Assembly (NCBI GenBank): GCA_013360915.1
Contig: JABWAT010000002.1
Location: forward strand, 384,098-448,097
Direction: 5' to 3'
DNA from: Bacteroidota bacterium
GTDB lineage: Bacteria > Bacteroidota > JABWAT01
Length of the DNA stretch: 64,000 nt
Below, piece by piece: positions 1 through 64,000 of the stretch (its first letter is position 1; every line of letters starts with the position of its first letter). The notes below the pieces were generated by a model. The model had not been told where the DNA came from and made no database searches. It saw nothing but the letters and a program-made list of their open reading frames with translations. The translations under genes were made by a program, and so were the position numbers.

Positions 1-444
1 ACCACCGGTGCTTTTTGTGCCTATGACTACAATGAAACGTTCGTTTCTTCAAATGGATACCTATATGATTGGTATGCCGTCGGGTCAGGATTGTTAGCAC
101 CTGCGGGATGGCGGGTTGCAACCGATCAGGACTGGAAGACACTTGTTGATTCGATAGGGGGGAATATAACTGCTGCTACCAAGCTGAAATCAACAGATGG
201 TTGGGGTAAGGATAATAATGGTACCAATGAATTTGGGTTTAATGTCTTACCTTCAGGCTATAGGACAGGGGATCTTGGGACTTTTCATAATTCTGGTACA
301 ATAGGATACTTCTGGAGTTCAACCGCATATAATGAAGGAAATGCCTGGTCCCGTGATATTCGGGGCAATTCATCACAAGTGACTCGCGATCCAGACGATA
401 AACGAAATGGATATTCCGTAAGGCTCGTCAGGGATATTAAATAG
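1..444 (+). CDS. FISUMP-domain protein, 3' part only
   Basis: The reading frame is open from the left window edge to a TAG at 442-444, so the N-terminus lies outside. The visible 147 residues match the FISUMP (Fibrobacter succinogenes major paralogous) domain: GAFCAYDYN, LYDWYAVGSG, LAPAGWRVATDQDW, then NEFGFNVLPSGYR, GYFWSSTAYNEGNAW and a final GYSVRLVRD. Such domains are found on secreted or surface lipoproteins of FCB-group bacteria; no biochemical function is established. It converges on the isocitrate dehydrogenase gene, with 28 bases between the two stops. Confidence 0.85.
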   Translation, partial: TTGAFCAYDYNETFVSSNGYLYDWYAVGSGLLAPAGWRVATDQDWKTLVDSIGGNITAATKLKSTDGWGKDNNGTNEFGFNVLPSGYRTGDLGTFHNSGTIGYFWSSTAYNEGNAWSRDIRGNSSQVTRDPDDKRNGYSVRLVRDIK

Positions 445-472
445 CCGTGAATGATCTTTAGGGCTCAATACC

Positions 473-1477
473 CTAACCAAGACGTGACAGAATTCCACCT
501 GTGAATGACTCGGTGTTACCTTTACCTCCCACATCGCGCGTGCAAACCGTCTTATCTGCCAGGGTATCAATCACCGCTTTCCGGATCCGGTCGGCGGCTG
601 TTTTTTCTCCGAGATAGTCCAGCATCATGCAGGCCGAAAAGAGAAAGGCCGTCGGATTGGCTTTACCCTGACCGGCTATATCGGGGGCCGATCCGTGGAC
701 AGCTTCGAATATGGCCCCCGTTGATCCGATGTTGGCAGAGCCGGTAACTCCCAGTCCGCCGACCAGACCCGAAGCCAGATCGGAAAGAATATCACCAAAC
801 AGATTGGTCGTCACCACCACATCAAAGCGTTCGGGCCGCACCACCATCTGCATGGCGCAGTTATCCACAATCATGTCTTCAAACTGGATGGTCGGGTAGG
901 CGCTGGCCAGTTCCTGTCCGATTTTGAGGAAAAGGCCGGTGGTCAGTTTCAGGATATTGGCTTTATGTACCAGTGTGACTTTTTTACGACCGTTTGCAAC
1001 CGCATATTCAAACGCTGCCCGGATGATCTTTTCACTGGCCTCCCGGGAAACAACCGCCTTGCTTTCCGCAATGGTCTGATTGGCGTCGAGCCATTGTTCC
1101 TGCCCGATGTACAATCCCTGCGTATTTTCCCGGAACATGACCAGATTGACAGACCGGAATGGGGTTTCCACCGACGGGATCGAAAATGCTGGCCGGATGT
1201 TGCAGTACAGGTCAAACATTTTCCTGAGAGTTACATTCACCGACCGGTACCCGCCACCCACCGGAGTGGTTAAGGGACCTTTCAATGCGACCTTATACAA
1301 CTTGATTTTATCCAGGGTGTCTTCAGGCAGGGGGTCGCCCACCGCATCGACCGCTGCCATTCCTGCCAGCGCAGGAATCCACTGAATGGGTACACCTGAT
1401 TTTTCCAGAATGATCTGAACGGACCGGGTGATTTCGGGTCCGATACCATCGCCGGGAATGAGAACGATCTGATGCAT
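473..1477 (-). CDS. isocitrate dehydrogenase, NAD-dependent type (isocitrate/isopropylmalate dehydrogenase family)
   Basis: Oxidative decarboxylation of isocitrate to 2-oxoglutarate in the TCA cycle is the likely reaction. The protein (334 aa) opens with the family signature HQIVLIPGDGIGPEIT and carries NVTLRKMFDLYCNIRPA, FRENTQGLYIG, HKANILK, a metal-binding region TTNLFGDILSDLASG and the nucleotide loop EAVHGSAPDIAGQGKANP. The short FDLYCNIRPA form and HKANILK favour NAD-type isocitrate dehydrogenase over isopropylmalate dehydrogenase; no leucine genes are nearby. The frame extends upstream to a TTG at 1522, but the ATG at 1477 is preceded by AGG at normal spacing and begins exactly at the conserved N-terminus, so it was chosen. 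Confidence 0.87.
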   Translation of the reverse strand: MHQIVLIPGDGIGPEITRSVQIILEKSGVPIQWIPALAGMAAVDAVGDPLPEDTLDKIKLYKVALKGPLTTPVGGGYRSVNVTLRKMFDLYCNIRPAFSIPSVETPFRSVNLVMFRENTQGLYIGQEQWLDANQTIAESKAVVSREASEKIIRAAFEYAVANGRKKVTLVHKANILKLTTGLFLKIGQELASAYPTIQFEDMIVDNCAMQMVVRPERFDVVVTTNLFGDILSDLASGLVGGLGVTGSANIGSTGAIFEAVHGSAPDIAGQGKANPTAFLFSACMMLDYLGEKTAADRIRKAVIDTLADKTVCTRDVGGKGNTESFTGGILSRLG

Positions 1478-1661
1478 AGCACACCTGCTGTTTGTTTGAG
1501 GTTTTTTACCTGATTTCTGCAAGGTAATTCAGTTTGAGCCGCTTTGAAAAACCAGTGATCCGATTCGGTTGAAAACTGAACGACAGATCGAATTAACTGA
1601 ACATTGCGTATCCGGGTTAGTCCCTCGGTTCGTAATTTGATTGTTCATCGGGTAATGAACT

Positions 1662-3299
1662 TCATTTTTCGTTCCTGTACTTACAACATTCAGGTAAGTT
1701 ATTGTATACGTCGGTACTGGACTTAAATTTGTCGGTATCATGCCCGGCTTTGGCAATGGCTTTTTGCACAACATCGATGCTGGTTCTTTTCGGTTCATAC
1801 TCGATGTGAATTTTTCTGGAGTCAGAATTCCATGAAGATGAAATAACCCCATTTACAGCATTCGCAGCCATTTCGATGCGTTCCTGGCAAAGTTCACAAT
1901 TACCTTCCACAGTAAATGTAGCATGCTGAATCATTCCAGTGGCGGGGGTGACTGTCTTGGTGGATGCAATTTCCTTTTCTTCAGAGTATTGCCTGCTGTG
2001 CACAGATTCTGCAACCGGCGTAGTGGTCGCATGAATATGGCCATTATTTAATTTTTCGCCATCCGGGTTCATCATACTGGGCTTACCTTCTAATTGAGCG
2101 GCCGCATCTACACTGAAAGTCCCTTGAGTAACAATTTCTTCGCCTTCGGACAAACCGGTTAATACGACATAGCTGTTTCCCAACACGGGACCAAGTACGA
2201 TTTCACGAATTTTAAAAATGGATTCGTCTGAATCGGATTGCCTGACATAAACAATTGATCGTTCACCAGTCCATAGGACCGCCGAACGGGGAACAACGAA
2301 TTTGTTCTGAAAATCTTTAAGGGTTGATTTGACGACACCAGATGCGAACATTTCCGGCTTAAGTTTGCCTTGACTGTTGCTAATTTCTACTCTGACCTTT
2401 GAAACACGCGTTACCGGATCGATAACCGGATCGATAAAGGTGATTTTGCCTGTAAAAACTGTACCGGGCAACGCTTGTAGTGAGAAGGAAATGTTGTCTC
2501 CCTGGTTCAGATAAGGTAAGTCACTTTCATAAGCATCAAACATTACCCAGACTGCTGAAAGATCGGTAACAACATACAGAATCATTCCCTGTGAAACATA
2601 GTCGCCGGTGTTTACCCGTTTCGCCGTTACAATTCCGGTGGTATTCGAAACCACTTCAAAGTTGCTTTGAACAGATCCGGAATTTTCAATCTTATCAATT
2701 TGATTATCGGTCAGTTTCCAAAACCGAAGTTTTTCCCTGGCAGCTTCATATAAATCGGCCTGAGTCCGTTTGTTTTTTGCTGATTCTAATAATTCCTGTT
2801 GTGCAGTAATCAAATCCGGGGAAAAGATCTCTGCAAGGATTTGTCCCCTTTGTACACTTTCGCCAGTAAAATTGACCATTAATTTTTCAATTCGTCCGGG
2901 AAAATGAGCAACCTGACTTTGTAACAACCGTTCATCGGCCTGTACTTTTCCGTACAAACGTACCTCTTTCATTGGTTTTTGGCGGGTAACAACCGACGTG
3001 TGAACATTGGCAAGAGCCACTGCATCTTTGGTCAGATGAATGGCGTTGGCATCTACAGGTGAGTTGGTTTTTGCCAACGGAATTAAGTCCATACCACAAA
3101 TCGGGCATTTGCCTGGTTCACTCAGCCGTATCTGTGGGTGCATTGAACAGGTCCAAATGGTTTCGCTTGCTGATTCGATGGCTTGATCAGGTTTGAGTTC
3201 TGACGGGTGTGTTGAATGAAAGATTAACCAACCGAAGAATAATCCGAGGAATGTAAACAAACCGTAAATCACATAGTTGTTTGAAAGTAATTTTTTCAT
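1662..3299 (-). CDS. cusB: heavy-metal efflux RND periplasmic adaptor with N-terminal metal-binding and C-terminal HMA domains
   Basis: Membrane-fusion subunit linking the RND pump to the outer-membrane channel for export of metal cations such as Cu/Ag or Co/Zn/Cd. Residues 11-27 form a membrane anchor; residues 49-76 carry the heavy-metal-binding motif WTCSMHPQI...CPICGMDLIPL. The HlyD-type barrel and hairpin region follows (QVAHFPGRIEKL, GKITFIDPVIDPVTRVSKV). A C-terminal extension from about residue 460 is an HMA domain (VEGNCELCQERIE) that ends LPECCKY. This HMA tail closely resembles the separate lipoprotein at 9035-9394. It is the last gene of the minus-strand efflux operon, 18 bases after the TolC-like gene. 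Metal specificity cannot be read from sequence. Confidence 0.88.
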   Translation of the reverse strand: MKKLLSNNYVIYGLFTFLGLFFGWLIFHSTHPSELKPDQAIESASETIWTCSMHPQIRLSEPGKCPICGMDLIPLAKTNSPVDANAIHLTKDAVALANVHTSVVTRQKPMKEVRLYGKVQADERLLQSQVAHFPGRIEKLMVNFTGESVQRGQILAEIFSPDLITAQQELLESAKNKRTQADLYEAAREKLRFWKLTDNQIDKIENSGSVQSNFEVVSNTTGIVTAKRVNTGDYVSQGMILYVVTDLSAVWVMFDAYESDLPYLNQGDNISFSLQALPGTVFTGKITFIDPVIDPVTRVSKVRVEISNSQGKLKPEMFASGVVKSTLKDFQNKFVVPRSAVLWTGERSIVYVRQSDSDESIFKIREIVLGPVLGNSYVVLTGLSEGEEIVTQGTFSVDAAAQLEGKPSMMNPDGEKLNNGHIHATTTPVAESVHSRQYSEEKEIASTKTVTPATGMIQHATFTVEGNCELCQERIEMAANAVNGVISSSWNSDSRKIHIEYEPKRTSIDVVQKAIAKAGHDTDKFKSSTDVYNNLPECCKYRNEK

Positions 3300-3317
3300 T
3301 TCGGTATAAGTTTATGT

Positions 3318-4778
3318 TTATTGAATGTTATTAACGGCCATCAATCGTTCCAGCAAGGCGATTGACGAATTGAATTCGGTCAGGGCTTGAATTTTTTTAA
3401 GCTCGTAATCGAGCAATTGCTGACGAACACGCAATAAATCAGTCAGACCGGTTCCCGAGGTGGAATAGTTTTTAGTCAGAATGTCTAACGTCTTCTGTAC
3501 CAATTGGCTTTGGTTGCTATAAAGTATCATCCGTTGTTCTGCGTTCTGATATAATTGTAATGCGTCGTAGTACTCAGCCTGAAGCGATTTTGATGCTGAT
3601 TGGTATCCGTATTCTGTGGCTGATTTCATCAGGTCGACTTCTGCTTCCATTGCGTTGTATTTATCCCGGTAAAGGGGAATTGAAACTGAAATCATCGGCA
3701 TAATCATGTCTTGACCGTTCATTTCAGTTGTGGAAAAATTACTTTTATTAATTACCGAATAATTCAATCCCAGACCCACCATCGGGTAACTCATTCGGGA
3801 GACCATTTTTTTTCGGGCCTCCAGCGCGTTTTTTTCATGTTGTAACATGTTCAGCATCGGGTTATTGACAAGAATACTGTCCGGAATCTGCATCAGTGAA
3901 AGGCGAGGCGATTTCGGTTTGATGCTGTCGGGTAGGGTAACAAAGGAAGTTAATGGTCTGTTCAGGTAGGCGTTGAACCTCGCACCAATTGTGGTTTGCT
4001 GGTTCTTAAGCTGTGAAATATTGTATTCGAGCTCAGATATTTCAATCTGGATCCGGTACAAATCAGCCAGTCCCGATCCATTGCTGTTTGAACCCATTGA
4101 AAATTGAGAATTTGCCATTGAGGTCTGACTATTGCCGACGGCCAGGTTACTGGTAGAATTACCCCCCATGCTGCCTGAAACCATCAAGTCCTGAGTAGTA
4201 TTCTGGTCAGGGCTGTTGGACATAGTGGATCCGATTGATGACGCGTTGCTTCCACTTGTAGAAACGGCTTTAAACTTCACCAGAGTTAGCCGTTCAATTG
4301 ATCGTAATAATCCGATTGCCTTTTCAGAAATGAGAATTTCCTGCTGATTTTTATACAACTCATACCATGTCCGCTGTACATTATAAAACACCTGAGATCT
4401 GGCCTCACGAAACGATTCATATTTTGCCTTTGCCATCAGACTCATTTCGTCCTTTGCGTTTTCAAGGACACCAAACCAGGGGAACATTTGCATGAGCCGA
4501 ATATCAGCAACCTGTTCACCACTTAATACTTCCATTGGGCTGATGAAAACGCCAACGCTTAACTCAGGATCCGGTAAACTGCCCGCTTGAGCAACTTTTT
4601 GTAAAGCGGCCTTGTACTCACTGTATTTCTGCAAAATGGCAGGATTATTTTTTGCGGCAATTTCCTGGTAATGCCAAAGCGAATCGGAAGGTTGCTGTGC
4701 AATTGCCCTGAAATAAATTCCAAATAAAAGGAAAGTTAAAAGCAAGGTTTTATTAATTATCGATCTCATTGTTTTCAT
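3318..4778 (-). CDS. TolC-family outer-membrane channel of metal efflux system
   Basis: Outer-membrane efflux protein of the CusC/CzcC kind (486 aa) with a signal peptide ending ...FRAIAQQ. Two OEP repeats are visible: LPDPELSVGVFI with VFYNVQRTWYELYKNQQ in the first half, and RMSYPMVGLGLNYSV with LQLYQNAEQRMILY in the second. Residues about 172-236 are an unusual low-complexity insertion rich in Ser, Asn, Gly and Met between helices of the first repeat. The start ATG at 4778 overlaps the end of the pump gene by 26 bases, indicating translational coupling; an alternative ATG lies three codons downstream. Together with the pump and adaptor it should form the trans-envelope conduit. Confidence 0.87.
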   Translation of the reverse strand: MKTMRSIINKTLLLTFLLFGIYFRAIAQQPSDSLWHYQEIAAKNNPAILQKYSEYKAALQKVAQAGSLPDPELSVGVFISPMEVLSGEQVADIRLMQMFPWFGVLENAKDEMSLMAKAKYESFREARSQVFYNVQRTWYELYKNQQEILISEKAIGLLRSIERLTLVKFKAVSTSGSNASSIGSTMSNSPDQNTTQDLMVSGSMGGNSTSNLAVGNSQTSMANSQFSMGSNSNGSGLADLYRIQIEISELEYNISQLKNQQTTIGARFNAYLNRPLTSFVTLPDSIKPKSPRLSLMQIPDSILVNNPMLNMLQHEKNALEARKKMVSRMSYPMVGLGLNYSVINKSNFSTTEMNGQDMIMPMISVSIPLYRDKYNAMEAEVDLMKSATEYGYQSASKSLQAEYYDALQLYQNAEQRMILYSNQSQLVQKTLDILTKNYSTSGTGLTDLLRVRQQLLDYELKKIQALTEFNSSIALLERLMAVNNIQ

Positions 4779-7700
4779 GTTTTCTTAAAAGTGTACTACG
4801 ATTGGATTTTTCATGGCTGACCACCCATTCCCTCCACATGGCCTGAAATAAAGGCACTACAAAGACAGTCATGACCTGTATTACCATGCCGCCAAAGGTT
4901 GGAATTGCCATTGGGACCATGATATCAGCGCCCTTACCGGTTGATGTAAGTACTGGAAGTAATGCAATGACAGCCACTGCGGTTGTCATCATGGCGGGGC
5001 GCACCCGTTTCCGACCTGCAGTAATAACAGCCTCCCGTACTTCCTGAATGGTGGACGGTTTTTTTTCTTCGAAAACCTGATGGATATAGGTGCCCATAAT
5101 AACCCCATCATTGGTGGCAATTCCAAAGAGGGCAATGAACCCAACCCAAACGGCAACGCTCAGATTGATCGGGTGCATTTGAAATAAATCGCGCATGTTT
5201 ATTCCTGCAACCGAAAAGTTTAAAAACCAATCCTGACTATACAGCCATAGCATGATAAATCCACCGGCGAAAGCAACAAATACACCCGAAAAATGTATGA
5301 ACGACGCGGTAACAGTTTTAAATTGAAAGAAAAGCAATAAGAATATCACGAAAAGGCTGATTGGAATAACAATAGCCAGTCTTTTGGTTGCACGCAGTTG
5401 TTGTTCATAATTTCCAGCAAATTTGTAGCTAACACCAGGCGACAGATTTATTTCACCGGAATCAATCTTATTTTTCAGGATTCCGGCTGCTTCTTCGACG
5501 ACATCGACTTCAGCAACGCCCTCAATTTTATCGAAAATTACATAGCCAACAAGGAATGTATTCTCGCTCCGGATCATTTGTGCACCCCGTGTGTAATCAA
5601 TATCGGCAATTTCACCCAAGGGAATCTGAACCCCATTCATTGCAGGAATGAGTATCCGTTTTATATCATCTGGCGTGTCGCGGAGTTCACGGGCATATCT
5701 TACCCGAATTGGGAATCGCTCTCGTCCCTCCACTGAACTGCTTAGGGCCATACCGCCCACAGCTACCTGTAAAATTTCCTGCACATCGCTTATACTCATT
5801 CCATAGCGAGCCATTGCCTCTCGGTTCAGTTTGATTTCGATGTAGGGAGCACCAACGGCACGGTCATAAAATACGGCAGGTGCCTTTACTGAAGGGACTT
5901 CCTTTAATGCTTGTTCGAATTGCAAGCCGGCATGTTCGATGGTTGACAAATCCGGACCATATACTTTTAAGCCCATTGGCGCACGCATTCCGGTGGACAG
6001 CATTACCAACCGGGTTTCGATCGGTTGCAATTTTGGTGCAGAAGTTAACCCCGGTATGTTTGTGACTTTTACGATTTCATTCCAGATATCATTCGGTTTT
6101 TTAATATGAGACCGCCACTGGCGAAAAAATTCACCTCCGGTATCGGGAATCAGACTATCGGCCGGGATTGCCCTGAAAGGTTCCTTCTCCGGATTATAAT
6201 TGGTTCCGTCTGACAGGATGAAACTGCCGTTTTCATCGACTTTAAACCGTTCCCTGTGTCCGTTTTCATTCAGAATGTATTCGGAACGGTAGTTGATCGT
6301 ATTTTCGAACATTTGCACAGGCGCAGGATCAAGGGCTGAATTGACCCGACCCCATTTTCCAACAGCAACTTCAACTTCTGGAATTGAAGACAGACGTTTG
6401 TCCAGAGTTTCGATGTACTGTAAGTTCTTTTCGATACTTGAATGGGGCATACTGGTCGGCATCAACAGAAAGGAACCTTCGTTAAGGGAGGGCATAAATT
6501 CTTTGCCGATTCCAGGAAATGTTTTTGCCGGGACTTGCCAGACAGAGTTTTGTCGAAAACTACTCCACCCGATCTTTTCAAATCCATTGGCAACAAATCC
6601 AAAAACTTCGTCGAATCCAATCCATACCAGTAAACCAAAAAACAGGGTAAAGATTGGCAGTAAGAGAAATTTCCATTTATTGTGTAAGCCCCAATGCAAA
6701 ATGGGTTCATAAAAATGAACCATTGACATGAGTGCCAACAGAATTACCGATACAATTCCGGATACAAACAAGAAATTTACCCAAACGCTGTTGTGTGCAC
6801 CAAGAGGCAACCACTCCACCGATAAAAAATAAGTTGCGACCAGAACTGTGATCGCGATATTGATATAATTCGGGAACTCTTTCCGGAGCTCAGGCCACCG
6901 ATGGTCGAGTAAATTATTGATTCCAATCGCAATTAAGGCCAATGCAGGCCAGGTTTGCCATCCGATGATAAATACAATGCCTGCTATAATTAAACTGGCA
7001 TTCCAGTATCTGCGTATTTTTTGGGTGTCGAATCGGATATTGAAAAGAATATGTACCAGGGTCGGTAAGACCACAATGCCAAGAATAAAGGCAGAGATCA
7101 AAGCGAACGTTTTCGTAAAAGCCAACGGGTGAAATAATTTACCCTCAGCGGCTTCCATTGCAAAAACTGGTAAAAAGCTGACAATGGTGGTGGCAATCGA
7201 CGTGACTACCGCATCCCGCACTTCTGTTGTTGCTTTATAGATCACGGAAAGCAATTTTTTACCGCGAACACCGTGGTTTTCTGGCATTTCGAGATGCCTG
7301 AGAATATTCTCGACATCAACGATGCCAATATCCACCATGACGCCGATTGCAATGGCAATACCTGACAGTGCAACCACATTGGCATCAACGCCAAAAAAGT
7401 GCATCAATATGAAAGTCATCAATACACCAATGGGTAGCAGTCCAGCAACAATAAGGGAGGCTCTCAGGTTAAGTACTAATACAATGATCACAATGATGCT
7501 GATCAGAATTTCGTGTGACAGCGCAGATTCAAGTGTCCCAATCGTTTCTTTAATCAATCCGGTCCGATCGTAAAAAGGCACAATCGTCACCTTCGAAATG
7601 GAGCCATCGTTCAGGGTTTTTTGAGGTAAACCGGCATCAATTTCCCTGATTTTGTCTTTAACATTATTGATGACTTCCATTGGATTTGAACCGTATCGTG

Positions 7701-8622
7701 CCACGACCACTGCACCTACGGCCTCAGAACCCCCTTTATCCAATCCACCCCGCCGGGTTGCAGGGCCAAAGGAGGTATGGGCCACATCCTTGATTCGAAC
7801 AGGAACGTTGTTTCTGACTGCCACAACCGAATTCTCGAGGTCTTCGAGGGTTTTAACATAACCCAATCCACGGATTATATATTCCACATGGTTCAGTTCA
7901 ATGGTTTCTGCTCCAATATCAAGATTGCTCTTACGAACAGCATTCATAACATCCATGACTGACACGGCGAAGGCTTTCAGTGCTTCCGGGTTAAGATCAA
8001 CCTGATATTCCTTGATGAAACCACCAACTGATGCTATTTCGGAAACACCTTCAGCAGTGGAAAGTCCATATTTCACGTAGAAATCCTGTATGGAACGCAG
8101 TTCCTGGGGATTCCAACCACCATTGGGTTTGCCGGTGGCGGGATCCCGGCCTTCGAGGGTGTACCAGAATATTTGTCCGAGTGCAGTAGCGTCCGGACCA
8201 AGTGTGGGGGTCACGCCGGTCGGTAAGGTACCGGAAGGTAAGGAATTCAATTTTTCAAGAATGCGTGAACGGCTCCAGTAAAATTCAACGTCATCCTTGA
8301 AAATGACATAGATAAACGACATGCCAAACATGGATGTACTTCGAACGGTTTTTACACCAGGGATACCCAACAATGCAGTGGTCAACGGGTACGTTACCTG
8401 ATCCTGAATATCCTTGGGAGACCGTCCCATCCACTCTGTGGCAACAATTTGCTGGTTGTCACCAATATCTGGAATTGCATCAACAGGAACCGGATCCCGG
8501 GGTAGAAATCCAGTGTGCCAATTAAATGGTGTATAAACGATACCTGACACCACAAAGGCAATGAGAAAAATGATCGTAATCAGTCGGTTTTCAAGAAAAT
8601 ACTTGACAAGTCGGTTAAACAT
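4753..8622 (-). CDS. cusA: CusA/CzcA-family heavy-metal RND efflux pump, extended form
   Basis: Inner-membrane proton-driven pump that exports heavy-metal ions through the adaptor and TolC-like channel. The start MFNRLVKYFLENRLITI, PDIGDNQQIVATEWMGRSP, the transmembrane proton-relay region VALSGIAIAIGVMVDIGIVDVENI and GIATNDGVIMGTYI identify the family. At 1289 residues it is about 240 longer than E. coli CusA. The additions are extra hydrophobic segments roughly between residues 535 and 660 and a hydrophilic periplasmic insertion around residues 760-850 (SEYILNENGHRERFKVDENG region). Similar long versions are known in Bacteroidota. No strong Shine-Dalgarno precedes the ATG at 8622. Confidence 0.92.
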   Translation of the reverse strand: MFNRLVKYFLENRLITIIFLIAFVVSGIVYTPFNWHTGFLPRDPVPVDAIPDIGDNQQIVATEWMGRSPKDIQDQVTYPLTTALLGIPGVKTVRSTSMFGMSFIYVIFKDDVEFYWSRSRILEKLNSLPSGTLPTGVTPTLGPDATALGQIFWYTLEGRDPATGKPNGGWNPQELRSIQDFYVKYGLSTAEGVSEIASVGGFIKEYQVDLNPEALKAFAVSVMDVMNAVRKSNLDIGAETIELNHVEYIIRGLGYVKTLEDLENSVVAVRNNVPVRIKDVAHTSFGPATRRGGLDKGGSEAVGAVVVARYGSNPMEVINNVKDKIREIDAGLPQKTLNDGSISKVTIVPFYDRTGLIKETIGTLESALSHEILISIIVIIVLVLNLRASLIVAGLLPIGVLMTFILMHFFGVDANVVALSGIAIAIGVMVDIGIVDVENILRHLEMPENHGVRGKKLLSVIYKATTEVRDAVVTSIATTIVSFLPVFAMEAAEGKLFHPLAFTKTFALISAFILGIVVLPTLVHILFNIRFDTQKIRRYWNASLIIAGIVFIIGWQTWPALALIAIGINNLLDHRWPELRKEFPNYINIAITVLVATYFLSVEWLPLGAHNSVWVNFLFVSGIVSVILLALMSMVHFYEPILHWGLHNKWKFLLLPIFTLFFGLLVWIGFDEVFGFVANGFEKIGWSSFRQNSVWQVPAKTFPGIGKEFMPSLNEGSFLLMPTSMPHSSIEKNLQYIETLDKRLSSIPEVEVAVGKWGRVNSALDPAPVQMFENTINYRSEYILNENGHRERFKVDENGSFILSDGTNYNPEKEPFRAIPADSLIPDTGGEFFRQWRSHIKKPNDIWNEIVKVTNIPGLTSAPKLQPIETRLVMLSTGMRAPMGLKVYGPDLSTIEHAGLQFEQALKEVPSVKAPAVFYDRAVGAPYIEIKLNREAMARYGMSISDVQEILQVAVGGMALSSSVEGRERFPIRVRYARELRDTPDDIKRILIPAMNGVQIPLGEIADIDYTRGAQMIRSENTFLVGYVIFDKIEGVAEVDVVEEAAGILKNKIDSGEINLSPGVSYKFAGNYEQQLRATKRLAIVIPISLFVIFLLLFFQFKTVTASFIHFSGVFVAFAGGFIMLWLYSQDWFLNFSVAGINMRDLFQMHPINLSVAVWVGFIALFGIATNDGVIMGTYIHQVFEEKKPSTIQEVREAVITAGRKRVRPAMMTTAVAVIALLPVLTSTGKGADIMVPMAIPTFGGMVIQVMTVFVVPLFQAMWREWVVSHEKSNRSTLLRKHENNEIDN

Positions 8623-9034
8623 GTTTGATGATTGGATTAGCGATGAACCTTTTAAGAATACTATTTGTCATGACCACAAAATGCACTGACGATCAGTATA
8701 TTTTCCTTTCGTCAACTTCGGTATTTGCTGGTCCGCAATTCCTTCTGGCCATGATCTTCAAGTTATCGGCTACCCGATTCCTTTTCCTGAAAAATCATGA
8801 ATTGATAACCGTCAGGGAGGAAAAACCAGATACTGACTTGCGTTTTACATCCGCTTTTTAATGTCAACTGATTGCGTTCTGTGGAAGACACCATTAAACA
8901 AACAGAACCATTTCGTTTTTGACGGTGTATTCCTTTACCACCCGAAGAATTTCAATGATTATTCGTTGTACGGTAAGGCCATGCCAAGGCCCAATGGACC
9001 CTGGCTGTATCCTTGCACACAAGTAAGTCTTACG
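8623..9034. other. 412-base gap inside the metal-efflux operon, no convincing gene
   Basis: This stretch separates the pump gene from the upstream HMA lipoprotein gene. Short frames exist on both strands but lack family motifs and have no clear ribosome site. The region is AT-rich next to the pump start and may hold an internal minus-strand promoter, but no convincing -35/-10 or TAnnTTTG pair with correct spacing was found. Confidence 0.5.
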
Positions 9035-9394
9035 TCACTGACCCTTGGTTGTCTGCTGACGGGGGTAATGGCAGCAATGTGGCAATTTTGAGTATACTGA
9101 ATCGGGTGCTTGTTCAGTCGGGGTATCGTGACCGACAGCAGCAATTGCCTTTTGGATGGCAATCACGCTGATTTTGGCCGGATCGAAAACAACAGTCAGT
9201 TGTTTGGTCTCCTTATTCCACGATGCTGTTTCTACTCCGGGTTGTTTCAGTGTTGTTTTTTCGATGCGGGTTTTACACATCGAGCACTCACCAGCCACAA
9301 AAAAGGTTTCGGTGTTCACACCGTTGGAAGTCTGATTACCGGTTGATGTGCAGGCCAGTAAAAAGGAAGCGAGAAAGATAAAAAGCGTTTTCAT
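9035..9394 (-). CDS. HMA-domain metal-binding lipoprotein
   Basis: A 119-residue protein with a lipoprotein signal (LLAC, lipidated Cys at residue 15) and one heavy-metal-associated domain. The metal site GECSMCKTRIE places Cys at about residues 37 and 40, and the tail ends KLPHCCHYP with a second Cys pair. The same layout (HMA domain, GHDT, VY-LP-CC-Y) is fused to the C-terminus of the adaptor at 1662-3299, so both probably capture the exported metal in the periplasm. It lies upstream of the pump gene and downstream of the HYC_CC_PP-type gene on the same strand. Metal identity is unknown; Cu(I)/Ag(I) or Hg(II) would suit a CxxC site. Confidence 0.8.
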   Translation of the reverse strand: MKTLFIFLASFLLACTSTGNQTSNGVNTETFFVAGECSMCKTRIEKTTLKQPGVETASWNKETKQLTVVFDPAKISVIAIQKAIAAVGHDTPTEQAPDSVYSKLPHCCHYPRQQTTKGQ

Positions 9395-9456
9395 GATGAA
9401 TTCCTGAAATGGTTAAGATAAAAACAGACCAAACGACAGAGCGGTTGGCTGCGGAT

Positions 9457-9867
9457 TCAGGAATAGGTGATCAGTTGAACATTCAGCAGGTAAATGGGGG
9501 GGGCATGTCCGGGGGGATGTGAAACCAGCGTTTGAACAGATGGTCCAAACCCGGTGGCCGGAACAACTGACAGTGAGAGACCATCGGGAACGATCAGAAC
9601 CGGATGGAACGAAGACACAGGTGCAGCATCGGTGGTGCTGGTCAGAACAATGGTCGATTCCTGGCAGCAACCCGGATCGGCTATCAATCCGGCCCCGCAG
9701 GATTCAGCTTCCCGGTCCATTCCACAGCCCTGCGTGTGTTGGTTTACGGCAATGTCTGTTACCGATCCCCCGCAGAGGTGAATGGCGATGAACGCACTGG
9801 TGTTGGTGAAGGTGAGAATCACCAACATCAGACAGGCCGTAACCGATGTGAATCCTGAATGTTTCAT
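9457..9867 (-). CDS. HYC_CC_PP-family-like small protein of metal-efflux operon
   Basis: A 136-residue protein with an N-terminal hydrophobic segment (VTACLMLVILTFTNTSAFIAI) followed by HLCGG, a Cys-rich middle (QGCGMD, ESCGAG, DPGCCQE) and HPPGHAPPIY near the end. This order (H-x-C, CC, PP) fits the HYC_CC_PP family of Bacteroidota, which is often found next to copper/heavy-metal efflux genes and has no known function. It appears to be the first gene of the minus-strand operon leading to the pump. The ATG at 9867 starts directly before the signal-like segment. Periplasmic metal sensing or binding is an inference. Confidence 0.65.
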   Translation of the reverse strand: MKHSGFTSVTACLMLVILTFTNTSAFIAIHLCGGSVTDIAVNQHTQGCGMDREAESCGAGLIADPGCCQESTIVLTSTTDAAPVSSFHPVLIVPDGLSLSVVPATGFGPSVQTLVSHPPGHAPPIYLLNVQLITYS

Positions 9868-9966
9868 GTGTCGTCTTGTTTCGCTAAGATAACGAACAAC
9901 GGACTGCTTGTAAAGGTTTCTGCTCAGGCAACAGGGAACTCTAATGACGGGCTAATTGATTCAAAT

Positions 9967-9996
9967 AAAAAGGGCTCCCATGAAGGAGCCCTTTTT
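9967..9996 (-). terminator. intrinsic terminator after TonB-dependent receptor gene
   Basis: A perfect 12-bp stem AAAAAGGGCTCC / GGAGCCCTTTTT with a 6-base loop lies 23 bases after the receptor stop. The A-run and T-run on either side make it usable in both directions; on the minus strand it would end the receptor transcript. Confidence 0.85.
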
Positions 9997-10018
9997 GAAG
10001 GTCGTTGATACGATCAGA

Positions 10019-12355
10019 TCAGAATTCGACTTTGACTCCGCCAATGAAGAAACGATCCCATTGAAGCAGGTCAACAGGTTTCTGCGAATACTTATTCCAT
10101 TGAACCGAGTAGACATTCTTTGTCCCGAGGACATTCTGAAGTTCAAAGAAGGAAACGATGGCAAAAGAGTCGAACCAGGTGCGGTGATCGAACCGGATAT
10201 CGAGACGATTATAATCCGGGAATCGTTCAGAGTTAATCCGATCCTGATCCAGAATCAGGCGATTGGCCATTTTTGAAGCAGTCAGATTGACCGGGGTCTT
10301 CGGACGGCCAGAAACAAACCGGTACTTGGCACTCAGTTCATAACTTTCATTAAACCGGTAACCACCACTGATGGTAAAGACGTGGGGAATATCAAAACTG
10401 CCTGGTCTTTCTACTCCATCCAAGGCCTGATGACGGGTACGGCTCCAGCTGTAAGAGGCCAGTCCGTAAAACTGATCAGTCAGTTTTTTCTGGATGAAGA
10501 AATCGACACCATACGATTTTCCTGTACCATCGCTGATAAGCGAACCCAGGCCATTGGGTCCGTAGTCATCGCCGGAATTGGCCAGCGAAATCACTGAATC
10601 TTCGGTTGAAACGGGGTAATTGTCATATTGTTTCAGATACGTTTCAAGGGTGATTTTAATGTCTGAATCTGGATAGAAGTCGAATCCGACCACACTGTGA
10701 GTGGCCTTTATGTAAGTCAGAGCCAGATTGTGCTTATCGGTTCCGAACATCCAGAGGAATTCGGGTGCCTGATGAAAAATCCCCCAGGACGCATTCAGGT
10801 TCAGATAAGGAAGAATGGCATAGGAAGCACCGACACGCGGATCGATGGAAAATTCATTACGCAACGCTTCGAAGTAATTCAGACGGGCACCAGCAGTAAT
10901 CTTCCAATCATCAGTCGGCTTGTAAACCACCTGACTGAAGGCATTGGCCTTTGTGGAAGATTGATCGAGTGATTGGGTGTATCCTTCTGAAGGGCGGTTG
11001 AAAGCATTGGTATCGGCGGCGATGACCGAATTGTAATCAAAGGATACCTGTTTAACCGATGCACCGCTCAGTAATTCCAGATTGCGTCCCAGATAGGTGG
11101 AATACTCATATTTAATTCCGTTGGTAAACTCAGTCGATTCATTATCAACCATCTGACGGTTGGCCTGATTGAAAACATCGGTCACCTTAACATCCCAATG
11201 GTTGCGGGTGGTCCAGACATACAGGTTTCCAAAAGATTTGTTGTTGAACAGGTGGCGCCAGGAAAGACCTGCGAGGTACTGGTCGCCATAAAAATCGGTT
11301 TCTTCAGAAAGCCTCAGTTCAGGGTCCTTCTCGTCAGGATCATCTTCGAAATTGATCTCATCAATTCCGCCAAGCAGGATCAGATTCAGACTGTTTCTGT
11401 TATCAATTGTATGGGTGACCTTGGCATTCAGGTTCGAGTATTTGGGAATGGCAGAAAGTCCCAGACTTCCGAAAATGAGATCCAGGTAGGATCGGCGAAC
11501 GTTGAGCAGGTAGGTGGTGTTGGCACCGATGGGTCCTTCCAGAATCAGGCCGGCACCAGCCATGGACAGTTCAAACGCACCTGCGATGGCATCAGGGTTT
11601 CCCTGACGTAAGCGGATATCGAGCACAGATGACAATTTATCTCCGTACCGTGCCGGCATTCCACCAGACATGAAGGTGGCTTCTGAAATGAATTCGGTTT
11701 GCATAAAACCGATCGGACCGCCGGTGGAACCCTGTGTTCCAAAATGGTTCAGGTTTGGGATTTCAAATCCGTCCACCAAGTTCAGGTTTTCTGCGGGGGA
11801 TCCTCCGCGAACAATCAAATCATTGCGCTGGTCGGTGGTTTGTACCACACCGGGCATGGTCATGATCATGCGTGAAATATCGGCAGCAGCTCCGGGTGCC
11901 CGGCGTATTTCCTCATAGGTAAATGCCTGCAAACTGGTGGGAACCTCGGTTGGTTTGTAAAACAATTCACCTTCCACCACGATCTCTTCATTCAGTTCAA
12001 TCGCGGTGGATTCGAGTTCAATGTTAAGCTGAGTCGGATTAATGGGACTGATGGCAATATCTGTCCGGACCTGGGGCAGGTAACCGACCATGGAAATTTT
12101 AACTGAAATGACCCCGACCGGCGCATTATCGATTTTGTATTTTCCATCCAGATCGGTGGCGCCACCTGTGGCTGTTTGCTGAACAATCACGTTGGCCCCG
12201 ATGAGGGGTTCGCGGGTTGCACGGTCAACGACCACACCATACAAACGACCAAAGCGGGCATCAAGAAGATTGGAAGAACCGGTTGAAGTGGCCGTACCCG
12301 TATTGCCACCATTCAGACCGGTGAGGAAAGTGAAAAGCAGAATCAGATGTGTCAT
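10019..12355 (-). CDS. TonB-dependent receptor with carboxypeptidase-like N-terminal domain
   Basis: Outer-membrane active transporter or receptor (778 aa). After a short signal segment (MTHLILLFTFLTGL) comes a CarboxypepD_reg-like domain (GRLYGVVVDRATREPLIGAN, TDLDGKYKI), then the plug domain (GAAADISRMIMTMPGVVQ, NDLIVRGGSPAENLNLVDGF) and a beta-barrel ending ...RFFIGGVKVEF with a terminal Phe. GGAG precedes the ATG at 12355. The ligand cannot be read from sequence; it stands alone between two terminators, upstream of the metal-efflux operon on the same strand, so a link to metal handling is possible but not shown. Confidence 0.88.
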   Translation of the reverse strand: MTHLILLFTFLTGLNGGNTGTATSTGSSNLLDARFGRLYGVVVDRATREPLIGANVIVQQTATGGATDLDGKYKIDNAPVGVISVKISMVGYLPQVRTDIAISPINPTQLNIELESTAIELNEEIVVEGELFYKPTEVPTSLQAFTYEEIRRAPGAAADISRMIMTMPGVVQTTDQRNDLIVRGGSPAENLNLVDGFEIPNLNHFGTQGSTGGPIGFMQTEFISEATFMSGGMPARYGDKLSSVLDIRLRQGNPDAIAGAFELSMAGAGLILEGPIGANTTYLLNVRRSYLDLIFGSLGLSAIPKYSNLNAKVTHTIDNRNSLNLILLGGIDEINFEDDPDEKDPELRLSEETDFYGDQYLAGLSWRHLFNNKSFGNLYVWTTRNHWDVKVTDVFNQANRQMVDNESTEFTNGIKYEYSTYLGRNLELLSGASVKQVSFDYNSVIAADTNAFNRPSEGYTQSLDQSSTKANAFSQVVYKPTDDWKITAGARLNYFEALRNEFSIDPRVGASYAILPYLNLNASWGIFHQAPEFLWMFGTDKHNLALTYIKATHSVVGFDFYPDSDIKITLETYLKQYDNYPVSTEDSVISLANSGDDYGPNGLGSLISDGTGKSYGVDFFIQKKLTDQFYGLASYSWSRTRHQALDGVERPGSFDIPHVFTISGGYRFNESYELSAKYRFVSGRPKTPVNLTASKMANRLILDQDRINSERFPDYNRLDIRFDHRTWFDSFAIVSFFELQNVLGTKNVYSVQWNKYSQKPVDLLQWDRFFIGGVKVEF

Positions 12356-12472
12356 GGTTTTCTCCGTTTTTTAAACCTGGGACGAAAGTCCGGGTTTTAC
12401 GGTATAATCTGAAGAAAGGTCCGACGAATGACCGGATCGGGCAGATGAAAAGGTTGGGTTTCCCGATGAAAA

Positions 12473-12502
12473 CACAGCCGGATTTGGTTAGATCCGGCTG
12501 TG
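12473..12502 (-). terminator. terminator-like hairpin after the EF-hand membrane protein gene
   Basis: An 11-bp perfect inverted repeat CACAGCCGGAT / ATCCGGCTGTG with an 8-base loop lies just after the stop of the gene at 12510. On the minus strand it is followed by TTTT. Confidence 0.7.
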
Positions 12503-12509
12503 GATTGGC

Positions 12510-14621
12510 TCAGAGTTTAATCCATTCCATGTACCAGGCAAGGATCGCAAGTCCGGCCAGAAGGATAATCACGGTTATAATCGGACCGGCATAATTTTTC
12601 TGCTGATACGGATCTTTCAGTAAACGGACGGAACCCGGAGGCAATTTAGAAAGCCGGGTGAGGGAGCGGCCAAAAGGAATATTGATTTTCGCCCTTGTAT
12701 TGACCGCCCAGCCATTTGCATCGAGCAATGGGGCCAGATTCCGGTTTCGGAGCTTCAGCCAGGCGAGCAACATGGACGGTCCGGAAATGAGCAGCATGAT
12801 TCCCGCAATGGCAAGCGGCATCTGGTACCAGGCCAGTCCGAGGAATCCGGCTGCAATTGATACCACGGCGGTTGAAAGCGCGGCAAATGCCAATCCGATG
12901 GCGGCAAAAATACCCGCAAATTTTCCCACGTCGAAGGGTTGTGGCGGGGCTTTCGGAGGTTCGGCTGGCGGCGGGGCTGTCAGTCGGGAACCCGTAGATT
13001 CAATATTGGCTGCGGCCTGAGATTCAACGGCCTTGTCCTTGGAGGATGCAAATTTTTCAAGCCAGCCCGACACCATCCGTGCAAACCGGTTATACGGTGA
13101 CCAGAATGCCTGGCGGATACTGATGGGATGATCCAGAATTTTGACAATCCGTGCATCCCAATCCTTGCCCTTCCGGTCATAATAAACACCATTCCGGCCC
13201 ACCATGAGGTTGTCGACATCACCATCGGTCAACGCAGCGGCAATCATGAATTTTTCCGGACTGTCCTTGCGGGAACATTCACAGTACACCAGATAAATAT
13301 AGGCCAGATTTGACATGACGGCATGGGCGCCGGGATCGGCTACCCTGATGACCAGTTCACTGGACCGGCCATCCAGAAATAACTTACCTGATTGGAAGGA
13401 GGCTGGTTTGGTCTTGGTGTAAAAATAACGCAGGCTCACATAATTGTTGAGAAATTCATCCAGGTGGGCCAGACAGATCATTACCTCGTGGACCTGAGTC
13501 CAGCGACTTAAGCGGGCGGCAACCACTTCGTTTCGTTGGGTCAGTTCCGCCAGATCGGTGGACTGAACTGCCTTCAGGGCTTCTTCAAGTAATTCAGCAG
13601 AAACCGACCCGAGTCCGGTCACCGGTTTCCCTGCCAGCCAGGTCTGATAGCTGTGAAAAACGGCTTTGATTTTCAGCCAGTCTTCATCGGTGAGTTTCTC
13701 CTTCCGGCCGGTGACGGGGCCTGCCACCTGAACGGCAAACTCATGAAGTCTCGATTTCCAGGCCGGGTTAACTCCTTCCTGTAAGTGCAGTTTCCGGTCA
13801 TTTTTTATCTGTGACAGAGGTAATTGTTCGATGGGGCCGGTCCAGCTTGAGAGAACCACGCCATCGGTTTCCGGTGCCCGGGCATTCAGTGCATCGGTCC
13901 AGTTTTCCTGATAGGCCAGCAGATCGACCCGATTGAAAAAGTCATCGATTTTGGACTCGAGGGTCAGGTAGGTCTGGTAGGCCTGATCAAAATCGGAACC
14001 GAACAGGCGGGTAGCCGCGTCTTTTCCGGCTGTTTTCCGGAAGGATTGTTCAGCCTCTGCAAGTGCCTGGAATCCATTCACAAGCGAAATCGGAATTTTT
14101 CGATCCGAAATCTGATGAACCGTTTCAAGAACCGACAGAGCTGGCTGCAGCCCGGCAAGTTCCGGGTGCCCCGACCGCACAAATCCATCTCCCGTCACTG
14201 GGCCGCTCTGGAGGGTTTCGATGGCTTTCAGGTAGTCTTTCTCACCAACCGGATCTGTGTTGGCCAACTGGAGGGTAGACAGTATTTCGGTCAGTGACTG
14301 ACTGACACTCTGTCCCTCGGGCGTTTTCTGATTAATGACCGAAAGACAGATGGTTTCGGGTCGCCTGAAGACCAGTGAAGAATCGGTCAGAATCAGGTTC
14401 AACCGCCTGACCAGTTGTAAAACCTCAGGGACCCGTATGCGACCATCTTTGTCAGAATCCAAAAGGGACATGAGGTCGGCATTCAATTCCAATCCGTGAG
14501 TCGGACAGGCCAGAACCGCCCACAGTTTCTGGTCCAGTTCATCTAGATGACGCAGATCGGCATCGGTTTCCAGAAGTACCTGATCGAAACCACCGGACCG
14601 GAAAAATTTCCACTGATTCAT
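12510..14621 (-). CDS. EF-hand membrane protein coupled to NADH dehydrogenase, function unknown
   Basis: A 703-residue protein without a recognised overall family. Residues 55-66 form a canonical EF-hand calcium loop (DSDKDGRIRVPE: D at 1, 3 and 5, G at 6, I at 8, E at 12). A long soluble, mostly helical region follows, then a Pro/Ala linker (TAPPPAEPPKAPPQP) and hydrophobic segments at about residues 590-650 (FAALSTAVVSIAAGFLGLAW, PLAIAGIMLLISGPSMLLAW). One more sits at the extreme C-terminus (IITVIILLAGLAILAWYMEW). No signal peptide is evident, so the N-terminal part is probably cytoplasmic. Its ATG overlaps the stop of the NDH-2 gene (ATGA), so the two are co-translated. A calcium-responsive partner of the dehydrogenase is an inference. 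Confidence 0.75.
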   Translation of the reverse strand: MNQWKFFRSGGFDQVLLETDADLRHLDELDQKLWAVLACPTHGLELNADLMSLLDSDKDGRIRVPEVLQLVRRLNLILTDSSLVFRRPETICLSVINQKTPEGQSVSQSLTEILSTLQLANTDPVGEKDYLKAIETLQSGPVTGDGFVRSGHPELAGLQPALSVLETVHQISDRKIPISLVNGFQALAEAEQSFRKTAGKDAATRLFGSDFDQAYQTYLTLESKIDDFFNRVDLLAYQENWTDALNARAPETDGVVLSSWTGPIEQLPLSQIKNDRKLHLQEGVNPAWKSRLHEFAVQVAGPVTGRKEKLTDEDWLKIKAVFHSYQTWLAGKPVTGLGSVSAELLEEALKAVQSTDLAELTQRNEVVAARLSRWTQVHEVMICLAHLDEFLNNYVSLRYFYTKTKPASFQSGKLFLDGRSSELVIRVADPGAHAVMSNLAYIYLVYCECSRKDSPEKFMIAAALTDGDVDNLMVGRNGVYYDRKGKDWDARIVKILDHPISIRQAFWSPYNRFARMVSGWLEKFASSKDKAVESQAAANIESTGSRLTAPPPAEPPKAPPQPFDVGKFAGIFAAIGLAFAALSTAVVSIAAGFLGLAWYQMPLAIAGIMLLISGPSMLLAWLKLRNRNLAPLLDANGWAVNTRAKINIPFGRSLTRLSKLPPGSVRLLKDPYQQKNYAGPIITVIILLAGLAILAWYMEWIKL

Positions 14622-15904
14622 GACGGTTCCTTTCTGCCTGTCGGGGTCAGTATCAGCCGGATACCCCGATCATAACTAAAGTAATTGTAAACCCAGTTGA
14701 TAAAAACGACGACCCGGTTTCTGAAACCGACCAGAGTCATCAGATGAACAGCCATCCAGACAAACCAGGCAATGAGCCCGCTGAACCGCACCGGTTTCAG
14801 GTCAACCACCGCCCGGTTCCGGCCAATGGTTGCCATCGATCCCAGATCCTTGTATTCAAACGGGACCGGTTCCTTTCCGCTCAGTCGTCTTTTCAGATCG
14901 TTTGCCACAAAAGTTCCCATCTGAATGGCCACCTGTGCCACCATGGGAAGTCCTTTAGGAAAGGCGGCGGTAGGACGGAATGCCAGATCGCCGATCACAT
15001 AAACCGACCCGGCTCCTTCCACACGGCAATAATCATCCACCTGAATGCGGTTTCCGCGCTGAATGAGCGGATCGGGGAGTCCGGGGATGAGTGCACCTTC
15101 CACGCCGGCACTCCAGATGACCGCACCGGACCGGATGGTCACTCCATTCTTCAGTTTCAGACCAACACCGTCGAAATCGACCACCGGGGCGTTCAGCCAG
15201 ACGGTGACGCCCAGTTCTTCCAGGTAATGCCGGGCCGATTCCGAGGCATGAGCTGACATGGCTGCCAGAAGGGAAGGACCTGCTTCAACCAGATGGATCT
15301 GCATCCGGCGGATGTCCAGCTCGGGGAAGTCGCGGGGAAGGATGTGTCGTTTCAATTCGCCGATGGCTCCGGCTGTTTCTACGCCGGTTGGACCGCCCCC
15401 GACCACCACCACGGTCATCAGGGCATCCTGTTCGGCCAGGTTTTCGGTCAGTGTGGCTTTTTCAAAATTCCTGAACAGCCGGGCGCGGATATCCATGGCT
15501 TCCGGTATGGATTTCATTGGCATGGAATGAGCCGAAAAACTGTCCATTCCGAAAAAGTTCGACCGGCTGCCTGCAGCAACAATCAGATAATCCCAGGACA
15601 CCGGCCCAATGCTGGTTTCGACCTTTTTAGAGGCTGTATCGATGAAATTAACTTCAGCCATCCGGTAGATCAGATTATGATGGCCTTTAAAAATTTTCCT
15701 GAGAGGATACCCGATGGAATCGGGTTCAAGTCCGGCAGTGGCAACCTGATAGAGGAGAGGCTGAAAGGTGTGGTAATTGTTCTTATCAATCAGAATCACC
15801 TGAACAGGGGCGCGCCGGAGAGCTCTGGCTGCAGCCAGACCGCCAAATCCGCCTCCGATAATGACGACACGGGGGCGATTGGATTGCGGAATTGAGGAAT
15901 TCAT
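14618..15904 (-). CDS. ndh: type II NADH:quinone oxidoreductase (NDH-2)
   Basis: Single-subunit FAD enzyme that passes electrons from NADH to quinone without pumping protons. The 428-residue protein has the FAD-binding fold at residues 11-40 (RVVIIGGGFGGLAAARAL...LIDKNNYHTFQPLLYQVA), the second nucleotide-binding motif (TVVVVGGGPTGVETAGAIGE) and the FAD motif VYVIGDLAF. A C-terminal membrane-binding region (GFRNRVVVFINWVYNYFSYD) is typical of this family. AAGGG lies upstream of the ATG at 15904. The gene is first in a two-gene minus-strand unit with the EF-hand protein. Confidence 0.9.
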   Translation of the reverse strand: MNSSIPQSNRPRVVIIGGGFGGLAAARALRRAPVQVILIDKNNYHTFQPLLYQVATAGLEPDSIGYPLRKIFKGHHNLIYRMAEVNFIDTASKKVETSIGPVSWDYLIVAAGSRSNFFGMDSFSAHSMPMKSIPEAMDIRARLFRNFEKATLTENLAEQDALMTVVVVGGGPTGVETAGAIGELKRHILPRDFPELDIRRMQIHLVEAGPSLLAAMSAHASESARHYLEELGVTVWLNAPVVDFDGVGLKLKNGVTIRSGAVIWSAGVEGALIPGLPDPLIQRGNRIQVDDYCRVEGAGSVYVIGDLAFRPTAAFPKGLPMVAQVAIQMGTFVANDLKRRLSGKEPVPFEYKDLGSMATIGRNRAVVDLKPVRFSGLIAWFVWMAVHLMTLVGFRNRVVVFINWVYNYFSYDRGIRLILTPTGRKEPS

Positions 15905-16022
15905 AAAACCCTTCTTATTTTTACCGGTTGCAGGACAGCAAATTACGGATTCCGGAGGATTTTATTCAAACCTGCCTTTCGGTTTGTTTCCTGGGACACT
16001 TAAACAGAAGTGGGAGAAACCG

Positions 16023-16205
16023 ATGACAATCGAAAAAAAACCGGATGAGGCCCTTAAACGCAAGCGGAAAACCCGGTCGGCCGTTTTTCTGATTTTGTCG
16101 GCTGTCTTTATTGTTTACATTGTGATCTATCCGGATTACTGGATTTTTTCATCCATCATGGCTGCGCTGAGTATGTCGGCCTGGATGATTAACCGTCGTT
16201 TGTAA
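16023..16205 (+). CDS. small membrane protein, unknown
   Basis: A 60-residue protein with a basic start (MTIEKKPDEALKRKRKTR) and two hydrophobic segments (SAVFLILSAVFIVYIVIYP; WIFSSIMAALSMSAWMI), so probably a hairpin inner-membrane protein with both ends in the cytoplasm. The ATG at 16023 follows GGGAG at short spacing; the longer frame upstream lacks coding character and overlaps the NDH-2 promoter region. It is divergent from ndh and 24 bases upstream of the YtfJ-like gene, probably co-transcribed with it. Function unknown. Confidence 0.7.
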   Translation: MTIEKKPDEALKRKRKTRSAVFLILSAVFIVYIVIYPDYWIFSSIMAALSMSAWMINRRL

Positions 16206-16229
16206 TCAAAGTTTATCAAAGGAGAACCC

Positions 16230-16754
16230 ATGCGATCATTTCTGCCTGTAACTTTTGCCATGTTGTTATCCGTTCCGGTTTTTGGACAGTTGAAGACCGG
16301 AGCCGCACCTGCTGTTGTTGATTTAAAGGGAGATGCCGGTGGCCGTCTGAACGGGACGCCGTGGTCCTCGACCGAATTGACTGGTAAGGTTTACACGCTC
16401 ATGTATGTGGATCCGGATGAGAAGGGATTGAATGAGCATGTGGAACAGGCTTTAAAAAAAGAAAACTTTCCGAGAGATAAATACGGGTCGGTTGCGGTCA
16501 TCAACATGGGCGCCACCTGGAAACCGAATTTTGCCATCAAGATGATTCTGGATGGAAAGCAGAAGGAATTTCCCAATACCATTTACGTGATGGATAAGGA
16601 TAAAGCACTGGTGAAAAAGTGGAAGGCCGCCGATGACTCTTACCATGTGATCACCTTTGATCAGACCGGAAAAGTCATATTCGAAAAGTCTGGCAAGTTA
16701 TCCGATGATGATGTGAAACGCCTGATCAAAGCCATCCGGGAACAAATCGGCTGA
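16230..16754 (+). CDS. YtfJ-family periplasmic protein
   Basis: A 174-residue secreted protein with a signal peptide (AMLLSVPVFGQ) and a thioredoxin-like fold similar to E. coli YtfJ: ELTGKVYTLMYVDPDEKGLNEH, FPRDKYGSVAVINMGATWKP, YVMDKDKALVKKWKAADDSY, ITFDQTGKVIFEKSGKLS. There is no CxxC, so it is not a classical thioredoxin. A GGAG lies 6 bases before the ATG. The family's function is not known. It converges on sugE, with 6 bases between the stops. Confidence 0.75.
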   Translation: MRSFLPVTFAMLLSVPVFGQLKTGAAPAVVDLKGDAGGRLNGTPWSSTELTGKVYTLMYVDPDEKGLNEHVEQALKKENFPRDKYGSVAVINMGATWKPNFAIKMILDGKQKEFPNTIYVMDKDKALVKKWKAADDSYHVITFDQTGKVIFEKSGKLSDDDVKRLIKAIREQIG

Positions 16755-16760
16755 TACCAT

Positions 16761-17075
16761 TCAGACGGAAATTTTCAGACCAACAATACCGGCCACGATG
16801 AGTACAATGCAAACGAGCCTTATCCAGGTGGTTGGTTCCTGAAAAAGAATCATTCCTGCAATGGCTGTTCCGGCAGCTCCGATTCCGGTCCATACTGCAT
16901 AAGCCGTTCCGATGGGAATCATCTGAACGGCTTTTGAGAGAAACCAGAAACTGGCCAGCATAAGAAGGATGGTCACCGTTGCCGACAACGGCCGTGTGAA
17001 TCCGTGACTGACCTTCAAACCGATTGCCCAGGCAATTTCAAGCAGCCCGGCAATCAACAAGTAAATCCATGCCAT
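16761..17075 (-). CDS. sugE: SMR-family exporter, SugE/Gdx type (guanidinium/quaternary ammonium efflux)
   Basis: A 104-residue, four-helix transporter that works as a dual-topology dimer exchanging protons for small cations. It starts MAWIYLLIAGLLEIAWAIGL with the essential Glu in helix 1, carries the SugE-type GTAYAVWTGIGAAGTAIAG and ends GIVGLKISV. This pattern fits SugE/Gdx (guanidinium exporters) rather than EmrE. No guanidine riboswitch can be seen: only 18 bases separate it from the divergent sufE gene. Confidence 0.88.
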   Translation of the reverse strand: MAWIYLLIAGLLEIAWAIGLKVSHGFTRPLSATVTILLMLASFWFLSKAVQMIPIGTAYAVWTGIGAAGTAIAGMILFQEPTTWIRLVCIVLIVAGIVGLKISV

Positions 17076-17093
17076 TAAAAGTCCCTTTTTAAA

Positions 17094-17540
17094 ATGATGT
17101 TAACCATCGACGACGCACAAAGTCAATTGATATCCCGCTTCGACGGCCTCACCGACTGGGAAGATAAATACAAGCTGATTATCCGGCTGGGGAAGGACAT
17201 GCCGGGTCTTGACGTGGCCGATCAGACCGAGGATAACAAAGTCAACGGTTGCCAGTCACAGGTCTGGCTGAAAGCAGAACTCCGGGATGGGCGGGTATGG
17301 TTCACCGGTGACAGCGATGCCTTCATTGTCAAAGGCCTGGTGGCCATGCTTCTGAGTGTGTATTCGGGTCAGACCCCTGCCGATATTATTAAAACACAGC
17401 CAGCGTTCCTGTCGGCCATTGGGCTCGACCGCCATCTGTCACAGAACCGGACGAACGGATTGGCCTCGATGGTGAAAAAAATCAAACTGTATGCGCTGGC
17501 TTTTCAGGTCAGGATGTCCTCGAACCAGCAAAGCTCCTGA
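17094..17540 (+). CDS. sufE: SufE-family cysteine desulfuration protein
   Basis: Sulfur acceptor that takes persulfide from the SufS cysteine desulfurase for Fe-S cluster assembly. The 148-residue protein has the family layout: LISRFDGLTDWEDKYKLIIR, DNKVNGCQSQVWL with the acceptor Cys, VKGLVAMLLSVYSGQTPADI and LSQNRTNGLASMVKKIK. Two ATG codons stand in tandem at 17094 and 17097. No sufS or sufBCD genes are in the window, so it is a stand-alone copy. Confidence 0.88.
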   Translation: MMLTIDDAQSQLISRFDGLTDWEDKYKLIIRLGKDMPGLDVADQTEDNKVNGCQSQVWLKAELRDGRVWFTGDSDAFIVKGLVAMLLSVYSGQTPADIIKTQPAFLSAIGLDRHLSQNRTNGLASMVKKIKLYALAFQVRMSSNQQSS

Positions 17541-17757
17541 TGGTCGAGGTAAAACGCCCCGCTTCACCATGAAACAGCAGATGCCACTCGAAAGCAGACA
17601 GGAACCGGGAAAGCTCAGGGGAAAAACCAGGGTATGACAGAAAATAGTCCCTGCAATCGGCCGTCAGTGACGAGAGTTCTGGCAGATTATATTGCTGACG
17701 GTTTGAGTCAACACGGTCGATCATGTTCAGAACGGTATCCAGTGGCCAGTCTTTCAT
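17509..17757 (-). CDS. small hypothetical protein, possible leaderless gene
   Basis: An 82-residue frame (begins MKDWPLDTVLNMIDRVDSN) with codon choice like the neighbouring genes (CTG, GAT, ACC, GAA). It overlaps the end of sufE by 32 bases on the opposite strand. There is no Shine-Dalgarno, but a TATCTTTG element stands 4 bases before the ATG, which would put the transcript start at or next to the start codon. No family recognised. It also overlaps the start region of the + strand gene at 17742, so one of the two starts may be wrong. Confidence 0.45.
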   Translation of the reverse strand: MKDWPLDTVLNMIDRVDSNRQQYNLPELSSLTADCRDYFLSYPGFSPELSRFLSAFEWHLLFHGEAGRFTSTIRSFAGSRTS

Positions 17758-18251
17758 TTGGCAAAGATATCACCAGGCTGATCCGATTCAGTTGTCTGAC
17801 TGCCGGTTTGCTCCTTGTGCTGGTTTTTCTTCCCGATACTTCAACGGCTCAGTATCACCATGGCTTTGGAGCACGCATGGGCTCGGTCAGCGGTCTGACA
17901 GCGAAGTATTGGTTCGACAACCGGACCGCTCTGGATGCGAGTCTTTCCTACCGGATTGATTCCTATGGAACCCTTGATGCATCCTACCTGTATCATTACC
18001 GCGGGTATATTGATGAGTTTGTGTTTTTTCCCTACATCGGTGCAGGTGCTTTTACCGGTAAATCGGTGGGGGACAGTCAGTTGCTGGTCAGACGTTACAA
18101 GTCCTGGTATGCCGGATTGCTTGTGAAGGCAGGTTTTTCCATTCCGGTTTCCCGTATTGACTTTGCGGCCGAGGCAGGCGGCTGGTCCACCATGGCACCC
18201 GACATCTGGGGAGAGTGGGTTTTCGAAATTATTGTCCGTTACTGGTTATAA
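17742..18251 (+). CDS. predicted outer-membrane beta-barrel protein, start uncertain
   Basis: The mature part (YHHGFGARMGSVSGLTAKYW, LDASLSYRID, YLYHYRGYID, FFPYIGAGAF, IWGEWVFEIIVRYWL) alternates aromatic and polar residues and ends in an aromatic-rich strand like a small outer-membrane barrel. A signal peptide (LIRFSCLTAGLLLVLVFLPDTSTAQ) precedes it. The frame stays open to an ATG at 17634, but that stretch looks non-coding and lies opposite another candidate gene. GTG at 17742 is the nearest upstream standard start and is used here without Shine-Dalgarno support. The apt gene follows by 11 bases. Confidence 0.6.
   Translation: MASLSFGKDITRLIRFSCLTAGLLLVLVFLPDTSTAQYHHGFGARMGSVSGLTAKYWFDNRTALDASLSYRIDSYGTLDASYLYHYRGYIDEFVFFPYIGAGAFTGKSVGDSQLLVRRYKSWYAGLLVKAGFSIPVSRIDFAAEAGGWSTMAPDIWGEWVFEIIVRYWL
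17762..17769 (-). promoter_or_regulatory. TAnnTTTG-type -7 element before the gene at 17509-17757
   Basis: Read on the minus strand the octamer is TATCTTTG, an exact match to the Bacteroidota -7 consensus TAnnTTTG, 4 bases before the ATG. No clear TTTG -33 element was seen upstream. Confidence 0.4.
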
Positions 18252-18262
18252 AGGAGTTTTAA

Positions 18263-18796
18263 ATGGATTTTTCAACACTTGCAGCCGATCTGAAATCAAC
18301 CATCCGCGACGTGCCCGATTTTCCGAAGCCGGGTATCCTTTTTAAGGATATCACACCGGTTCTGCAAAACCCGAAACTGCTCAGCGAGGTGTCCTACTAC
18401 TTCACCCATCAGAACATGGGTTTGCATGTCGATAAAGTGGTAAGCGTGGAAAGCCGCGGTTTCATTTTCGGATCGATTCTGGCCAATGATCTCCATGCCG
18501 GCTTTGTCCCCGTCCGCAAAAAGGGAAAGTTACCAGCCGATGTCCTGTCGGTATCTTACTCACTGGAATACGGGGAAGCCGAGCTCGAAATTCACCGCGA
18601 TTCCATTCGCCCCGGCGACCGGGTGGTGATTCATGACGATGTGCTGGCAACCGGCGGAACGGTCGGTGCCACCATTGAACTGGTCGAAAAACTGGGTGGT
18701 AAGGTGGTTAATTGTTGTTTTCTGATCGAACTGGCCTTTCTCGATGGTCGCAAGAAACTGAAAGGCTACCCGGTTCATTCGCTGTTGTCTTTTTGA
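18263..18796 (+). CDS. apt: adenine phosphoribosyltransferase
   Basis: Purine salvage enzyme converting adenine and PRPP to AMP. The 177-residue protein has the family start (IRDVPDFPKPGILFKDITP), VVSVESRGFIFGSILAN, FVPVRKKGKLP and the PRPP-binding motif VVIHDDVLATGGTVGAT. AAGGAG lies upstream of the ATG at 18263. It follows the barrel gene by 11 bases, so the two may share a transcript. Confidence 0.95.
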   Translation: MDFSTLAADLKSTIRDVPDFPKPGILFKDITPVLQNPKLLSEVSYYFTHQNMGLHVDKVVSVESRGFIFGSILANDLHAGFVPVRKKGKLPADVLSVSYSLEYGEAELEIHRDSIRPGDRVVIHDDVLATGGTVGATIELVEKLGGKVVNCCFLIELAFLDGRKKLKGYPVHSLLSF

Positions 18797-18799
18797 AAA

Positions 18800-18827
18800 G
18801 GCAGGAGGCAGAATACAGAATACGGAA
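18800..18827. repeat. degenerate heptamer tract, 4 units
   Basis: Units GGCAGGA, GGCAGAA, TACAGAA, TACGGAA run head to tail. Each differs from its neighbour by one or two bases apart from the GGC/TAC change at the unit start. Confidence 0.6.
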
Positions 18828-18970
18828 ACTCATTCTCTTTGGCTTTAAGAAGAGGGGATTGGGTCTATTGAATACTCCCCTGAAAAAACCCTTTGGCTTC
18901 GAGACCCTCAGCCACCGGGTTTTTTCGCCAGCCAATTACTGAATACGGTTCCTGAGCAAAGACAACGGGC

Positions 18971-18998
18971 TGATTTCCGATCACTGATCTCTGTCTCT
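18971..18998. repeat. degenerate heptamer tract, 4 units
   Basis: Units TGATTTC, CGATCAC, TGATCTC, TGTCTCT show the same 7-base period as the flanking tracts but a different core. Confidence 0.45.
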
Positions 18999-19090
18999 TA
19001 AAAAGCCCTTGCTCCCTCGATATCCGCCAGGGCCGGACTTTCAGCGAATCCATTTTACGGTCGGATCACCCGGGTCCGGGTTTTTCATTT

Positions 19091-19125
19091 CCAATCACCA
19101 ATCACCAATCACCAATCACCAATCA
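19091..19125. repeat. five perfect tandem copies of CCAATCA
   Basis: Five uninterrupted CCAATCA heptamers end exactly at the pstB stop codon, with no spacers. A mononucleotide- or slippage-type tandem array rather than CRISPR. Confidence 0.95.
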
Positions 19126-19920
19126 CTAACTGATCTGCCCGCTCACGTATTCCCGGGTGAGTTTTTCCTGCGGATTGGTGAGAACCTGTTCGGCCGGACC
19201 GGATTCGATGATTTCGCCCATCCAGACGAAGACCACATAATCGGCGAGACGCCGGGCCTGACGCAGAATGTGGGTGACCAGTACGATGGTGTACTGATCC
19301 TTCAGCTGAGTAAATAATTCCTCAATTTTCCGGGTTGAAATCGGATCGAGTGCCGAGGTGGGTTCATCACCGAGAATGACTTCGGGTCCGACCGCCAGCC
19401 CACGGGCGAGGCAAAGCCGCTGCTGCTGACCGATGGACAGTTTGGCAGCGGGCTCATGCAACCGGTGGCGCACTTCCTCCCACAAACCGGCATCCGTCAG
19501 GTGTTTTTCCACCCGTTGGCTCAACTCGGCCCGGCTGATGTGGTTCGATAGTTTTAATCCCCAGGCGATGTTATCGAAAATGCTCATGGGCAGGGGAGTA
19601 GGCCGCTGGGCCAGATAACCCATCTTCCGGCGAAGGGAAATGACATTCACCGACGGATCGTAAATGTTGATTCCATCGATTAATACCTCGCCGGTAATTT
19701 TTACGTCGGGTGACAGATCATGCAACCGGTTCAGGGTTTTCAGAAGCGTCGTTTTTCCGCATCCCGAAGGGCCGATAAAGGCCACAATTTTTTTATCCGG
19801 AATATCCAGCGACAGGTTTTTTAAAATCGGATTGCCCCCGATGGACAGGGACAGATTCTGGATGCTGATATGGGGCTGGATCAACGGATCCGGTGTTTTG
19901 ATAGTCTGGAACTGATCCAT
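19126..19920 (-). CDS. pstB: phosphate ABC transporter ATP-binding protein
   Basis: ATPase of the high-affinity phosphate importer. Walker A is GPSGCGKTTLLKTLNRL; the signature region reads LSIGQQQRLCLARGLA (LSIGQ instead of LSGGQ); Walker B and D-loop are EVILGDEPTSALDP (the family usually has LLLDEP); the H-loop is VLVTHILRQARRLADYV and GEIIESG follows. The 264-residue length is normal. The ATG at 19920 overlaps the end of pstA by 40 bases. It is the last gene of the porin-pstSCAB unit; no phoU follows. Confidence 0.9.
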   Translation of the reverse strand: MDQFQTIKTPDPLIQPHISIQNLSLSIGGNPILKNLSLDIPDKKIVAFIGPSGCGKTTLLKTLNRLHDLSPDVKITGEVLIDGINIYDPSVNVISLRRKMGYLAQRPTPLPMSIFDNIAWGLKLSNHISRAELSQRVEKHLTDAGLWEEVRHRLHEPAAKLSIGQQQRLCLARGLAVGPEVILGDEPTSALDPISTRKIEELFTQLKDQYTIVLVTHILRQARRLADYVVFVWMGEIIESGPAEQVLTNPQEKLTREYVSGQIS

Positions 19921-20729
19921 TTGGCACTCAGGCTGATGATTAAAATGATGAGAGTCAGAATTAAGGCGGCGGCATAGGCCCGGCCCTGCACCTCGGCAAT
20001 GGGGCTGGACAATTGAAAAAAGATGGCCAGCGGCAGGGTGGCGGCCGGCTGATCGGGACTGAAGGGCAGATTGTCGCTGTATCCAGAGGTAAATAACAGA
20101 CTGGCAGCATCACCCGCTGCCCGAGCAACCGACAGCATGATGGCTGTGACGATCCCGGGTAGCGCTTGTCTCAACAGCACACCGGCGGTTTCCAGACGGG
20201 TCGCTCCCAGAGAAAAGACCGAATTCACCAGGTCTTCGGGGATTTGCCTAACCACCTCATCGATGGCACGGATCATGATCGGCAGAATCAGCAGAGTCAC
20301 AGTGATAATACCAGCCAGCATGGAGGTGCGCAATCCGAAGGAAATCATGATGGCAAAGGCGAAGGCCCCATAAACGATCGACGGAATGCCGAACAACACA
20401 TCCTGCACCATCCGGATGGTCGAAACGGTCCGTCTGAACCGTTTGGCGTATAAATTCAAAACGAGAACCACTCCCGATCCGATGATCAGTGCAATGGCAG
20501 CGGACACCGTGGTGATGATCACCGTGCCGAGGATGGCATTCAGAATACCGCCTTCCTTCCCGATGTAAAATCCGCCACCGGGAATGCTGGAAACCATTTC
20601 CCAGCTCATGTATGGCAAACCGTGAGAAAAAATGGTCCAGATCAGACTGGAAAATCCGATCAGTAAAATGGCCGCTGACAGAATCATCAGGCCCTTCATG
20701 ACCGTTTGTTTGAGAAGGCGGGTCTTCAT
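19881..20729 (-). CDS. pstA: phosphate ABC transporter permease PstA
   Basis: Inner-membrane permease with six hydrophobic segments. Diagnostic stretches are LPYMSWEMVSSIPGGGFY, GGILNAILGTVIITTVSA, VLFGIPSIVYGAFAF and the EAA-type loop LGATRLETAGVLLRQALPGI. The start ATG overlaps the pstC stop by 4 bases (ATGA), typical of coupled subunits. Confidence 0.92.
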   Translation of the reverse strand: MKTRLLKQTVMKGLMILSAAILLIGFSSLIWTIFSHGLPYMSWEMVSSIPGGGFYIGKEGGILNAILGTVIITTVSAAIALIIGSGVVLVLNLYAKRFRRTVSTIRMVQDVLFGIPSIVYGAFAFAIMISFGLRTSMLAGIITVTLLILPIMIRAIDEVVRQIPEDLVNSVFSLGATRLETAGVLLRQALPGIVTAIMLSVARAAGDAASLLFTSGYSDNLPFSPDQPAATLPLAIFFQLSSPIAEVQGRAYAAALILTLIILIISLSAKWISSRLSKHRIR

Positions 20730-21613
20730 TGCAACTCCGTTTCAAGCCGGAAGAGAACCACCCGGGCAATCAGGTTAAAGAACACGATCACCACGAATAA
20801 AACCAGTCCGGCCATCATGAGGGCTGAATCGTACAGCGGAATCGACATCATTTCGCCATAATTGTTGGCGATGAGGGCGGGAAGCGGGTATCCGGCATCA
20901 AAAACCGATTGCGGAAGCATGGGCATGTTCCCGCAGACCATGAGCACGGCAATGGTTTCACCGAAGGCACGGGACAGAGACAGGATGACGGCCGCCAGAA
21001 TACCGGGCCGGGCCTTTCTGGCCAGAATCTGCCAGGTGGTTTCCCACCGGGTTGCACCGAGACTGAGCGATGCTTCGCGATAAACCGTCGGAATGGAACC
21101 CAGCACATCGAGGATGATGGAAATCATGAGCGGTGTGATCATCAGCGACAGGACAAGTCCACCCGCCAGCACGCTGTAACCGAAGGAAAACGCACCCACA
21201 AACTCAGAAAGAGATGTTACCAGGGGAACCAGGACGAGAACCCCCCAGACACCGTACACCACCGGCGGAATGCCAGACAACACATCGATGATAGGTAAAA
21301 ACACCTTTCTTACCCACGGATGTGCAAACTCAGACAGATAAAGGGCGGTCAGCACCGAGATGGGAACAGCCAGGATCAGGCTGATGGCGGTGACCCAGAG
21401 CGTACCTGCGATAAAGGCCAGAAAGCCGAACTTTCCGCTTAACGGACGCCAGGTATCAGAAAAAAACAGATCAGACAGACTTTGAGTTTCAAACAGAGGC
21501 CAGGATTTGATCCCCAATCCCACCCCGATGGCAATCAGGGTGGAAATGGAGAGAACCGTGAAACTCCAGAAAACGATGACCGATGTGCGGTCTTTTAATA
21601 AACGTAATCGCAA
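20726..21613 (-). CDS. pstC: phosphate ABC transporter permease PstC
   Basis: Second permease of the phosphate importer (295 aa): FGFLAFIAGTLWVTAISLI, VLSGIPPVVYGVWGVLVL, SLSLGATRWETTWQI and SRAFGETIAVLMVCGN are the family landmarks. The start is a TTG at 21613; AAAGGA stands at good spacing upstream on the minus strand and no ATG lies near the family N-terminus, so the TTG was kept. The pstS stop is 15 bases upstream. Confidence 0.92.
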   Translation of the reverse strand: MRLRLLKDRTSVIVFWSFTVLSISTLIAIGVGLGIKSWPLFETQSLSDLFFSDTWRPLSGKFGFLAFIAGTLWVTAISLILAVPISVLTALYLSEFAHPWVRKVFLPIIDVLSGIPPVVYGVWGVLVLVPLVTSLSEFVGAFSFGYSVLAGGLVLSLMITPLMISIILDVLGSIPTVYREASLSLGATRWETTWQILARKARPGILAAVILSLSRAFGETIAVLMVCGNMPMLPQSVFDAGYPLPALIANNYGEMMSIPLYDSALMMAGLVLFVVIVFFNLIARVVLFRLETELQ

Positions 21614-21628
21614 ACCGGTCCTTTCAGT

Positions 21629-22573
21629 TTAGTTCAGGGCAGCAAGACTCTTCTTCAGTTTTTCATCGGACAGCTTCACATAGCCGGCTGCATCGACGAA
21701 TTGCTGGCCATTGACCAGCACCCAGCGGGTAAAATCGATGACAATCGGGTTGGTCGGCTTGCCCTTGGTGACGAAATACAGATCACGGGCAGGAGGAGAA
21801 GGGTATTTGCCTGCCGCAATGGCATCGGTCAGACTTTGGATATCCCCATAAAAATTCTCATCCGCATCAATTTTACCATTGTTATTCAGATCGATGGGAA
21901 TCACCTGAACCCCGTTGGTGGGTTTTTTGGTAGTGAAATCGTACACATAACCAATGTTATTGTATCCGATGGCAACGGGATCCCGTTTGACGGATGTGGC
22001 AAGTCCCGGGTCTCCGAACACAGCCACTCCCTGTAAATCCTCCTGCTTTTTGCCAAACCATTGTGCCAGTGTTTCTGCTGCACCACAGGCATCGGACCGG
22101 GTGTAGACATGCAGGGGAACCGGTTTCGAAAATCCGGCCTCCTGCCAGTTCTGAATACGGCCGGTGATGAAAATGTGATTCAGTTTGTCGCGGGTGATGC
22201 CTTTTTCGAGGATTTCCTTCAATTGCGGATTGGTGGATGAAATGGTCGGAACCACGGCATCCTTGGTCACTGCAAAGCCGACGGCTCCTTTTTTCGTTTC
22301 GGCCGGATTGATTTCCCGGGAAACGAGGGCAATATCAACCACACCGGCCAGCACATCGGTCATTCCTTTACCGGCCCCACCAGCGGAGAGATCGATCTGG
22401 ACACCCGGATTGAGTTTCCGGTATTCTTCGGCCCACTTAACGGCCATGGGATACAAGGCAAACGCACCGGAAATGGAGATCTTTCCCTTCAGTTCCGGCT
22501 TGGATTGCGCAGAAGCGGTGGTAACGCCGCTCAGCAGAATCAGTGAAATCAGTACCGATTGAGTAAAATACAT
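21629..22573 (-). CDS. pstS: phosphate ABC transporter substrate-binding protein
   Basis: Periplasmic phosphate receptor (314 aa) with a signal peptide ending TTASAQ. Family motifs: KISISGAFALYPMAVKWAEE, SAGGAGKGMTDVLAGVVDIALVSREI, VTKDAVVP, the RSDACGAAETLAQW phosphate-site region and a C-terminal FTRWVLVNGQQFV. The ATG at 22573 follows GGAG by 8 bases; a TTG four codons earlier is less likely. A stretch DLNNNGKIDADE resembles a calcium-binding loop, not expected in this family. The gene lies 31 bases after the porin gene. Confidence 0.9.
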   Translation of the reverse strand: MYFTQSVLISLILLSGVTTASAQSKPELKGKISISGAFALYPMAVKWAEEYRKLNPGVQIDLSAGGAGKGMTDVLAGVVDIALVSREINPAETKKGAVGFAVTKDAVVPTISSTNPQLKEILEKGITRDKLNHIFITGRIQNWQEAGFSKPVPLHVYTRSDACGAAETLAQWFGKKQEDLQGVAVFGDPGLATSVKRDPVAIGYNNIGYVYDFTTKKPTNGVQVIPIDLNNNGKIDADENFYGDIQSLTDAIAAGKYPSPPARDLYFVTKGKPTNPIVIDFTRWVLVNGQQFVDAAGYVKLSDEKLKKSLAALN

Positions 22574-22587
22574 TAAATGCTCCAATG

Positions 22588-22607
22588 TCTATAGTAAAAG
22601 TAGATTA
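22588..22607 (-). promoter_or_regulatory. motif shared with the porin promoter region (copy 2), before pstS
   Basis: TCTATAGTAAAAGTAGATTA (plus-strand reading) matches the 24059-24078 copy at 15 of 20 positions without gaps. It spans the porin stop and the pstS leader and may be a regulator-binding site. Confidence 0.4.
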
Positions 22608-24005
22608 TTGCTCAATAAAAAACAAAGTCGGCCGCCATGTTAGTTGCAGATACGTGAAATGGTTCACGATGGAAGGGTCGCCAGCTTTCCGGATGGTGGT
22701 GAAAGAGCGTTCCCAATCGGCGAGGGAAAAACCCGCTTCCAGATTGGTGTAGTTGTTCACTTTCCAGAGAACCACCAGATCCAGTTCAGTTCCCAGATAC
22801 GGTTTCAGAGCGTTTTTCTTCGAGTCCAGTACCTCGGCATAGGACCAGAATCCGTGAAAATCCCCATTCAGGGTAATGGTCGGATTCAATTTCCACGAGG
22901 TGAAGAAGTAAGGATTGATCAAACCTCCATCGCCAACATGTGACGGGAAAGAGGTGATCTGATCCATGAATCCGTTAAACCGGTGAGCCACACCGTACAG
23001 CGGTACAAAGGAATGATCGGTTCCCTCGAATTTGCTGCCCGTGCCGCTCAGCACTTCAGCGCCCAGACGGTAGGTGAAATCCCCGACGATCAGTTTTACT
23101 TCGGGTTGTGCATACCAGGCTGACAGATCAAATTCCTTTCCACGACCTTTGGTGACCGTTCCCCACTGATAGTAGGAAGCAAGCGTGGCTGACAAATCGC
23201 CTGATTTCCAGTCAATGCGTCCGCCATTGGTGTAGCGGAAATTGATCTTTTCGGAATAGTCGGGGTCTTCGAATCCGTCTGCCACTTGCAATGAGGTCAG
23301 TTTTATTGCCGGTACCGGTGAAAACGTGGTGAAATTGAAGATCAGTGCCTTGAAGTAGGGGTTTGATGCAGAGGGGCTGGTGTAGGCGGTCGAGAAAGTT
23401 TGCTCGGTATGCTGATTCCAGGCAACGACAAGGTCATTCACTATTCCGCCGCCTTCATATTTCAGGACGGCTGCATCGTATGAGGAACCGGTCTGACGCC
23501 AGTTGTTCTGGGCAAACAGCCGTTCATTGTCATAGATCAACCGTTGGCGGCCCAACCGGAGTGTCAGTTCGGGAGACAGCACCGGTTCGACCCACGCCTC
23601 ATAAATCTGAACGGTTCCTGCGGTTGAACGGAAATCCTTATCTCCCCACACCCGGACATCCTGCAGGGTAGTCAGGAACCGGAATTCCCCTTTCTGGTGA
23701 AAGTTGAAGGTCAGGCGGGTCCGTTGCGAAGTGAAAAACGCAGGAGTGCTGGTTTCAACCGGAAGAGCAGAATACCCGTAGCGGAATTCGGTCCGCGGAC
23801 GGAATTCGAGATCAACCCCGAATGACCGGTTTTTAAGAGAAGACCATTTGGCAATGGCCGCCGCAGATCGTAAGGAATCGGCTTCTGCGGCCGTGATGGT
23901 TCCTTTCGATTGTAACAGATTCAGCACGTCATCGGATGATTGACCCATGACCGTTCCTGATAGTGCAACCAACAGAATGCTGAGGGTTACCCGTTGTTTT
24001 TTCAT
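22605..24005 (-). CDS. putative porin, alginate-export-family-like barrel
   Basis: A 466-residue outer-membrane beta-barrel with a signal peptide (VALSGTVMGQ) and an N-terminal coiled stretch (LLQSKGTITAAEADSLRSAA) as in trimeric or P/O-type porins. The barrel contains YEAWVEPVLSPELTLRLGRQ, YDNERLFAQNNWRQTGSSYD and ends TYLQLTWRPTLFFIEQ. These features fit the alginate-export/OprE-like family. Being the first gene before pstS, it probably provides phosphate or organophosphate passage across the outer membrane during starvation; this is inferred from context only. Confidence 0.72.
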   Translation of the reverse strand: MKKQRVTLSILLVALSGTVMGQSSDDVLNLLQSKGTITAAEADSLRSAAAIAKWSSLKNRSFGVDLEFRPRTEFRYGYSALPVETSTPAFFTSQRTRLTFNFHQKGEFRFLTTLQDVRVWGDKDFRSTAGTVQIYEAWVEPVLSPELTLRLGRQRLIYDNERLFAQNNWRQTGSSYDAAVLKYEGGGIVNDLVVAWNQHTEQTFSTAYTSPSASNPYFKALIFNFTTFSPVPAIKLTSLQVADGFEDPDYSEKINFRYTNGGRIDWKSGDLSATLASYYQWGTVTKGRGKEFDLSAWYAQPEVKLIVGDFTYRLGAEVLSGTGSKFEGTDHSFVPLYGVAHRFNGFMDQITSFPSHVGDGGLINPYFFTSWKLNPTITLNGDFHGFWSYAEVLDSKKNALKPYLGTELDLVVLWKVNNYTNLEAGFSLADWERSFTTIRKAGDPSIVNHFTYLQLTWRPTLFFIEQ

Positions 24006-24058
24006 GAAATGTCCTCTTTTAGTTAAATTTCGAACCTTTTTACAAATATACTATATAT

Positions 24059-24078
24059 TCTATCAAATAAGTAGATAA
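24059..24078 (-). promoter_or_regulatory. motif shared with pstS upstream region (copy 1), before the porin gene
   Basis: TCTATCAAATAAGTAGATAA lies in the very AT-rich stretch upstream of the porin-pst unit. TCTAT and GTAGA form an imperfect dyad. Candidate site for a Pho-type or Rrf2-type regulator; identity unknown. Confidence 0.4.
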
Positions 24079-24144
24079 TAAAAGTAAATAAAATCGGATA
24101 GATTCAATCCATGTGGAATTGGACACATGGGTCGGCGGAATGAA

Positions 24145-24585
24145 TCAGATAACCGGGGACCAGTGGGTATCGCCGGGTTGAAGAAGATTGCTGAGGGTTA
24201 CCTGTGACATGATTCCATCGGCCTGATCGCGTACCCAGGCCAGTTCCCGCCGCAAGTGACAGGATTTTTCATCGGAACAATCGGCACATGGTTCGTAAAA
24301 GTTAACCGAGACACAGGGAACCAGCGCAATGGCGCCATCAAAAATGCGGTACACCTGCGCCAGGGTGATGTCATCCGGTTGTTTAAGCAGGTAATATCCA
24401 CCCCGGCTGCCTTGCAGACTGCTGACTAACCGCTGGCGTTTGAGTTCGAGCAGAATCTGTTCGAGGAATTTTTTCGGAATCCGTTCCTGATCGGCGATGG
24501 CCTGAATGGTCAGTTTTCCCTGCGGATAGACTCTGGCGAGGGCCGTCAGGGCTTTTAGGGCATATTTGGTTTTCTTCGACATCAT
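24145..24585 (-). CDS. Rrf2-family transcriptional regulator
   Basis: A 146-residue winged-helix regulator: KTKYALKALTALARVYPQG, IAQADQERIPKKFLEQILLE-like recognition region (read as IADQERIPKKFLEQILLELK) and the wing SSLQGSRGGYYLLKQPDDI. Four Cys follow in CVSVNFYEPCADCSDEKSCH, the usual place for an Fe-S cluster or redox sensing in the IscR/CymR branch. GGAGG stands 8 bases before tandem ATG codons. Relatives in FCB bacteria often sit with cysteine or sulfate-assimilation genes; here the sulfate genes lie 29 kb away. It is divergent from the acyl-CoA dehydrogenase. Confidence 0.85.
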   Translation of the reverse strand: MMSKKTKYALKALTALARVYPQGKLTIQAIADQERIPKKFLEQILLELKRQRLVSSLQGSRGGYYLLKQPDDITLAQVYRIFDGAIALVPCVSVNFYEPCADCSDEKSCHLRRELAWVRDQADGIMSQVTLSNLLQPGDTHWSPVI

Positions 24586-24621
24586 AGGCGTTACCTCCGA
24601 ACATAATCAAGCCGGGTATTG

Positions 24622-24651
24622 TTATCAACGGGTGTGATGTATTTTTGATAA
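24622..24651. promoter_or_regulatory. operator-like inverted repeat between rrf2 and acyl-CoA dehydrogenase genes
   Basis: A perfect 7-bp inverted repeat TTATCAA-N16-TTGATAA lies 37 bases upstream of the rrf2 start. On the minus strand a TATGTTCG element (one mismatch to TAnnTTTG) follows at promoter-like distance. Autoregulation by the Rrf2 protein is plausible. Confidence 0.5.
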
Positions 24652-24737
24652 TCGCAGATCAGACCAATACTCCCTGCAGGTGCAGATATCCGACCAGTTA
24701 CAGCCTGCAGAGACCAAAACCAAAACCGGAGATCACC

Positions 24738-25880
24738 ATGTTTCAGCCCACTGAATCGATGACCATGATTCAGCAATCCCTTGCCGATTTCGCCAACCGG
24801 AAAATCAAACCCTATATGAATGACTGGGATGAACATCAGACGTTCCCGAAGGCCGTTTTTCATGAATTGGGAGACTTGGGCATTACCGGTATCATTTTTC
24901 CGGAATCGCTTGGCGGCGCCGGAATGGGCTATGCAGAATATGTCACGGCTGTCATTGAACTTTCCAAAACCGACGGCTCGGTGGGTATTTCCATCGCCGC
25001 ACACAATTCACTATGCACCAATCACATTTATCAGTTTGGAACGGAGGAACAGCGGAAACGGTGGATTCCTCAACTGGCATCCGGAAAGAAAATCGGAGCC
25101 TGGGGACTGACCGAACCGCACAGCGGATCCGATGCGGGCGGATTGAAAACCACGGCCATCCGTGAAGGTGATGTGTACGTGGTGAACGGCTCGAAACAGT
25201 TCATTACCCATTCACACAGCGGAGATATTGCGGTGGTGCTGGTCAACACCGATCCATCGAAGGGAACCAAAGGAGTGACCGCGCTGGTCCTTGAGAAGGG
25301 CATGGAAGGTTTTTCGGCCGGAAAGAAAGAAAACAAACTGGGGCTGCGTGCTTCCGAAACCGGCGAACTGATCTTCAATCAGGTTCGGGTACCGGTTGCC
25401 AATCGTCTCGGGGCAGAAGGTGAAGGATTCAGTCAGGCCATGAAAATCCTCGATGGCGGACGGATCTCCATTGCGGCCCTGTCGATCGGGATGGCCGAAG
25501 GTGCCTATGAAGCCTGTAAAGCCTATGTGAATCAGCGGAAGGCATTCGGAAAACTCATCCGGGAGTTTCAGGCCATTCAATTCAAGCTGGCCGATATGAA
25601 AACCTCCATTGAAGCTTCCAAACTTCTCACTTTCCAGGCTGCCTCCCTGAAGGATCAGGGAAAACCCACCACACTGGAGTCGGCCATGTGCAAACTCTTT
25701 GCATCGGAAACAGCTGTGGATGTGGCCAATGAGGCGGTTCAGGTTTTTGGCGGCTACGGCTATGTGAAGGACTTTCCGGTGGAGAAATTTTACCGGGATG
25801 TGAAATTATGTACCATCGGGGAGGGAACCAGTGAGATCCAGCGGATGGTCATTGCCAGGCAGATCCTGGATCACGCCTGA
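24738..25880 (+). CDS. acyl-CoA dehydrogenase
   Basis: FAD enzyme that introduces the alpha-beta double bond into an acyl-CoA (380 aa). Motifs: GITGIIFPESLGGAGMGY, GAWGLTEPHSGSDAGGLKT (FAD site), NKLGLRASETGELIF, YVNQRKAFGKLIREFQAIQF, AVQVFGGYGYVKDFPVEKFY and the C-terminal CTIGEGTSEIQRMVIARQIL. This fits short-chain or branched-chain (butyryl/isobutyryl) enzymes; chain specificity is not resolvable. The ATG at 24738 follows GGAG; the frame upstream of it is non-coding. The carboxylase and hydratase genes at 30.6-35.2 kb may act in the same degradation route. Confidence 0.9.
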   Translation: MFQPTESMTMIQQSLADFANRKIKPYMNDWDEHQTFPKAVFHELGDLGITGIIFPESLGGAGMGYAEYVTAVIELSKTDGSVGISIAAHNSLCTNHIYQFGTEEQRKRWIPQLASGKKIGAWGLTEPHSGSDAGGLKTTAIREGDVYVVNGSKQFITHSHSGDIAVVLVNTDPSKGTKGVTALVLEKGMEGFSAGKKENKLGLRASETGELIFNQVRVPVANRLGAEGEGFSQAMKILDGGRISIAALSIGMAEGAYEACKAYVNQRKAFGKLIREFQAIQFKLADMKTSIEASKLLTFQAASLKDQGKPTTLESAMCKLFASETAVDVANEAVQVFGGYGYVKDFPVEKFYRDVKLCTIGEGTSEIQRMVIARQILDHA

Positions 25881-28800
25881 ACGGAGGGCCAGGATGGGAA
25901 ATAAACACTGAATTCCGATCCGGATCCTTCAGCCGATTCAACGGTAACCCGTCCACCATGCAGTTCAACCAGTCGTTTAACGATAGAAAGTCCCAAACCG
26001 GTCGATGTTTCTCCTCCGGTTGGTTTGGGTGTTAACCGCTGGAATTTATGAAACAGCAGGGACATATCACTGGCAGAAAGTCCGGGACCTTCATCCCTGA
26101 CACTGAACCACACTTCCTGTCCCGTTTTGCCTGCTGAGACCCAGATATTGGCGCCGCCCGGTGAGTATTTAATGGCGTTTCCAATGAGGTTTTCCACGAT
26201 TTCACGTAAGCGTATCTCATCTGCACCCAGCCAAAGGTTGTTGCACGGGGTCCAGACGATGGTCTGGTTTTTCTTTTGGGCCAGCATCTGATTGCTGCTG
26301 ATGACCGATCCGATGGCAGCCGACAAATCGGTTCTCACCTTGTTCAGTTCCAACTTTCCCGACTCGATGGTGGCAGAGACCAGAATTTCATTCACCTGAT
26401 GAAGCATCCGGTTGGCCGCCTGCCGGATCTGGTCAATTTTCCGGAGGGTTTTTTCGTCAAATCCGGGTTGGGAAGTGAGAAGATCTGCGTTTCCGATGAT
26501 GGCCTGCAATGGATTTTTCAGATCATGGGCGGCAATATTCAGAAGCTCGGTTTTTAAGTTATTGGCTTCCCGAAGGTCCTCATTGGTTTGGGTCAGTGTA
26601 TCATTGATCCGTTTGACCTCCTGTTCCTGTTCATACAACAGGATCAGGTTTCTGACCCGTGCCAGCAGTTCCTTGGCATAAAAGGGTTTATACATGTAGT
26701 CATTGGCGCCCGATTCCAGACCTTCCACTTTCATATCGCCGGTGGCTTTTGCGGTCAGAAGAATCACAGGAATGGCACTGGTCTGCGGATCCGATTTGAT
26801 AGTCCGGGTCAGGTCATAGCCATTCATTTCGGGCATCATCACATCCGAAATCACCAAAGCAGGTTTTCTGACAGCCATTTGCGACAGGCCTTCACGACCA
26901 TTGGAAGCTTCCATGATGTCGTAATGATCCTGCAGAATATCCCTTATATAGTTCCTGATATCCCGATTGTCATCCACCACCAATACAGCCGAACGGGTTG
27001 TCGACTGCGTTTCGGTCTTTTCCCGTACGGAACCGGTTGTTTCTTCCAGTTCAGAAAGTTCCAGTTTGAGGGTTTCAGCAGCCATCCGGTCGGTGACGTT
27101 CATGGTTTCTTTCACGATCTGTTCATCGCCGAGATGATCGCGACCGGATTTGAGAAACAGCCGGAAGGAGGTACCAGATCCTGGTTGGCTGGCTACTTCA
27201 ACCGATCCGCCATGGAGTTCAATGTAATCCCTGACCATTGAGAGCCCGATGCCTGACCCGGCGGTTCCAACCACACTCACAGAACCCGATTGCCGGAACC
27301 GTTCGAAAATATAGGGCAGGTCGGCTGCCGGAATTCCCACTCCGGTATCAGAAACCAACACTTCGATGTCCCCCCGATCAGAGGCGTTTTGCGCTTTGAC
27401 CTGAATAATAATGGAACCACCGTCAGGAGTGAATTTGAAGGCATTGGAAAGGAGGTTGTAGAACACTTTATCGAGCTTATCGCGGTCAAACCAAAGCATC
27501 ACCGGGTCGGTATCGGAAAGAAACTCAAGATGAATGGATTTCCGTGCCGCATATGGCTGAAAGGCCGAGATCAGTTCACGAAGAAACGTATTCAGATTGC
27601 CTTCCGAAGCCTGAAGAACCGTTTTTCCGCTGTCCATCCTGGCCACATCGAGCAGTTGATTGATCAGACGCAATAAACGACGGCTGTTTCTGAGCATCAT
27701 TTCCATCTGTTCCTTCAGGGCCGCCGGGACTGGTCCGTAGCCGTCGTTCATTGCATGTTCAAGCGGACCGATGGTGAGGGTCAGAGGAGTCCTGAATTCG
27801 TGGGAGATGTTTGAGAAAAAGGCGGATTTGGCCTTATCAATTTCAATGATTTTCTGATTTTGTGCTTCAATAATCCGCGAGGATTGTTCAGCAACCTCAC
27901 GCTGATACTCGGCTTCCCGCCGGGCACGTTCGGCCTGTTCCTTTTCCACCTCGAGCCAGGCCGTTTGTTCCTTCACAATCTGGCGAAGACGTTTTTCATT
28001 GGCCTTTATCCGGCGGATTCGTCTTTTATAGAGGAAGTACAGAATGCCGACCAGAAACGAAACGATCAGGAAATTGAACCAGGAGGTTTCATAAAACCGG
28101 GGTGAAATCACAATATGGAGACTGGCTCCGACCGGATTCAGAATGCCATCGGGGTTGGCAGCGGTTACCCTGAAGACATATTCACCGGCCGGAAGGTTGG
28201 TGAACCAGGTGGAATTCCGGTTACCGGCATCCAGCCAATCCCGGTCAAATCCATCCAGAAAATAACGGTAAGTGACCTTTTCGGGGGCGTGGTAATTGAT
28301 TCCAATGTACCGTATTTCCATCCGGTTCCAACCCGGTACCAGTTCGAGGGGAGATTGAATGGAAACAGGTATTCCATCAATCAGGACTTCTTCGATGGTC
28401 ACAACGGGAAGCGGAAAAACAGTTTGCAGGTCGGCCAGATTGGCAATGACCACACCTTCCGAAGTTGGAATCCAGATGTCGCCATTTGACCGTCTGATCC
28501 CTGCCGGCGAGGAACCACCGTTGCATTGCATGGACCGGAGACCATCCGACTTATCGAACCGCCGGTAGTCCACTTTTTCTATCAATCCATCAGCGACCTC
28601 ATTTAATTGGCTGATTTTGACCCGGTAGGGACCTTTATTGGTAGTTAACCAGAAATAACCGGCGCCATCATCAATAATTTGTAAAACGAGATTATCCATG
28701 AGGCCTTCATGCTCAGACATCATTCTGGCTTTGCCACCACTTAGTCTTGCTATCCCGTTGTTCGTACCTGCCCAGATAATTCCTGATGAATCCTGATATA

Positions 28801-30337
28801 AGGAATAAACAACCGATGTGGAATCAAATCCCGGCAGATGAGCAGGTTGCAATTGGTCACCATTGAGGATAAACAGCCCGTTCCCATTGGTTCCAACCCA
28901 GAAAGTTCCGGCGGAATCCAGCAAAAGGGTCCGGATGAAATTGGTGACGGTGGGCCGGTTCAGTTCGATGGGGGTGAAGGTTTTTCCGGTTAATTTCAGC
29001 AATCCGTTACCGGCGGTTCCGAAATACATGGCTGCACCGGGACCTTCGGCAATGGCCATAACCACCCCTGATCCCGGTATGCTTTCGCGTCCCCAGGTGT
29101 TCAGTCTGCCGCGATGGTACCTGGAAACGCCACCTCCTGTTCCAATCCAGATGGCTCCTTCAGAATCTTCAGTGAAGGAAAAAACCCGGTCATCGGCCAG
29201 TCCGGATTTCCGGTTCAGGACTTCGATTCCATTTTTGGTAACCCGGTTCACACCTCCGCCATCGGTTCCGATCCAGACATCACCCCTGCTGTCTTCAAAT
29301 ACCGACCGGATAAAGTCATTGGTCAGTCCGGTCGATTCGGTCAATCCCGAAAACCGTCTGGAACTCAGGCGGTTCAATCCGTTGGTGGTGCCGATCCACA
29401 GATTTCCTTCATGATCCTGAAAAAAGCACCAGATATTGTCGTGAGAAAGCCCGTTTTTTCTGGTCAGGGATTCCATCTTTCCCAGGTAGTAACGGTTGAC
29501 CCCCGAAGGACCACCAATCCAGACGGCACCGGTGAGGTCTTCAAAAAGAACAGTCACTGACTGATTGTTCAGTCCGTCTTTAACACCCAGCCACCGGGTT
29601 TTTTCCGGGTGGTGAATCAGAATTCCGGTGGAAGTGGCAATCCAGACCGATCCATCTTTTCTCGGAAGCATATCATTGACAAAAAGACCCCTGGTTGCAC
29701 GCGAAACCGGATGATCAATCACCTGGCCATCCCGGATCACGGTAATTCCCGCCGACGTTCCTGCCCAGACGGTTCCATCCTTCATAGGAGTGATATGATA
29801 TACCAGGTTGGAGGCCAGTCCATGGCGGGTGTCGATGGTCCGTATCTGATCCGAAGACCGGATGGCCAGACCGCCTCCAAGGGTTCCTATCCAGAGTGAA
29901 CCATCGGGAGTTTGCGCAAGATGACGGATGAAGGAAAAGGGAAGACCTTCCCTTTCAGAGAGGTGGGTCAGTTTTCCATTCTGAAGCCGGTACACACCGG
30001 CGCCATTGGTTCCGGCCCACACAGCTCCTTGCTGATCGACGAGCAGCGGATGGAAGGAATCGGACAGGATTCCGGCATCGGAATGAGAGTCGAAAACTGT
30101 GAAATCAACCCCATTAAACCGCACCAGTCCTTCATGAGTGGAAAGCCACAGATACGTGTCCTGAGTCTGGACGATGGATTTGACGGTGTTTTGGGGAAGG
30201 CCGTTTTCGACTTTCCAGGACTCGATCAGGTAACTGTTCAATGGTCTGGAAGGATCCGGATAGGGAAATCCGGCAGTCAGCAGGAAGAATGCTGCGGCCA
30301 GAAAGAAAATCGGACAGACACTCCTGTTACAGGTCAT
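25871..30337 (-). CDS. two-component propeller sensor with two histidine-kinase modules and an internal receiver
   Basis: A 1488-residue membrane sensor. After a signal peptide come propeller repeats of the WxGTxGGxxR type to about residue 640, a Y_Y_Y domain near 690-745 and one membrane helix at about 752-772. Then: kinase 1 (H-box ISHEFRTPLTL near 840, NLLSNAFKFTPDGG near 960), a receiver (VLVVDDNRDIR, phospho-Asp in ISDVMMPEMNGYD near 1160, TAKATG, KPF) and kinase 2 (AAHDLKNPLQAIIGNADLL near 1270, NLIGNAIKYSPGG near 1385). Typical hybrid sensors of this layout end in an AraC-type HTH; this one ends in a second kinase instead. It converges on the acyl-CoA dehydrogenase with a 10-base overlap. 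Ligand unknown. Confidence 0.88.
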   Translation of the reverse strand: MTCNRSVCPIFFLAAAFFLLTAGFPYPDPSRPLNSYLIESWKVENGLPQNTVKSIVQTQDTYLWLSTHEGLVRFNGVDFTVFDSHSDAGILSDSFHPLLVDQQGAVWAGTNGAGVYRLQNGKLTHLSEREGLPFSFIRHLAQTPDGSLWIGTLGGGLAIRSSDQIRTIDTRHGLASNLVYHITPMKDGTVWAGTSAGITVIRDGQVIDHPVSRATRGLFVNDMLPRKDGSVWIATSTGILIHHPEKTRWLGVKDGLNNQSVTVLFEDLTGAVWIGGPSGVNRYYLGKMESLTRKNGLSHDNIWCFFQDHEGNLWIGTTNGLNRLSSRRFSGLTESTGLTNDFIRSVFEDSRGDVWIGTDGGGVNRVTKNGIEVLNRKSGLADDRVFSFTEDSEGAIWIGTGGGVSRYHRGRLNTWGRESIPGSGVVMAIAEGPGAAMYFGTAGNGLLKLTGKTFTPIELNRPTVTNFIRTLLLDSAGTFWVGTNGNGLFILNGDQLQPAHLPGFDSTSVVYSLYQDSSGIIWAGTNNGIARLSGGKARMMSEHEGLMDNLVLQIIDDGAGYFWLTTNKGPYRVKISQLNEVADGLIEKVDYRRFDKSDGLRSMQCNGGSSPAGIRRSNGDIWIPTSEGVVIANLADLQTVFPLPVVTIEEVLIDGIPVSIQSPLELVPGWNRMEIRYIGINYHAPEKVTYRYFLDGFDRDWLDAGNRNSTWFTNLPAGEYVFRVTAANPDGILNPVGASLHIVISPRFYETSWFNFLIVSFLVGILYFLYKRRIRRIKANEKRLRQIVKEQTAWLEVEKEQAERARREAEYQREVAEQSSRIIEAQNQKIIEIDKAKSAFFSNISHEFRTPLTLTIGPLEHAMNDGYGPVPAALKEQMEMMLRNSRRLLRLINQLLDVARMDSGKTVLQASEGNLNTFLRELISAFQPYAARKSIHLEFLSDTDPVMLWFDRDKLDKVFYNLLSNAFKFTPDGGSIIIQVKAQNASDRGDIEVLVSDTGVGIPAADLPYIFERFRQSGSVSVVGTAGSGIGLSMVRDYIELHGGSVEVASQPGSGTSFRLFLKSGRDHLGDEQIVKETMNVTDRMAAETLKLELSELEETTGSVREKTETQSTTRSAVLVVDDNRDIRNYIRDILQDHYDIMEASNGREGLSQMAVRKPALVISDVMMPEMNGYDLTRTIKSDPQTSAIPVILLTAKATGDMKVEGLESGANDYMYKPFYAKELLARVRNLILLYEQEQEVKRINDTLTQTNEDLREANNLKTELLNIAAHDLKNPLQAIIGNADLLTSQPGFDEKTLRKIDQIRQAANRMLHQVNEILVSATIESGKLELNKVRTDLSAAIGSVISSNQMLAQKKNQTIVWTPCNNLWLGADEIRLREIVENLIGNAIKYSPGGANIWVSAGKTGQEVWFSVRDEGPGLSASDMSLLFHKFQRLTPKPTGGETSTGLGLSIVKRLVELHGGRVTVESAEGSGSEFSVYFPSWPSVQA

Positions 30338-30475
30338 GGATAAATATACAACTTCCCGATGACAGGAAAAGGGCCTGCTTACTTTTTTTCATCTGTGAAA
30401 CCTGCTCTCCGTCATTTGGCTTGCACCGTTCCCTTCTGTCATCCCGTGAAAAGACCACAGGAAATACGGTTTCAG

Positions 30476-30504
30476 TTGAAAAACATGGCATGAATGACGA
30501 TTAT
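30476..30504 (+). promoter_or_regulatory. candidate promoter for the carboxylase operon
   Basis: TTGAAA (30476-30481), 17-base spacer, GATTAT (30499-30504). Transcription would start near 30511, placing the terminator hairpin at 30535-30577 in the leader. Confidence 0.4.
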
Positions 30505-30534
30505 TAAAACAGAAATCGCAATACCATTTTGTTG

Positions 30535-30577
30535 AAACCGGTTCCAATTCCGTATGGGATCCGAACCGGTTTTTTTT
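30535..30577 (+). terminator. strong intrinsic terminator in the leader of the carboxylase operon (candidate attenuator)
   Basis: A perfect 10-bp stem AAACCGGTTC / GAACCGGTTT encloses an inner ATTCC-GTAT-GGGAT hairpin and is followed by eight T. It lies 31 bases before the GTG of the next gene. No + strand gene lies upstream within 4.6 kb, so the terminator must act on a short transcript that begins just before it. Confidence 0.75.
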
Positions 30578-30608
30578 CAGCACCGAACAGAAAAAATCAG
30601 GGAGAACC

Positions 30609-32264
30609 GTGACCCGTATCGGAACCGAACTCCGCAAGGATCCGGCATATACTGCCCGGTCGGATCAATACCGTCAGCAAATCGGACAACTGGCAGAACG
30701 TGAAGCCAGAATCCGGTTGGGAGGCGGTGAAAAAGCCATGGCCCGTCATCGGGACAAGGGAAAACTGACGGCACGTGACCGCATAGCCCGGCTGATCGAC
30801 CCCGGGACCCGGTTTCTGGAAGTGGGTCTTTGGGCCGCCGAAGGCATGTATGCCGAGTATGGAGGAGCTCCGTCGGCCGGCACCGTTATGGGGATCGGTC
30901 GTATACACAACCGGCCCTGCGTGGTGGTTGCCAATGATGCAACCGTCAAGGCGGGGGCCTGGTTTCCCATGTCGGGAAAGAAAAATCTGCGCGCACAGGA
31001 ACTGGCCATGGAAAACCGGATTCCGATCATTTACCTGGTTGATTCTGCTGGTGTCTTTTTACCCATGCAGGATGAAATTTTCCCGGATAAGGAACACTTC
31101 GGACGGATTTTCCGGAACAATGCCCGGATGAGTGCCATGGGCATTCCCCAGATTGCAGCAATTATGGGTCCGTGTGTGGCCGGGGGCGCCTACCTTCCGA
31201 TCATGAGCGATGAAGCCATTATTGTGCGCGGAACCGGATCGGTTTTTCTGGCCGGATCACATCTGGTGAAAGCGGCCATCGGTGAGGATATTGACAATGA
31301 AAATCTGGGCGGGGCCGTGGTTCATTCAGAAATTTCGGGCGTGACTGATTATCTGGCGGATAATGACGACGATTGCCTCCTGTTGATCAGAAACCTGGTT
31401 TCCCGCTTTTCAAAACCCGTCCGGACCGGCTTTGACCGGGTTGATCCGGTCGCGCCGGCATTCGATCCGGCTGAGGTGTATGGCATCCTTCCCGGATCGG
31501 GAGCAAAGCCTTATGACATGAAGGAAATCATCGCCCGGCTGGTGGATGGAAGTGAATGGGATGAGTACAAAGCCGGTTACGGCCGGACCCTTCTGACCGG
31601 TTATGCCCGGATTGACGGATGGGCCGTTGGCATTGTGGCCAATCAGAGAAACATTGTGAAAACCCGCACCGGAGAGATGCAGATTGGCGGCGTGATTTAC
31701 TCAGACTCAGCTGATAAGGCTTCCCGGTTTATTATGAATTGCAATCAGAAGGGCATTCCGCTGGTTTTCCTTCAGGATGTCACCGGATTCATGGTCGGCA
31801 GCCGGTCTGAACACGGAGGTATTATAAAAGACGGGGCTAAACTGGTAAGCGCCGTGGCAAACTCAGTGGTGCCAAAATTCACTTTTATTATCGGCAACAG
31901 TTTCGGGGCCGGTAATTATGCCATGTGTGGCAAGGCCTATGACCCGAGAATGATCTGGTCCTGGCCATCCGGTCAGATTGCAGTCATGGGCGGGAAACAG
32001 GCCAGTGAAACCTTGCTGTCGATCCGCATTCAGGCAGCCGAACGGGATGGCCACAAGGTTTCAGAGGAAGAAAAAGCGCGGTTTCTCGCCGATCTTTCCA
32101 AACAGTATGAAGAACAACTGTCCCCGGTTTATGCAGCCGCCCGATTGTGGACCGATGGAATCATTGATCCCGCTGATACCCGCTGGCTGATCTCGGAGGG
32201 CATTGCCATGGCGGACCATCAGGGCCCCCTGCCCACTTTTAATCCCGGAGTCATTCAGACATGA
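30609..32264 (+). CDS. acyl-CoA carboxylase, carboxyltransferase (beta) subunit, methylcrotonyl/geranyl-CoA carboxylase type
   Basis: Transfers carboxyl from carboxybiotin to an acyl-CoA (551 aa). The crotonase-like halves show KLTARDRIARLIDPGTRFLE, GGAPSAGTVMGIGRI, GPCVAGGAYLPIMSDEAIIV, GSVFLAGSHLVKAAIGEDI and, in the second half, FLQDVTGFMVGSRSEHGGII, GNSFGAGNYAMCGKAYDPR and SGQIAVMGGKQA. The sequence pattern favours branched substrates (methylcrotonyl-CoA or geranyl-CoA) over propionyl-CoA. The GTG start follows GGGAG. The biotin-carrying alpha subunit is not in this window. First gene of a five-gene + strand unit. Confidence 0.87.
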   Translation: MTRIGTELRKDPAYTARSDQYRQQIGQLAEREARIRLGGGEKAMARHRDKGKLTARDRIARLIDPGTRFLEVGLWAAEGMYAEYGGAPSAGTVMGIGRIHNRPCVVVANDATVKAGAWFPMSGKKNLRAQELAMENRIPIIYLVDSAGVFLPMQDEIFPDKEHFGRIFRNNARMSAMGIPQIAAIMGPCVAGGAYLPIMSDEAIIVRGTGSVFLAGSHLVKAAIGEDIDNENLGGAVVHSEISGVTDYLADNDDDCLLLIRNLVSRFSKPVRTGFDRVDPVAPAFDPAEVYGILPGSGAKPYDMKEIIARLVDGSEWDEYKAGYGRTLLTGYARIDGWAVGIVANQRNIVKTRTGEMQIGGVIYSDSADKASRFIMNCNQKGIPLVFLQDVTGFMVGSRSEHGGIIKDGAKLVSAVANSVVPKFTFIIGNSFGAGNYAMCGKAYDPRMIWSWPSGQIAVMGGKQASETLLSIRIQAAERDGHKVSEEEKARFLADLSKQYEEQLSPVYAAARLWTDGIIDPADTRWLISEGIAMADHQGPLPTFNPGVIQT

Positions 32265-32749
32265 TACCAGAACGGTTACAGGTCCGCGTGGTCGACTGTT
32301 TTATATTCAGGAATAACGCAGAAGGGGATCCCGAATTTCTGATTCTCCGCAGGGCTCCTCATGTGATGTACCCCGGAAACTGGCGGATGGTGGGGGGGAA
32401 AATCAATGGCGAGGAAACAGCATGGCAGGCGGCCATCCGTGAAACACGGGAAGAAACCGGATTGTCTCCGCTGGCCATGTGGTCGGTTCCATACCTTAAC
32501 CTGTTTTATGAATGGACACACGACAGGGTTAACGTGATTCCGGTTTTTCTGATGCAGGTTGATGCCGCGCAACCTGTCAGTCTGGATAAGGAACACGATC
32601 AGTATCGTTGGGTGCCCGATTCTGAAGCACATCAGTTGCTGCGGTTTCCGGCTCAGCGTGAAGGATTGGCCATGGCCGTTCGGATTGTCAGAAATCCACG
32701 TGAATTCAGCTCCACCTTACGCATCGATTTAACCAGGAATACACCATGA
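32261..32749 (+). CDS. NUDIX hydrolase
   Basis: A 162-residue pyrophosphohydrolase with a complete Nudix box GKINGEETAWQAAIRETREETGL written here in parts as GKINGEETAWQAA and IRETREETGL. VVDCFIFRNN precedes it and WVPDSEAHQLL follows. It overlaps both neighbours by 4 bases (ATGA), so it is fully embedded in the acyl-CoA operon, where a house-cleaning or CoA/nucleotide-derivative role is possible. Substrate unknown. Confidence 0.88.
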   Translation: MIPERLQVRVVDCFIFRNNAEGDPEFLILRRAPHVMYPGNWRMVGGKINGEETAWQAAIRETREETGLSPLAMWSVPYLNLFYEWTHDRVNVIPVFLMQVDAAQPVSLDKEHDQYRWVPDSEAHQLLRFPAQREGLAMAVRIVRNPREFSSTLRIDLTRNTP

Positions 32750-34110
32750 AAAGAAACATTCGAATTGCTGCCGGACAGGGATTCTGGGGAGATTTGCAAC
32801 GGGCTCCGGCCGATCAGGTGCGTTCAGGCCCGGTGGACTATCTGGTGATGGATTACCTGGCTGAAGTCACCATGTCGATCCTCAGGAAGCAAAAGCAGAA
32901 AGATCCTTCAATGGGCTATGCCCGGGATTTTGTATCGGTGATTGAATCCATCCTGCCGGATATTGTCGAAAAAAACATCACCGTCATTGCCAATGCAGGC
33001 GGTGTGAATCCGTTGGGTTGCCGGAAGGCGGTTGAAGAGGTAATCAGAAAGGCGGGATATAAAAATCTGCCGGTGGCCGTGGTCCACGGAGATGATATTC
33101 TGGATCGCATTGGTGAACTGACTGGTACGGGTGAGGAACTTAAAAACATGGAAACCGGCGAGTCCTTTTCTGCGGTAAAGGACCGGTTACTTGCAGCCAA
33201 TGTGTATTTCGGGGCATTCCCGATTGTGGATGCACTGAAAGCCGGCGCACGGATTGTCATCACCGGCCGGTCTACCGATACCGGTCTCACGCTGGCACCC
33301 ATGATTCATGAATTCGGCTGGAAAGCCGATGATTGGGACAGACTGGCTGCCGGAACGGTGGCCGGACACATTCTGGAATGTGGCGCACAGGCATCCGGGG
33401 GTAATTTTCTTGGCGATTGGCGATCGGTTCCCGGAATGGAACGAATCGGATTTCCCATTGCGGAAGCGTACCCCGATGGAACGGTGGTCATCACCAAACA
33501 TGAGTCCCTCGGAGGACTGGTGTCTCAGATGACGGTTAAAGAACAATTGCTGTATGAAATCGGAGATCCGACCCAGTATATCACTCCCGATGTGGTAGCC
33601 GATTTCACCACGATTCAATTGTCGGATGACGGACCAGACCGGGTAAGGGTTTCCGGGGTTAAAGGAAAACAGAACACCCCATTTTATAAAGTCTCTGCTG
33701 CTTATTCTGATGGATGGTTTTCGGGGTCCACGCTGGTTTATACCTGGCCCGAGGCCTTTGAGAAAGCCAAACGTGCCGGCGAGATACTGAAAGCCAGACT
33801 CGATGCCTTGGGTTTCCGGTTTGATCAGTATAACGCCGAATACATCGGGGCCAACGCCTGTCATCAGCATCTGGCCAGTCATGTGGACGACTACCCTGAA
33901 GTCATGCTTCGGGTTACGGTTCGCGGGCATGATCTGAAATCAATGAATGGATTCGGAATGGAAATTGCTCCGCTGATTCTGACCGGTCCGCCGGCCGTTA
34001 CAGGCTTTGCGGGTGGCAGGCCGAAGCCTTCCGAAGTGGTGGCGTACTGGCCAGCCCTGATCAGAAAAACCAGTGTGAAACCGGTTGTGGATGTGGAGGT
34101 GGTTAAATGA
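32746..34110 (+). CDS. AtuA-family (DUF1446) protein, acyclic terpene/branched acyl-CoA catabolism
   Basis: A 454-residue protein of the AtuA/DUF1446 family: IRIAAGQGFWGDLQRAP, VDYLVMDYLAEVTMSIL, VIANAGGVNPLGCRKAV, ARIVITGRSTDTGLTLAP, HILECGAQASGGNF and ITKHESLGGLVSQMTVKEQL. In Pseudomonas AtuA belongs to the citronellol/geraniol and leucine/isovalerate-type catabolic region, with no proven biochemical activity. The C-terminal domain found fused in longer AtuA proteins is encoded separately by the next gene, joined by an ATGA overlap. Confidence 0.85.
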   Translation: MKRNIRIAAGQGFWGDLQRAPADQVRSGPVDYLVMDYLAEVTMSILRKQKQKDPSMGYARDFVSVIESILPDIVEKNITVIANAGGVNPLGCRKAVEEVIRKAGYKNLPVAVVHGDDILDRIGELTGTGEELKNMETGESFSAVKDRLLAANVYFGAFPIVDALKAGARIVITGRSTDTGLTLAPMIHEFGWKADDWDRLAAGTVAGHILECGAQASGGNFLGDWRSVPGMERIGFPIAEAYPDGTVVITKHESLGGLVSQMTVKEQLLYEIGDPTQYITPDVVADFTTIQLSDDGPDRVRVSGVKGKQNTPFYKVSAAYSDGWFSGSTLVYTWPEAFEKAKRAGEILKARLDALGFRFDQYNAEYIGANACHQHLASHVDDYPEVMLRVTVRGHDLKSMNGFGMEIAPLILTGPPAVTGFAGGRPKPSEVVAYWPALIRKTSVKPVVDVEVVK

Positions 34111-34427
34111 AACGCAGATTGATCGAAATCGCCCATGGACGGTCGGGTGACAAGGGAGATACCGCGAATGTGGGAATCATTGCCAGAAGACCGGAGGACT
34201 ATCCCTTCCTGGTGCAATTTCTGACGGAAGAACGGGTAAAGTCCTATTTTGGCAACATGGTAACCGGACCGGTGATGCGGTATGAACTTCCCAATATTCA
34301 TGCCCTCAATTTTCTGCTTCACGGGGCCCTGGGCGGTGGTGGAACACTGTCTCTTAAATTGGATGCACAGGGAAAAACGCTGGCCGCTGCCCTGTTAAAG
34401 ATGGAGTTCGAAACCCATGAAGGCTGA
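34107..34427 (+). CDS. AtuA-like ferredoxin-fold domain protein
   Basis: A 106-residue protein equal to the C-terminal domain of long AtuA proteins: RLIEIAHGRSGDKGDTANVGI, VTGPVMRYELPNIHALNFLL, HGALGGGGTLSLKLDAQGKTL. The 4-base overlap with the AtuA gene suggests the two subunits are made together. Function unknown. No sign that the split is a recent frameshift: both ends are conserved domain borders. Confidence 0.82.
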   Translation: MKRRLIEIAHGRSGDKGDTANVGIIARRPEDYPFLVQFLTEERVKSYFGNMVTGPVMRYELPNIHALNFLLHGALGGGGTLSLKLDAQGKTLAAALLKMEFETHEG

Positions 34428-34435
34428 GGAGTAAC

Positions 34436-35224
34436 GTGCAGGAAGTCATCAGGGAAATAAACGGCTGTCATCTGACTCTGTGGCTGAACCGTCCGGATAA
34501 ACGAAATGCCCTCAGCCCTGAAATCCTTGCCGGACTGACCTCTGCCATCCGGGATGTCAGCAGTAACCCGGGTATCAGGACCATCACCCTGGCTGCAAAA
34601 GGCCCGGTTTTCTGTGCAGGTGCTGATCTGGAAAAATTGCAACAGATTTCCGGTCAGACCGATGAGGAAAATTATGCCGATTCACATGCGATTGCTGATT
34701 TATTCCTCACCATTCTGGATTCTCCGAAACCATTTTTTGCAAGAATCCAGGGGGATGCGCTGGCTGGCGGGTGTGGTCTGGTTTCTGTTTGTGATTTTTC
34801 GGTGGCCGATGAAGCAGCATCCTTTGGTTATCCTGAGGTCAGAATTGGTTTCGTTCCGGCCATTGTCGCTGTTCTGCTGGTCAGAAAAATCGGAGAAGGG
34901 AAGTCACGACCTCTGCTGCTGTCGGGCAAGAAAATTTCAGCAACAGCTGCCCGCGATATCGGCTTAATCCAGGAAGTAGTCAGGCAGAACGAATTGGATC
35001 CGTGGCTCGAGTTGGCAAGGAAACCGTTCGAGGAAGCCGTTTCACCAGATTCTGTACGCCTGACCAGGCGCCTGTTGATGCAGACACCCGGAACCGGCAT
35101 CGATTCGGCCATTGATGCCGCTTGTCAGATCAATGTGGCCAGCCGCCGGACCGATGACTGCCGTGAGGGAATCCGGGCTTTTCTTGAGAAACGGAAACCA
35201 CAGTTTGGTTCCCGAGAAAAATAA
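34436..35224 (+). CDS. enoyl-CoA hydratase/isomerase family protein
   Basis: Crotonase-fold enzyme (262 aa): LTLWLNRPDKRNALSPEILAG, GPVFCAGADLEKLQQ (oxyanion-hole region), GDALAGGCGLVSVCDFSVAD and FGYPEVRIGFVPAIVA. In this operon, methylglutaconyl-CoA or isohexenylglutaconyl-CoA hydration would complement the carboxylase, but the exact substrate is not shown. The GTG at 34436 follows GAGGAG. Last gene of the operon; the tRNA promoter begins 10 bases after its stop. Confidence 0.87.
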   Translation: MQEVIREINGCHLTLWLNRPDKRNALSPEILAGLTSAIRDVSSNPGIRTITLAAKGPVFCAGADLEKLQQISGQTDEENYADSHAIADLFLTILDSPKPFFARIQGDALAGGCGLVSVCDFSVADEAASFGYPEVRIGFVPAIVAVLLVRKIGEGKSRPLLLSGKKISATAARDIGLIQEVVRQNELDPWLELARKPFEEAVSPDSVRLTRRLLMQTPGTGIDSAIDAACQINVASRRTDDCREGIRAFLEKRKPQFGSREK

Positions 35225-35234
35225 CCAGACTCAG

Positions 35235-35264
35235 TTGACATCGGTCATTTGCCTGTCGTACTTT
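35235..35264 (+). promoter_or_regulatory. promoter of tRNA-Phe
   Basis: TTGACA, an 18-base spacer and TACTTT; the latter lies within TACTTTTG, an exact TAnnTTTG box. It sits 13 bases before the tRNA. Confidence 0.7.
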
Positions 35265-35277
35265 TGTGCTCCCCAAA

Positions 35278-35350
<73 letters not shown>

Positions 35351-35360
35351 CACTTCATAA

Positions 35361-35385
35361 AAATCCGGCAACCGCCGGATTTTTT
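35361..35385 (+). terminator. terminator after tRNA-Phe
   Basis: A 9-bp stem AAATCCGGC / GCCGGATTT with loop AACC, followed by a T-run and a further GTTTTT. Confidence 0.9.
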
Positions 35386-35515
35386 GTTTTTACCCCTCTC
35401 AGACTGGTGTAGAGTTCAGAGATATCTTTTTTCACAGATTCCCCCGGTTTTGCCCTGAAATTTACTGTATGATCTTGTTTTCCGTGCAGTAATGTGACGG
35501 TTCCCATCACATAAT

Positions 35516-35545
35516 TTGAGTGGATAAAAATGTTTAAAATATAGA
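35516..35545 (+). promoter_or_regulatory. candidate promoter for lipoprotein/secreted-protein unit
   Basis: TTGAGT, an 18-base spacer and TATAGA in an AT-rich stretch about 50 bases before the lipoprotein start. Confidence 0.45.
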
Positions 35546-35594
35546 TATTCAATGAGATAGAATCTTTGGCATTCTTTTTTCTATGGGGTGGGGC

Positions 35595-36572
35595 ATGAAC
35601 ACGCAAACTGGCCACTATCACCAATCAATGCCGTCAATCTCCCGTCTGATCCTGATCACGGGCCTGAGCACCCTGATTGCCTGTCAATCGGACCCCATCG
35701 GCATCGAGCGGAGCGATCCCGGCTATCAGAATCTGGTGCTGCAGAATGACCAGACCGATCCTTCTAAAAACCATAACCGTAGTGAAATTGATGCCAATCA
35801 GTCCCTGGTGATTACGTCAGATCATACGATGGATCTGACCGGCAAGGAAAACCGTCAGCTGGTGCTTTCACTGCGATACCAGAAGACTGGTATTGAACAG
35901 GGTTACCGGATCCGCGATGTCGATTTTGGTCAGGTAACGGTGAATGCTTATCGTCTGGATCGTTTTTACTCACGCTATATCCTTCCCGACAGTCTGTCAA
36001 CCGGTGGAACGAGGGATACCATCGAGTCGGTTTACTATTTTTCAAAGGTTCCGGTCCCAAAAATTCCTTCATTGGTTACGGGGTCGATGATGATTCAGTA
36101 TTCGGGATCCAACCTGGTATCCTCAGGCACAGAAAGCATTACCATTTCAGAGCCGGTCCGGCTTTCAGGAGTAACCAATGGGGCCGTCATTCCGGTCAAT
36201 CAGGATCTGACAATTCAACTGAATCAATATACCTGGCCGGGATACTCCGGCTTGTACTTATTCCCGGCCGGACTTTCCTCTGCCGACTCGGTGGTTGGTT
36301 CCGGGCAACAGGCCGAATCCATGCATATCAACATCAGACCGACAAGCCGGTCAAAATCGATCACCATTCCGGCAGCCGTGCTAAGGCGTGCACGGGATGC
36401 ACACCAATCGGTTTTTCCTGGCAGGGAACTTCGGTTTGGTCTTACTGCATTCGGATTTCAGGAGACATCGGGAAAGCCACTGACATTCAGATTAACGGAT
36501 GGAAGCAGTCTGAAAGTACCCGTTCATCTTGTCAGCAATCATTCAATCTGGATTTTGTTAAAAAACGACTAA
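35595..36572 (+). CDS. hypothetical lipoprotein
   Basis: About 325 residues with a lipoprotein signal (LILITGLSTLIAC, lipidated Cys). The rest is beta-rich and extracellular in character (LVLSLRYQKTGIEQGYRI, YWPG-type turns) with no recognised domain. Several in-frame starts exist: ATG at 35583, 35595 and 35628. 35595 is chosen because a G-rich stretch (GGGGTGGGG) precedes it; 35628 would give the shortest signal peptide. The gene lies 13 bases upstream of the large secreted protein and is probably its partner at the cell surface. Confidence 0.65.
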   Translation: MNTQTGHYHQSMPSISRLILITGLSTLIACQSDPIGIERSDPGYQNLVLQNDQTDPSKNHNRSEIDANQSLVITSDHTMDLTGKENRQLVLSLRYQKTGIEQGYRIRDVDFGQVTVNAYRLDRFYSRYILPDSLSTGGTRDTIESVYYFSKVPVPKIPSLVTGSMMIQYSGSNLVSSGTESITISEPVRLSGVTNGAVIPVNQDLTIQLNQYTWPGYSGLYLFPAGLSSADSVVGSGQQAESMHINIRPTSRSKSITIPAAVLRRARDAHQSVFPGRELRFGLTAFGFQETSGKPLTFRLTDGSSLKVPVHLVSNHSIWILLKND

Positions 36573-36585
36573 ACAGGAGGAACGT

Positions 36586-39500
36586 ATGAAAACGTTTTTA
36601 TTCGGTCTGATCATAACAGGGCTGCTTGGCAGTCTGACATCCGACCCAGCCTTGGCTGCCACGGGTTCCGGACCGGAAAAGGATATTATCCGGGCTCATC
36701 AGATGAAGATGAAGATGACCCAGCTGAAAATGGCTGCAGAAAAGTCCGGCGCCACTGCTTCCCGGGCTGAAGTGGCTGTAACGGCTGCTTCCGGTGGCAT
36801 CTCGGGGACCATTTCAGGACTGACTCCGGAAGACATTCCCGGTGCATGGGTGATGGCCTGGTCGAAGGGTGACGATGTGGTCAATGGCGACTCTCTTGGC
36901 AGTTTCGGATTCAGCACGGTGCAACCCGATGGAACCTATCTCATATCAGGATTGCAGACCGGTCTGTTTACCGTGTATGCTTATGCAAGCAATTATGTGC
37001 CTCAGTATTATGGCTCAAGCTCAGATTCAAGCGGCCAGGCCAACGTGCCGGTAACGGATGGGGCCATAACCTCCGGCATCGATTTCGAATTGGTTCGGCT
37101 GGATCTCGGGACGGGCACTCTCTCGGGCCGTGTTACGAATCAGGCCAACGGCGATCCGATTGCCTGGGCGGTGGTTTTTGCCTTTGACTACAGCGATCCG
37201 GCAGGATACAAGTATGGCTGGGCCAGCACCGACCAGAATGGATTGTATGAAATATCCTACCTTGTTCCGGGCAACTACACGGTCAGCGTGTGGGCCAATG
37301 GTTTTCTGTACACCTACTATCCGGGCGTTACCGATCCGAATGATGCAGTCACCGTCCCGGTTCTTGCCAATACAACGGTAAATGACCTGGATATCGCCAT
37401 GAAGGAAGGGGCAAAAATCAAGGGAACCATTAAGGATCAGCTCGGTAAACCCATTCCATATGCCTATGTGGAAGGATACATGAAAAGGGAAGGCGATCCC
37501 ACTGATTCAAGCGGTGTTAATTTCTATTCTGCAACCATGGCGGATGAAAATGGGCAGTATGTTCTTTCCGGAATTGATGCTGGTGACTGGATCGTATACG
37601 CATCGGCCTATTGGTGGCCTTACTATTACTATAGCATGTTTTATAATCAGGCTCTGACCATGGAAGAGGCCACTCCGGTTCCGGTAGCCGAAAATCAGGT
37701 GGTATCCGGAATTGATTTTACCTTCACGGTTAATTTCCCGACTGCATCGGTCAGCGGACGGTTGCTCAACAAAAATGGGGATCCAATCTCATCCACCATG
37801 GTTATTCTGCAACCCAATACAATCACATTCGGTGAAGACAGCACCATTTCTGCAAGACCTTATGACCACTATGGGGTTCCGTATTATTCCTATACCGATT
37901 CGAACGGATACTTCTTCTTTGACCGGATTCTGTCTGATGATTATCTGATCAGAACCCAGTCATCCTATCATTGGTATCAGCAAACCTTCTGGTATCCGGG
38001 TGTCACTGAACGTGAATTGGCAACCGTCCTTTCTGTAAAGGATGGAGACGCGGTCACCGGTCTGGAATTTGTTGTGGACCTGGCCGATTTCTCGGGTTCC
38101 GTCAGCGGAAAAGTCACCACAGCGTCCGGTTTGCCACTGGCCAATGCCTATATCTGGTTAATGTCATCCTGGCTGCATACCGACACCGATGTCCTGAAGG
38201 ATTCAATGACTTACAATCCGGTTTGGGCATCAGCCATGACGGATGCTGAAGGAAATTATGAAGTCAGTCCGTTACCTGCCGGGACTTACCTGATTCAGGC
38301 TGCCTGGTACGGTGACAACTCTCAGGATGTCAGGTGGTATGAAAATGCTGAAACCGTGACAGAAGCCACCCCGGTTACCCTCTCGGCAGGTGAAAATAAA
38401 ACCGGCATCAATATCGGACTGAATCCGAAACCCATTTTTGGTTCATTGGATGGTGTGGTGAAATGGGCGGATGGAACGGTGGTCGCCGGTGCCTATATTG
38501 AAATCGCCCCTTATTGGGATTCAAGCAACCTGGCTGATTGGTATTGGGGCAACTGGAACCAGTTTACCACCACCGACGAGTCCGGGGCCTTCCGCTTCGA
38601 TCAATTGAGAGAAGGACAATACACGGTCACCGTTTATGCCAATGGAGACCATGTGTACTATCCGAACGGACTCACACTCGGAATGGCTGAACCTGTCACC
38701 ATCATCGCCGGTGAAACACTAACCATTAACCCTCAACTGACCAAATCGGATAAGGGTGAAGGAGCCATCAGCGGCGTGGTGTCACTCGAGGATGGTATCA
38801 GTGAAAAATCACCTGCATTTGTTGTGATCGCCAAACCCACCGTTACAGTCATGGTATGGCCGCAATCGGAGTTCTTTTACACCGCTGTCACCAATCCGGA
38901 TGGTTCCTATGAACTTTCGAACATGGCCGATGGTGAATATCTGGTATATGCTTTTGGTTCAGGAACCATCGGTGAATTTTATGACGGAGTCTACACAGGA
39001 AGCCAGGCTACACCGGTTGAAGTGAAAAATCAGCAGATCACCGGTTCTGTGAATTTCAAATTGTCGTATGGATACTGGCTGGATTCGCCAATTGATTCTT
39101 TGGAAAATATCCGCGGAGGCCGGATTTTCGGAAAGGTGAAAAACAAACACTCCGAACTGATGACCGAGGCCATTGTGAATCTGGTTGATCAGGAAGGAAA
39201 AGTGATGATGAGCGTGAAAACCAACGCGAAAGGGCATTACGAACTGACTGGTGTTCCTGGAGGAACCTATTCCGTCCGGGCTGAAAAGACAGGAATGGGA
39301 GAATCGGCAGGTTCAGAAGAATTGGTGACCGTCCGCAATAATTCGATCGAAAAAGATCTGATCATTGCATTAACCAATTCTCCTGTCGATGTTGATGAAA
39401 AGGACGCATTGCCGGAAGGCATCACCCTGATGTCGGTTTATCCGAATCCGTTTAATCCTGAAACCAGCATTTCCTTCAGATTGAGCAAACCCGGACTGGT

Positions 39501-39693
39501 TTCAGCACTTGTATTTAATGTGTTGGGACAGCAGGTGCGCGATTTATCAGTGACTGTTCCGTCAGCGGGTGAATCGGTACTGCGCTGGGATGGCCGGGAT
39601 TCGAATGGTTCGCAGGTATCATCCGGATTATACATCATCCGTCTGAGTGCCGGTAACCAGGTGGTTTCATCGAAACTGATTCTGTCCAGATAG
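36586..39693 (+). CDS. large secreted protein with carboxypeptidase-like repeat domains and YPNPFNP C-terminal sorting domain
   Basis: A 1035-residue secreted protein. The signal peptide ends around DPALAAT. About eight CarboxypepD_reg-type beta-sandwich repeats follow, each with a GSVSGKVTTASGLPLANAYI-like start and a DENGQYVLSGIDAG-like middle. Each ends in an aromatic motif (YYPGV, FWYPGV, FYDGV). The C-terminus (VYPNPFNPETSISFRL, FNVLGQQVRDL, GLYIIRLSAGN) is the T9SS/FlgD-Ig-type sorting domain common in FCB bacteria, so it is probably exported across the outer membrane. CAGGAGG precedes the ATG. Function unknown; adhesion or matrix structure is a guess. Confidence 0.85.
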   Translation: MKTFLFGLIITGLLGSLTSDPALAATGSGPEKDIIRAHQMKMKMTQLKMAAEKSGATASRAEVAVTAASGGISGTISGLTPEDIPGAWVMAWSKGDDVVNGDSLGSFGFSTVQPDGTYLISGLQTGLFTVYAYASNYVPQYYGSSSDSSGQANVPVTDGAITSGIDFELVRLDLGTGTLSGRVTNQANGDPIAWAVVFAFDYSDPAGYKYGWASTDQNGLYEISYLVPGNYTVSVWANGFLYTYYPGVTDPNDAVTVPVLANTTVNDLDIAMKEGAKIKGTIKDQLGKPIPYAYVEGYMKREGDPTDSSGVNFYSATMADENGQYVLSGIDAGDWIVYASAYWWPYYYYSMFYNQALTMEEATPVPVAENQVVSGIDFTFTVNFPTASVSGRLLNKNGDPISSTMVILQPNTITFGEDSTISARPYDHYGVPYYSYTDSNGYFFFDRILSDDYLIRTQSSYHWYQQTFWYPGVTERELATVLSVKDGDAVTGLEFVVDLADFSGSVSGKVTTASGLPLANAYIWLMSSWLHTDTDVLKDSMTYNPVWASAMTDAEGNYEVSPLPAGTYLIQAAWYGDNSQDVRWYENAETVTEATPVTLSAGENKTGINIGLNPKPIFGSLDGVVKWADGTVVAGAYIEIAPYWDSSNLADWYWGNWNQFTTTDESGAFRFDQLREGQYTVTVYANGDHVYYPNGLTLGMAEPVTIIAGETLTINPQLTKSDKGEGAISGVVSLEDGISEKSPAFVVIAKPTVTVMVWPQSEFFYTAVTNPDGSYELSNMADGEYLVYAFGSGTIGEFYDGVYTGSQATPVEVKNQQITGSVNFKLSYGYWLDSPIDSLENIRGGRIFGKVKNKHSELMTEAIVNLVDQEGKVMMSVKTNAKGHYELTGVPGGTYSVRAEKTGMGESAGSEELVTVRNNSIEKDLIIALTNSPVDVDEKDALPEGITLMSVYPNPFNPETSISFRLSKPGLVSALVFNVLGQQVRDLSVTVPSAGESVLRWDGRDSNGSQVSSGLYIIRLSAGNQVVSSKLILSR

Positions 39694-39711
39694 GCAGTCA
39701 GTGAGGTACAT

Positions 39712-39751
39712 AACCGGAGGTTCTGGGGTTAGCAGGACCTCCGGTTTTTTT
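39712..39751 (+). terminator. intrinsic terminator after the secreted repeat protein
   Basis: A 10-bp stem AACCGGAGGT / ACCTCCGGTT with a 15-base loop, followed by seven T. Confidence 0.9.
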
Positions 39752-39782
39752 ATTGCAGGGGAACATAGGTGAAAAGTTGATC

Positions 39783-41993
39783 ATGAGAACCGTATTCGGA
39801 TTTTTCCCGTTGGTTACAGCCTGGATTTTTATCCCGGCTTTTTTCGTTTATGAAAAGGTGACTGCCATCGAGCCGGTTATTCCGGTTGTAATCACCCGGG
39901 AAGCAGTTGAAGAGTTGGGCGGCTGGCCGTTGGACCGGAAATTTTATGGTCTCCTGATCTCACGTCTTAACAGCAACGGTCCGGTGCATATTCTGTTTGA
40001 CTTTTCATTTGCCGAACCCGACCTGCTACATCCCGAATCGGATGACTACCTGAAATGGACCATTGACCGCTACCGTCACATTCAAACCCTGCAGTCTCCC
40101 GATTCGGCGTGGATAGCCGGAGACGGACCGTTCATTCTGCCATTTTCTCAGCAGTTTACCATCGAGGATAACTGGCTGGTTACCGACCAGAACCGGCTGA
40201 CCGCTTTTCCCCACATTGACCACACCTTTCTGCCGGATGGCAAAATTGTGGTTACCATCCCGGTGGCAGCAGAACTGACACCACCGGTCGATGCAATGAG
40301 CATCATCCGCGGAGAAGAAATGCCCACGGGGACCCTCTTTTTCATTTATCTGAACCATCCGGGAATCACCTCTTACGTGGTTCACCCGGTCACCAACGAC
40401 ATTTTACCCACCGGTGCTGTTTATGCAACAGCCATTAATACCATTCTGGAAGAAAGGTGGCTGCACCAGATACCTGTATTGGCGTTGATTATTCTGATGG
40501 TGATGGCCGCTGGTGCCCCATGGTTGGGTTACCTTCGCGGGCGGGTCTGGCTGGGAGTTGGTGTCTCCCTGATACCGGCCGGCCTGCTGCTTCTGCTGTT
40601 TTTTCAGCCCTATTTTATTCCAGCCTGGTTTTATCTCTACCTGATCAGTCCGGTCGCTGTTTCAGTCATGATGCTGGGCAGGATCTACCAAACCCGGCAG
40701 GAACCACCGGTGGTACCGGTTGCAGGCCCCGATCCCGGACAGGTTGCAGAAAGCAGGGAACTGGAGGATCTGCGTTACCGGGTTCAGTTCTATGAAAATG
40801 CATCCAATCAGGGTTCCGGGCCTGCTGATTCAGATTCTGATCCTGATCAGCCTTTTCTCATGGATGCTCAGTCACCCCTGAAACGGATTCTGGTCAAAGC
40901 CGCCCAGCTGGCAACGGCCGACCTGCCGGTTATCATCTATGGCGAATCGGGAACCGGTAAAGAGCTGATGGCCGGTTACATTCACCGCAAGTCACACCGT
41001 TCCAAAGGCCCGTTTATAGCTGTTAATTGTGGCGCCTTGAACGAAAACCTGTTGGAATCAGAATTGTTTGGAAACGAAAAAGGTGCCTATACCGGAGCCG
41101 TCCAATCGAGAGCCGGCCGGTTCGAACTGGCCACGGGCGGCACACTGTTCCTCGATGAAATTGCTGAAACCAGTCCGGCCTTTCAGGTGAAACTGTTGCG
41201 GGTGCTTCAGGAAGGGGTGATTGAACGGGTGGGCGGAACACAACTTATACCGGTGTCGGTACGCATTGTGGCAGCAACCCACCGGAATCTGCAGGAAAAA
41301 GTCGCACAAGGATCTTTCCGGGAAGACTTGTTTTACCGTTTAAACGGAATGACCATCAATATACCTCCGCTTCGTGAACGACAGGCTGATATTGCTGCCA
41401 TTTTTAAGGGAACGCTTGCACAAAAGGCACCCGAACTGAAGTTTGCCGATGTCTTGCTTAAAGAACTGGCCCGTCATCCCTGGAAAGGAAATGTCAGGGA
41501 ATTGCTGGCCGCCACCGACCGGGCGATTTTCAACGCGCGTCTGAAAGACAGGGCCTTCCTGATTCCTGAAGATTTTGAATTGCCCCTTCTGATCTCCGAT
41601 TCCAGACCCGATCAGCGTGCCGATCAGTTGCTGACCGAATTCAGAAGGCTCGGTTTCCGGCACCGGATGATGTCTGAGGCCGCTGTGAATCTGGGAATGC
41701 ACCGGACAACGGTCACCGAATTTTTCAGAGGATGGGTGCTGAGGCTTTCCAGACCTTCACGGACCCCTGACGAAGTGGTTGCTCTTCTGGCCGGTAACCA
41801 GAATGGCTTTGACCGGACTCAGCTGAATGAACGGGTGAAAGAATACATGGATGGAATCAATGAACGGGTCGATGAAGGAATCCGTGAAGGGGAAACCAAT
41901 CAGCAGATACTCTCTGGTAAATTCCGTAATTTACCTTCTGTGTTTCATGAAGACTTATTCTGGTGGATCGATCACCGGAGGTCGGTGTCTTAA
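39783..41993 (+). CDS. membrane-bound sigma-54 activator with CHASE2 sensor
   Basis: A 736-residue regulator that couples an extracytoplasmic CHASE2 domain (PVVITREAVEELGGWPLDRK, VHILFDFSFAEPD) and three C-terminal membrane helices to a sigma-54 AAA+ domain. Walker A is GESGTGKE, the sigma-contact loop is GAYTGA, Walker B is GGTLFLDEIAE and the arginine finger region is FREDLFYRLNGM. A Fis-like HTH (MSEAAVNLGMHRTTVTEF) follows. No receiver domain is present, so the signal is sensed directly. The ATG at 39783 is preferred over TTG codons at 39753 and 39774. It heads a tightly packed operon. No clear -12/-24 promoter was found nearby. Confidence 0.85.
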   Translation: MRTVFGFFPLVTAWIFIPAFFVYEKVTAIEPVIPVVITREAVEELGGWPLDRKFYGLLISRLNSNGPVHILFDFSFAEPDLLHPESDDYLKWTIDRYRHIQTLQSPDSAWIAGDGPFILPFSQQFTIEDNWLVTDQNRLTAFPHIDHTFLPDGKIVVTIPVAAELTPPVDAMSIIRGEEMPTGTLFFIYLNHPGITSYVVHPVTNDILPTGAVYATAINTILEERWLHQIPVLALIILMVMAAGAPWLGYLRGRVWLGVGVSLIPAGLLLLLFFQPYFIPAWFYLYLISPVAVSVMMLGRIYQTRQEPPVVPVAGPDPGQVAESRELEDLRYRVQFYENASNQGSGPADSDSDPDQPFLMDAQSPLKRILVKAAQLATADLPVIIYGESGTGKELMAGYIHRKSHRSKGPFIAVNCGALNENLLESELFGNEKGAYTGAVQSRAGRFELATGGTLFLDEIAETSPAFQVKLLRVLQEGVIERVGGTQLIPVSVRIVAATHRNLQEKVAQGSFREDLFYRLNGMTINIPPLRERQADIAAIFKGTLAQKAPELKFADVLLKELARHPWKGNVRELLAATDRAIFNARLKDRAFLIPEDFELPLLISDSRPDQRADQLLTEFRRLGFRHRMMSEAAVNLGMHRTTVTEFFRGWVLRLSRPSRTPDEVVALLAGNQNGFDRTQLNERVKEYMDGINERVDEGIREGETNQQILSGKFRNLPSVFHEDLFWWIDHRRSVS

Positions 41994-43981
41994 TGCGTTT
42001 TCTGGTAGCAATGCTCGTGTTTCTGATCGGATGGGAAGTTGGGTGGACCCAACCTGAACCACCATTGTCCTCAGATCCGTATTCACCCGAGCGCTATCGT
42101 CTGACTCTGAAAGTGCTGCCAGGGATTCGGTCTGTGGCCGGTGGCCGCCCGGTCGCGTTTTCGGTTCTTTCAGGCAACTGGATGACCTCCACCACCACCT
42201 GGAAACTCGATGCGGCCATCAACCGGCAACTTTCATTTCGTGTGGATACCGATCCGCTGCTGATCAGTATCCCAGACTCTGTGGGAATTTCCAATCCGGA
42301 AGAACTGGCAGTCCGTCCCGATGAGATTGTCATCAATCAACCCGTTCAGCTGGGTTGGGAATACCGGCAACCCGATTGGATGGTGAACGTTCAGGCAGGA
42401 TTGTTCACCATCAGCACGGACCGGCCGGTTCCCGACGTGGTTCAGCTGAACCAGGTTTACAGCATTGACTGGAATCCTGAAAATCAGTTTTCCTCCTGGC
42501 TGACCGGTTCTTTATCCGCCGGATATCATTTCGGTGATTGGATGCTCGAAGGGGGACTCTCCTCCATTCGGATACCGGTCTCTGAACCAACCAATTCCTG
42601 GTACCGGTTGGACCGGCATCCGGACCCGCTTTTCAGGCTTTCATATGCAACTGGTTCCTGGTGGATGGGATCTGCATGGGAAAATGGTCTGATTGGTTTG
42701 TCTGCATCGGGCCCATTTCCGGTTTTCTGGTCCGCTTCGGTTAAGGGAGACTTGTCGGTTGACCTGAAAACCGAACCCATTCATGATCACTGGAACCGGA
42801 TCCGTTTCGATGTAAAGCTACCTGTGGCCAGCCGCTCTGCGGTGCATGTCCGCGTGATTCATGCCACCAGACAGGAGAGTCGTCCATCGGCCGAATCCAT
42901 CGGTGCCTTTCTTTCCAGACAGGCAGTCATACCGGAACCCCTTTTCGATCAATGGTCGGTGGGTGTCGGATTCAGTTTATCTCTCAGCGGTACACCCGAA
43001 CCGATTCCACTGACCCTGGTTTCGTCGCACCTGTATCAGACCGAGTTTTACAGTGCAAAACGGGGATATTACTCGGTTAATCCTGTGGGAATGATTGATC
43101 TGATCAACACCAGCGACATTCCTGCCACCTTCAGACTTTCCATTTCTTCTCATTCCGACTTTCTGAAGTACCGGTCCGGATGGAAAACACTCGAGGGATT
43201 CCAGTCGGCCAGCATTCCATTGTATGTCTATCTGGCAGACAGCACCGGAAACCAGTCCACCCTGCAGGACCAACTGATGGTGTCAGTGGTGACCAATGAA
43301 CAGGAAAAACTCATTGCCTCCTGGCCCGTGGCGGTCCATGACCGGCATTTATGGGATGGTCAGACCTGGTCCCTTCGTGATTTTACCACCACCACAGATC
43401 CGGTTATTCTTGAAAAAACAAGACAAGCCTATCTGGCCGCAGTTAAACTTCAGAACGGTCAGGGAATGAAACAGCGTCTGGATCAGCTGGCCACTTTTCT
43501 GACGGTGGCAGGGTCCTGGTTTTCCTACATGCCCGATCCGACCGGACCCGGAGTGCGTGACCGCATTCAGTACCCGGTTGAAACACTCAGAAACCAGGCG
43601 GGTGATTGTGAAGATCTGGTCGTGTTCACCGCATCGGTCCTGATGGCTGCCGGTTATGATTGTGCTGTGGTTGATATACGGCCGACCTTACCCGAAAACC
43701 TGACGGTCCCGACCGCAAATCCCGGTTCAGTGGGTCATGTGTTGCTTCTGGTTGATACCGGAATTCCGGCCGGATCCATGGCCGAAACAGGCCTGTCTGA
43801 AATGCAGGCAGTAACCCGGCAGAATTCATTGGGAGAGTACACCTTATGGATACCGGTGGAAACAACCGAACTTCCCGGTGGTTTCGAGGCCGCCTTCCGG
43901 TCGGGTGTTTCGCAGTATTACGAAGAAATTATTATCAGAAACGGAGTGGAAAAAGGTCATGTTCAGATCTATGATTTTTAA
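41993..43981 (+). CDS. secreted protein with C-terminal transglutaminase-like domain
   Basis: A 662-residue exported protein (signal MRFLVAMLVFLIGWEVGWTQ). The first two thirds are beta-rich and unassigned; the last third resembles a transglutaminase/cysteine-protease fold. IQYPVETLRNQAGDCEDLVV holds the likely catalytic Cys and VGHVLLLVD the His. Asp/Glu candidates follow. The ATG overlaps the stop of the sigma-54 activator (TAATG) and has GGAGG upstream, so coupling is strong. Substrate unknown; cell-envelope or secreted-peptide processing is an inference. Confidence 0.7.
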   Translation: MRFLVAMLVFLIGWEVGWTQPEPPLSSDPYSPERYRLTLKVLPGIRSVAGGRPVAFSVLSGNWMTSTTTWKLDAAINRQLSFRVDTDPLLISIPDSVGISNPEELAVRPDEIVINQPVQLGWEYRQPDWMVNVQAGLFTISTDRPVPDVVQLNQVYSIDWNPENQFSSWLTGSLSAGYHFGDWMLEGGLSSIRIPVSEPTNSWYRLDRHPDPLFRLSYATGSWWMGSAWENGLIGLSASGPFPVFWSASVKGDLSVDLKTEPIHDHWNRIRFDVKLPVASRSAVHVRVIHATRQESRPSAESIGAFLSRQAVIPEPLFDQWSVGVGFSLSLSGTPEPIPLTLVSSHLYQTEFYSAKRGYYSVNPVGMIDLINTSDIPATFRLSISSHSDFLKYRSGWKTLEGFQSASIPLYVYLADSTGNQSTLQDQLMVSVVTNEQEKLIASWPVAVHDRHLWDGQTWSLRDFTTTTDPVILEKTRQAYLAAVKLQNGQGMKQRLDQLATFLTVAGSWFSYMPDPTGPGVRDRIQYPVETLRNQAGDCEDLVVFTASVLMAAGYDCAVVDIRPTLPENLTVPTANPGSVGHVLLLVDTGIPAGSMAETGLSEMQAVTRQNSLGEYTLWIPVETTELPGGFEAAFRSGVSQYYEEIIIRNGVEKGHVQIYDF

Positions 43982-44672
43982 GACCGGGATTTTTCTGGTC
44001 ACTTTTATTGCTTCCAGTCTCAGCGCCCAATCCGGTGAACAAACCTGGGTGAAACTGGAAACGGGTTCTGCCATGATTCTCGACCCGGTGACCGGAACCT
44101 GGTCTCCGCTGGCAGAAAAGGAACGGATTCCGGTGAATACCTTTATTCTGACGCGTCAGTCAACCCGTCTGATGGTGTTTTCCGAAGTGAATGCGCTCGA
44201 ATGTCCGGCCAATGCTTATTTCTGGGTGGCCGATGTGCTGGTGAAGGACCGCAATGAGCTCATGCACCAACTGGTACAGATCGAGGCCAGTCAGCTGCCC
44301 TCACCCGGCAACCGGAAACGGACCGATTCGGTGGCCGGATTGACCTACGGAAAAGAATCGCCAACCGATTCAACTGCTGTTGAAATTCCGTTCCGTACCG
44401 AAAGGCTGGAAGCGGTCAGATGGTTTGCAAGAAACAGTCGTCAGGATGCTGCACTGCTTACACTGAAACGGGCAATGGTAAAATTTCCCGATTTGTATCG
44501 CAATCCTGAACTGGTGGAATTACTGTTTAAACTCTACGAATCCCAACAGTTGTGGGGAAGTCTGTTCGAGGAATCCCGCCGCCTGATGGAAAAACCCGGT
44601 TCACCATCCATCGCATCCAGACTGAAGCAGTGGAATGATCTGGCCCGGAAACAACTGACCGATAAAAACTGA
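43959..44672 (+). CDS. FecR-like periplasmic protein
   Basis: A 237-residue secreted protein (signal IFKTGIFLVTFIASSLSAQ). Residues following the signal (WVKLETGSAMILDPVTGTW, NTFILTRQSTRLMVFSEVNA) resemble a FecR-type beta domain. The second half is helical (EAVRWFARNSRQDAALLTLKRAM) and could be a TPR-like scaffold. CHASE2 proteins are often encoded beside FecR-domain proteins, which supports the assignment. ATG at 43959 has AAGG upstream and overlaps the previous gene by 23 bases; ATG at 43971 is also possible. Confidence 0.6.
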   Translation: MFRSMIFKTGIFLVTFIASSLSAQSGEQTWVKLETGSAMILDPVTGTWSPLAEKERIPVNTFILTRQSTRLMVFSEVNALECPANAYFWVADVLVKDRNELMHQLVQIEASQLPSPGNRKRTDSVAGLTYGKESPTDSTAVEIPFRTERLEAVRWFARNSRQDAALLTLKRAMVKFPDLYRNPELVELLFKLYESQQLWGSLFEESRRLMEKPGSPSIASRLKQWNDLARKQLTDKN

Positions 44673-44674
44673 CG

Positions 44675-45433
44675 ATGACCTCCCTGCTTGCGTTCATTCT
44701 TCTGCAGGTTTCCATCCTCGGATCAGGTCCGGAAACAAGCATCCGGATTTTCCTGACCTCACCCCAGCATTCACCCGGGATTTACCGAGTGAATGTGGTT
44801 CTGAAAACCAATCCGGGCTGGCATACCTATTGGCAAAATCCGGGCGACTCGGGATTGCCTCCGTCGATCAGATGGACCCTTCCGGATGGGTGGCAGGCCG
44901 GATCGTTGAATTTTCCTGCACCCGAAGCGTTTGTCACTCCTTCCGAAGTCACCTTCGGTTATCCCGATTCGCTTTGGTTTTATCAGGATATCAAGCCCTC
45001 AGACCAGCAGATCACAACATCCGTAACGGGCTCCCTGCGCTGGCTCGTGTGCAAAGAGGAGTGTGTTCCGGGCCGGTTTTCTTTCACACTGTCGTTGCCG
45101 GGGTTATCAGAACTGGCCAATGCCCCCGATCCTGACTTTCCGGGAAATTTACCTCTTCTGAACGGGTCCTGGAAGCAGGCAGAAACCGGAATCGGGATCC
45201 GGGTTCCAGGACTTCCGAATCCCACCGCTGAACTGCGCATCTTTCCCGAAAATGCAGGCGTGCTGGAACTTCATGCCAATCCTGCAGAAAGAGAAGGAGA
45301 GGAAGCCATCTGGAACTTCCAGCCATTCTCTCCCGTTACTCCGGTACCAGACACTTTTTATATGGTGGTGGTCTGGAAAGAATCCGCCGGGCAGATGGGC
45401 CGCCGGGTATTGATCAATCGGTTGCAAGAATAA
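44675..45433 (+). CDS. DsbD N-terminal-domain-like periplasmic protein
   Basis: A 252-residue exported protein matching the periplasmic N-terminal domain of DsbD/ScsB-type proteins: NPGWHTYWQNPGDSGLPPSI, FPAPEAFVTPSEVTFGYPDS, RWLVCKEECVPG with the paired Cys. The membrane and thioredoxin portions of DsbD are missing, so it is an orphan domain that may receive electrons from another carrier. It starts 2 bases after the FecR-like gene. The redoxin gene follows by 12 bases, suggesting a small redox module. Confidence 0.78.
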   Translation: MTSLLAFILLQVSILGSGPETSIRIFLTSPQHSPGIYRVNVVLKTNPGWHTYWQNPGDSGLPPSIRWTLPDGWQAGSLNFPAPEAFVTPSEVTFGYPDSLWFYQDIKPSDQQITTSVTGSLRWLVCKEECVPGRFSFTLSLPGLSELANAPDPDFPGNLPLLNGSWKQAETGIGIRVPGLPNPTAELRIFPENAGVLELHANPAEREGEEAIWNFQPFSPVTPVPDTFYMVVVWKESAGQMGRRVLINRLQE

Positions 45434-45445
45434 ACTGGAGAAAGC

Positions 45446-46048
45446 ATGAAAACCTTCCTGACCATGATACTTTTGATGATAACTTCCCTGGCATACACGG
45501 GTAACCCGGAAGCAATCATTGATAAACCAGCCCCGGGTTTCACATTGGTCAGTACCAAGGGAGATACCATCAGTCTCAGTGATTTTAAAGGAAAAACAGT
45601 GGTTCTTGAATGGGTTAATTATGATTGCCCATTCGTAAAAAAACACTACCAGTCGGGCAACATGCCCTCCTTGCAGAAAAAGTGGACCGAAGCGGGTGTG
45701 GTGTGGCTGGCCATCTGTTCCTCGGCTCCCGGAAAACAGGGACATTTTTCAATTGAAGACATTCAGAAACGCCAGGCCTCTCACCAATCGAATCCGACTG
45801 CCTACCTGATTGATGAGACGGGAACTGTGGGGAAGCGGTACGGTGCAAAAACCACTCCGCACATGTTTATCATTTCTGCAGAGGGAACCCTGGTGTACGC
45901 AGGTGCCATCGATGATAAACCCAGCACCGATCCCGATGACATTGCCGGCGCTGTCAACTATGTGAGCGATGCTTTGACCGCTGTTCTGGCAGGAAAGCCC
46001 GTTGCCGTAAAGGAAACCAAAGCCTACGGTTGTTCGGTCAAATACTGA
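45446..46048 (+). CDS. exported redoxin (thioredoxin-like/AhpC-TSA family)
   Basis: A 200-residue protein with a signal peptide (TMILLMITSLAYTGN). Thioredoxin-fold motifs: ISLSDFKGKTVVLEWVNYDC, PFVKKHYQSGNMPSLQKKW, YLIDETGTVGKRYGAKTTPH with the cis-Pro, and VYAGAIDDKPS. It has one active-site Cys (DCPFVKKHY) rather than CxxC, plus a Cys near the C-terminus (YGCSVKY). Such proteins are often called thioredoxin-family or peroxiredoxin-like. GGAG precedes the ATG. Confidence 0.82.
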   Translation: MKTFLTMILLMITSLAYTGNPEAIIDKPAPGFTLVSTKGDTISLSDFKGKTVVLEWVNYDCPFVKKHYQSGNMPSLQKKWTEAGVVWLAICSSAPGKQGHFSIEDIQKRQASHQSNPTAYLIDETGTVGKRYGAKTTPHMFIISAEGTLVYAGAIDDKPSTDPDDIAGAVNYVSDALTAVLAGKPVAVKETKAYGCSVKY

Positions 46049-46091
46049 GCCGCAATTGAACCTGATCTGCTTCTGACTGATATTTACCGGA

Positions 46092-46799
46092 ATGAAACCA
46101 TTCTTGTTCTTATTAGTCACTTGTTTTCTGGCCGGATCGGCTCCTGCTCAGATAACCCCACTTGAATACAAACTTCAGCTGAATAACCATCTGGGCTTTC
46201 TGGAGAGTTACCAGATGGTCATTTCAGCGCCCATGCCTGTTGTGGGTGACTCTGCCCATCTGAACCGCAAGCCCTTCATCAAATGGCTCGACCGGGTGTA
46301 TGAAACCTATCCCGATCTGATTGTAAACGAAACCCTGCGCCAGATTGATCAGTGGCGAGAGTCTGCAGATCCGTATGATACCACCACACTCTCTTACCAG
46401 AAAATGGTCAGTCATGCAGTTCTTGAATTACTCGGATTCGATGTCAGCGTGCTGCTCAACCGGTTTCCGCCCATCAACCCGAATAGCCAGAAAGACATCA
46501 ATCAGCTTAAACGGGTCTTCCAGATCGGTTTCCAGGAAAATTTTCTGCAGAATGGTAAGATGAACTTCAGCGAGATAAAGGACTCTGATAAAGAAACGTT
46601 TCCGGTCCCGGTCACACTGATACGAATCAAAACCCTTCTTCAGCAGGAAACGGCAGAACCTGAACAACCTGCTCAGGCTACCACTGACGAAAGTCCTGAA
46701 TCAGATGAAAAGGATCAGTCCGCTGAAACCGAAACGGAAGAATCACCCGTCAAAGAGGAAAAAGTCAGTCCGCCTCCTTCAGAACCGGACCCGTTTTAA
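46092..46799 (+). CDS. exported protein of unknown function with acidic tail
   Basis: A 235-residue protein with a signal peptide (FLLVTCFLAGSAPAQ), a helical core (IKWLDRVYETYPDLIVNETL, VLELLGFDVSVLL) and a long Glu/Pro-rich tail from about residue 190 (EEKVSPPPSEPDPF at the end). No family recognised. It is 43 bases after the redoxin gene and probably the last gene of the operon. Its 3' end overlaps the convergent SGNH gene by 21 bases. Confidence 0.65.
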   Translation: MKPFLFLLVTCFLAGSAPAQITPLEYKLQLNNHLGFLESYQMVISAPMPVVGDSAHLNRKPFIKWLDRVYETYPDLIVNETLRQIDQWRESADPYDTTTLSYQKMVSHAVLELLGFDVSVLLNRFPPINPNSQKDINQLKRVFQIGFQENFLQNGKMNFSEIKDSDKETFPVPVTLIRIKTLLQQETAEPEQPAQATTDESPESDEKDQSAETETEESPVKEEKVSPPPSEPDPF

Positions 46800-47474
46800 A
46801 ACCGAATCGACCCATACCTGGTATTGTTTTCCGGAAGGATGAAGCCGGTCATCGGCCAGCAGAGAAGGGTCCTTTCCCGCAGATTTGGAAACCGTCGTAA
46901 CATCGATCAGAATCAGCTGGCGATCCACTGCTGCTTGTCTGATTTCACGATTATACTGCTCAATCTCTGACCGTATTCTCAGGGAATCCCTGCCGGCAAA
47001 CGGAGTATATGAGTAATCCGGAATGGTAAGCAGATAGATGGTCCCGGTTGGTGTGAACCGCCTGGCCTGTAAGAGTAAGGTATCCAGTCCCATCAGAAAT
47101 TCCTTCACCGGTCGCCTCTGGTACTGATTGTTCACTCCGATCAGTATCGAAACATGAGTCCAGCTGCTATCCGGATTTCCCTCGCGAATTCCATTAAGCA
47201 GTCCTGCCACAGTCCAGCCCGTCTTTGCAATCACCCGTGATGCCTCCACAGATACTCCACGTGCCTTCAGACTGTCCGTCAGTTGCGAAGGCCACCGTTT
47301 ATCCGCAGCAACTCCCTGACCAATGGTATATGAATCGCCAAGAAACAAATGCCTGATGCTTTTTTTGGCTGATGTGTCCCGTTCTGGTGTCACCGGCAGA
47401 CCAGAGCAACCGGTAAAAAACATTAATAAACCGATATAAAGAGCATAAGATCTGTTAATGATGATGGGGGTCAC
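46779..47474 (-). CDS. SGNH/GDSL-family lipoprotein esterase
   Basis: A 231-residue lipoprotein (signal ALYIGLLMFFTGC) of the SGNH hydrolase family: block I FLGDSYTIGQG with the catalytic Ser, a conserved Gly in KTGWT, block III IGVNNQYQ with Asn, block V DDRLHPSG with the Asp/His pair. Likely an acyl or acetyl esterase acting at the envelope. The best start is a GTG at 47474: GAAGGA lies 6 bases before it, while the same purine run abuts an ATG at 47480 too closely. Confidence 0.82.
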   Translation of the reverse strand: MTPIIINRSYALYIGLLMFFTGCSGLPVTPERDTSAKKSIRHLFLGDSYTIGQGVAADKRWPSQLTDSLKARGVSVEASRVIAKTGWTVAGLLNGIREGNPDSSWTHVSILIGVNNQYQRRPVKEFLMGLDTLLLQARRFTPTGTIYLLTIPDYSYTPFAGRDSLRIRSEIEQYNREIRQAAVDRQLILIDVTTVSKSAGKDPSLLADDRLHPSGKQYQVWVDSVLKRVRF

Positions 47475-47493
47475 TGACATTCCTTCGGGGGTT

Positions 47494-47506
47494 TGATAAA
47501 TTATCA
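47494..47506. promoter_or_regulatory. palindrome between divergent esterase and secreted-protein genes
   Basis: TGATAA-A-TTATCA is a perfect 6-bp inverted repeat around a single base, lying 19 bases upstream of the esterase start and 21 bases upstream of the + strand start. The half-site resembles that of the inverted repeat at 24622-24651. Confidence 0.35.
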
Positions 47507-47527
47507 GCAACAATTCCGGAGGTCATC

Positions 47528-50500
47528 ATGAAAAAGTGTGCCCTTTTTTTGATTGTTCTGATGCTGATAACCGTTTCGGGCCAGGCACAGGTTCCGTTTA
47601 CGGTTTCTTCTTCGATCGGGGACAAGGCGGTCGACGTTCCGGTAAACACAACGCTGACTCTGACCTTTTCTGATGTGCCCGATCTGACTAAATACGAGAA
47701 TGAATCCACTCACTCTCCGCTCGACTGGGTCTCACTCTGGTTCCAGGGATACGAAGGGGAAGGTTCACCCATTCTCAGCTGGGGACTTTCTGAGGACCAG
47801 AAGACGCTTACCCTTCAGCTTTCTCTGCAGACTGCTACTGTCTATGACCTGAGAATCTGGAATGCCATGAGCATCCACGGTCAGAATCTGACACCGCTCA
47901 CAGTTCTCTTCACGACTGGCCCGGCCCTTCCTGCTTCGACCATTTCGGGGACGATCTCCGGACGTACTCCCGGAAAAATGAGCTGGGTTCTGATTTTTCA
48001 TCAATCCCAGGATCTGTTTCTGACCGATATAAATTCCTATACGACCTATGTGCGGGGAAGTCTGATTGATGAGTCTGATGGTTCCTTTGAAATGAACCAC
48101 ATCCCCGATGGGGTTTACTATCTCCTTGCTTTTGAAGACCTGGATGGCAACGGTGAGATATCACCAGAGGAGGGAGACCGTTTATATATTCACGACACCG
48201 ATCAGGATGGCATTCCAACCTGGCTTGCGGTTCAGAATCCGGGTTCTCAAACGGTTAATGGCACTTTTCTCTCAATGATAAAAACCGGCACATCGGTTTC
48301 CCGTACCCCGGCAGCCACAGTTGCCTCGGAATGGTCCGATCAGTCCCAGCTGATGTTAGTTGCTTCTGTCATGCCCTGTGATGAAAAAGGGGAAGCCGGT
48401 ATGTGGTATTATCTGTATGGCGATTCGGCAAAAAAAGAAGTGTTGTCCCTGATTTACATGGGAAGTCAGCTGGCTTACCGTACCAACCTGGCCATGGACA
48501 TGGGGGAAGAGGAACTGGAGTATTTCTTTCAGTCAGCCATTCATCCGGCCTGGAAAAACAGTGAAGACCTGATGCCGGCAGTAGATGCCGATTTCAGGAG
48601 CGGGGAGAATTATAATCCGGATGAACCGATCCGTTACCGTTGTCAGCTGGTGGGCTTTTTCTTTGGCGGATTGGTGCCGAAAACGGAATCCGGGTTTCTC
48701 TTCCCGGCCCTTGGCGAATTGCTGGCTGAATCGGTCCAACCCGGTCATCTGCCTTTTCCTGAAGACCAGCAGGCCTATCTGGAACGAGCCCAGGTTTCCA
48801 AAACGCTCTGGATGTTTAAAGCCAGTCAATTGGATTCTTCCTCAGATGAGTGGATGGATCGGGATTCCTGGATAGCTGGTGCCCTGACCGGAAACCTTCT
48901 GTCGGAAAAGGCAGTAACTGCATCCGAGGTCTTTCAGGAATTTGAAGCTGAACGGGCCATTCTTGAGATTCCCGAGTATCCTGTGTCGGTATTTGCACCA
49001 GGGTTAAAAGATGACGGAACCTGCATGAACTGGGGAATTGTCACCTGGGATCCGGTCGATCATGTTCACCGGGTGTATTTCTGCATGGGAACCCTCAGCA
49101 TCAATCTACCCCTCGAATTTTTCCCGTGGACACCCTGGCTGGTTCATCAGAAAGCCCAACTGGAAGAGGAATGGTTGAATTCCGATGTGGTGACCATGAT
49201 TGCCGATGCTTTCTATGAATCTGAAAATGGTCCGTTGCCCGAGTATGGTTTTACCCGATATGCCTCTCTGGTGGTGGAAAACCGGTTTTTCCCGGTGGAT
49301 CGGAATCAGTACTGGATTTTCAGTTACGACCTTACCGAAAATTCCCAACGCACACCATCCAGCCAGATCAATCCGATTTTTCCGGGATTTACTTTCTTCA
49401 TCAATTCAAAAACAGGTGTGATCCGGCATGATCCATTTATCGCCAGCACCGATAAACGATCCGATGCCATGGACAGTGCACAGTTATGGTCATCCGATGC
49501 AGTTCTCTACAGTATCGAATCGATCTCAACCATCCATCCCGATGGCAAGGCTCTGGGCTGGAGTTATCAGTTCATGCGGGCTGGAACACCCGATGGATTC
49601 AGGGTTCTGGTTTCTGGTGAATCGATGATGACAGTGCCCGTTAATCTCGATGAGTCGGCCGTGGCAGAAAATGATACTCTTTTGGGGGAATGGATGGAAT
49701 CAGGCGAGTTACTGGAATTGCTGGAAACGGACTACGAGATCAGCGCGGACGAAATTATGAAGCTGGCATTGATTACCCTGAATGAATCACCCGTCTGGAT
49801 GGTGGTAACCAATCCGGCCATTGAGGATCCGGCCGAACTTGGTACTGAGGATATTGAGGATATGATTCTTCTGCTGGATGCAAAAACCGGAACCCCACTG
49901 GATAAAGCGCTATTATCCGGGTCCGATGCCGTGGGATTACGGGCCTGGCAGGGATCACCCATCCGGATCAATTATGATCTGGAACTGGTGGCTATCTATG
50001 CCGACCTGGCAGAAGGACCTGTTGCAACCGTCTGGGCCTACCTGACCCGGTCTCCGCTGACCAGTGAACAGTTTCTTTGCTTTATGGCCGGTCCGGTAGC
50101 CATTCCTATCAATCCGCCTGTGTTCAAAGATGCCGTTGAACTGGTGGCAACCTATCCGGCCATTCCTCCCGGCTGGATTCCTCTATCCAAACTGGCCGAT
50201 CAGTTCGAGCAATATCTGGAAACTCACCCGATCAGTTTTGAAATTGAACATGCATCGGCCATCCTGGTTAGTGGATCCATCATGGACATTCAGGTGCCAG
50301 AAGGGAAGACCTGGTGGTTCGTGGTGCTGGAGGGCGCCGAAAAAGATACGGTAATTGTTGTGGATGCTTTTTCCGGTGAGATGTATACCACGGTCGGTGA
50401 CCGGCCCGGGCAACCTCAGCAGTTGGTTCTCGGGCAAAACTACCCGAATCCGTTTAATCCTGAAACCACCATTCCATTCTATCTGAAATCTGGCGGAAGG

Positions 50501-50680
50501 ACCCGGCTGATACTTTATAACCTGCTTGGTCAACCCGTCCGGGTCGTTTTTGATCAGATTCTTCCGGCAGGTAATCATGAATGTCGTATTCAGGCCGGGT
50601 CACTTCCGACCGGAATGTACCTGATTGAACTGCGGCAGGGAACCCAGAGCGACCGCCGGAAACTGATGTTGCTGAAATAA
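47528..50680 (+). CDS. large secreted protein with Ig-like N-terminus and YPNPFNP C-terminal sorting domain
   Basis: A 1050-residue secreted protein. Signal LIVLMLITVSGQAQ is followed by an SbsA-like Ig domain (VSSSIGDKAVDVPVNTTLTL) and a second beta domain with a calcium-type loop (EDLDGNGEISPEEGDRLYIH, DTDQDGIP). A long middle without recognised domains follows. The C-terminus LGQNYPNPFNPETTIPFYL, YNLLGQPVR, GMYLIELRQG is the FCB-type sorting domain. GGAGG lies just before the ATG. Function unknown. It shares the same C-terminal export domain as the protein at 36586-39693. Confidence 0.85.
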   Translation: MKKCALFLIVLMLITVSGQAQVPFTVSSSIGDKAVDVPVNTTLTLTFSDVPDLTKYENESTHSPLDWVSLWFQGYEGEGSPILSWGLSEDQKTLTLQLSLQTATVYDLRIWNAMSIHGQNLTPLTVLFTTGPALPASTISGTISGRTPGKMSWVLIFHQSQDLFLTDINSYTTYVRGSLIDESDGSFEMNHIPDGVYYLLAFEDLDGNGEISPEEGDRLYIHDTDQDGIPTWLAVQNPGSQTVNGTFLSMIKTGTSVSRTPAATVASEWSDQSQLMLVASVMPCDEKGEAGMWYYLYGDSAKKEVLSLIYMGSQLAYRTNLAMDMGEEELEYFFQSAIHPAWKNSEDLMPAVDADFRSGENYNPDEPIRYRCQLVGFFFGGLVPKTESGFLFPALGELLAESVQPGHLPFPEDQQAYLERAQVSKTLWMFKASQLDSSSDEWMDRDSWIAGALTGNLLSEKAVTASEVFQEFEAERAILEIPEYPVSVFAPGLKDDGTCMNWGIVTWDPVDHVHRVYFCMGTLSINLPLEFFPWTPWLVHQKAQLEEEWLNSDVVTMIADAFYESENGPLPEYGFTRYASLVVENRFFPVDRNQYWIFSYDLTENSQRTPSSQINPIFPGFTFFINSKTGVIRHDPFIASTDKRSDAMDSAQLWSSDAVLYSIESISTIHPDGKALGWSYQFMRAGTPDGFRVLVSGESMMTVPVNLDESAVAENDTLLGEWMESGELLELLETDYEISADEIMKLALITLNESPVWMVVTNPAIEDPAELGTEDIEDMILLLDAKTGTPLDKALLSGSDAVGLRAWQGSPIRINYDLELVAIYADLAEGPVATVWAYLTRSPLTSEQFLCFMAGPVAIPINPPVFKDAVELVATYPAIPPGWIPLSKLADQFEQYLETHPISFEIEHASAILVSGSIMDIQVPEGKTWWFVVLEGAEKDTVIVVDAFSGEMYTTVGDRPGQPQQLVLGQNYPNPFNPETTIPFYLKSGGRTRLILYNLLGQPVRVVFDQILPAGNHECRIQAGSLPTGMYLIELRQGTQSDRRKLMLLK

Positions 50681-50704
50681 GACCGGTCAGTCACCTGTTG
50701 AGGA

Positions 50705-50730
50705 ACGGGTCGGAGCTCCGGCCCGTTTTT
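50705..50730 (+). terminator. terminator after second YPNPFNP protein
   Basis: ACGGGTCGG / CCGGCCCGT stem (one G-T pair) with loop AGCT and a T-run. Confidence 0.88.
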
Positions 50731-50758
50731 ATTTCAATCAATCCCGATTTTAGTTGAT

Positions 50759-50783
50759 TCCCGAACCATCATTCGGGATTTTT
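50759..50783 (+). terminator. second terminator-like hairpin, just before yebC
   Basis: TCCCGAA / TTCGGGA with a 6-base loop and five T, 34 bases before the yebC ATG. It could back up the previous terminator, or sit in the yebC leader if transcription starts upstream of it. Confidence 0.65.
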
Positions 50784-50816
50784 GCCGTACTTTTTATTTA
50801 CACAGGTACTGAACTC

Positions 50817-51524
50817 ATGGGACGTATTTTCGAAAAACGGAAACATAAAATGTTTGCCCGCTTTGACCGGATGGCCAAAGCATTTACTAAAATTGGAAAA
50901 GAAATCGTTATCGCGGTTAAACTGGGCGGACCCGATCCGGCCACCAATCCGCGGCTTCGCATGGCCATTCAGAACGCAAAAAGCGTCAACATGCCAAAGG
51001 ACCGGGTGGAAGCTGCCATCAAGCGGGCTGTAGCGAAGGATACGGCCGATCTGCAGGAAGTGAATTATGAAGCATACGCCCCACACGGCGTGGCCATTTT
51101 TGTCGAAACAGCCACCGACAATCCAACCCGGACTGTTGCGAATGTAAGAATGCACCTGAACCGTGCGGGCGGATCGCTTGCAACCAGCGGTGCTCTCGAT
51201 TTCATTTTCTCACGCAAAGGTGTCTTCACCATCCATGCAGCCGGACATAACCTGGATGAACTGGAACTCGAACTCATCGACTTCGGATTGGAAGAACTCA
51301 TGACTGATGAGGAAAAGGTGATCATCTACACCTCTTTTCATGACTTCAGTACCATGCAAAAGGCACTCGAAGAACGGAAAATCGAGGTGATCAGCGCTGA
51401 ACTTCAACGAATTCCGCAGACCACGGTTTCTTTGAATGAACAACAGGAAAATGAGATTCTGGAAATTGTGGAAAACCTGGAAGGGGACGATGACGTTCAG
51501 GCGGTTTATCACAACCTGAAATAA
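50817..51524 (+). CDS. yebC: YebC/PmpR-family regulator (TACO1-like translation/transcription factor)
   Basis: A 235-residue protein with the FCB-type start MGRIFEKRKHKMFARFDRM, then AFTKIGKEIVIAVKLGGPDP, NPRLRMAIQNAKSVNMPKDR, YEAYAPHGVAIFVETATDNP and NRAGGSLATSGALDFIFSRKG. Family members act as transcription regulators or help ribosomes through difficult sequences. The ATG at 50817 is preferred over upstream in-frame starts because it begins the conserved domain. TACTTTTT, close to TAnnTTTG, lies about 22 bases before it. Confidence 0.9.
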   Translation: MGRIFEKRKHKMFARFDRMAKAFTKIGKEIVIAVKLGGPDPATNPRLRMAIQNAKSVNMPKDRVEAAIKRAVAKDTADLQEVNYEAYAPHGVAIFVETATDNPTRTVANVRMHLNRAGGSLATSGALDFIFSRKGVFTIHAAGHNLDELELELIDFGLEELMTDEEKVIIYTSFHDFSTMQKALEERKIEVISAELQRIPQTTVSLNEQQENEILEIVENLEGDDDVQAVYHNLK

Positions 51525-51542
51525 TTGCCAGCCAAGATATTT

Positions 51543-51570
51543 AAAAAGGGGCCTAAAAAGCCCCTTTTTT
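51543..51570 (+). terminator. terminator after yebC
   Basis: AAAAAGGGGC / GCCCCTTTTT, 7-base loop, T-run. Perfect 10-bp stem. Confidence 0.92.
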
Positions 51571-51597
51571 GTTTATACCATTCGTTCGCCATCTTTG
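51568..51597 (+). promoter_or_regulatory. candidate TTTG / TAnnTTTG-type promoter of the MFS gene
   Basis: TTTG at 51568-51571 and CATCTTTG at 51590-51597 with 18 bases between. The ATG follows 4 bases later, which would give a nearly leaderless transcript. Confidence 0.4.
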
Positions 51598-51601
51598 TTA
51601 C

Positions 51602-52831
51602 ATGAACCCCACCATTCCCGCCAACCCCCTCTCGTTACCCGAATTCAGATTTTTTCTGACTGCCCGTTTCCTCATCACCCTGGCCATTCAGATTCAGGCT
51701 GTGATCCTTGGATGGCAGATTTATGAAATGACCCGAGACCCCTTGTCACTCGGCCTTTCAGGCCTTGCAGAAGCCATTCCGGCCATTGGAATTGCCCTGG
51801 TTGCCGGCTACATCGCCGATCATCAGGTCCGCCACCGGATTGTGATCATCGGGTATACGGTGCTGTTTCTCTCTTCGGTTGGTTTTGTCATTTATTCGTT
51901 CCCATCCGTCAGGGAAGCGACAGGTAACAGTGTTGTCCCCCTGTATCTGATCATCGGTCTGACCGGTCTGGCCCGCGGACTGACCGGCCCCGCAATGTTT
52001 GGTCTGATGGCCGAAATTGTTCCTCAGCAATTGCTGGGCCGCGCCGCCGCCTGGAGTACCACAATCTGGCAATTGGCAGCCGTGGGTGGACCGGCCCTGG
52101 CTGGATTTATCTTCCTTATCCTGCACTTCACCGGTTCCTATCTTCTTGTTGCTGCATCCATCCTCTGCGGATTTTCGGCCATCCTGCTCATTCATGCGAA
52201 ACCAAAGCCGGTTCAAACAGAAGGGGAGTCCCTGTTTTCTGGTCTGACCGCCGGACTAAAATTCGTCTGGAACAAGGATGTGCTGATCGCAGCCATGTCC
52301 CTTGACCTGTTTGCCGTTTTATTCGGAGGGGCCGTGGCGTTGCTGCCCATTTTTGCCAATGAAATTCTGCAGGTGGGTCCGGAAGGATTGGGGATTCTTA
52401 GGGCTTCACCTGCCATTGGATCCGCCATTGTGGCCCTGATCATGGCCAGATTTCCGCCGGGACGCGGAGCTGGTCGCTGGCTGTTGGTCTGTGTGGCGGG
52501 ATTCGGTCTTACCATGATCGGATTTGCTTTTTCAACCTGGTTTTGGTTGTCGGTAGCGCTTTTGATTCTTAGCGGGGTGTTTGATGGAGTCAGTGTGGTT
52601 ATCCGTGCAACCATCATGCAGGTTTATACACCCGGATCCATGAAAGGAAGAGTGTCGGCAATTAACTCCGTTTTTATCGGATCGTCCAATGAAATCGGAG
52701 CATTCGAATCGGGTGTGGCCGCCCGGTTGCTCGGTGTGATTCCCTCGGTGGTTTTTGGTGGAATCATGACACTGATTGTGGTGGGGGTAACTGCCGTGAA
52801 AGCCAAAAAACTCCGGAAATTGGATTTGTAG
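51602..52831 (+). CDS. MFS transporter, EntS-like (MFS_3) type
   Basis: A 409-residue inner-membrane transporter with about 12 hydrophobic segments: FRFFLTARFLITLAIQIQAV, GWQIYEMTRDPLSLGLSGLA, GYIADHQVRHRIVI (the A-motif region) and GRAAAWSTTIWQLAAVGGPA. GRVSAINSVFIGSSNEIGAF in the C-terminal half is typical of the EntS/enterobactin-exporter-like branch. The substrate is unknown. The start at 51602 begins the conserved N-terminus; no Shine-Dalgarno is present, in line with the possible leaderless promoter. Confidence 0.85.
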   Translation: MNPTIPANPLSLPEFRFFLTARFLITLAIQIQAVILGWQIYEMTRDPLSLGLSGLAEAIPAIGIALVAGYIADHQVRHRIVIIGYTVLFLSSVGFVIYSFPSVREATGNSVVPLYLIIGLTGLARGLTGPAMFGLMAEIVPQQLLGRAAAWSTTIWQLAAVGGPALAGFIFLILHFTGSYLLVAASILCGFSAILLIHAKPKPVQTEGESLFSGLTAGLKFVWNKDVLIAAMSLDLFAVLFGGAVALLPIFANEILQVGPEGLGILRASPAIGSAIVALIMARFPPGRGAGRWLLVCVAGFGLTMIGFAFSTWFWLSVALLILSGVFDGVSVVIRATIMQVYTPGSMKGRVSAINSVFIGSSNEIGAFESGVAARLLGVIPSVVFGGIMTLIVVGVTAVKAKKLRKLDL

Positions 52832-53038
52832 ATCAATCTGAACCAGGATGGTCCCTGTTTGCATGTTTTTTCCCGGGGTCCGGTGTTTTCCTTCTTTATT
52901 TTTTAAAACAAAGTCCTTGATGTAGCAATAACTGCCATTTCTGTTTACAGGCGGATAATATTCACATATATCACGTATGATCAGAATAAAAGTGGTAACA
53001 CTGCCTGAAAAAGTGGCTTAGTACGAAATAGTCTGCGG
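52832..53038. other. intergenic region before the cysH promoter, no gene seen
   Basis: AT-rich, with no convincing frame or terminator. With the leader region it makes a 461-base gap between annotated full-length genes. Confidence 0.5.
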
Positions 53039-53068
53039 TTGACAGGTAAGGGGTTTTGGTCGTATAAT
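53039..53068 (+). promoter_or_regulatory. consensus-like promoter of the sulfate-assimilation operon
   Basis: TTGACA (53039-53044), 18-base spacer, TATAAT (53063-53068). TATAATTG also matches TAnnTTTG at all but one position. Transcription should start near 53075. Confidence 0.8.
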
Positions 53069-53070
53069 TG

Positions 53071-53105
53071 TCCGTAGAAATTAAATATTCAGAATAATCT
53101 ACGGA
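53071..53105. promoter_or_regulatory. operator-like inverted repeat at the cysH transcription start
   Basis: A perfect 8-bp inverted repeat TCCGTAGA-N19-TCTACGGA begins 2 bases after the -10 box and so overlaps the expected start site. Candidate repressor site (a cysteine or sulfur regulator); an mRNA 5' hairpin is an alternative. Confidence 0.65.
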
Positions 53106-53115
53106 TAGGTGCCGT

Positions 53116-53220
53116 TTGACACACTCCAGCCCACGCCTTGCCATTTCAGACTTTGTTGCCGTCGGTCCCGCCATCCGCTTTCCTGTTCTTTCTGTTTCTT
53201 CTCTGTGTTGTTGTTGTTGA
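53116..53220 (+). CDS. candidate cysteine-sensing leader peptide (34 codons, ends in four Cys codons)
   Basis: A short frame with TTG start at 53116; GGATAGG at 53103-53109 stands 6 bases before it. No in-frame stop occurs until TGA at 53218-53220. The last residues are Ser-Ser-Leu-Cys-Cys-Cys-Cys, with the Cys codons (all TGT) at 53206-53217 directly before the stop. Nothing else in the peptide resembles a protein domain. It lies between a strong promoter and cysH, the first gene of cysteine biosynthesis here, so its likely job is to gauge Cys-tRNA. Poly-Cys leader ORFs with this role are known in mycobacteria. A TTG start and lack of ATG keep confidence moderate. Confidence 0.6.
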   Translation: MTHSSPRLAISDFVAVGPAIRFPVLSVSSLCCCC

Positions 53221-53284
53221 TTTCACGGTTGAACCCGTCATGAAACCGACTTTGTATGTCCGCATCAACCAGAAAAGAAAACAG
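53183..53284 (+). promoter_or_regulatory. predicted leader RNA pairing that sequesters the cysH start region
   Basis: CTGTTTCTTCTCTG at 53192-53205, just before the Cys codons, can pair with CAGAAAAGAAAACAG at 53270-53284, 8 bases before the cysH ATG: 13 Watson-Crick pairs with one bulged A and one mismatch. A second tract CTGTTCTTTCTG at 53183-53194 could pair with the same target (12 pairs, two bulges). A ribosome stalled on the Cys codons would cover the upstream strand. Confidence 0.5.
53221..53245 (+). promoter_or_regulatory. small hairpin directly after the leader-peptide stop
   Basis: TTTCA-CGG / CCG-TCA-TGAAA: an 8-bp stem with a 3-base bulge, starting at the base after the TGA. No T-run follows, so it is not an intrinsic terminator. 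Confidence 0.4.
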
Positions 53285-53292
53285 AATAAACC

Positions 53293-53961
53293 ATGTCACC
53301 CGAACAACTTGATACCCGGCTCGGCCCCCTGAATGCGAATGAACGAATAGCACTGGCTGCCTCGGTGATTCCCCACAGCGAATTGGCAGTTTCATCGGCT
53401 TTCGGTCCCTTCAGTGCTGCCTTCCTTCATTTGGTTACCCGTCAGATTCCCGATATTCCCGTTGGCTTCCTCGATACCGGCTATCATTTCACCGAGACCC
53501 TTTCATTCCGCGATGAACTGGCCAGCCGGTTATCGCTGAACCTTCAAATTATCAGACCTTCCATATCTCGGGCGGAATTTGAAAAGAAGGCCGGTGATAA
53601 ACCATGGGATACCGACCATGAAGGTTGCTGCAAAGTAAACAAAGTCGATCCCATGGATGACTGGTTGAAAGGATTTTCGGCCTGGCTGAGCGGTATCCGG
53701 TCGAATCAGACTCAGAACCGTGCCGGTCTCGGATTTGCGGTTCTCAATTCACGCGGTCAGTTTAAAATCCACCCCATTCTCGACTGGACATCCAAACAGG
53801 TCTGGGATTATATCAATGAGCATCAGTTACCCGTTCATCCGCTCTTTTACAAAGGATTCACCAGCCTGGGGTGTGAACCATGTACGCACGTGGCCGGTCC
53901 GGGAGAGGATCGTTCAGGAAGGTGGAAGGGGTTAAAACAGGAGTGTGGTCTGCATATATGA
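53293..53961 (+). CDS. cysH: assimilatory APS reductase (CysH family, [4Fe-4S] type)
   Basis: Reduces adenylyl sulfate to sulfite using thioredoxin. The 222-residue protein has the PAPS-reductase fold (GFLDTGYHFTETLSF, FKIHPILDWTSKQVWDYI). It carries the two Cys pairs that bind a [4Fe-4S] cluster in APS-type enzymes, Cys112-Cys113 (GCCKVNKVDPM) and Cys194/Cys197 (LGCEPCT), and the catalytic Cys218 in QECGLH. The Cys pairs favour APS over PAPS as substrate. The ATG at 53293 lacks a Shine-Dalgarno but follows an A/G-rich tract. No ATP sulfurylase is in the window. Confidence 0.93.
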   Translation: MSPEQLDTRLGPLNANERIALAASVIPHSELAVSSAFGPFSAAFLHLVTRQIPDIPVGFLDTGYHFTETLSFRDELASRLSLNLQIIRPSISRAEFEKKAGDKPWDTDHEGCCKVNKVDPMDDWLKGFSAWLSGIRSNQTQNRAGLGFAVLNSRGQFKIHPILDWTSKQVWDYINEHQLPVHPLFYKGFTSLGCEPCTHVAGPGEDRSGRWKGLKQECGLHI

Positions 53962-54734
53962 AAACCAAATCGTTTATTCCCGGAACTGTGTATCTGACGG
54001 GTGCCGGCATCGGAAGTCCCGATCTGATCACCATCAGGGCCTGGCAGGCCATCCGGGCAGCCGATGTCATTTTATACGATGCATTGCTGCCTTCTGAATT
54101 GCTTGAGGAGGCCCGGCCGTATACTGAACTGATTTACTCGGGAAAACTGGCCGGCCGGCATTCCATGTCACAGGAAGAGATCAACCGGAGACTGATTCAC
54201 CATGCCAGATCAGGCAAAGTGGTTATCAGGCTGAAAGGGGGAGATCCGATGATATTTGGCCGTGGAGGTGAGGAGGCACTGGCCTTGCTGGAGGCAGGCG
54301 TTCCGGTGGAAATCATTCCCGGTGTTTCCTCGCTTCAGGTATGTGCGGCCTCTGCAGGCATTCCGCTTACCCACCGGGGAATAGCCACTGGCTTCAGGGT
54401 GCTGTCGGGCGATCCTGGTTCTCTGAGCCGGCTGAATGCAGGAGACCTGTCCCGCTCGGAAGAAACACTCGTGTTTTTCATGGCCCGTGACCGGTTCCGG
54501 GTTATCATCGCTGCCTTGCTTGATGCAGGAATGGAAGGATCCATGCCGGTTGCCTGGGTTTCCGATGCAGGAGGGCCGTCCCAGACTGTTCAGATCGCTG
54601 AGCTGAAATCGGCTGAAAACCTGAATCCGGATCCCGATCAGCCCGGACTTCTGCTCGTGGGCCGAACGGTTTCCCTTCATTTCCAATTACCGGTCCCGGG
54701 AGAGGTATCGCATGCTGTATCCCATTTTCTATAA
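53958..54734 (+). CDS. cobA: uroporphyrinogen-III C-methyltransferase (SUMT)
   Basis: Methylates uroporphyrinogen III to precorrin-2, the first step to siroheme (258 aa). Motifs: VYLTGAGIGSPDLITIRAWQ, DVILYDALLP, VIRLKGGDPMIFGRGGEEAL and IIPGVSSLQVCAASAGIPLT. It overlaps the cysH stop by 4 bases (ATGA). Together with the next gene it makes the siroheme cofactor for the sulfite reductase at the end of the operon. Confidence 0.92.
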   Translation: MKTKSFIPGTVYLTGAGIGSPDLITIRAWQAIRAADVILYDALLPSELLEEARPYTELIYSGKLAGRHSMSQEEINRRLIHHARSGKVVIRLKGGDPMIFGRGGEEALALLEAGVPVEIIPGVSSLQVCAASAGIPLTHRGIATGFRVLSGDPGSLSRLNAGDLSRSEETLVFFMARDRFRVIIAALLDAGMEGSMPVAWVSDAGGPSQTVQIAELKSAENLNPDPDQPGLLLVGRTVSLHFQLPVPGEVSHAVSHFL

Positions 54735-55293
54735 ACTGGAAGGCCGGTTGGTGGTTCTGGTGGGTGGTGGAAAACTGGCCATCGAAAAACTGAACGGTCT
54801 ATCCGGCACAGGTGCCCGACTGCTGGTCATCTGCCCCGATATACATCCCGAGGCGCTGGACCTCTGTCTCAAACTGAAGGGTATCTGGAAGAAAGAATCG
54901 TTCAATGGCCATTTTCCGGATGAGACCACCCTGGTGATTGCGGCCACCGATGATCCGGTGGTTAACGGGCAGGTCTTTCAGGAGGCACGAAGGAAAAAAA
55001 TCCCCGTGAATGTGGCCGATCAGCCCGATCTGTGCGATTGGTACAATGGGGCGGTCATCCGTCGCGGATCGTTCACGCTCGCACTGTCGAGCAGTGGTGA
55101 TGCGCCATCCTTACTGAAATGGATCCGGAAAGAATTGGATGAACAGATACCGCCCGATGAAGCGGTGTTTCTGGAGTCCCTGAAAATGATCAGGGATCAG
55201 ATGAAGGAGAAGGGGTGGACTCCCGGCCAGCGTGCAGAATGGTTCACAGCCCGGTTTGAGGAATTAAAAAAGGCGGAGTGGGTTCATGAGTAA
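54712..55293 (+). CDS. precorrin-2 dehydrogenase / sirohydrochlorin ferrochelatase (Met8/CysG-N type)
   Basis: NAD-dependent oxidation of precorrin-2 and iron insertion to give siroheme. The 193-residue protein has a Rossmann start (LEGRLVVLVGGGKLAIEKLN), LVIAATDDPVVNGQVFQEA, VNVADQPDLCDWYNGAVIRR and ALSSSGDAPSLLKWIRKEL. The ATG lies inside the end of cobA (23-base overlap) with an upstream GGGAGAGG. Whether this copy does both reactions cannot be told from sequence. Confidence 0.9.
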   Translation: MLYPIFYKLEGRLVVLVGGGKLAIEKLNGLSGTGARLLVICPDIHPEALDLCLKLKGIWKKESFNGHFPDETTLVIAATDDPVVNGQVFQEARRKKIPVNVADQPDLCDWYNGAVIRRGSFTLALSSSGDAPSLLKWIRKELDEQIPPDEAVFLESLKMIRDQMKEKGWTPGQRAEWFTARFEELKKAEWVHE

Positions 55294-56926
55294 GGTAAAT
55301 GTTGAAGAATTAAAACGGTCCAGCAACGGTCTGCGTGGTAACATTGTCGACGAAATGACCAATGGGGTCCCGAATGTCACCGATGAAACCTATCAGTTGC
55401 TGAAGTTTCATGGCATGTATCAGCAGGATGACCGTGACCTTCGCCGCGACCTGAAACAAAAAGGCGAGTTACCAGCCTATTCATTCATGCTCAGGTCCAG
55501 AATTCCGGGAGGAGTAATTACCCGGGAACAGTACCTGGCCCACGATGACATTGCTGACCGGTTCGGAAACGGAACCCTTCGGCTTACCACCCGGGAGGCA
55601 TTTCAGGTCCATGGGGTGCTTAAAGGAGATGTAAAACCGGTTATTCAGGCGATAAACCATGCACTGCTTTCAACCATTTCGGCCTGCGGAGATGTGAATC
55701 GAAACGTGGTGGTCACCCCGGATCCGGCCGACAACCCGGTGAATCGTGAACTGCAGGCCCTCGCCATCCGGATTGCCAACCACCTGACTCCCAAATCGAG
55801 AGCATACCACGAAATCTGGCTGGATGAAGAACCTCAGTCGGGTGAACTGGAAGAGCCCATCTACGGAAAAACCTATCTGCCCCGGAAATTCAAGATTGGA
55901 ATCACCAGAACCGGTGATAACAGCATCGATATCCTCACTCACGATATCGGCATCGTAGCCATCACCAATGGTGATACCATCACGGACTATCAGTTATATG
56001 CGGGTGGGGGATTGGGTAAAACCCACAACAATGAAGATACCTTTCCCCGACTGGCAGACCCGGTCGGAAGGGTGTCCCCCGATCTGGTTCTGAAGGCGGT
56101 TGAAGCAATGGTGATGGTCCAGCGGGATCATGGTAACCGTGAAAACAGAAAACTGTCCCGCCTGAAATATGTTCTGCACAACAAGGGCGTCGACTGGTTC
56201 CGCTCTCAGACCGAAAAAACAGGCGGTTTCCTGTTCCGTAATGCGGTTACTTTGCCACCGTGGCAGTTCCGTTCCTGGTTTGGATGGACGCCCCAGGGAA
56301 ACGGATTGTTTACGCTGGGATTGTTCGTTGAAAATGGCCGTATTCACGATTCAGGTGATTTCCGGCTGAAAACAGCCCTGAAAACCATAGCAACGACCCT
56401 CTCATGTTCTTTCAGGATTACTGCCACTCAGGATCTGCAGATACGGGATGTGACACCTGCCCAGCAGAAGGTGGTGGAAGTTATTTTAGCTGATCATGGC
56501 ATTCGTCTTCCCGACACCATTGCACCGCTGAGACTTCAATCCATGGCATGTCCGGCGTTACCAACCTGCGGATTGGCCATCAGTGAAGCTGAACGGGTTT
56601 TTCCTGATATTATCACTGAACTGGAAGGCATTGCGAAACAGGTTGGCCTGGAATCCCTCCCGGTGGTGACCCGGATGACCGGGTGTCCCAATGGATGTGC
56701 CCGGCCGTATACGGCCGAACTGGCCTTTGTCGGACGCAGCGGAACGAAGTATGAAATCCACGCCGGCGGGTCGCCGGGTGGTGACCGGTTGACCACCGTT
56801 ATTCACCCTGGGCTCGATCAGTCTTTATTTAAACCGTTTTTTACGGAGTTGTTTACACGTTTTGCTGACAATCGTCAGGCCGGAGAGTCATTCGGTGATT
56901 GGGTGGTAAGGCAAGGAGAGTGGTGA
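55286..56926 (+). CDS. assimilatory sulfite reductase hemoprotein (siroheme, [4Fe-4S])
   Basis: Six-electron reduction of sulfite to sulfide. The 546-residue protein has the two-repeat sulfite/nitrite reductase layout: LRTTREAFQVHGVLKGD-like region (FGNGTLRLTTREAFQVHGVL), LSTISACGDVNRNVVVTPDP. The siroheme-[4Fe-4S] cysteines lie in ACPALPTCGLAISEAER and MTGCPNGCARPYTAELAFVG, near residues 420-470. No CysJ flavoprotein is nearby, so ferredoxin may be the donor. It overlaps the previous gene by 8 bases and ends the operon. Confidence 0.9.
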   Translation: MSKVNVEELKRSSNGLRGNIVDEMTNGVPNVTDETYQLLKFHGMYQQDDRDLRRDLKQKGELPAYSFMLRSRIPGGVITREQYLAHDDIADRFGNGTLRLTTREAFQVHGVLKGDVKPVIQAINHALLSTISACGDVNRNVVVTPDPADNPVNRELQALAIRIANHLTPKSRAYHEIWLDEEPQSGELEEPIYGKTYLPRKFKIGITRTGDNSIDILTHDIGIVAITNGDTITDYQLYAGGGLGKTHNNEDTFPRLADPVGRVSPDLVLKAVEAMVMVQRDHGNRENRKLSRLKYVLHNKGVDWFRSQTEKTGGFLFRNAVTLPPWQFRSWFGWTPQGNGLFTLGLFVENGRIHDSGDFRLKTALKTIATTLSCSFRITATQDLQIRDVTPAQQKVVEVILADHGIRLPDTIAPLRLQSMACPALPTCGLAISEAERVFPDIITELEGIAKQVGLESLPVVTRMTGCPNGCARPYTAELAFVGRSGTKYEIHAGGSPGGDRLTTVIHPGLDQSLFKPFFTELFTRFADNRQAGESFGDWVVRQGEW

Positions 56927-56941
56927 TAGGCTGGAAGGATT

Positions 56942-56971
56942 CAGGAAAGGGAAGCTGAAGGCCCTTTCCTG
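56942..56971. terminator. hairpin between convergent sulfite reductase and kinase genes
   Basis: CAGGAAAGGG / CCCTTTCCTG, perfect 10-bp stem, 10-base loop; no T-run, so termination efficiency is doubtful. Confidence 0.5.
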
Positions 56972-56984
56972 TCAATTGCGCCTG

Positions 56985-58235
56985 TCAGTTTGCAGGGATT
57001 TCTTCTTCCCTAACCGAGGGAAGCCGGAAGAAAAAGGCGGCCCCTTCACCTTCCTTAGATTCTGCCCAGACGGTACCGCCATGCGCTTCCACAGCGAATT
57101 TTACAAAGGTCAATCCGATCCCCGATGACTTGACGCCCTGTACATCGTCCTTCTGATTGATCTGGCTGAATTTTCCGAAAAGATCCTTGATCTTATCTTC
57201 TGGAATACCAGCACCTTCATCTTTCACATAAAGAACTGTACTGGTTCCTTCGGTCCGTGCTCCGATCCAGATCCGTTTATCTCTGCTGCTGTATTTCAGC
57301 GAGTTGGATAACAGATTGATGAACACCCGGGTAATCAGTTCCTTATCGATCGGAAGGGTGATGGCCGGATCAAATTCCCGGATCAGGGTCATATTTTTCT
57401 TTTCAAGCCCAAAACCGATCCGGTCGATGACATGATCAATCAGATCACTCATGGTTACCGGTGAAACCTGTAGTTTGGGGGTGCCGTTTTCGAAACGGTA
57501 AACATCCAGAATGTTGAGAACCAGGGTAAGCATGTTGTTGCCAGCCTGTTGGATGCTTCTGGTGAACTGAGTCAGGCTTTTGGTATCAATTTCCGGTTTT
57601 GCAAGTTGTTCCTCGGCCATTTTGGCATAACCAATCACCAATCCAAGCGGATTTTTGAGGTCATGCACAATCATGTTCGAGACTTCTTCCCTGATTTTCT
57701 GAATTTCCTTCAGTTTCAGACTTTCTGCTTCCAGAATTTTTCGCTCAGCATCCTGCTTGAACTTTTCTTCCTGCATCCGGATCTGTTCGGCCGTCAACTC
57801 TTCGATCCGGTTTAACTTTTTCTGCAGTTCGATGGCCAGTTCCCGGTTCTGACGGTCGGTCCGGTAGGCATTCAGCGCATTCTGAATGGTGATTTTCAGG
57901 TCGTTGACATCCCAGGGTTTGGTGATGTAACGGTAGATATTGCCTTTATTGATCGCCCGGATAATGGCTTCAATATCAGAAAACCCGGTAATGATGATCC
58001 GGCGGACAAACATGTACTCTTCAGCAATGGATTCCAGGAACTCCACGCCGGTCATATCCGGCATTCGCTGGTCGGTAATGATCAGATCAATCTCATGTTG
58101 TCTGAGTAACTCAATTCCCATCCGTCCCGAGGTGGCTGTGTGAACGATGTAATCCCGACGGAAAATGGCCTTAAAAGAGGTCAGGTTGAATTCTTCATCG
58201 TCAACGTAAAGGATCGTGTATTTGCCGTCCTGCAT
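56985..58235 (-). CDS. response regulator-histidine kinase hybrid (REC-coiled coil-kinase)
   Basis: A 416-residue cytoplasmic protein. The N-terminal receiver (ILYVDDEEFN, phospho-Asp55 in LIITDQRMPDMTG, TGFSD, KPW) is followed by a coiled coil at about 125-185 (ELQKKLNRIEELTAEQIRMQ). The kinase module has H-box MIVHDLKNPLGLVIGYAKMA, N-box NLLSNSLKYSS and G-box KDEGAGIPEDKIKDLFGKFS. It probably receives phosphate from the upstream propeller kinase and passes a signal on through its own kinase. Last of three minus-strand signalling genes; 12 bases after the 1120-residue kinase gene. Confidence 0.88.
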   Translation of the reverse strand: MQDGKYTILYVDDEEFNLTSFKAIFRRDYIVHTATSGRMGIELLRQHEIDLIITDQRMPDMTGVEFLESIAEEYMFVRRIIITGFSDIEAIIRAINKGNIYRYITKPWDVNDLKITIQNALNAYRTDRQNRELAIELQKKLNRIEELTAEQIRMQEEKFKQDAERKILEAESLKLKEIQKIREEVSNMIVHDLKNPLGLVIGYAKMAEEQLAKPEIDTKSLTQFTRSIQQAGNNMLTLVLNILDVYRFENGTPKLQVSPVTMSDLIDHVIDRIGFGLEKKNMTLIREFDPAITLPIDKELITRVFINLLSNSLKYSSRDKRIWIGARTEGTSTVLYVKDEGAGIPEDKIKDLFGKFSQINQKDDVQGVKSSGIGLTFVKFAVEAHGGTVWAESKEGEGAAFFFRLPSVREEEIPAN

Positions 58236-58247
58236 GTAGGTGTCTGG

Positions 58248-61200
58248 TTACTCGCTGTGTTTGGGAAGTGAAATAACAAAACCAGTTCCCCTGCCTGGTT
58301 CTGAAACCACCTGAATGGTACCATTGTGGTTCTTAATGATCGAATAAGTGATCGAAAGCCCCATCCCGGTTCCTTTACCCACTTCCTTGGTCGTAAAGAA
58401 CGGATCAAAAATACGGTTTTGTATGGCTTTTTCAATACCGGGACCGTTGTCCTGAATGGTGATCACAACGGTAGATGGGGTATCGTTGGTGGTAATTTCA
58501 ATCCGGCCATCGGGGCGACCTTCAAGCGCCTGGATTGCGTTCATCAGTAAATTCATGAAAACCTGGTTCAGCTGACCGGGGAAGCAGGAGATGGTTTCGA
58601 TGTTCCCGTAAAACCGGACCAGTTCAATCTTACCCCGTTCAATTTCCTTGCCCAGAATTCGGATGGTTGATTCAAGTCCCTCGTGAATGTCATATATTTT
58701 CTTGTCTCTTGAATCACTGCGGGAAAAATTCCGGAGACTTTTCACGATTTCGGCCGTCCGCTGTGTTCCCGACTCAATACCAAGCAGCAGGACATTCAGT
58801 TCTTCGAACAGTTCCTGTGGGTTGACCCGCCGATCGAGGGTTTCAATTTCGCTCACAGCCTGGGCGATCCTTTGCTTCCGTTCAGAATCCGGGCCGGTTT
58901 CACGCATTAACTGGTACAGGACTTCAAGGCTTTCCATGTATTGCCTGAGGTCTTCCACATCTTTGCGCAGTGGTTCGATGGATGAAGAGATAAAATTGAC
59001 CGGGTTATTGATTTCATGTGCCACGCCGGCGACGAGCGTTCCCAGTGAGGCCATCTTTTCTGATTGAATCAGGTGTGCCTGTGACAACCGCAGCTGTTCA
59101 TAACTTTCAGAAAGTTCAATGGTCCGGTTCTGAAGTTCAGCGGTTTTTTCCCTGATCCGTTCTTCCAGGACCCGGTTCTCATGTTCCAGACGTTTTCCCC
59201 ACAGAATGACAAAACCATAAATGGAAATTCCTGCAAGGGCCAGATAAATCAGATAAGCCATCGGGGATCTCCAGATGGGTGTATCGACAGAAACCGGCAC
59301 CGTCAGTCCGGGTTGATACCACGTTCCGTGGATGTCGGTTCCCTGAATCTGAAGCTCGTACTGGCCGGGAGTAAGGTTGGTATATGACAAAAAACGCCGG
59401 TTGCCGGCGGGAATCCATCCGGCATCATATCCCTTCAGCTGATACCTGAAACGGTTTTTATCTGCATTGATAAACTCGAGCAGCGAAAACTCCACTGAAA
59501 AGTCATTGGTCCCGGCGGGAAGTCTGATTTCAACTGGTGAAAGACGGGGAAGTGGCTGGGACGATCGTCCTACAGTTAATGAAGTCAGAACCAATCGGGC
59601 TGGTTCAGGGTTGCCTGTGAAAGTGGCAGGATCGAACAGGTTAATTCCATTGATTCCACCGAAGAGAAACCAGTTTCCGGTACTGAAATAGGCTCCTGTA
59701 TTGAATTCCCGGCTTTGAAGCCCATCACTGACATCGAAATTGGTCAGAACAAAACCGGTATCGGTCGGACTGAGCAGGGTAAGTCCCGAATTCGTGCTGA
59801 CCCAGATCCGTTTCCGTGAGTCGCTGAGGATACCATAAGTAATATTATTGGAAAGTCCATCGCTCTGTCTGAACTGATAAAACCGATCAGCAGCCGGGTC
59901 GAAATAATTCAAACCATCCCGGGTTCCGATCCAGATACGACCGTAACTATCCTCATGAAGTCCCAGAATAAAATTACTGTTGAGTGAATGTTGTTCCTCA
60001 CTTGCCATATACCGGTGCAGGAAGGGCGTTCCGGGACGCATTCTGATCAGTCCATGTCCATAAGTTCCAATCCATAACTCACCCTGCCGGCTGGCCAGAA
60101 TGGTGATGAGGTCATCCGTCGGAAAGGGATGGTCAACCGAACCGGTCGAATAACGTGTCACTGTCTTTGACCCCTGTTGGAATGCGTACAATCCGCTTCC
60201 AAAGGCTGTGACCCAGGTAGTTCCCTGTTTATCGGTGGCAATTGACCGGATTCGCTTACCTTTCAGCAGTCCGGCAGCGGGGTGAAAGGCAGTGCCGGGA
60301 AGAATACGGGCAGACGGAAAATGATAAACATACAATCCATCGTATGTGCCTAAAAGAAGTGAATTCTTGTCAGGTAGCTGGGATAGGGCCAGAATTTCTG
60401 AAGAAGGCGTTGCGGCAGAAGGATACAATCGACGGATCGTATTGGCCCGTGTATCGATTTCCATCAGACCATCACCAAAGGTTCCCGCCCAGATTTTTCC
60501 GCTTTCCCGATTGGCAAAAATCGAAACCACCGAATTGTTATGTGTCGATTGATCACGGTAATGGGCAAAGCGGATGGCCGATTCACTGATTTTGCTTACC
60601 CCGCCCGAGTAGGTCCCGATCCAGATGTTTCCCCGGCTATCCTCAAGAATATCTCTGATATGCTGATCATTGATGGTCGATGGATCATTGGTCCGGGGTG
60701 TAAAATGATGCAATTGCTGGTTGACCGGCGACAACCGGTACAGCCCGGTCCCGTTGGTTCCAACCCAAATACGGTTCCGGCTGTCCCTGTATAAAACCGA
60801 AATCCTGGCTGCTGCAAGGTCAGTGATTCTTAGCGGGTGTGGGGTCGGATGCGGGAGTCCGGTTTCCGGATTGAGCAGAATTAATCCGGATTCAGTTCCA
60901 ATAAGAAGCAGGTCATTCTGGACAAGCAGGGAGGTGTTGACCGGTGCAGCTTCTCCGGTCTGCTGACCGGGGCCTGGCCAGATCCGTTTATTCAGTCCGG
61001 TGACAGGATCATATTTCCAGATTCCGCGTTTTTCTGTGGATACCAATACCTGCCCGCCCGGGAGTTTTTCCAGAAACGTCACCGACTGTCCGGGCAGAAA
61101 ACTGATCGGGGAGGGAAGTAAGGTGCGTGTATCCCATCTGACTAAACCATGATGCCTGGTTCCCGCCAGAATGGTGGTATCATTCAGTTGAATCAGTGTG

Positions 61201-61610
61201 TTGATAAATTCGTCTGATGGTGGCTCATTTCTGCCATTCTGGATGGTTAACCGTCTGACCGAATCGGAACGGCCGGCAATCAGACCGATTCCTCCGCCAA
61301 AGGTTCCCACCCAAATCCGGTTTTGCGGGTCGGTTAACAAACATCTGATGTGATTGTTTGGAAGGGAAAAGGTGTTGGCAAACTCGCGTCTGAGGGTTTG
61401 AAAACGGTAGCCATCGTAACGGTTGAGACCATCCTGAGTGGCCATCCAGATAAAACCGGTCGTATCCTGACAGATATCATTGACCGAATTTTGTGACAGA
61501 CCCGATTCAACAGAATAGACGGTCAGGGGTGGTTCCTGCAGTTGAGCAGATCCCGCGGTCGGGAGCAGAGCCGCAATGAAAAGCAGAAGGAGGAGCCGGT
61601 TGAAAATCAA
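58248..61610 (-). CDS. two-component propeller sensor histidine kinase
   Basis: A 1120-residue membrane sensor: signal peptide, 14-bladed propeller region (repeats such as NRIWVGTFGGGIGLI, RIWVGTNGTGLYRLS), Y_Y_Y domain at about 730-775, membrane helix near 785-803. A coiled linker and kinase follow: EKMASLGTLVAGVAHEINNP with phospho-His near residue 860, NLLMNAIQALEGRPDGRI, DNGPGIEKAIQNRIFDPFFT, GTGMGLSITYSI. No receiver domain. The start is TTG at 61610; CCGGAGA stands at 5-6 bases before it and no ATG fits. Ligand unknown. Confidence 0.88.
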   Translation of the reverse strand: MIFNRLLLLLFIAALLPTAGSAQLQEPPLTVYSVESGLSQNSVNDICQDTTGFIWMATQDGLNRYDGYRFQTLRREFANTFSLPNNHIRCLLTDPQNRIWVGTFGGGIGLIAGRSDSVRRLTIQNGRNEPPSDEFINTLIQLNDTTILAGTRHHGLVRWDTRTLLPSPISFLPGQSVTFLEKLPGGQVLVSTEKRGIWKYDPVTGLNKRIWPGPGQQTGEAAPVNTSLLVQNDLLLIGTESGLILLNPETGLPHPTPHPLRITDLAAARISVLYRDSRNRIWVGTNGTGLYRLSPVNQQLHHFTPRTNDPSTINDQHIRDILEDSRGNIWIGTYSGGVSKISESAIRFAHYRDQSTHNNSVVSIFANRESGKIWAGTFGDGLMEIDTRANTIRRLYPSAATPSSEILALSQLPDKNSLLLGTYDGLYVYHFPSARILPGTAFHPAAGLLKGKRIRSIATDKQGTTWVTAFGSGLYAFQQGSKTVTRYSTGSVDHPFPTDDLITILASRQGELWIGTYGHGLIRMRPGTPFLHRYMASEEQHSLNSNFILGLHEDSYGRIWIGTRDGLNYFDPAADRFYQFRQSDGLSNNITYGILSDSRKRIWVSTNSGLTLLSPTDTGFVLTNFDVSDGLQSREFNTGAYFSTGNWFLFGGINGINLFDPATFTGNPEPARLVLTSLTVGRSSQPLPRLSPVEIRLPAGTNDFSVEFSLLEFINADKNRFRYQLKGYDAGWIPAGNRRFLSYTNLTPGQYELQIQGTDIHGTWYQPGLTVPVSVDTPIWRSPMAYLIYLALAGISIYGFVILWGKRLEHENRVLEERIREKTAELQNRTIELSESYEQLRLSQAHLIQSEKMASLGTLVAGVAHEINNPVNFISSSIEPLRKDVEDLRQYMESLEVLYQLMRETGPDSERKQRIAQAVSEIETLDRRVNPQELFEELNVLLLGIESGTQRTAEIVKSLRNFSRSDSRDKKIYDIHEGLESTIRILGKEIERGKIELVRFYGNIETISCFPGQLNQVFMNLLMNAIQALEGRPDGRIEITTNDTPSTVVITIQDNGPGIEKAIQNRIFDPFFTTKEVGKGTGMGLSITYSIIKNHNGTIQVVSEPGRGTGFVISLPKHSE

Positions 61611-61621
61611 TGAATCTCCGG

Positions 61622-64000
61622 CTAATGGGTTTCCGGTTTAATGAAGGCCTGAATTTCTTTAATCAGTTGACCAATGGTGAATGGTTTCGAAATCACCTTA
61701 TTCACCTTCATGGCCTCAATTTGTCTGGATGAGATTTCATTACCCCAACCGGTTACAACCAGAATTGGGATGGCGGTTTGTTCTTTCCGAATTTCTGCAA
61801 TAAAATCCCATCCACTCATTCCAGGCAATCCAATGTCAGAAATGATCAGACTGATTCCGGGCCTGTGGAGATTCCAAAGGGTCAGGCCCTCCTCTCCGGT
61901 TGGGGCATAATACCCCTCAATACCAAGATCAGTGAGGACTTCATGATAAATATTCCGGATATCTGCTTCGTCTTCAATGATCAGAATCTGTCCCTTAAAT
62001 CCTTTTTTTACAATTGGTTCGGGCGGTGGGGCTGATATCGGTTCTTCGCCCTGAGTGTAGGCAGGGAACCGAATGACAAACTCGGTGCCAATACCGGGTT
62101 GACTTTTAACATCAATGGTTCCGCGATGACGGCTTACTGCACCGAAAACCTGTGAAAGTCCCAATCCGGATCCTTTTACGCCTTTTGTGGTGAAAAATGG
62201 CTCAAATATTTTCCTGACGGTGGCCTCGTCCATTCCGATGGCGTCGTCCAGAATTCTGACTTCCACTTCCGTATCGGTTGGTTGGCTGGTCCGGATGGTT
62301 ATGGTTCCATCGGTGCGGTAAGCATCTATGGCGTTGAGAATCAGATTGGTGAATGAGGCCCGTAATTCGGCCTGATTCCCATAAATCCTGGGGGAAGGTG
62401 AGACCAGATGCCGGTTAAAAGAAATCTGAATGGATTCCTTTTTTCGCCGTTCATTCATTCGGTACTGGGTCATATCCATGACATCATCGAGCAATGAATT
62501 GATCTCAACGGCTGCAACACGGTCATCGGCGGTCTGCCGGCTGAATTCCTGCAACTGACTGATAATGTAAGCGCCATCCATGGAGGCCTTCTCAATTACG
62601 GTCAGCTGACGGTTCAGTTCCGGATCCTTGTGCTTTTTGTTAAGCAGGTTGGCAGAACCGAGAATAATCGAAAGAACATTATTGATGTCATGGGCAATCC
62701 CGCTGGCTAATTGCCCGACCACCCTCATTTTTTCAGTATGGATCAACTGCTCCTGGCTGAGTTTCAGTTCAGCCGTACGGGCTTCGACCAGACTTTCGAG
62801 TTCCACGTTTCGTTTCTGAAGTTGAGCTGCGCGGTAACGGACCCAGGAAACGACCAATCCGATTATCAGCAGTACAACCAGTCCGATAAACCAACGGGTT
62901 TTGTAAAAAGGAGGGACAATCTCAATCAGAAGGGCTGTTCCGGTTTCATTCCATACCCCATCGGCATTGGAGGCACGGATCTGAAGACTGTAAGATCCGG
63001 CATCGAGGTTGGTGAAAGTGACAAACCGCCGGTTACCCAGCATGACCCAATCTTTATCGAATCCTTCCAGTTTATACATGTAATTGTTTCGGGACGGATT
63101 CACAAAATCAAGCGCAGAAAACTCGATGCTGAAGAAGTAATCGCGGGAATCAATGGCAAGTGTTTCTCCGGAAAGCTGGTAGGGAAGCAGGTTGACCGGC
63201 TGATCCAGTATCCGGGCTGAGGTGATCGCAACCCGGGGTGGATTCGGGTTGTCGGTGATATCCAGTGGATAAAACCAGGAGATACCTTCCAGTCCGCCGA
63301 AGTACATCGACTGAGTGCTCTCATGAAAATAGAAGGCACCCTGGTTAAACTCATTGGAGAGTATTCCGTCGGCTTCATCAAAGAACCGCAGGGACTGAAG
63401 CTTGTCTGCATCGGGATGAAACCGGACCAGACCACTGTTGGTACTCATCCAGAGATTTCCGTTACGGTCGGGCAGCACCCCATAGATAAAAGAGGATGGA
63501 AGTCCAGATTTATCGAAATACCTGACAAACGTCTGGTTCTGTGGTAAAAACAGCGTGAGTCCACGTGATGTGGCAATCCAGATGCGTCCTTTGAAATCCT
63601 CATGAATATCGTTGATGGTATTATGGCTGAGTGAGGCCGGATTACCGGAATCACTGAGGTAGCGGATGTAGGAATTGCTATCTGGCGTAGAAAAGCGGAT
63701 CAGTCCGAAATCGGTGCAATAATAATAGGATCCATCCGAGGCCTGCAGCAGGCTGTTGACCACCAACTGGTTTTTAGGAACAGGCCCAAATCTGCTGAAG
63801 CGACGTTCCTGCCGGTTGTAATGATAGACTCCGTCACTGGTTGCCACCAGCCATCGCTGGTCGCGGTCACTGTAAAACCGGTAAACGCCAAAGGCGGGAA
63901 ATTGGGTGGGACCCTTATCCGTCGGGCGAAACCTGATTACCTCACCGGTGGAAAGATTATGAACCGATAAACCGGCATTGTCTGTGCCCACCCATAACCA
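61622..64000 (-). CDS. two-component propeller hybrid kinase with C-terminal receiver, 5' end outside window
   Basis: The frame is open to the right edge (WLWVGTDNAGLSVHNL at the border), so only the C-terminal roughly 792 residues are seen. They contain the last propeller repeats, a Y_Y_Y domain (FFSIEFSALDFVNPSRNNYM), a membrane helix (FIGLVVLLIIGLVVSWVRYR), a kinase (MRVVGQLASGIAHDINNVLS; GMDEATVRKIFEPFFTTKGV) and a receiver (ILIIEDEADIRN, phospho-Asp in LIISDIGLPGMSGWD, TGWG, KPF). It is 11 bases upstream of the 1120-residue kinase gene, so all three kinase genes form one unit. Confidence 0.87.
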   Translation of the reverse strand, partial: WLWVGTDNAGLSVHNLSTGEVIRFRPTDKGPTQFPAFGVYRFYSDRDQRWLVATSDGVYHYNRQERRFSRFGPVPKNQLVVNSLLQASDGSYYYCTDFGLIRFSTPDSNSYIRYLSDSGNPASLSHNTINDIHEDFKGRIWIATSRGLTLFLPQNQTFVRYFDKSGLPSSFIYGVLPDRNGNLWMSTNSGLVRFHPDADKLQSLRFFDEADGILSNEFNQGAFYFHESTQSMYFGGLEGISWFYPLDITDNPNPPRVAITSARILDQPVNLLPYQLSGETLAIDSRDYFFSIEFSALDFVNPSRNNYMYKLEGFDKDWVMLGNRRFVTFTNLDAGSYSLQIRASNADGVWNETGTALLIEIVPPFYKTRWFIGLVVLLIIGLVVSWVRYRAAQLQKRNVELESLVEARTAELKLSQEQLIHTEKMRVVGQLASGIAHDINNVLSIILGSANLLNKKHKDPELNRQLTVIEKASMDGAYIISQLQEFSRQTADDRVAAVEINSLLDDVMDMTQYRMNERRKKESIQISFNRHLVSPSPRIYGNQAELRASFTNLILNAIDAYRTDGTITIRTSQPTDTEVEVRILDDAIGMDEATVRKIFEPFFTTKGVKGSGLGLSQVFGAVSRHRGTIDVKSQPGIGTEFVIRFPAYTQGEEPISAPPPEPIVKKGFKGQILIIEDEADIRNIYHEVLTDLGIEGYYAPTGEEGLTLWNLHRPGISLIISDIGLPGMSGWDFIAEIRKEQTAIPILVVTGWGNEISSRQIEAMKVNKVISKPFTIGQLIKEIQAFIKPETH

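Follow-up and report, generated by a model that had tools for sequence, protein, structure and literature searches.

How sulfur assimilation is matched to cysteine supply in the phylum Bacteroidota has not been worked out, as far as we could find, and amino-acid leader attenuators in the phylum are mentioned in general terms only (F. psychrophilum, PMC9723704). The locus studied here lies in a 64,000-nucleotide stretch of DNA from a Bacteroidota bacterium, referred to as the window, and raises the question of whether a short open reading frame (ORF) ending in four cysteine codons, upstream of cysH, could adjust the sulfate-assimilation operon to the availability of cysteine. Our main conclusion, drawn from sequence comparison and computed folding, is that this leader is likely to be a cysteine-sensing translational attenuator.

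The leader ORF, its promoter and the operon

The locus comprises the following features.

53039-53068, + strand: promoter TTGACA-N18-TATAAT, 5' of the leader ORF
53071-53105, no strand assigned: perfect 8-bp inverted repeat TCCGTAGA-N19-TCTACGGA, at the predicted transcription start (from sequence)
53107-53111, + strand: AGGTG, possible Shine-Dalgarno sequence of the leader ORF, 4 nt 5' of the TTG (from sequence)
53116-53220, + strand: leader ORF of 34 codons with a TTG start, ending in CCCC and the stop; translation MTHSSPRLAISDFVAVGPAIRFPVLSVSSLCCCC
53185-53205, + strand: anti-start strand, a pyrimidine tract that pairs with the cysH start region (fold, duplex energies)
53206-53217, + strand: four tandem TGT (Cys) codons, the proposed stall site (sequence, shuffle test, relatives)
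53270-53291, + strand: purine-rich ribosome-loading region of cysH, the partner strand (fold, duplex energies)
53293-53961, + strand: cysH, phosphoadenylyl-sulfate reductase (NCBIfam NF002537, 231 bits, cutoff 154)
53880-54734, + strand: uroporphyrinogen-III C-methyltransferase ORF (TIGR01469, 230 bits, cutoff 185), with its true start probably near 53958
54712-55293, + strand: siroheme synthase N-terminal domain protein (TIGR01470, 132 bits, cutoff 62)
55286-56926, + strand: assimilatory sulfite reductase hemoprotein subunit (NF010029, 679 bits, cutoff 457)

The original prediction had described a 34-codon ORF with four TGT codons and a stop 72 nt before cysH, and all its coordinates were reproduced, the stop being the TGA at 53218-53220 and the cysH start the ATG at 53293. 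The promoter that it placed before the TTG-started leader was likewise confirmed, with a match to 12 of the 12 positions of the sigma-70 consensus. Transcription is predicted to start near 53075, about 40 nt 5' of the TTG, so that the leader ORF is predicted not to be leaderless. The TTG start itself counts against the attenuator reading.

The inverted repeat at the predicted transcription start is the sole copy in the genome with fewer than two mismatches, and was not seen in the two close relatives; it may be either an operator or a 5' mRNA hairpin. We rejected it as a regulon-wide operator, the other matches in the genome being no commoner than those of a reversed control pattern. A single tRNA was the only Rfam family above its gathering score in the whole window, and no known leader or riboswitch was matched.

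Chance occurrence of the Cys run was assessed by dinucleotide shuffles of the 224 nt that extend from the -10 box to cysH. At least four Cys codons at a stop were obtained in none of 20,000 shuffles, and at least three in 10 of 20,000. Across the genome the pattern TGY-TGY-TGY-TRA has 20 matches, 18 of them within longer ORFs, leaving two free ones that include the window leader. The other free ORF ending in CCC (L053, G000:C10:42329, minus strand; MCSYRSLLSTHKNNHQSPVCQPVSRFCCC) terminates about 10 nt upstream of a gene for an ABC-F type ATPase. The genome also carries a separate cysC-cysD-cysN cluster, at which no Cys leader was seen; a small ORF between its cysD and cysN (L257, 9099-9449) resembles, from its translation only, four-helix-bundle proteins of the 23S intervening-sequence type.

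Computation shows a conserved leader, its Cys run and its promoter. The class is represented by four genomes in our search set, three of which have cysH, and a Cys-run leader is present in all three. In the two relatives of the window genome (G002 and G003, loci L002 and L003), whose CysH proteins are 54-56% identical to that of the window, the leader ORF starts with ATG, has a Shine-Dalgarno-like purine-rich stretch and ends in SRMTCCC and a stop, approximately 95-100 nt before cysH. The short Cys-ended ORF that was to be looked for in relatives is thus present in both same-family genomes with the operon. Frame, place and stop are as in the window in both, and one of the two has a run of mixed TGC and TGT codons. 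At least three Cys codons at the stop arose in 2 of 5000 shuffles each for L002 and L003. Promoter aside, the longest block common to all three relatives in the alignment is the Cys-run block TGYTGTTGTTGAT, and the promoter element CGGTTGACA with a TATTAT -10 box is likewise found in G002 and G003. The operon of G002 goes on with an ABC transporter with a solute-binding protein, an APS kinase, a CysD-like protein and a CysN-like GTPase.

Predicted pairing of the leader with the cysH start

The tract just before the Cys codons (53192-53205) had been claimed to pair with the cysH start region (53270-53284) through 13 pairs, one mismatch and one bulge, and this is what we obtained; in the minimum-energy fold of 53180-53300 the pairing grows to 53185-53219 / 53260-53291. 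This fold reaches -30.3 kcal/mol (z -3.7), and none of 200 shuffles was as good. In the whole-leader fold, opening the cysH start region (-18 to +6) costs 14.3 kcal/mol when the leader is free. Placing a ribosome on the first Cys codon lowers this cost to 2.3 kcal/mol, and placing it on codons 2 to 4 lowers it to between 4.2 and 6.8 kcal/mol. Free leader and leader stalled at the first codon differ by 12.0 kcal/mol, a value matched by one of 1000 shuffles in which Cys run and start region were preserved. The pairing in the window and its dependence on the footprint of a stalled ribosome are therefore computed properties of this leader.

The proposal that a stall would free cysH is supported in part: in the window the pairing is strong and stall-dependent by computation, but the exact helix is absent from the two closest relatives. 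L002 has an 11-bp complement of its own, of another sequence (p 0.02, at -13.0 kcal/mol), which is not favoured by the whole-leader fold, and the best leader/cysH-start duplex of L003 is not significant (p 0.60). The whole-leader fold test of the stall effect was negative in both L002 and L003 despite their Cys run, and this failure is a point against the attenuator reading.

Cysteine leaders and start pairing in other lineages

Leaders with at least three consecutive Cys codons were searched for in the 240 nt before cysH in f6, a family of the phylum that is only distantly related to that of the window. They were found at 21 of the 30 nearest f6 cysH loci, for an average of 0.125 in shuffles and none on the antisense strand, and at 1 of 20 more distant ones; a second search of this family yielded 84 new loci, 44 with a Cys-run leader. 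The gap from leader to cysH is 36-116 nt in most loci. The leader peptides, about 13 to 45 residues long, are unrelated apart from the Cys run and, in the sister species, the SRMT. A terminator scan of 22 f6 loci gave one weak candidate; between leader and cysH, no intrinsic terminator was detected in the window, L002 or L003 by a scan that did detect those of L198 and L204, its positive controls.

The promoters of f6 carry TAnnTTTG-type boxes, from which the phylum would probably be Bacteroidota. A palindrome, TCTAC-N5..9-GTAGA, lies at the cysH promoter and transcription start of 51 of 66 f6 loci (for example L169, L170 and L177), a count made with a loose pattern and no shuffle baseline. 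The same palindrome occurs inside the start of cysH at 9 of 66 loci, compared with 2.3 in shuffles, and at 0 of 66 deeper in the gene (L173 and L180 are examples, at about +35 to +55 of the coding sequence). It is probably the operator of some regulator acting alongside the leader.

Duplex energies were computed for pairs of 26-nt windows, one upstream of the Cys run (A) and one around the cysH ATG (B), and compared with those of shuffled leader windows. Over 25 diverged leaders the signal peaks at A -40 to -14 and B -20 to +6, where the Stouffer Z is 6.0, and Z stays within 2 of zero in most of the remaining cells; in f6, complementarity to the cysH start is a general feature of the tract some 14-40 nt 5' of the Cys run. 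Binding is stronger in matched leader/start pairs (-9.6 kcal/mol) than in permuted ones (-6.9 kcal/mol; p about 1e-4), a result that, taken with the shuffle control, speaks against an effect of base composition alone. Examples are L182, L188 (AUGCAAUUGU with AACAAUUGCAA), L179 and L181, where the leader start UUGAUGG faces CCAUCAA or CUAUCAA, and L172, in which the cysH AUG is part of the pairing. We also considered, and discarded, a duplex formed by the Cys codons themselves and the cysH start, as it gave no matched-pair signal (p 0.98).

When the stall was modelled as one ribosome (mask -15 to +15), a clear effect was seen in the window only, with weaker ones in L182 and L188 and a mean z of 0.1. 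This is accounted for by the position of the signal, 14-40 nt before the run and hence outside that mask. With a mask of -46 to +12, which corresponds to a stalled and one queued ribosome and was picked after the position scan before being applied to new loci, the fold test gave Z 6.7 for all leaders and 6.5 for f6.

A second set of 28 non-redundant, non-overlapping leaders, which belong to the same family as the first set and are thus not fully independent of it, was analyzed with a pairing window fixed before the loci were fetched. The pre-stated window gave Z 2.4 over the 28 leaders; the signal was limited to the same leader rows as before, but the strongest cell (A -30, B 0 to +26, Z 5.1) was not the pre-stated one. 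The fold test gave Z 5.4, with 9 of 28 loci at p<=0.05. Significant pairing is present in about 40% of f6 leaders and absent in about 60%, and the latter are a further point against the attenuator reading. The exact helix is not shared, but equivalents of other sequence recur in f6 above chance. Such a comparison lends support to the release step as a general design rather than as the exact helix of the window, and the same design, with other sequences, appears to operate in part of f6.

In other families of the phylum, Cys-rich leaders precede genes for sulfite reductase, rhodanese, cysteine synthase or PAPS reductase (L197, L198, L203, L204, L223 and L224; gene names were taken from translations, without a profile scan). 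Those before sulfite-reductase/rhodanese operons are rich in both Cys and Met: L197 10301-10393 (-), L198 10277-10372 (-), L204 2226-2342 (+) and L203 10341-10460 (-). An intrinsic terminator follows the leader in L198 and L204 according to the scan, and in L197 by eye, so that these three leaders are apparent classical attenuators for sulfur amino acids, and both attenuator types would exist in the phylum. L204 has a second Cys-run leader (1852-1947, -; MTQLTLLTAINILPSPLFTHLTCACCCCCCS) before a cysteine-synthase-like gene. Outside the phylum, Cys-rich short ORFs lie 26-120 nt before cysD-like genes in Acidobacteria, namely Granulicella sp. dw_53, G. aggregans, Acidobacterium sp. S8 and one Acidobacteriaceae MAG (L067 3083-3169, L069 2969-3058, L074 3144-3239, L091 2598-2675). 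The Chloroflexi with the closest named CysH showed no run of at least three Cys codons in the stretch scanned.

On balance, we favour the view that these leaders form a broad undescribed class, located ahead of sulfate-assimilation operons both in Acidobacteria and in several families of this phylum. In many of the members upstream of cysH, the tract 5' of the Cys run would pair with the cysH start and be rebuilt by compensation with almost no sequence conserved, and in related lineages a leader of this kind would be followed by an intrinsic terminator. In such a class the sequence of the regulator would drift almost freely and its logic, a codon run and one helix, would stay; translational and terminator versions of one sensor would occur within one phylum. 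The leaders are short and easily found, and give a sharp prediction for a single reporter experiment.

Mechanism, alternatives and known systems

We infer that the leader is translated and would act as follows. With plentiful Cys-tRNA, ribosomes would complete the leader ORF and depart, and the freed tract before the Cys codons would pair with the cysH start region; cysH, and with it the siroheme and sulfite-reductase genes, which are presumably coupled to it in translation, would then be poorly translated. With scarce Cys-tRNA, a ribosome would stall on the Cys codons and, together with any queued ribosome, would cover the tract and free the cysH start.

A possible, though not probable, alternative is a Cys leader that acts through Rho: when the leader is translated fast and the ribosomes leave, Rho would load on the linker and end transcription before cysH, whereas a ribosome halted on the Cys codons close to the stop would block a C-rich, G-poor loading site, as in tnaC. 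Indeed, f6 linkers have an excess of C over G that averages +6.4 per 45 nt, compared with +0.7 in control 5' regions (p 2.5e-6), the linkers of L002 and L003 contain 12C/2G and 15C/4G, and the Cys run lies at or beside the stop in most leaders; Rho was proposed for actinobacterial leaders on the same grounds (PMC1262725). However, the window linker, with 12C/9G, is not C-rich over G, the pairing signal is not predicted by Rho, and a G-poor sequence 5' of a start codon may simply keep the start unstructured. Since many loci lack pairing, Rho-dependent variants could exist. If a single sensor acted through different output steps, this would account for the strong pairing without a C-rich linker in the window and for the reverse in loci elsewhere.

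Cysteine might also be sensed through translational coupling or re-initiation at cysH, with an incidental pairing in the window. The closeness of leader and cysH in most loci and the many loci without pairing fit this idea, which we nevertheless regard as distinctly improbable, as 72 nt is long for re-initiation and the pairing signal clearly exceeds chance and was repeated in the second set. That the leader serves to make a small functional Cys-rich peptide, for example one that binds metals or is a redox binder, and does not sense its own translation, is very improbable: Cys-rich peptides can bind metals, but a functional peptide should be conserved, and these differ in sequence and length and keep their run at the stop. 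That the TGT triplets came together by chance in pyrimidine-rich 5' sequence can practically be dismissed even though TGT repeats readily expand through slippage, given the shuffles of the window, the same frame, place and stop in two diverged relatives, one with mixed codons, and the leaders of another family.

The attenuator reading places the window leader next to several known systems. Actinobacteria, including mycobacteria, have poly-Cys leader ORFs (Seliverstov 2005, PMC1262725; Shell 2015, PMC4633059), and cysteine-responsive attenuation by such a leader was shown in M. smegmatis, according to two reports (PMC9094748, PMC9031893). The original prediction knew of none in the FCB group, and no description of such a leader for Bacteroidota or other FCB bacteria was found in the full-text literature searched, in which subscription papers are sparsely covered, so that this is weak evidence of novelty. 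The window leader is related in kind to the mycobacterial poly-Cys upstream ORFs and apparently undescribed here: both are short ORFs with a Cys run near the stop, before sulfur or cysteine genes, and no conserved intrinsic terminator is reported for the mycobacterial ones. The latter are reportedly leaderless, going by the title of one paper, whereas a 5' leader is predicted here, the promoter lying about 50-75 nt upstream of the ORF, and the sister species have Shine-Dalgarno-like stretches. Phylum, operon and peptide sequence all differ as well.

For the actinobacterial leaders, no conserved hairpin was found and Rho was suggested (PMC1262725), whereas here a covarying helix involves the cysH start. 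The LEU element before leuA of Actinobacteria is similar in that its leader ORF contains consecutive codons for the amino acid under regulation, but in that element the Leu codons themselves bind the Shine-Dalgarno box and a pseudoknot takes part (PMC1262725), and here it is the tract before the Cys run that pairs. Attenuators of the trp/his type share a run of end-product codons in the leader peptide and differ by their intrinsic terminator, which is lacking in the window, L002 and L003. In attenuators of the ermC type, as proposed here, a stalled leader ribosome frees a sequestered start site. Their signal is a drug-bound ribosome and their switch involves two hairpins; in the window leader the signal would be amino acid supply, and one ribosome-covered helix would suffice.
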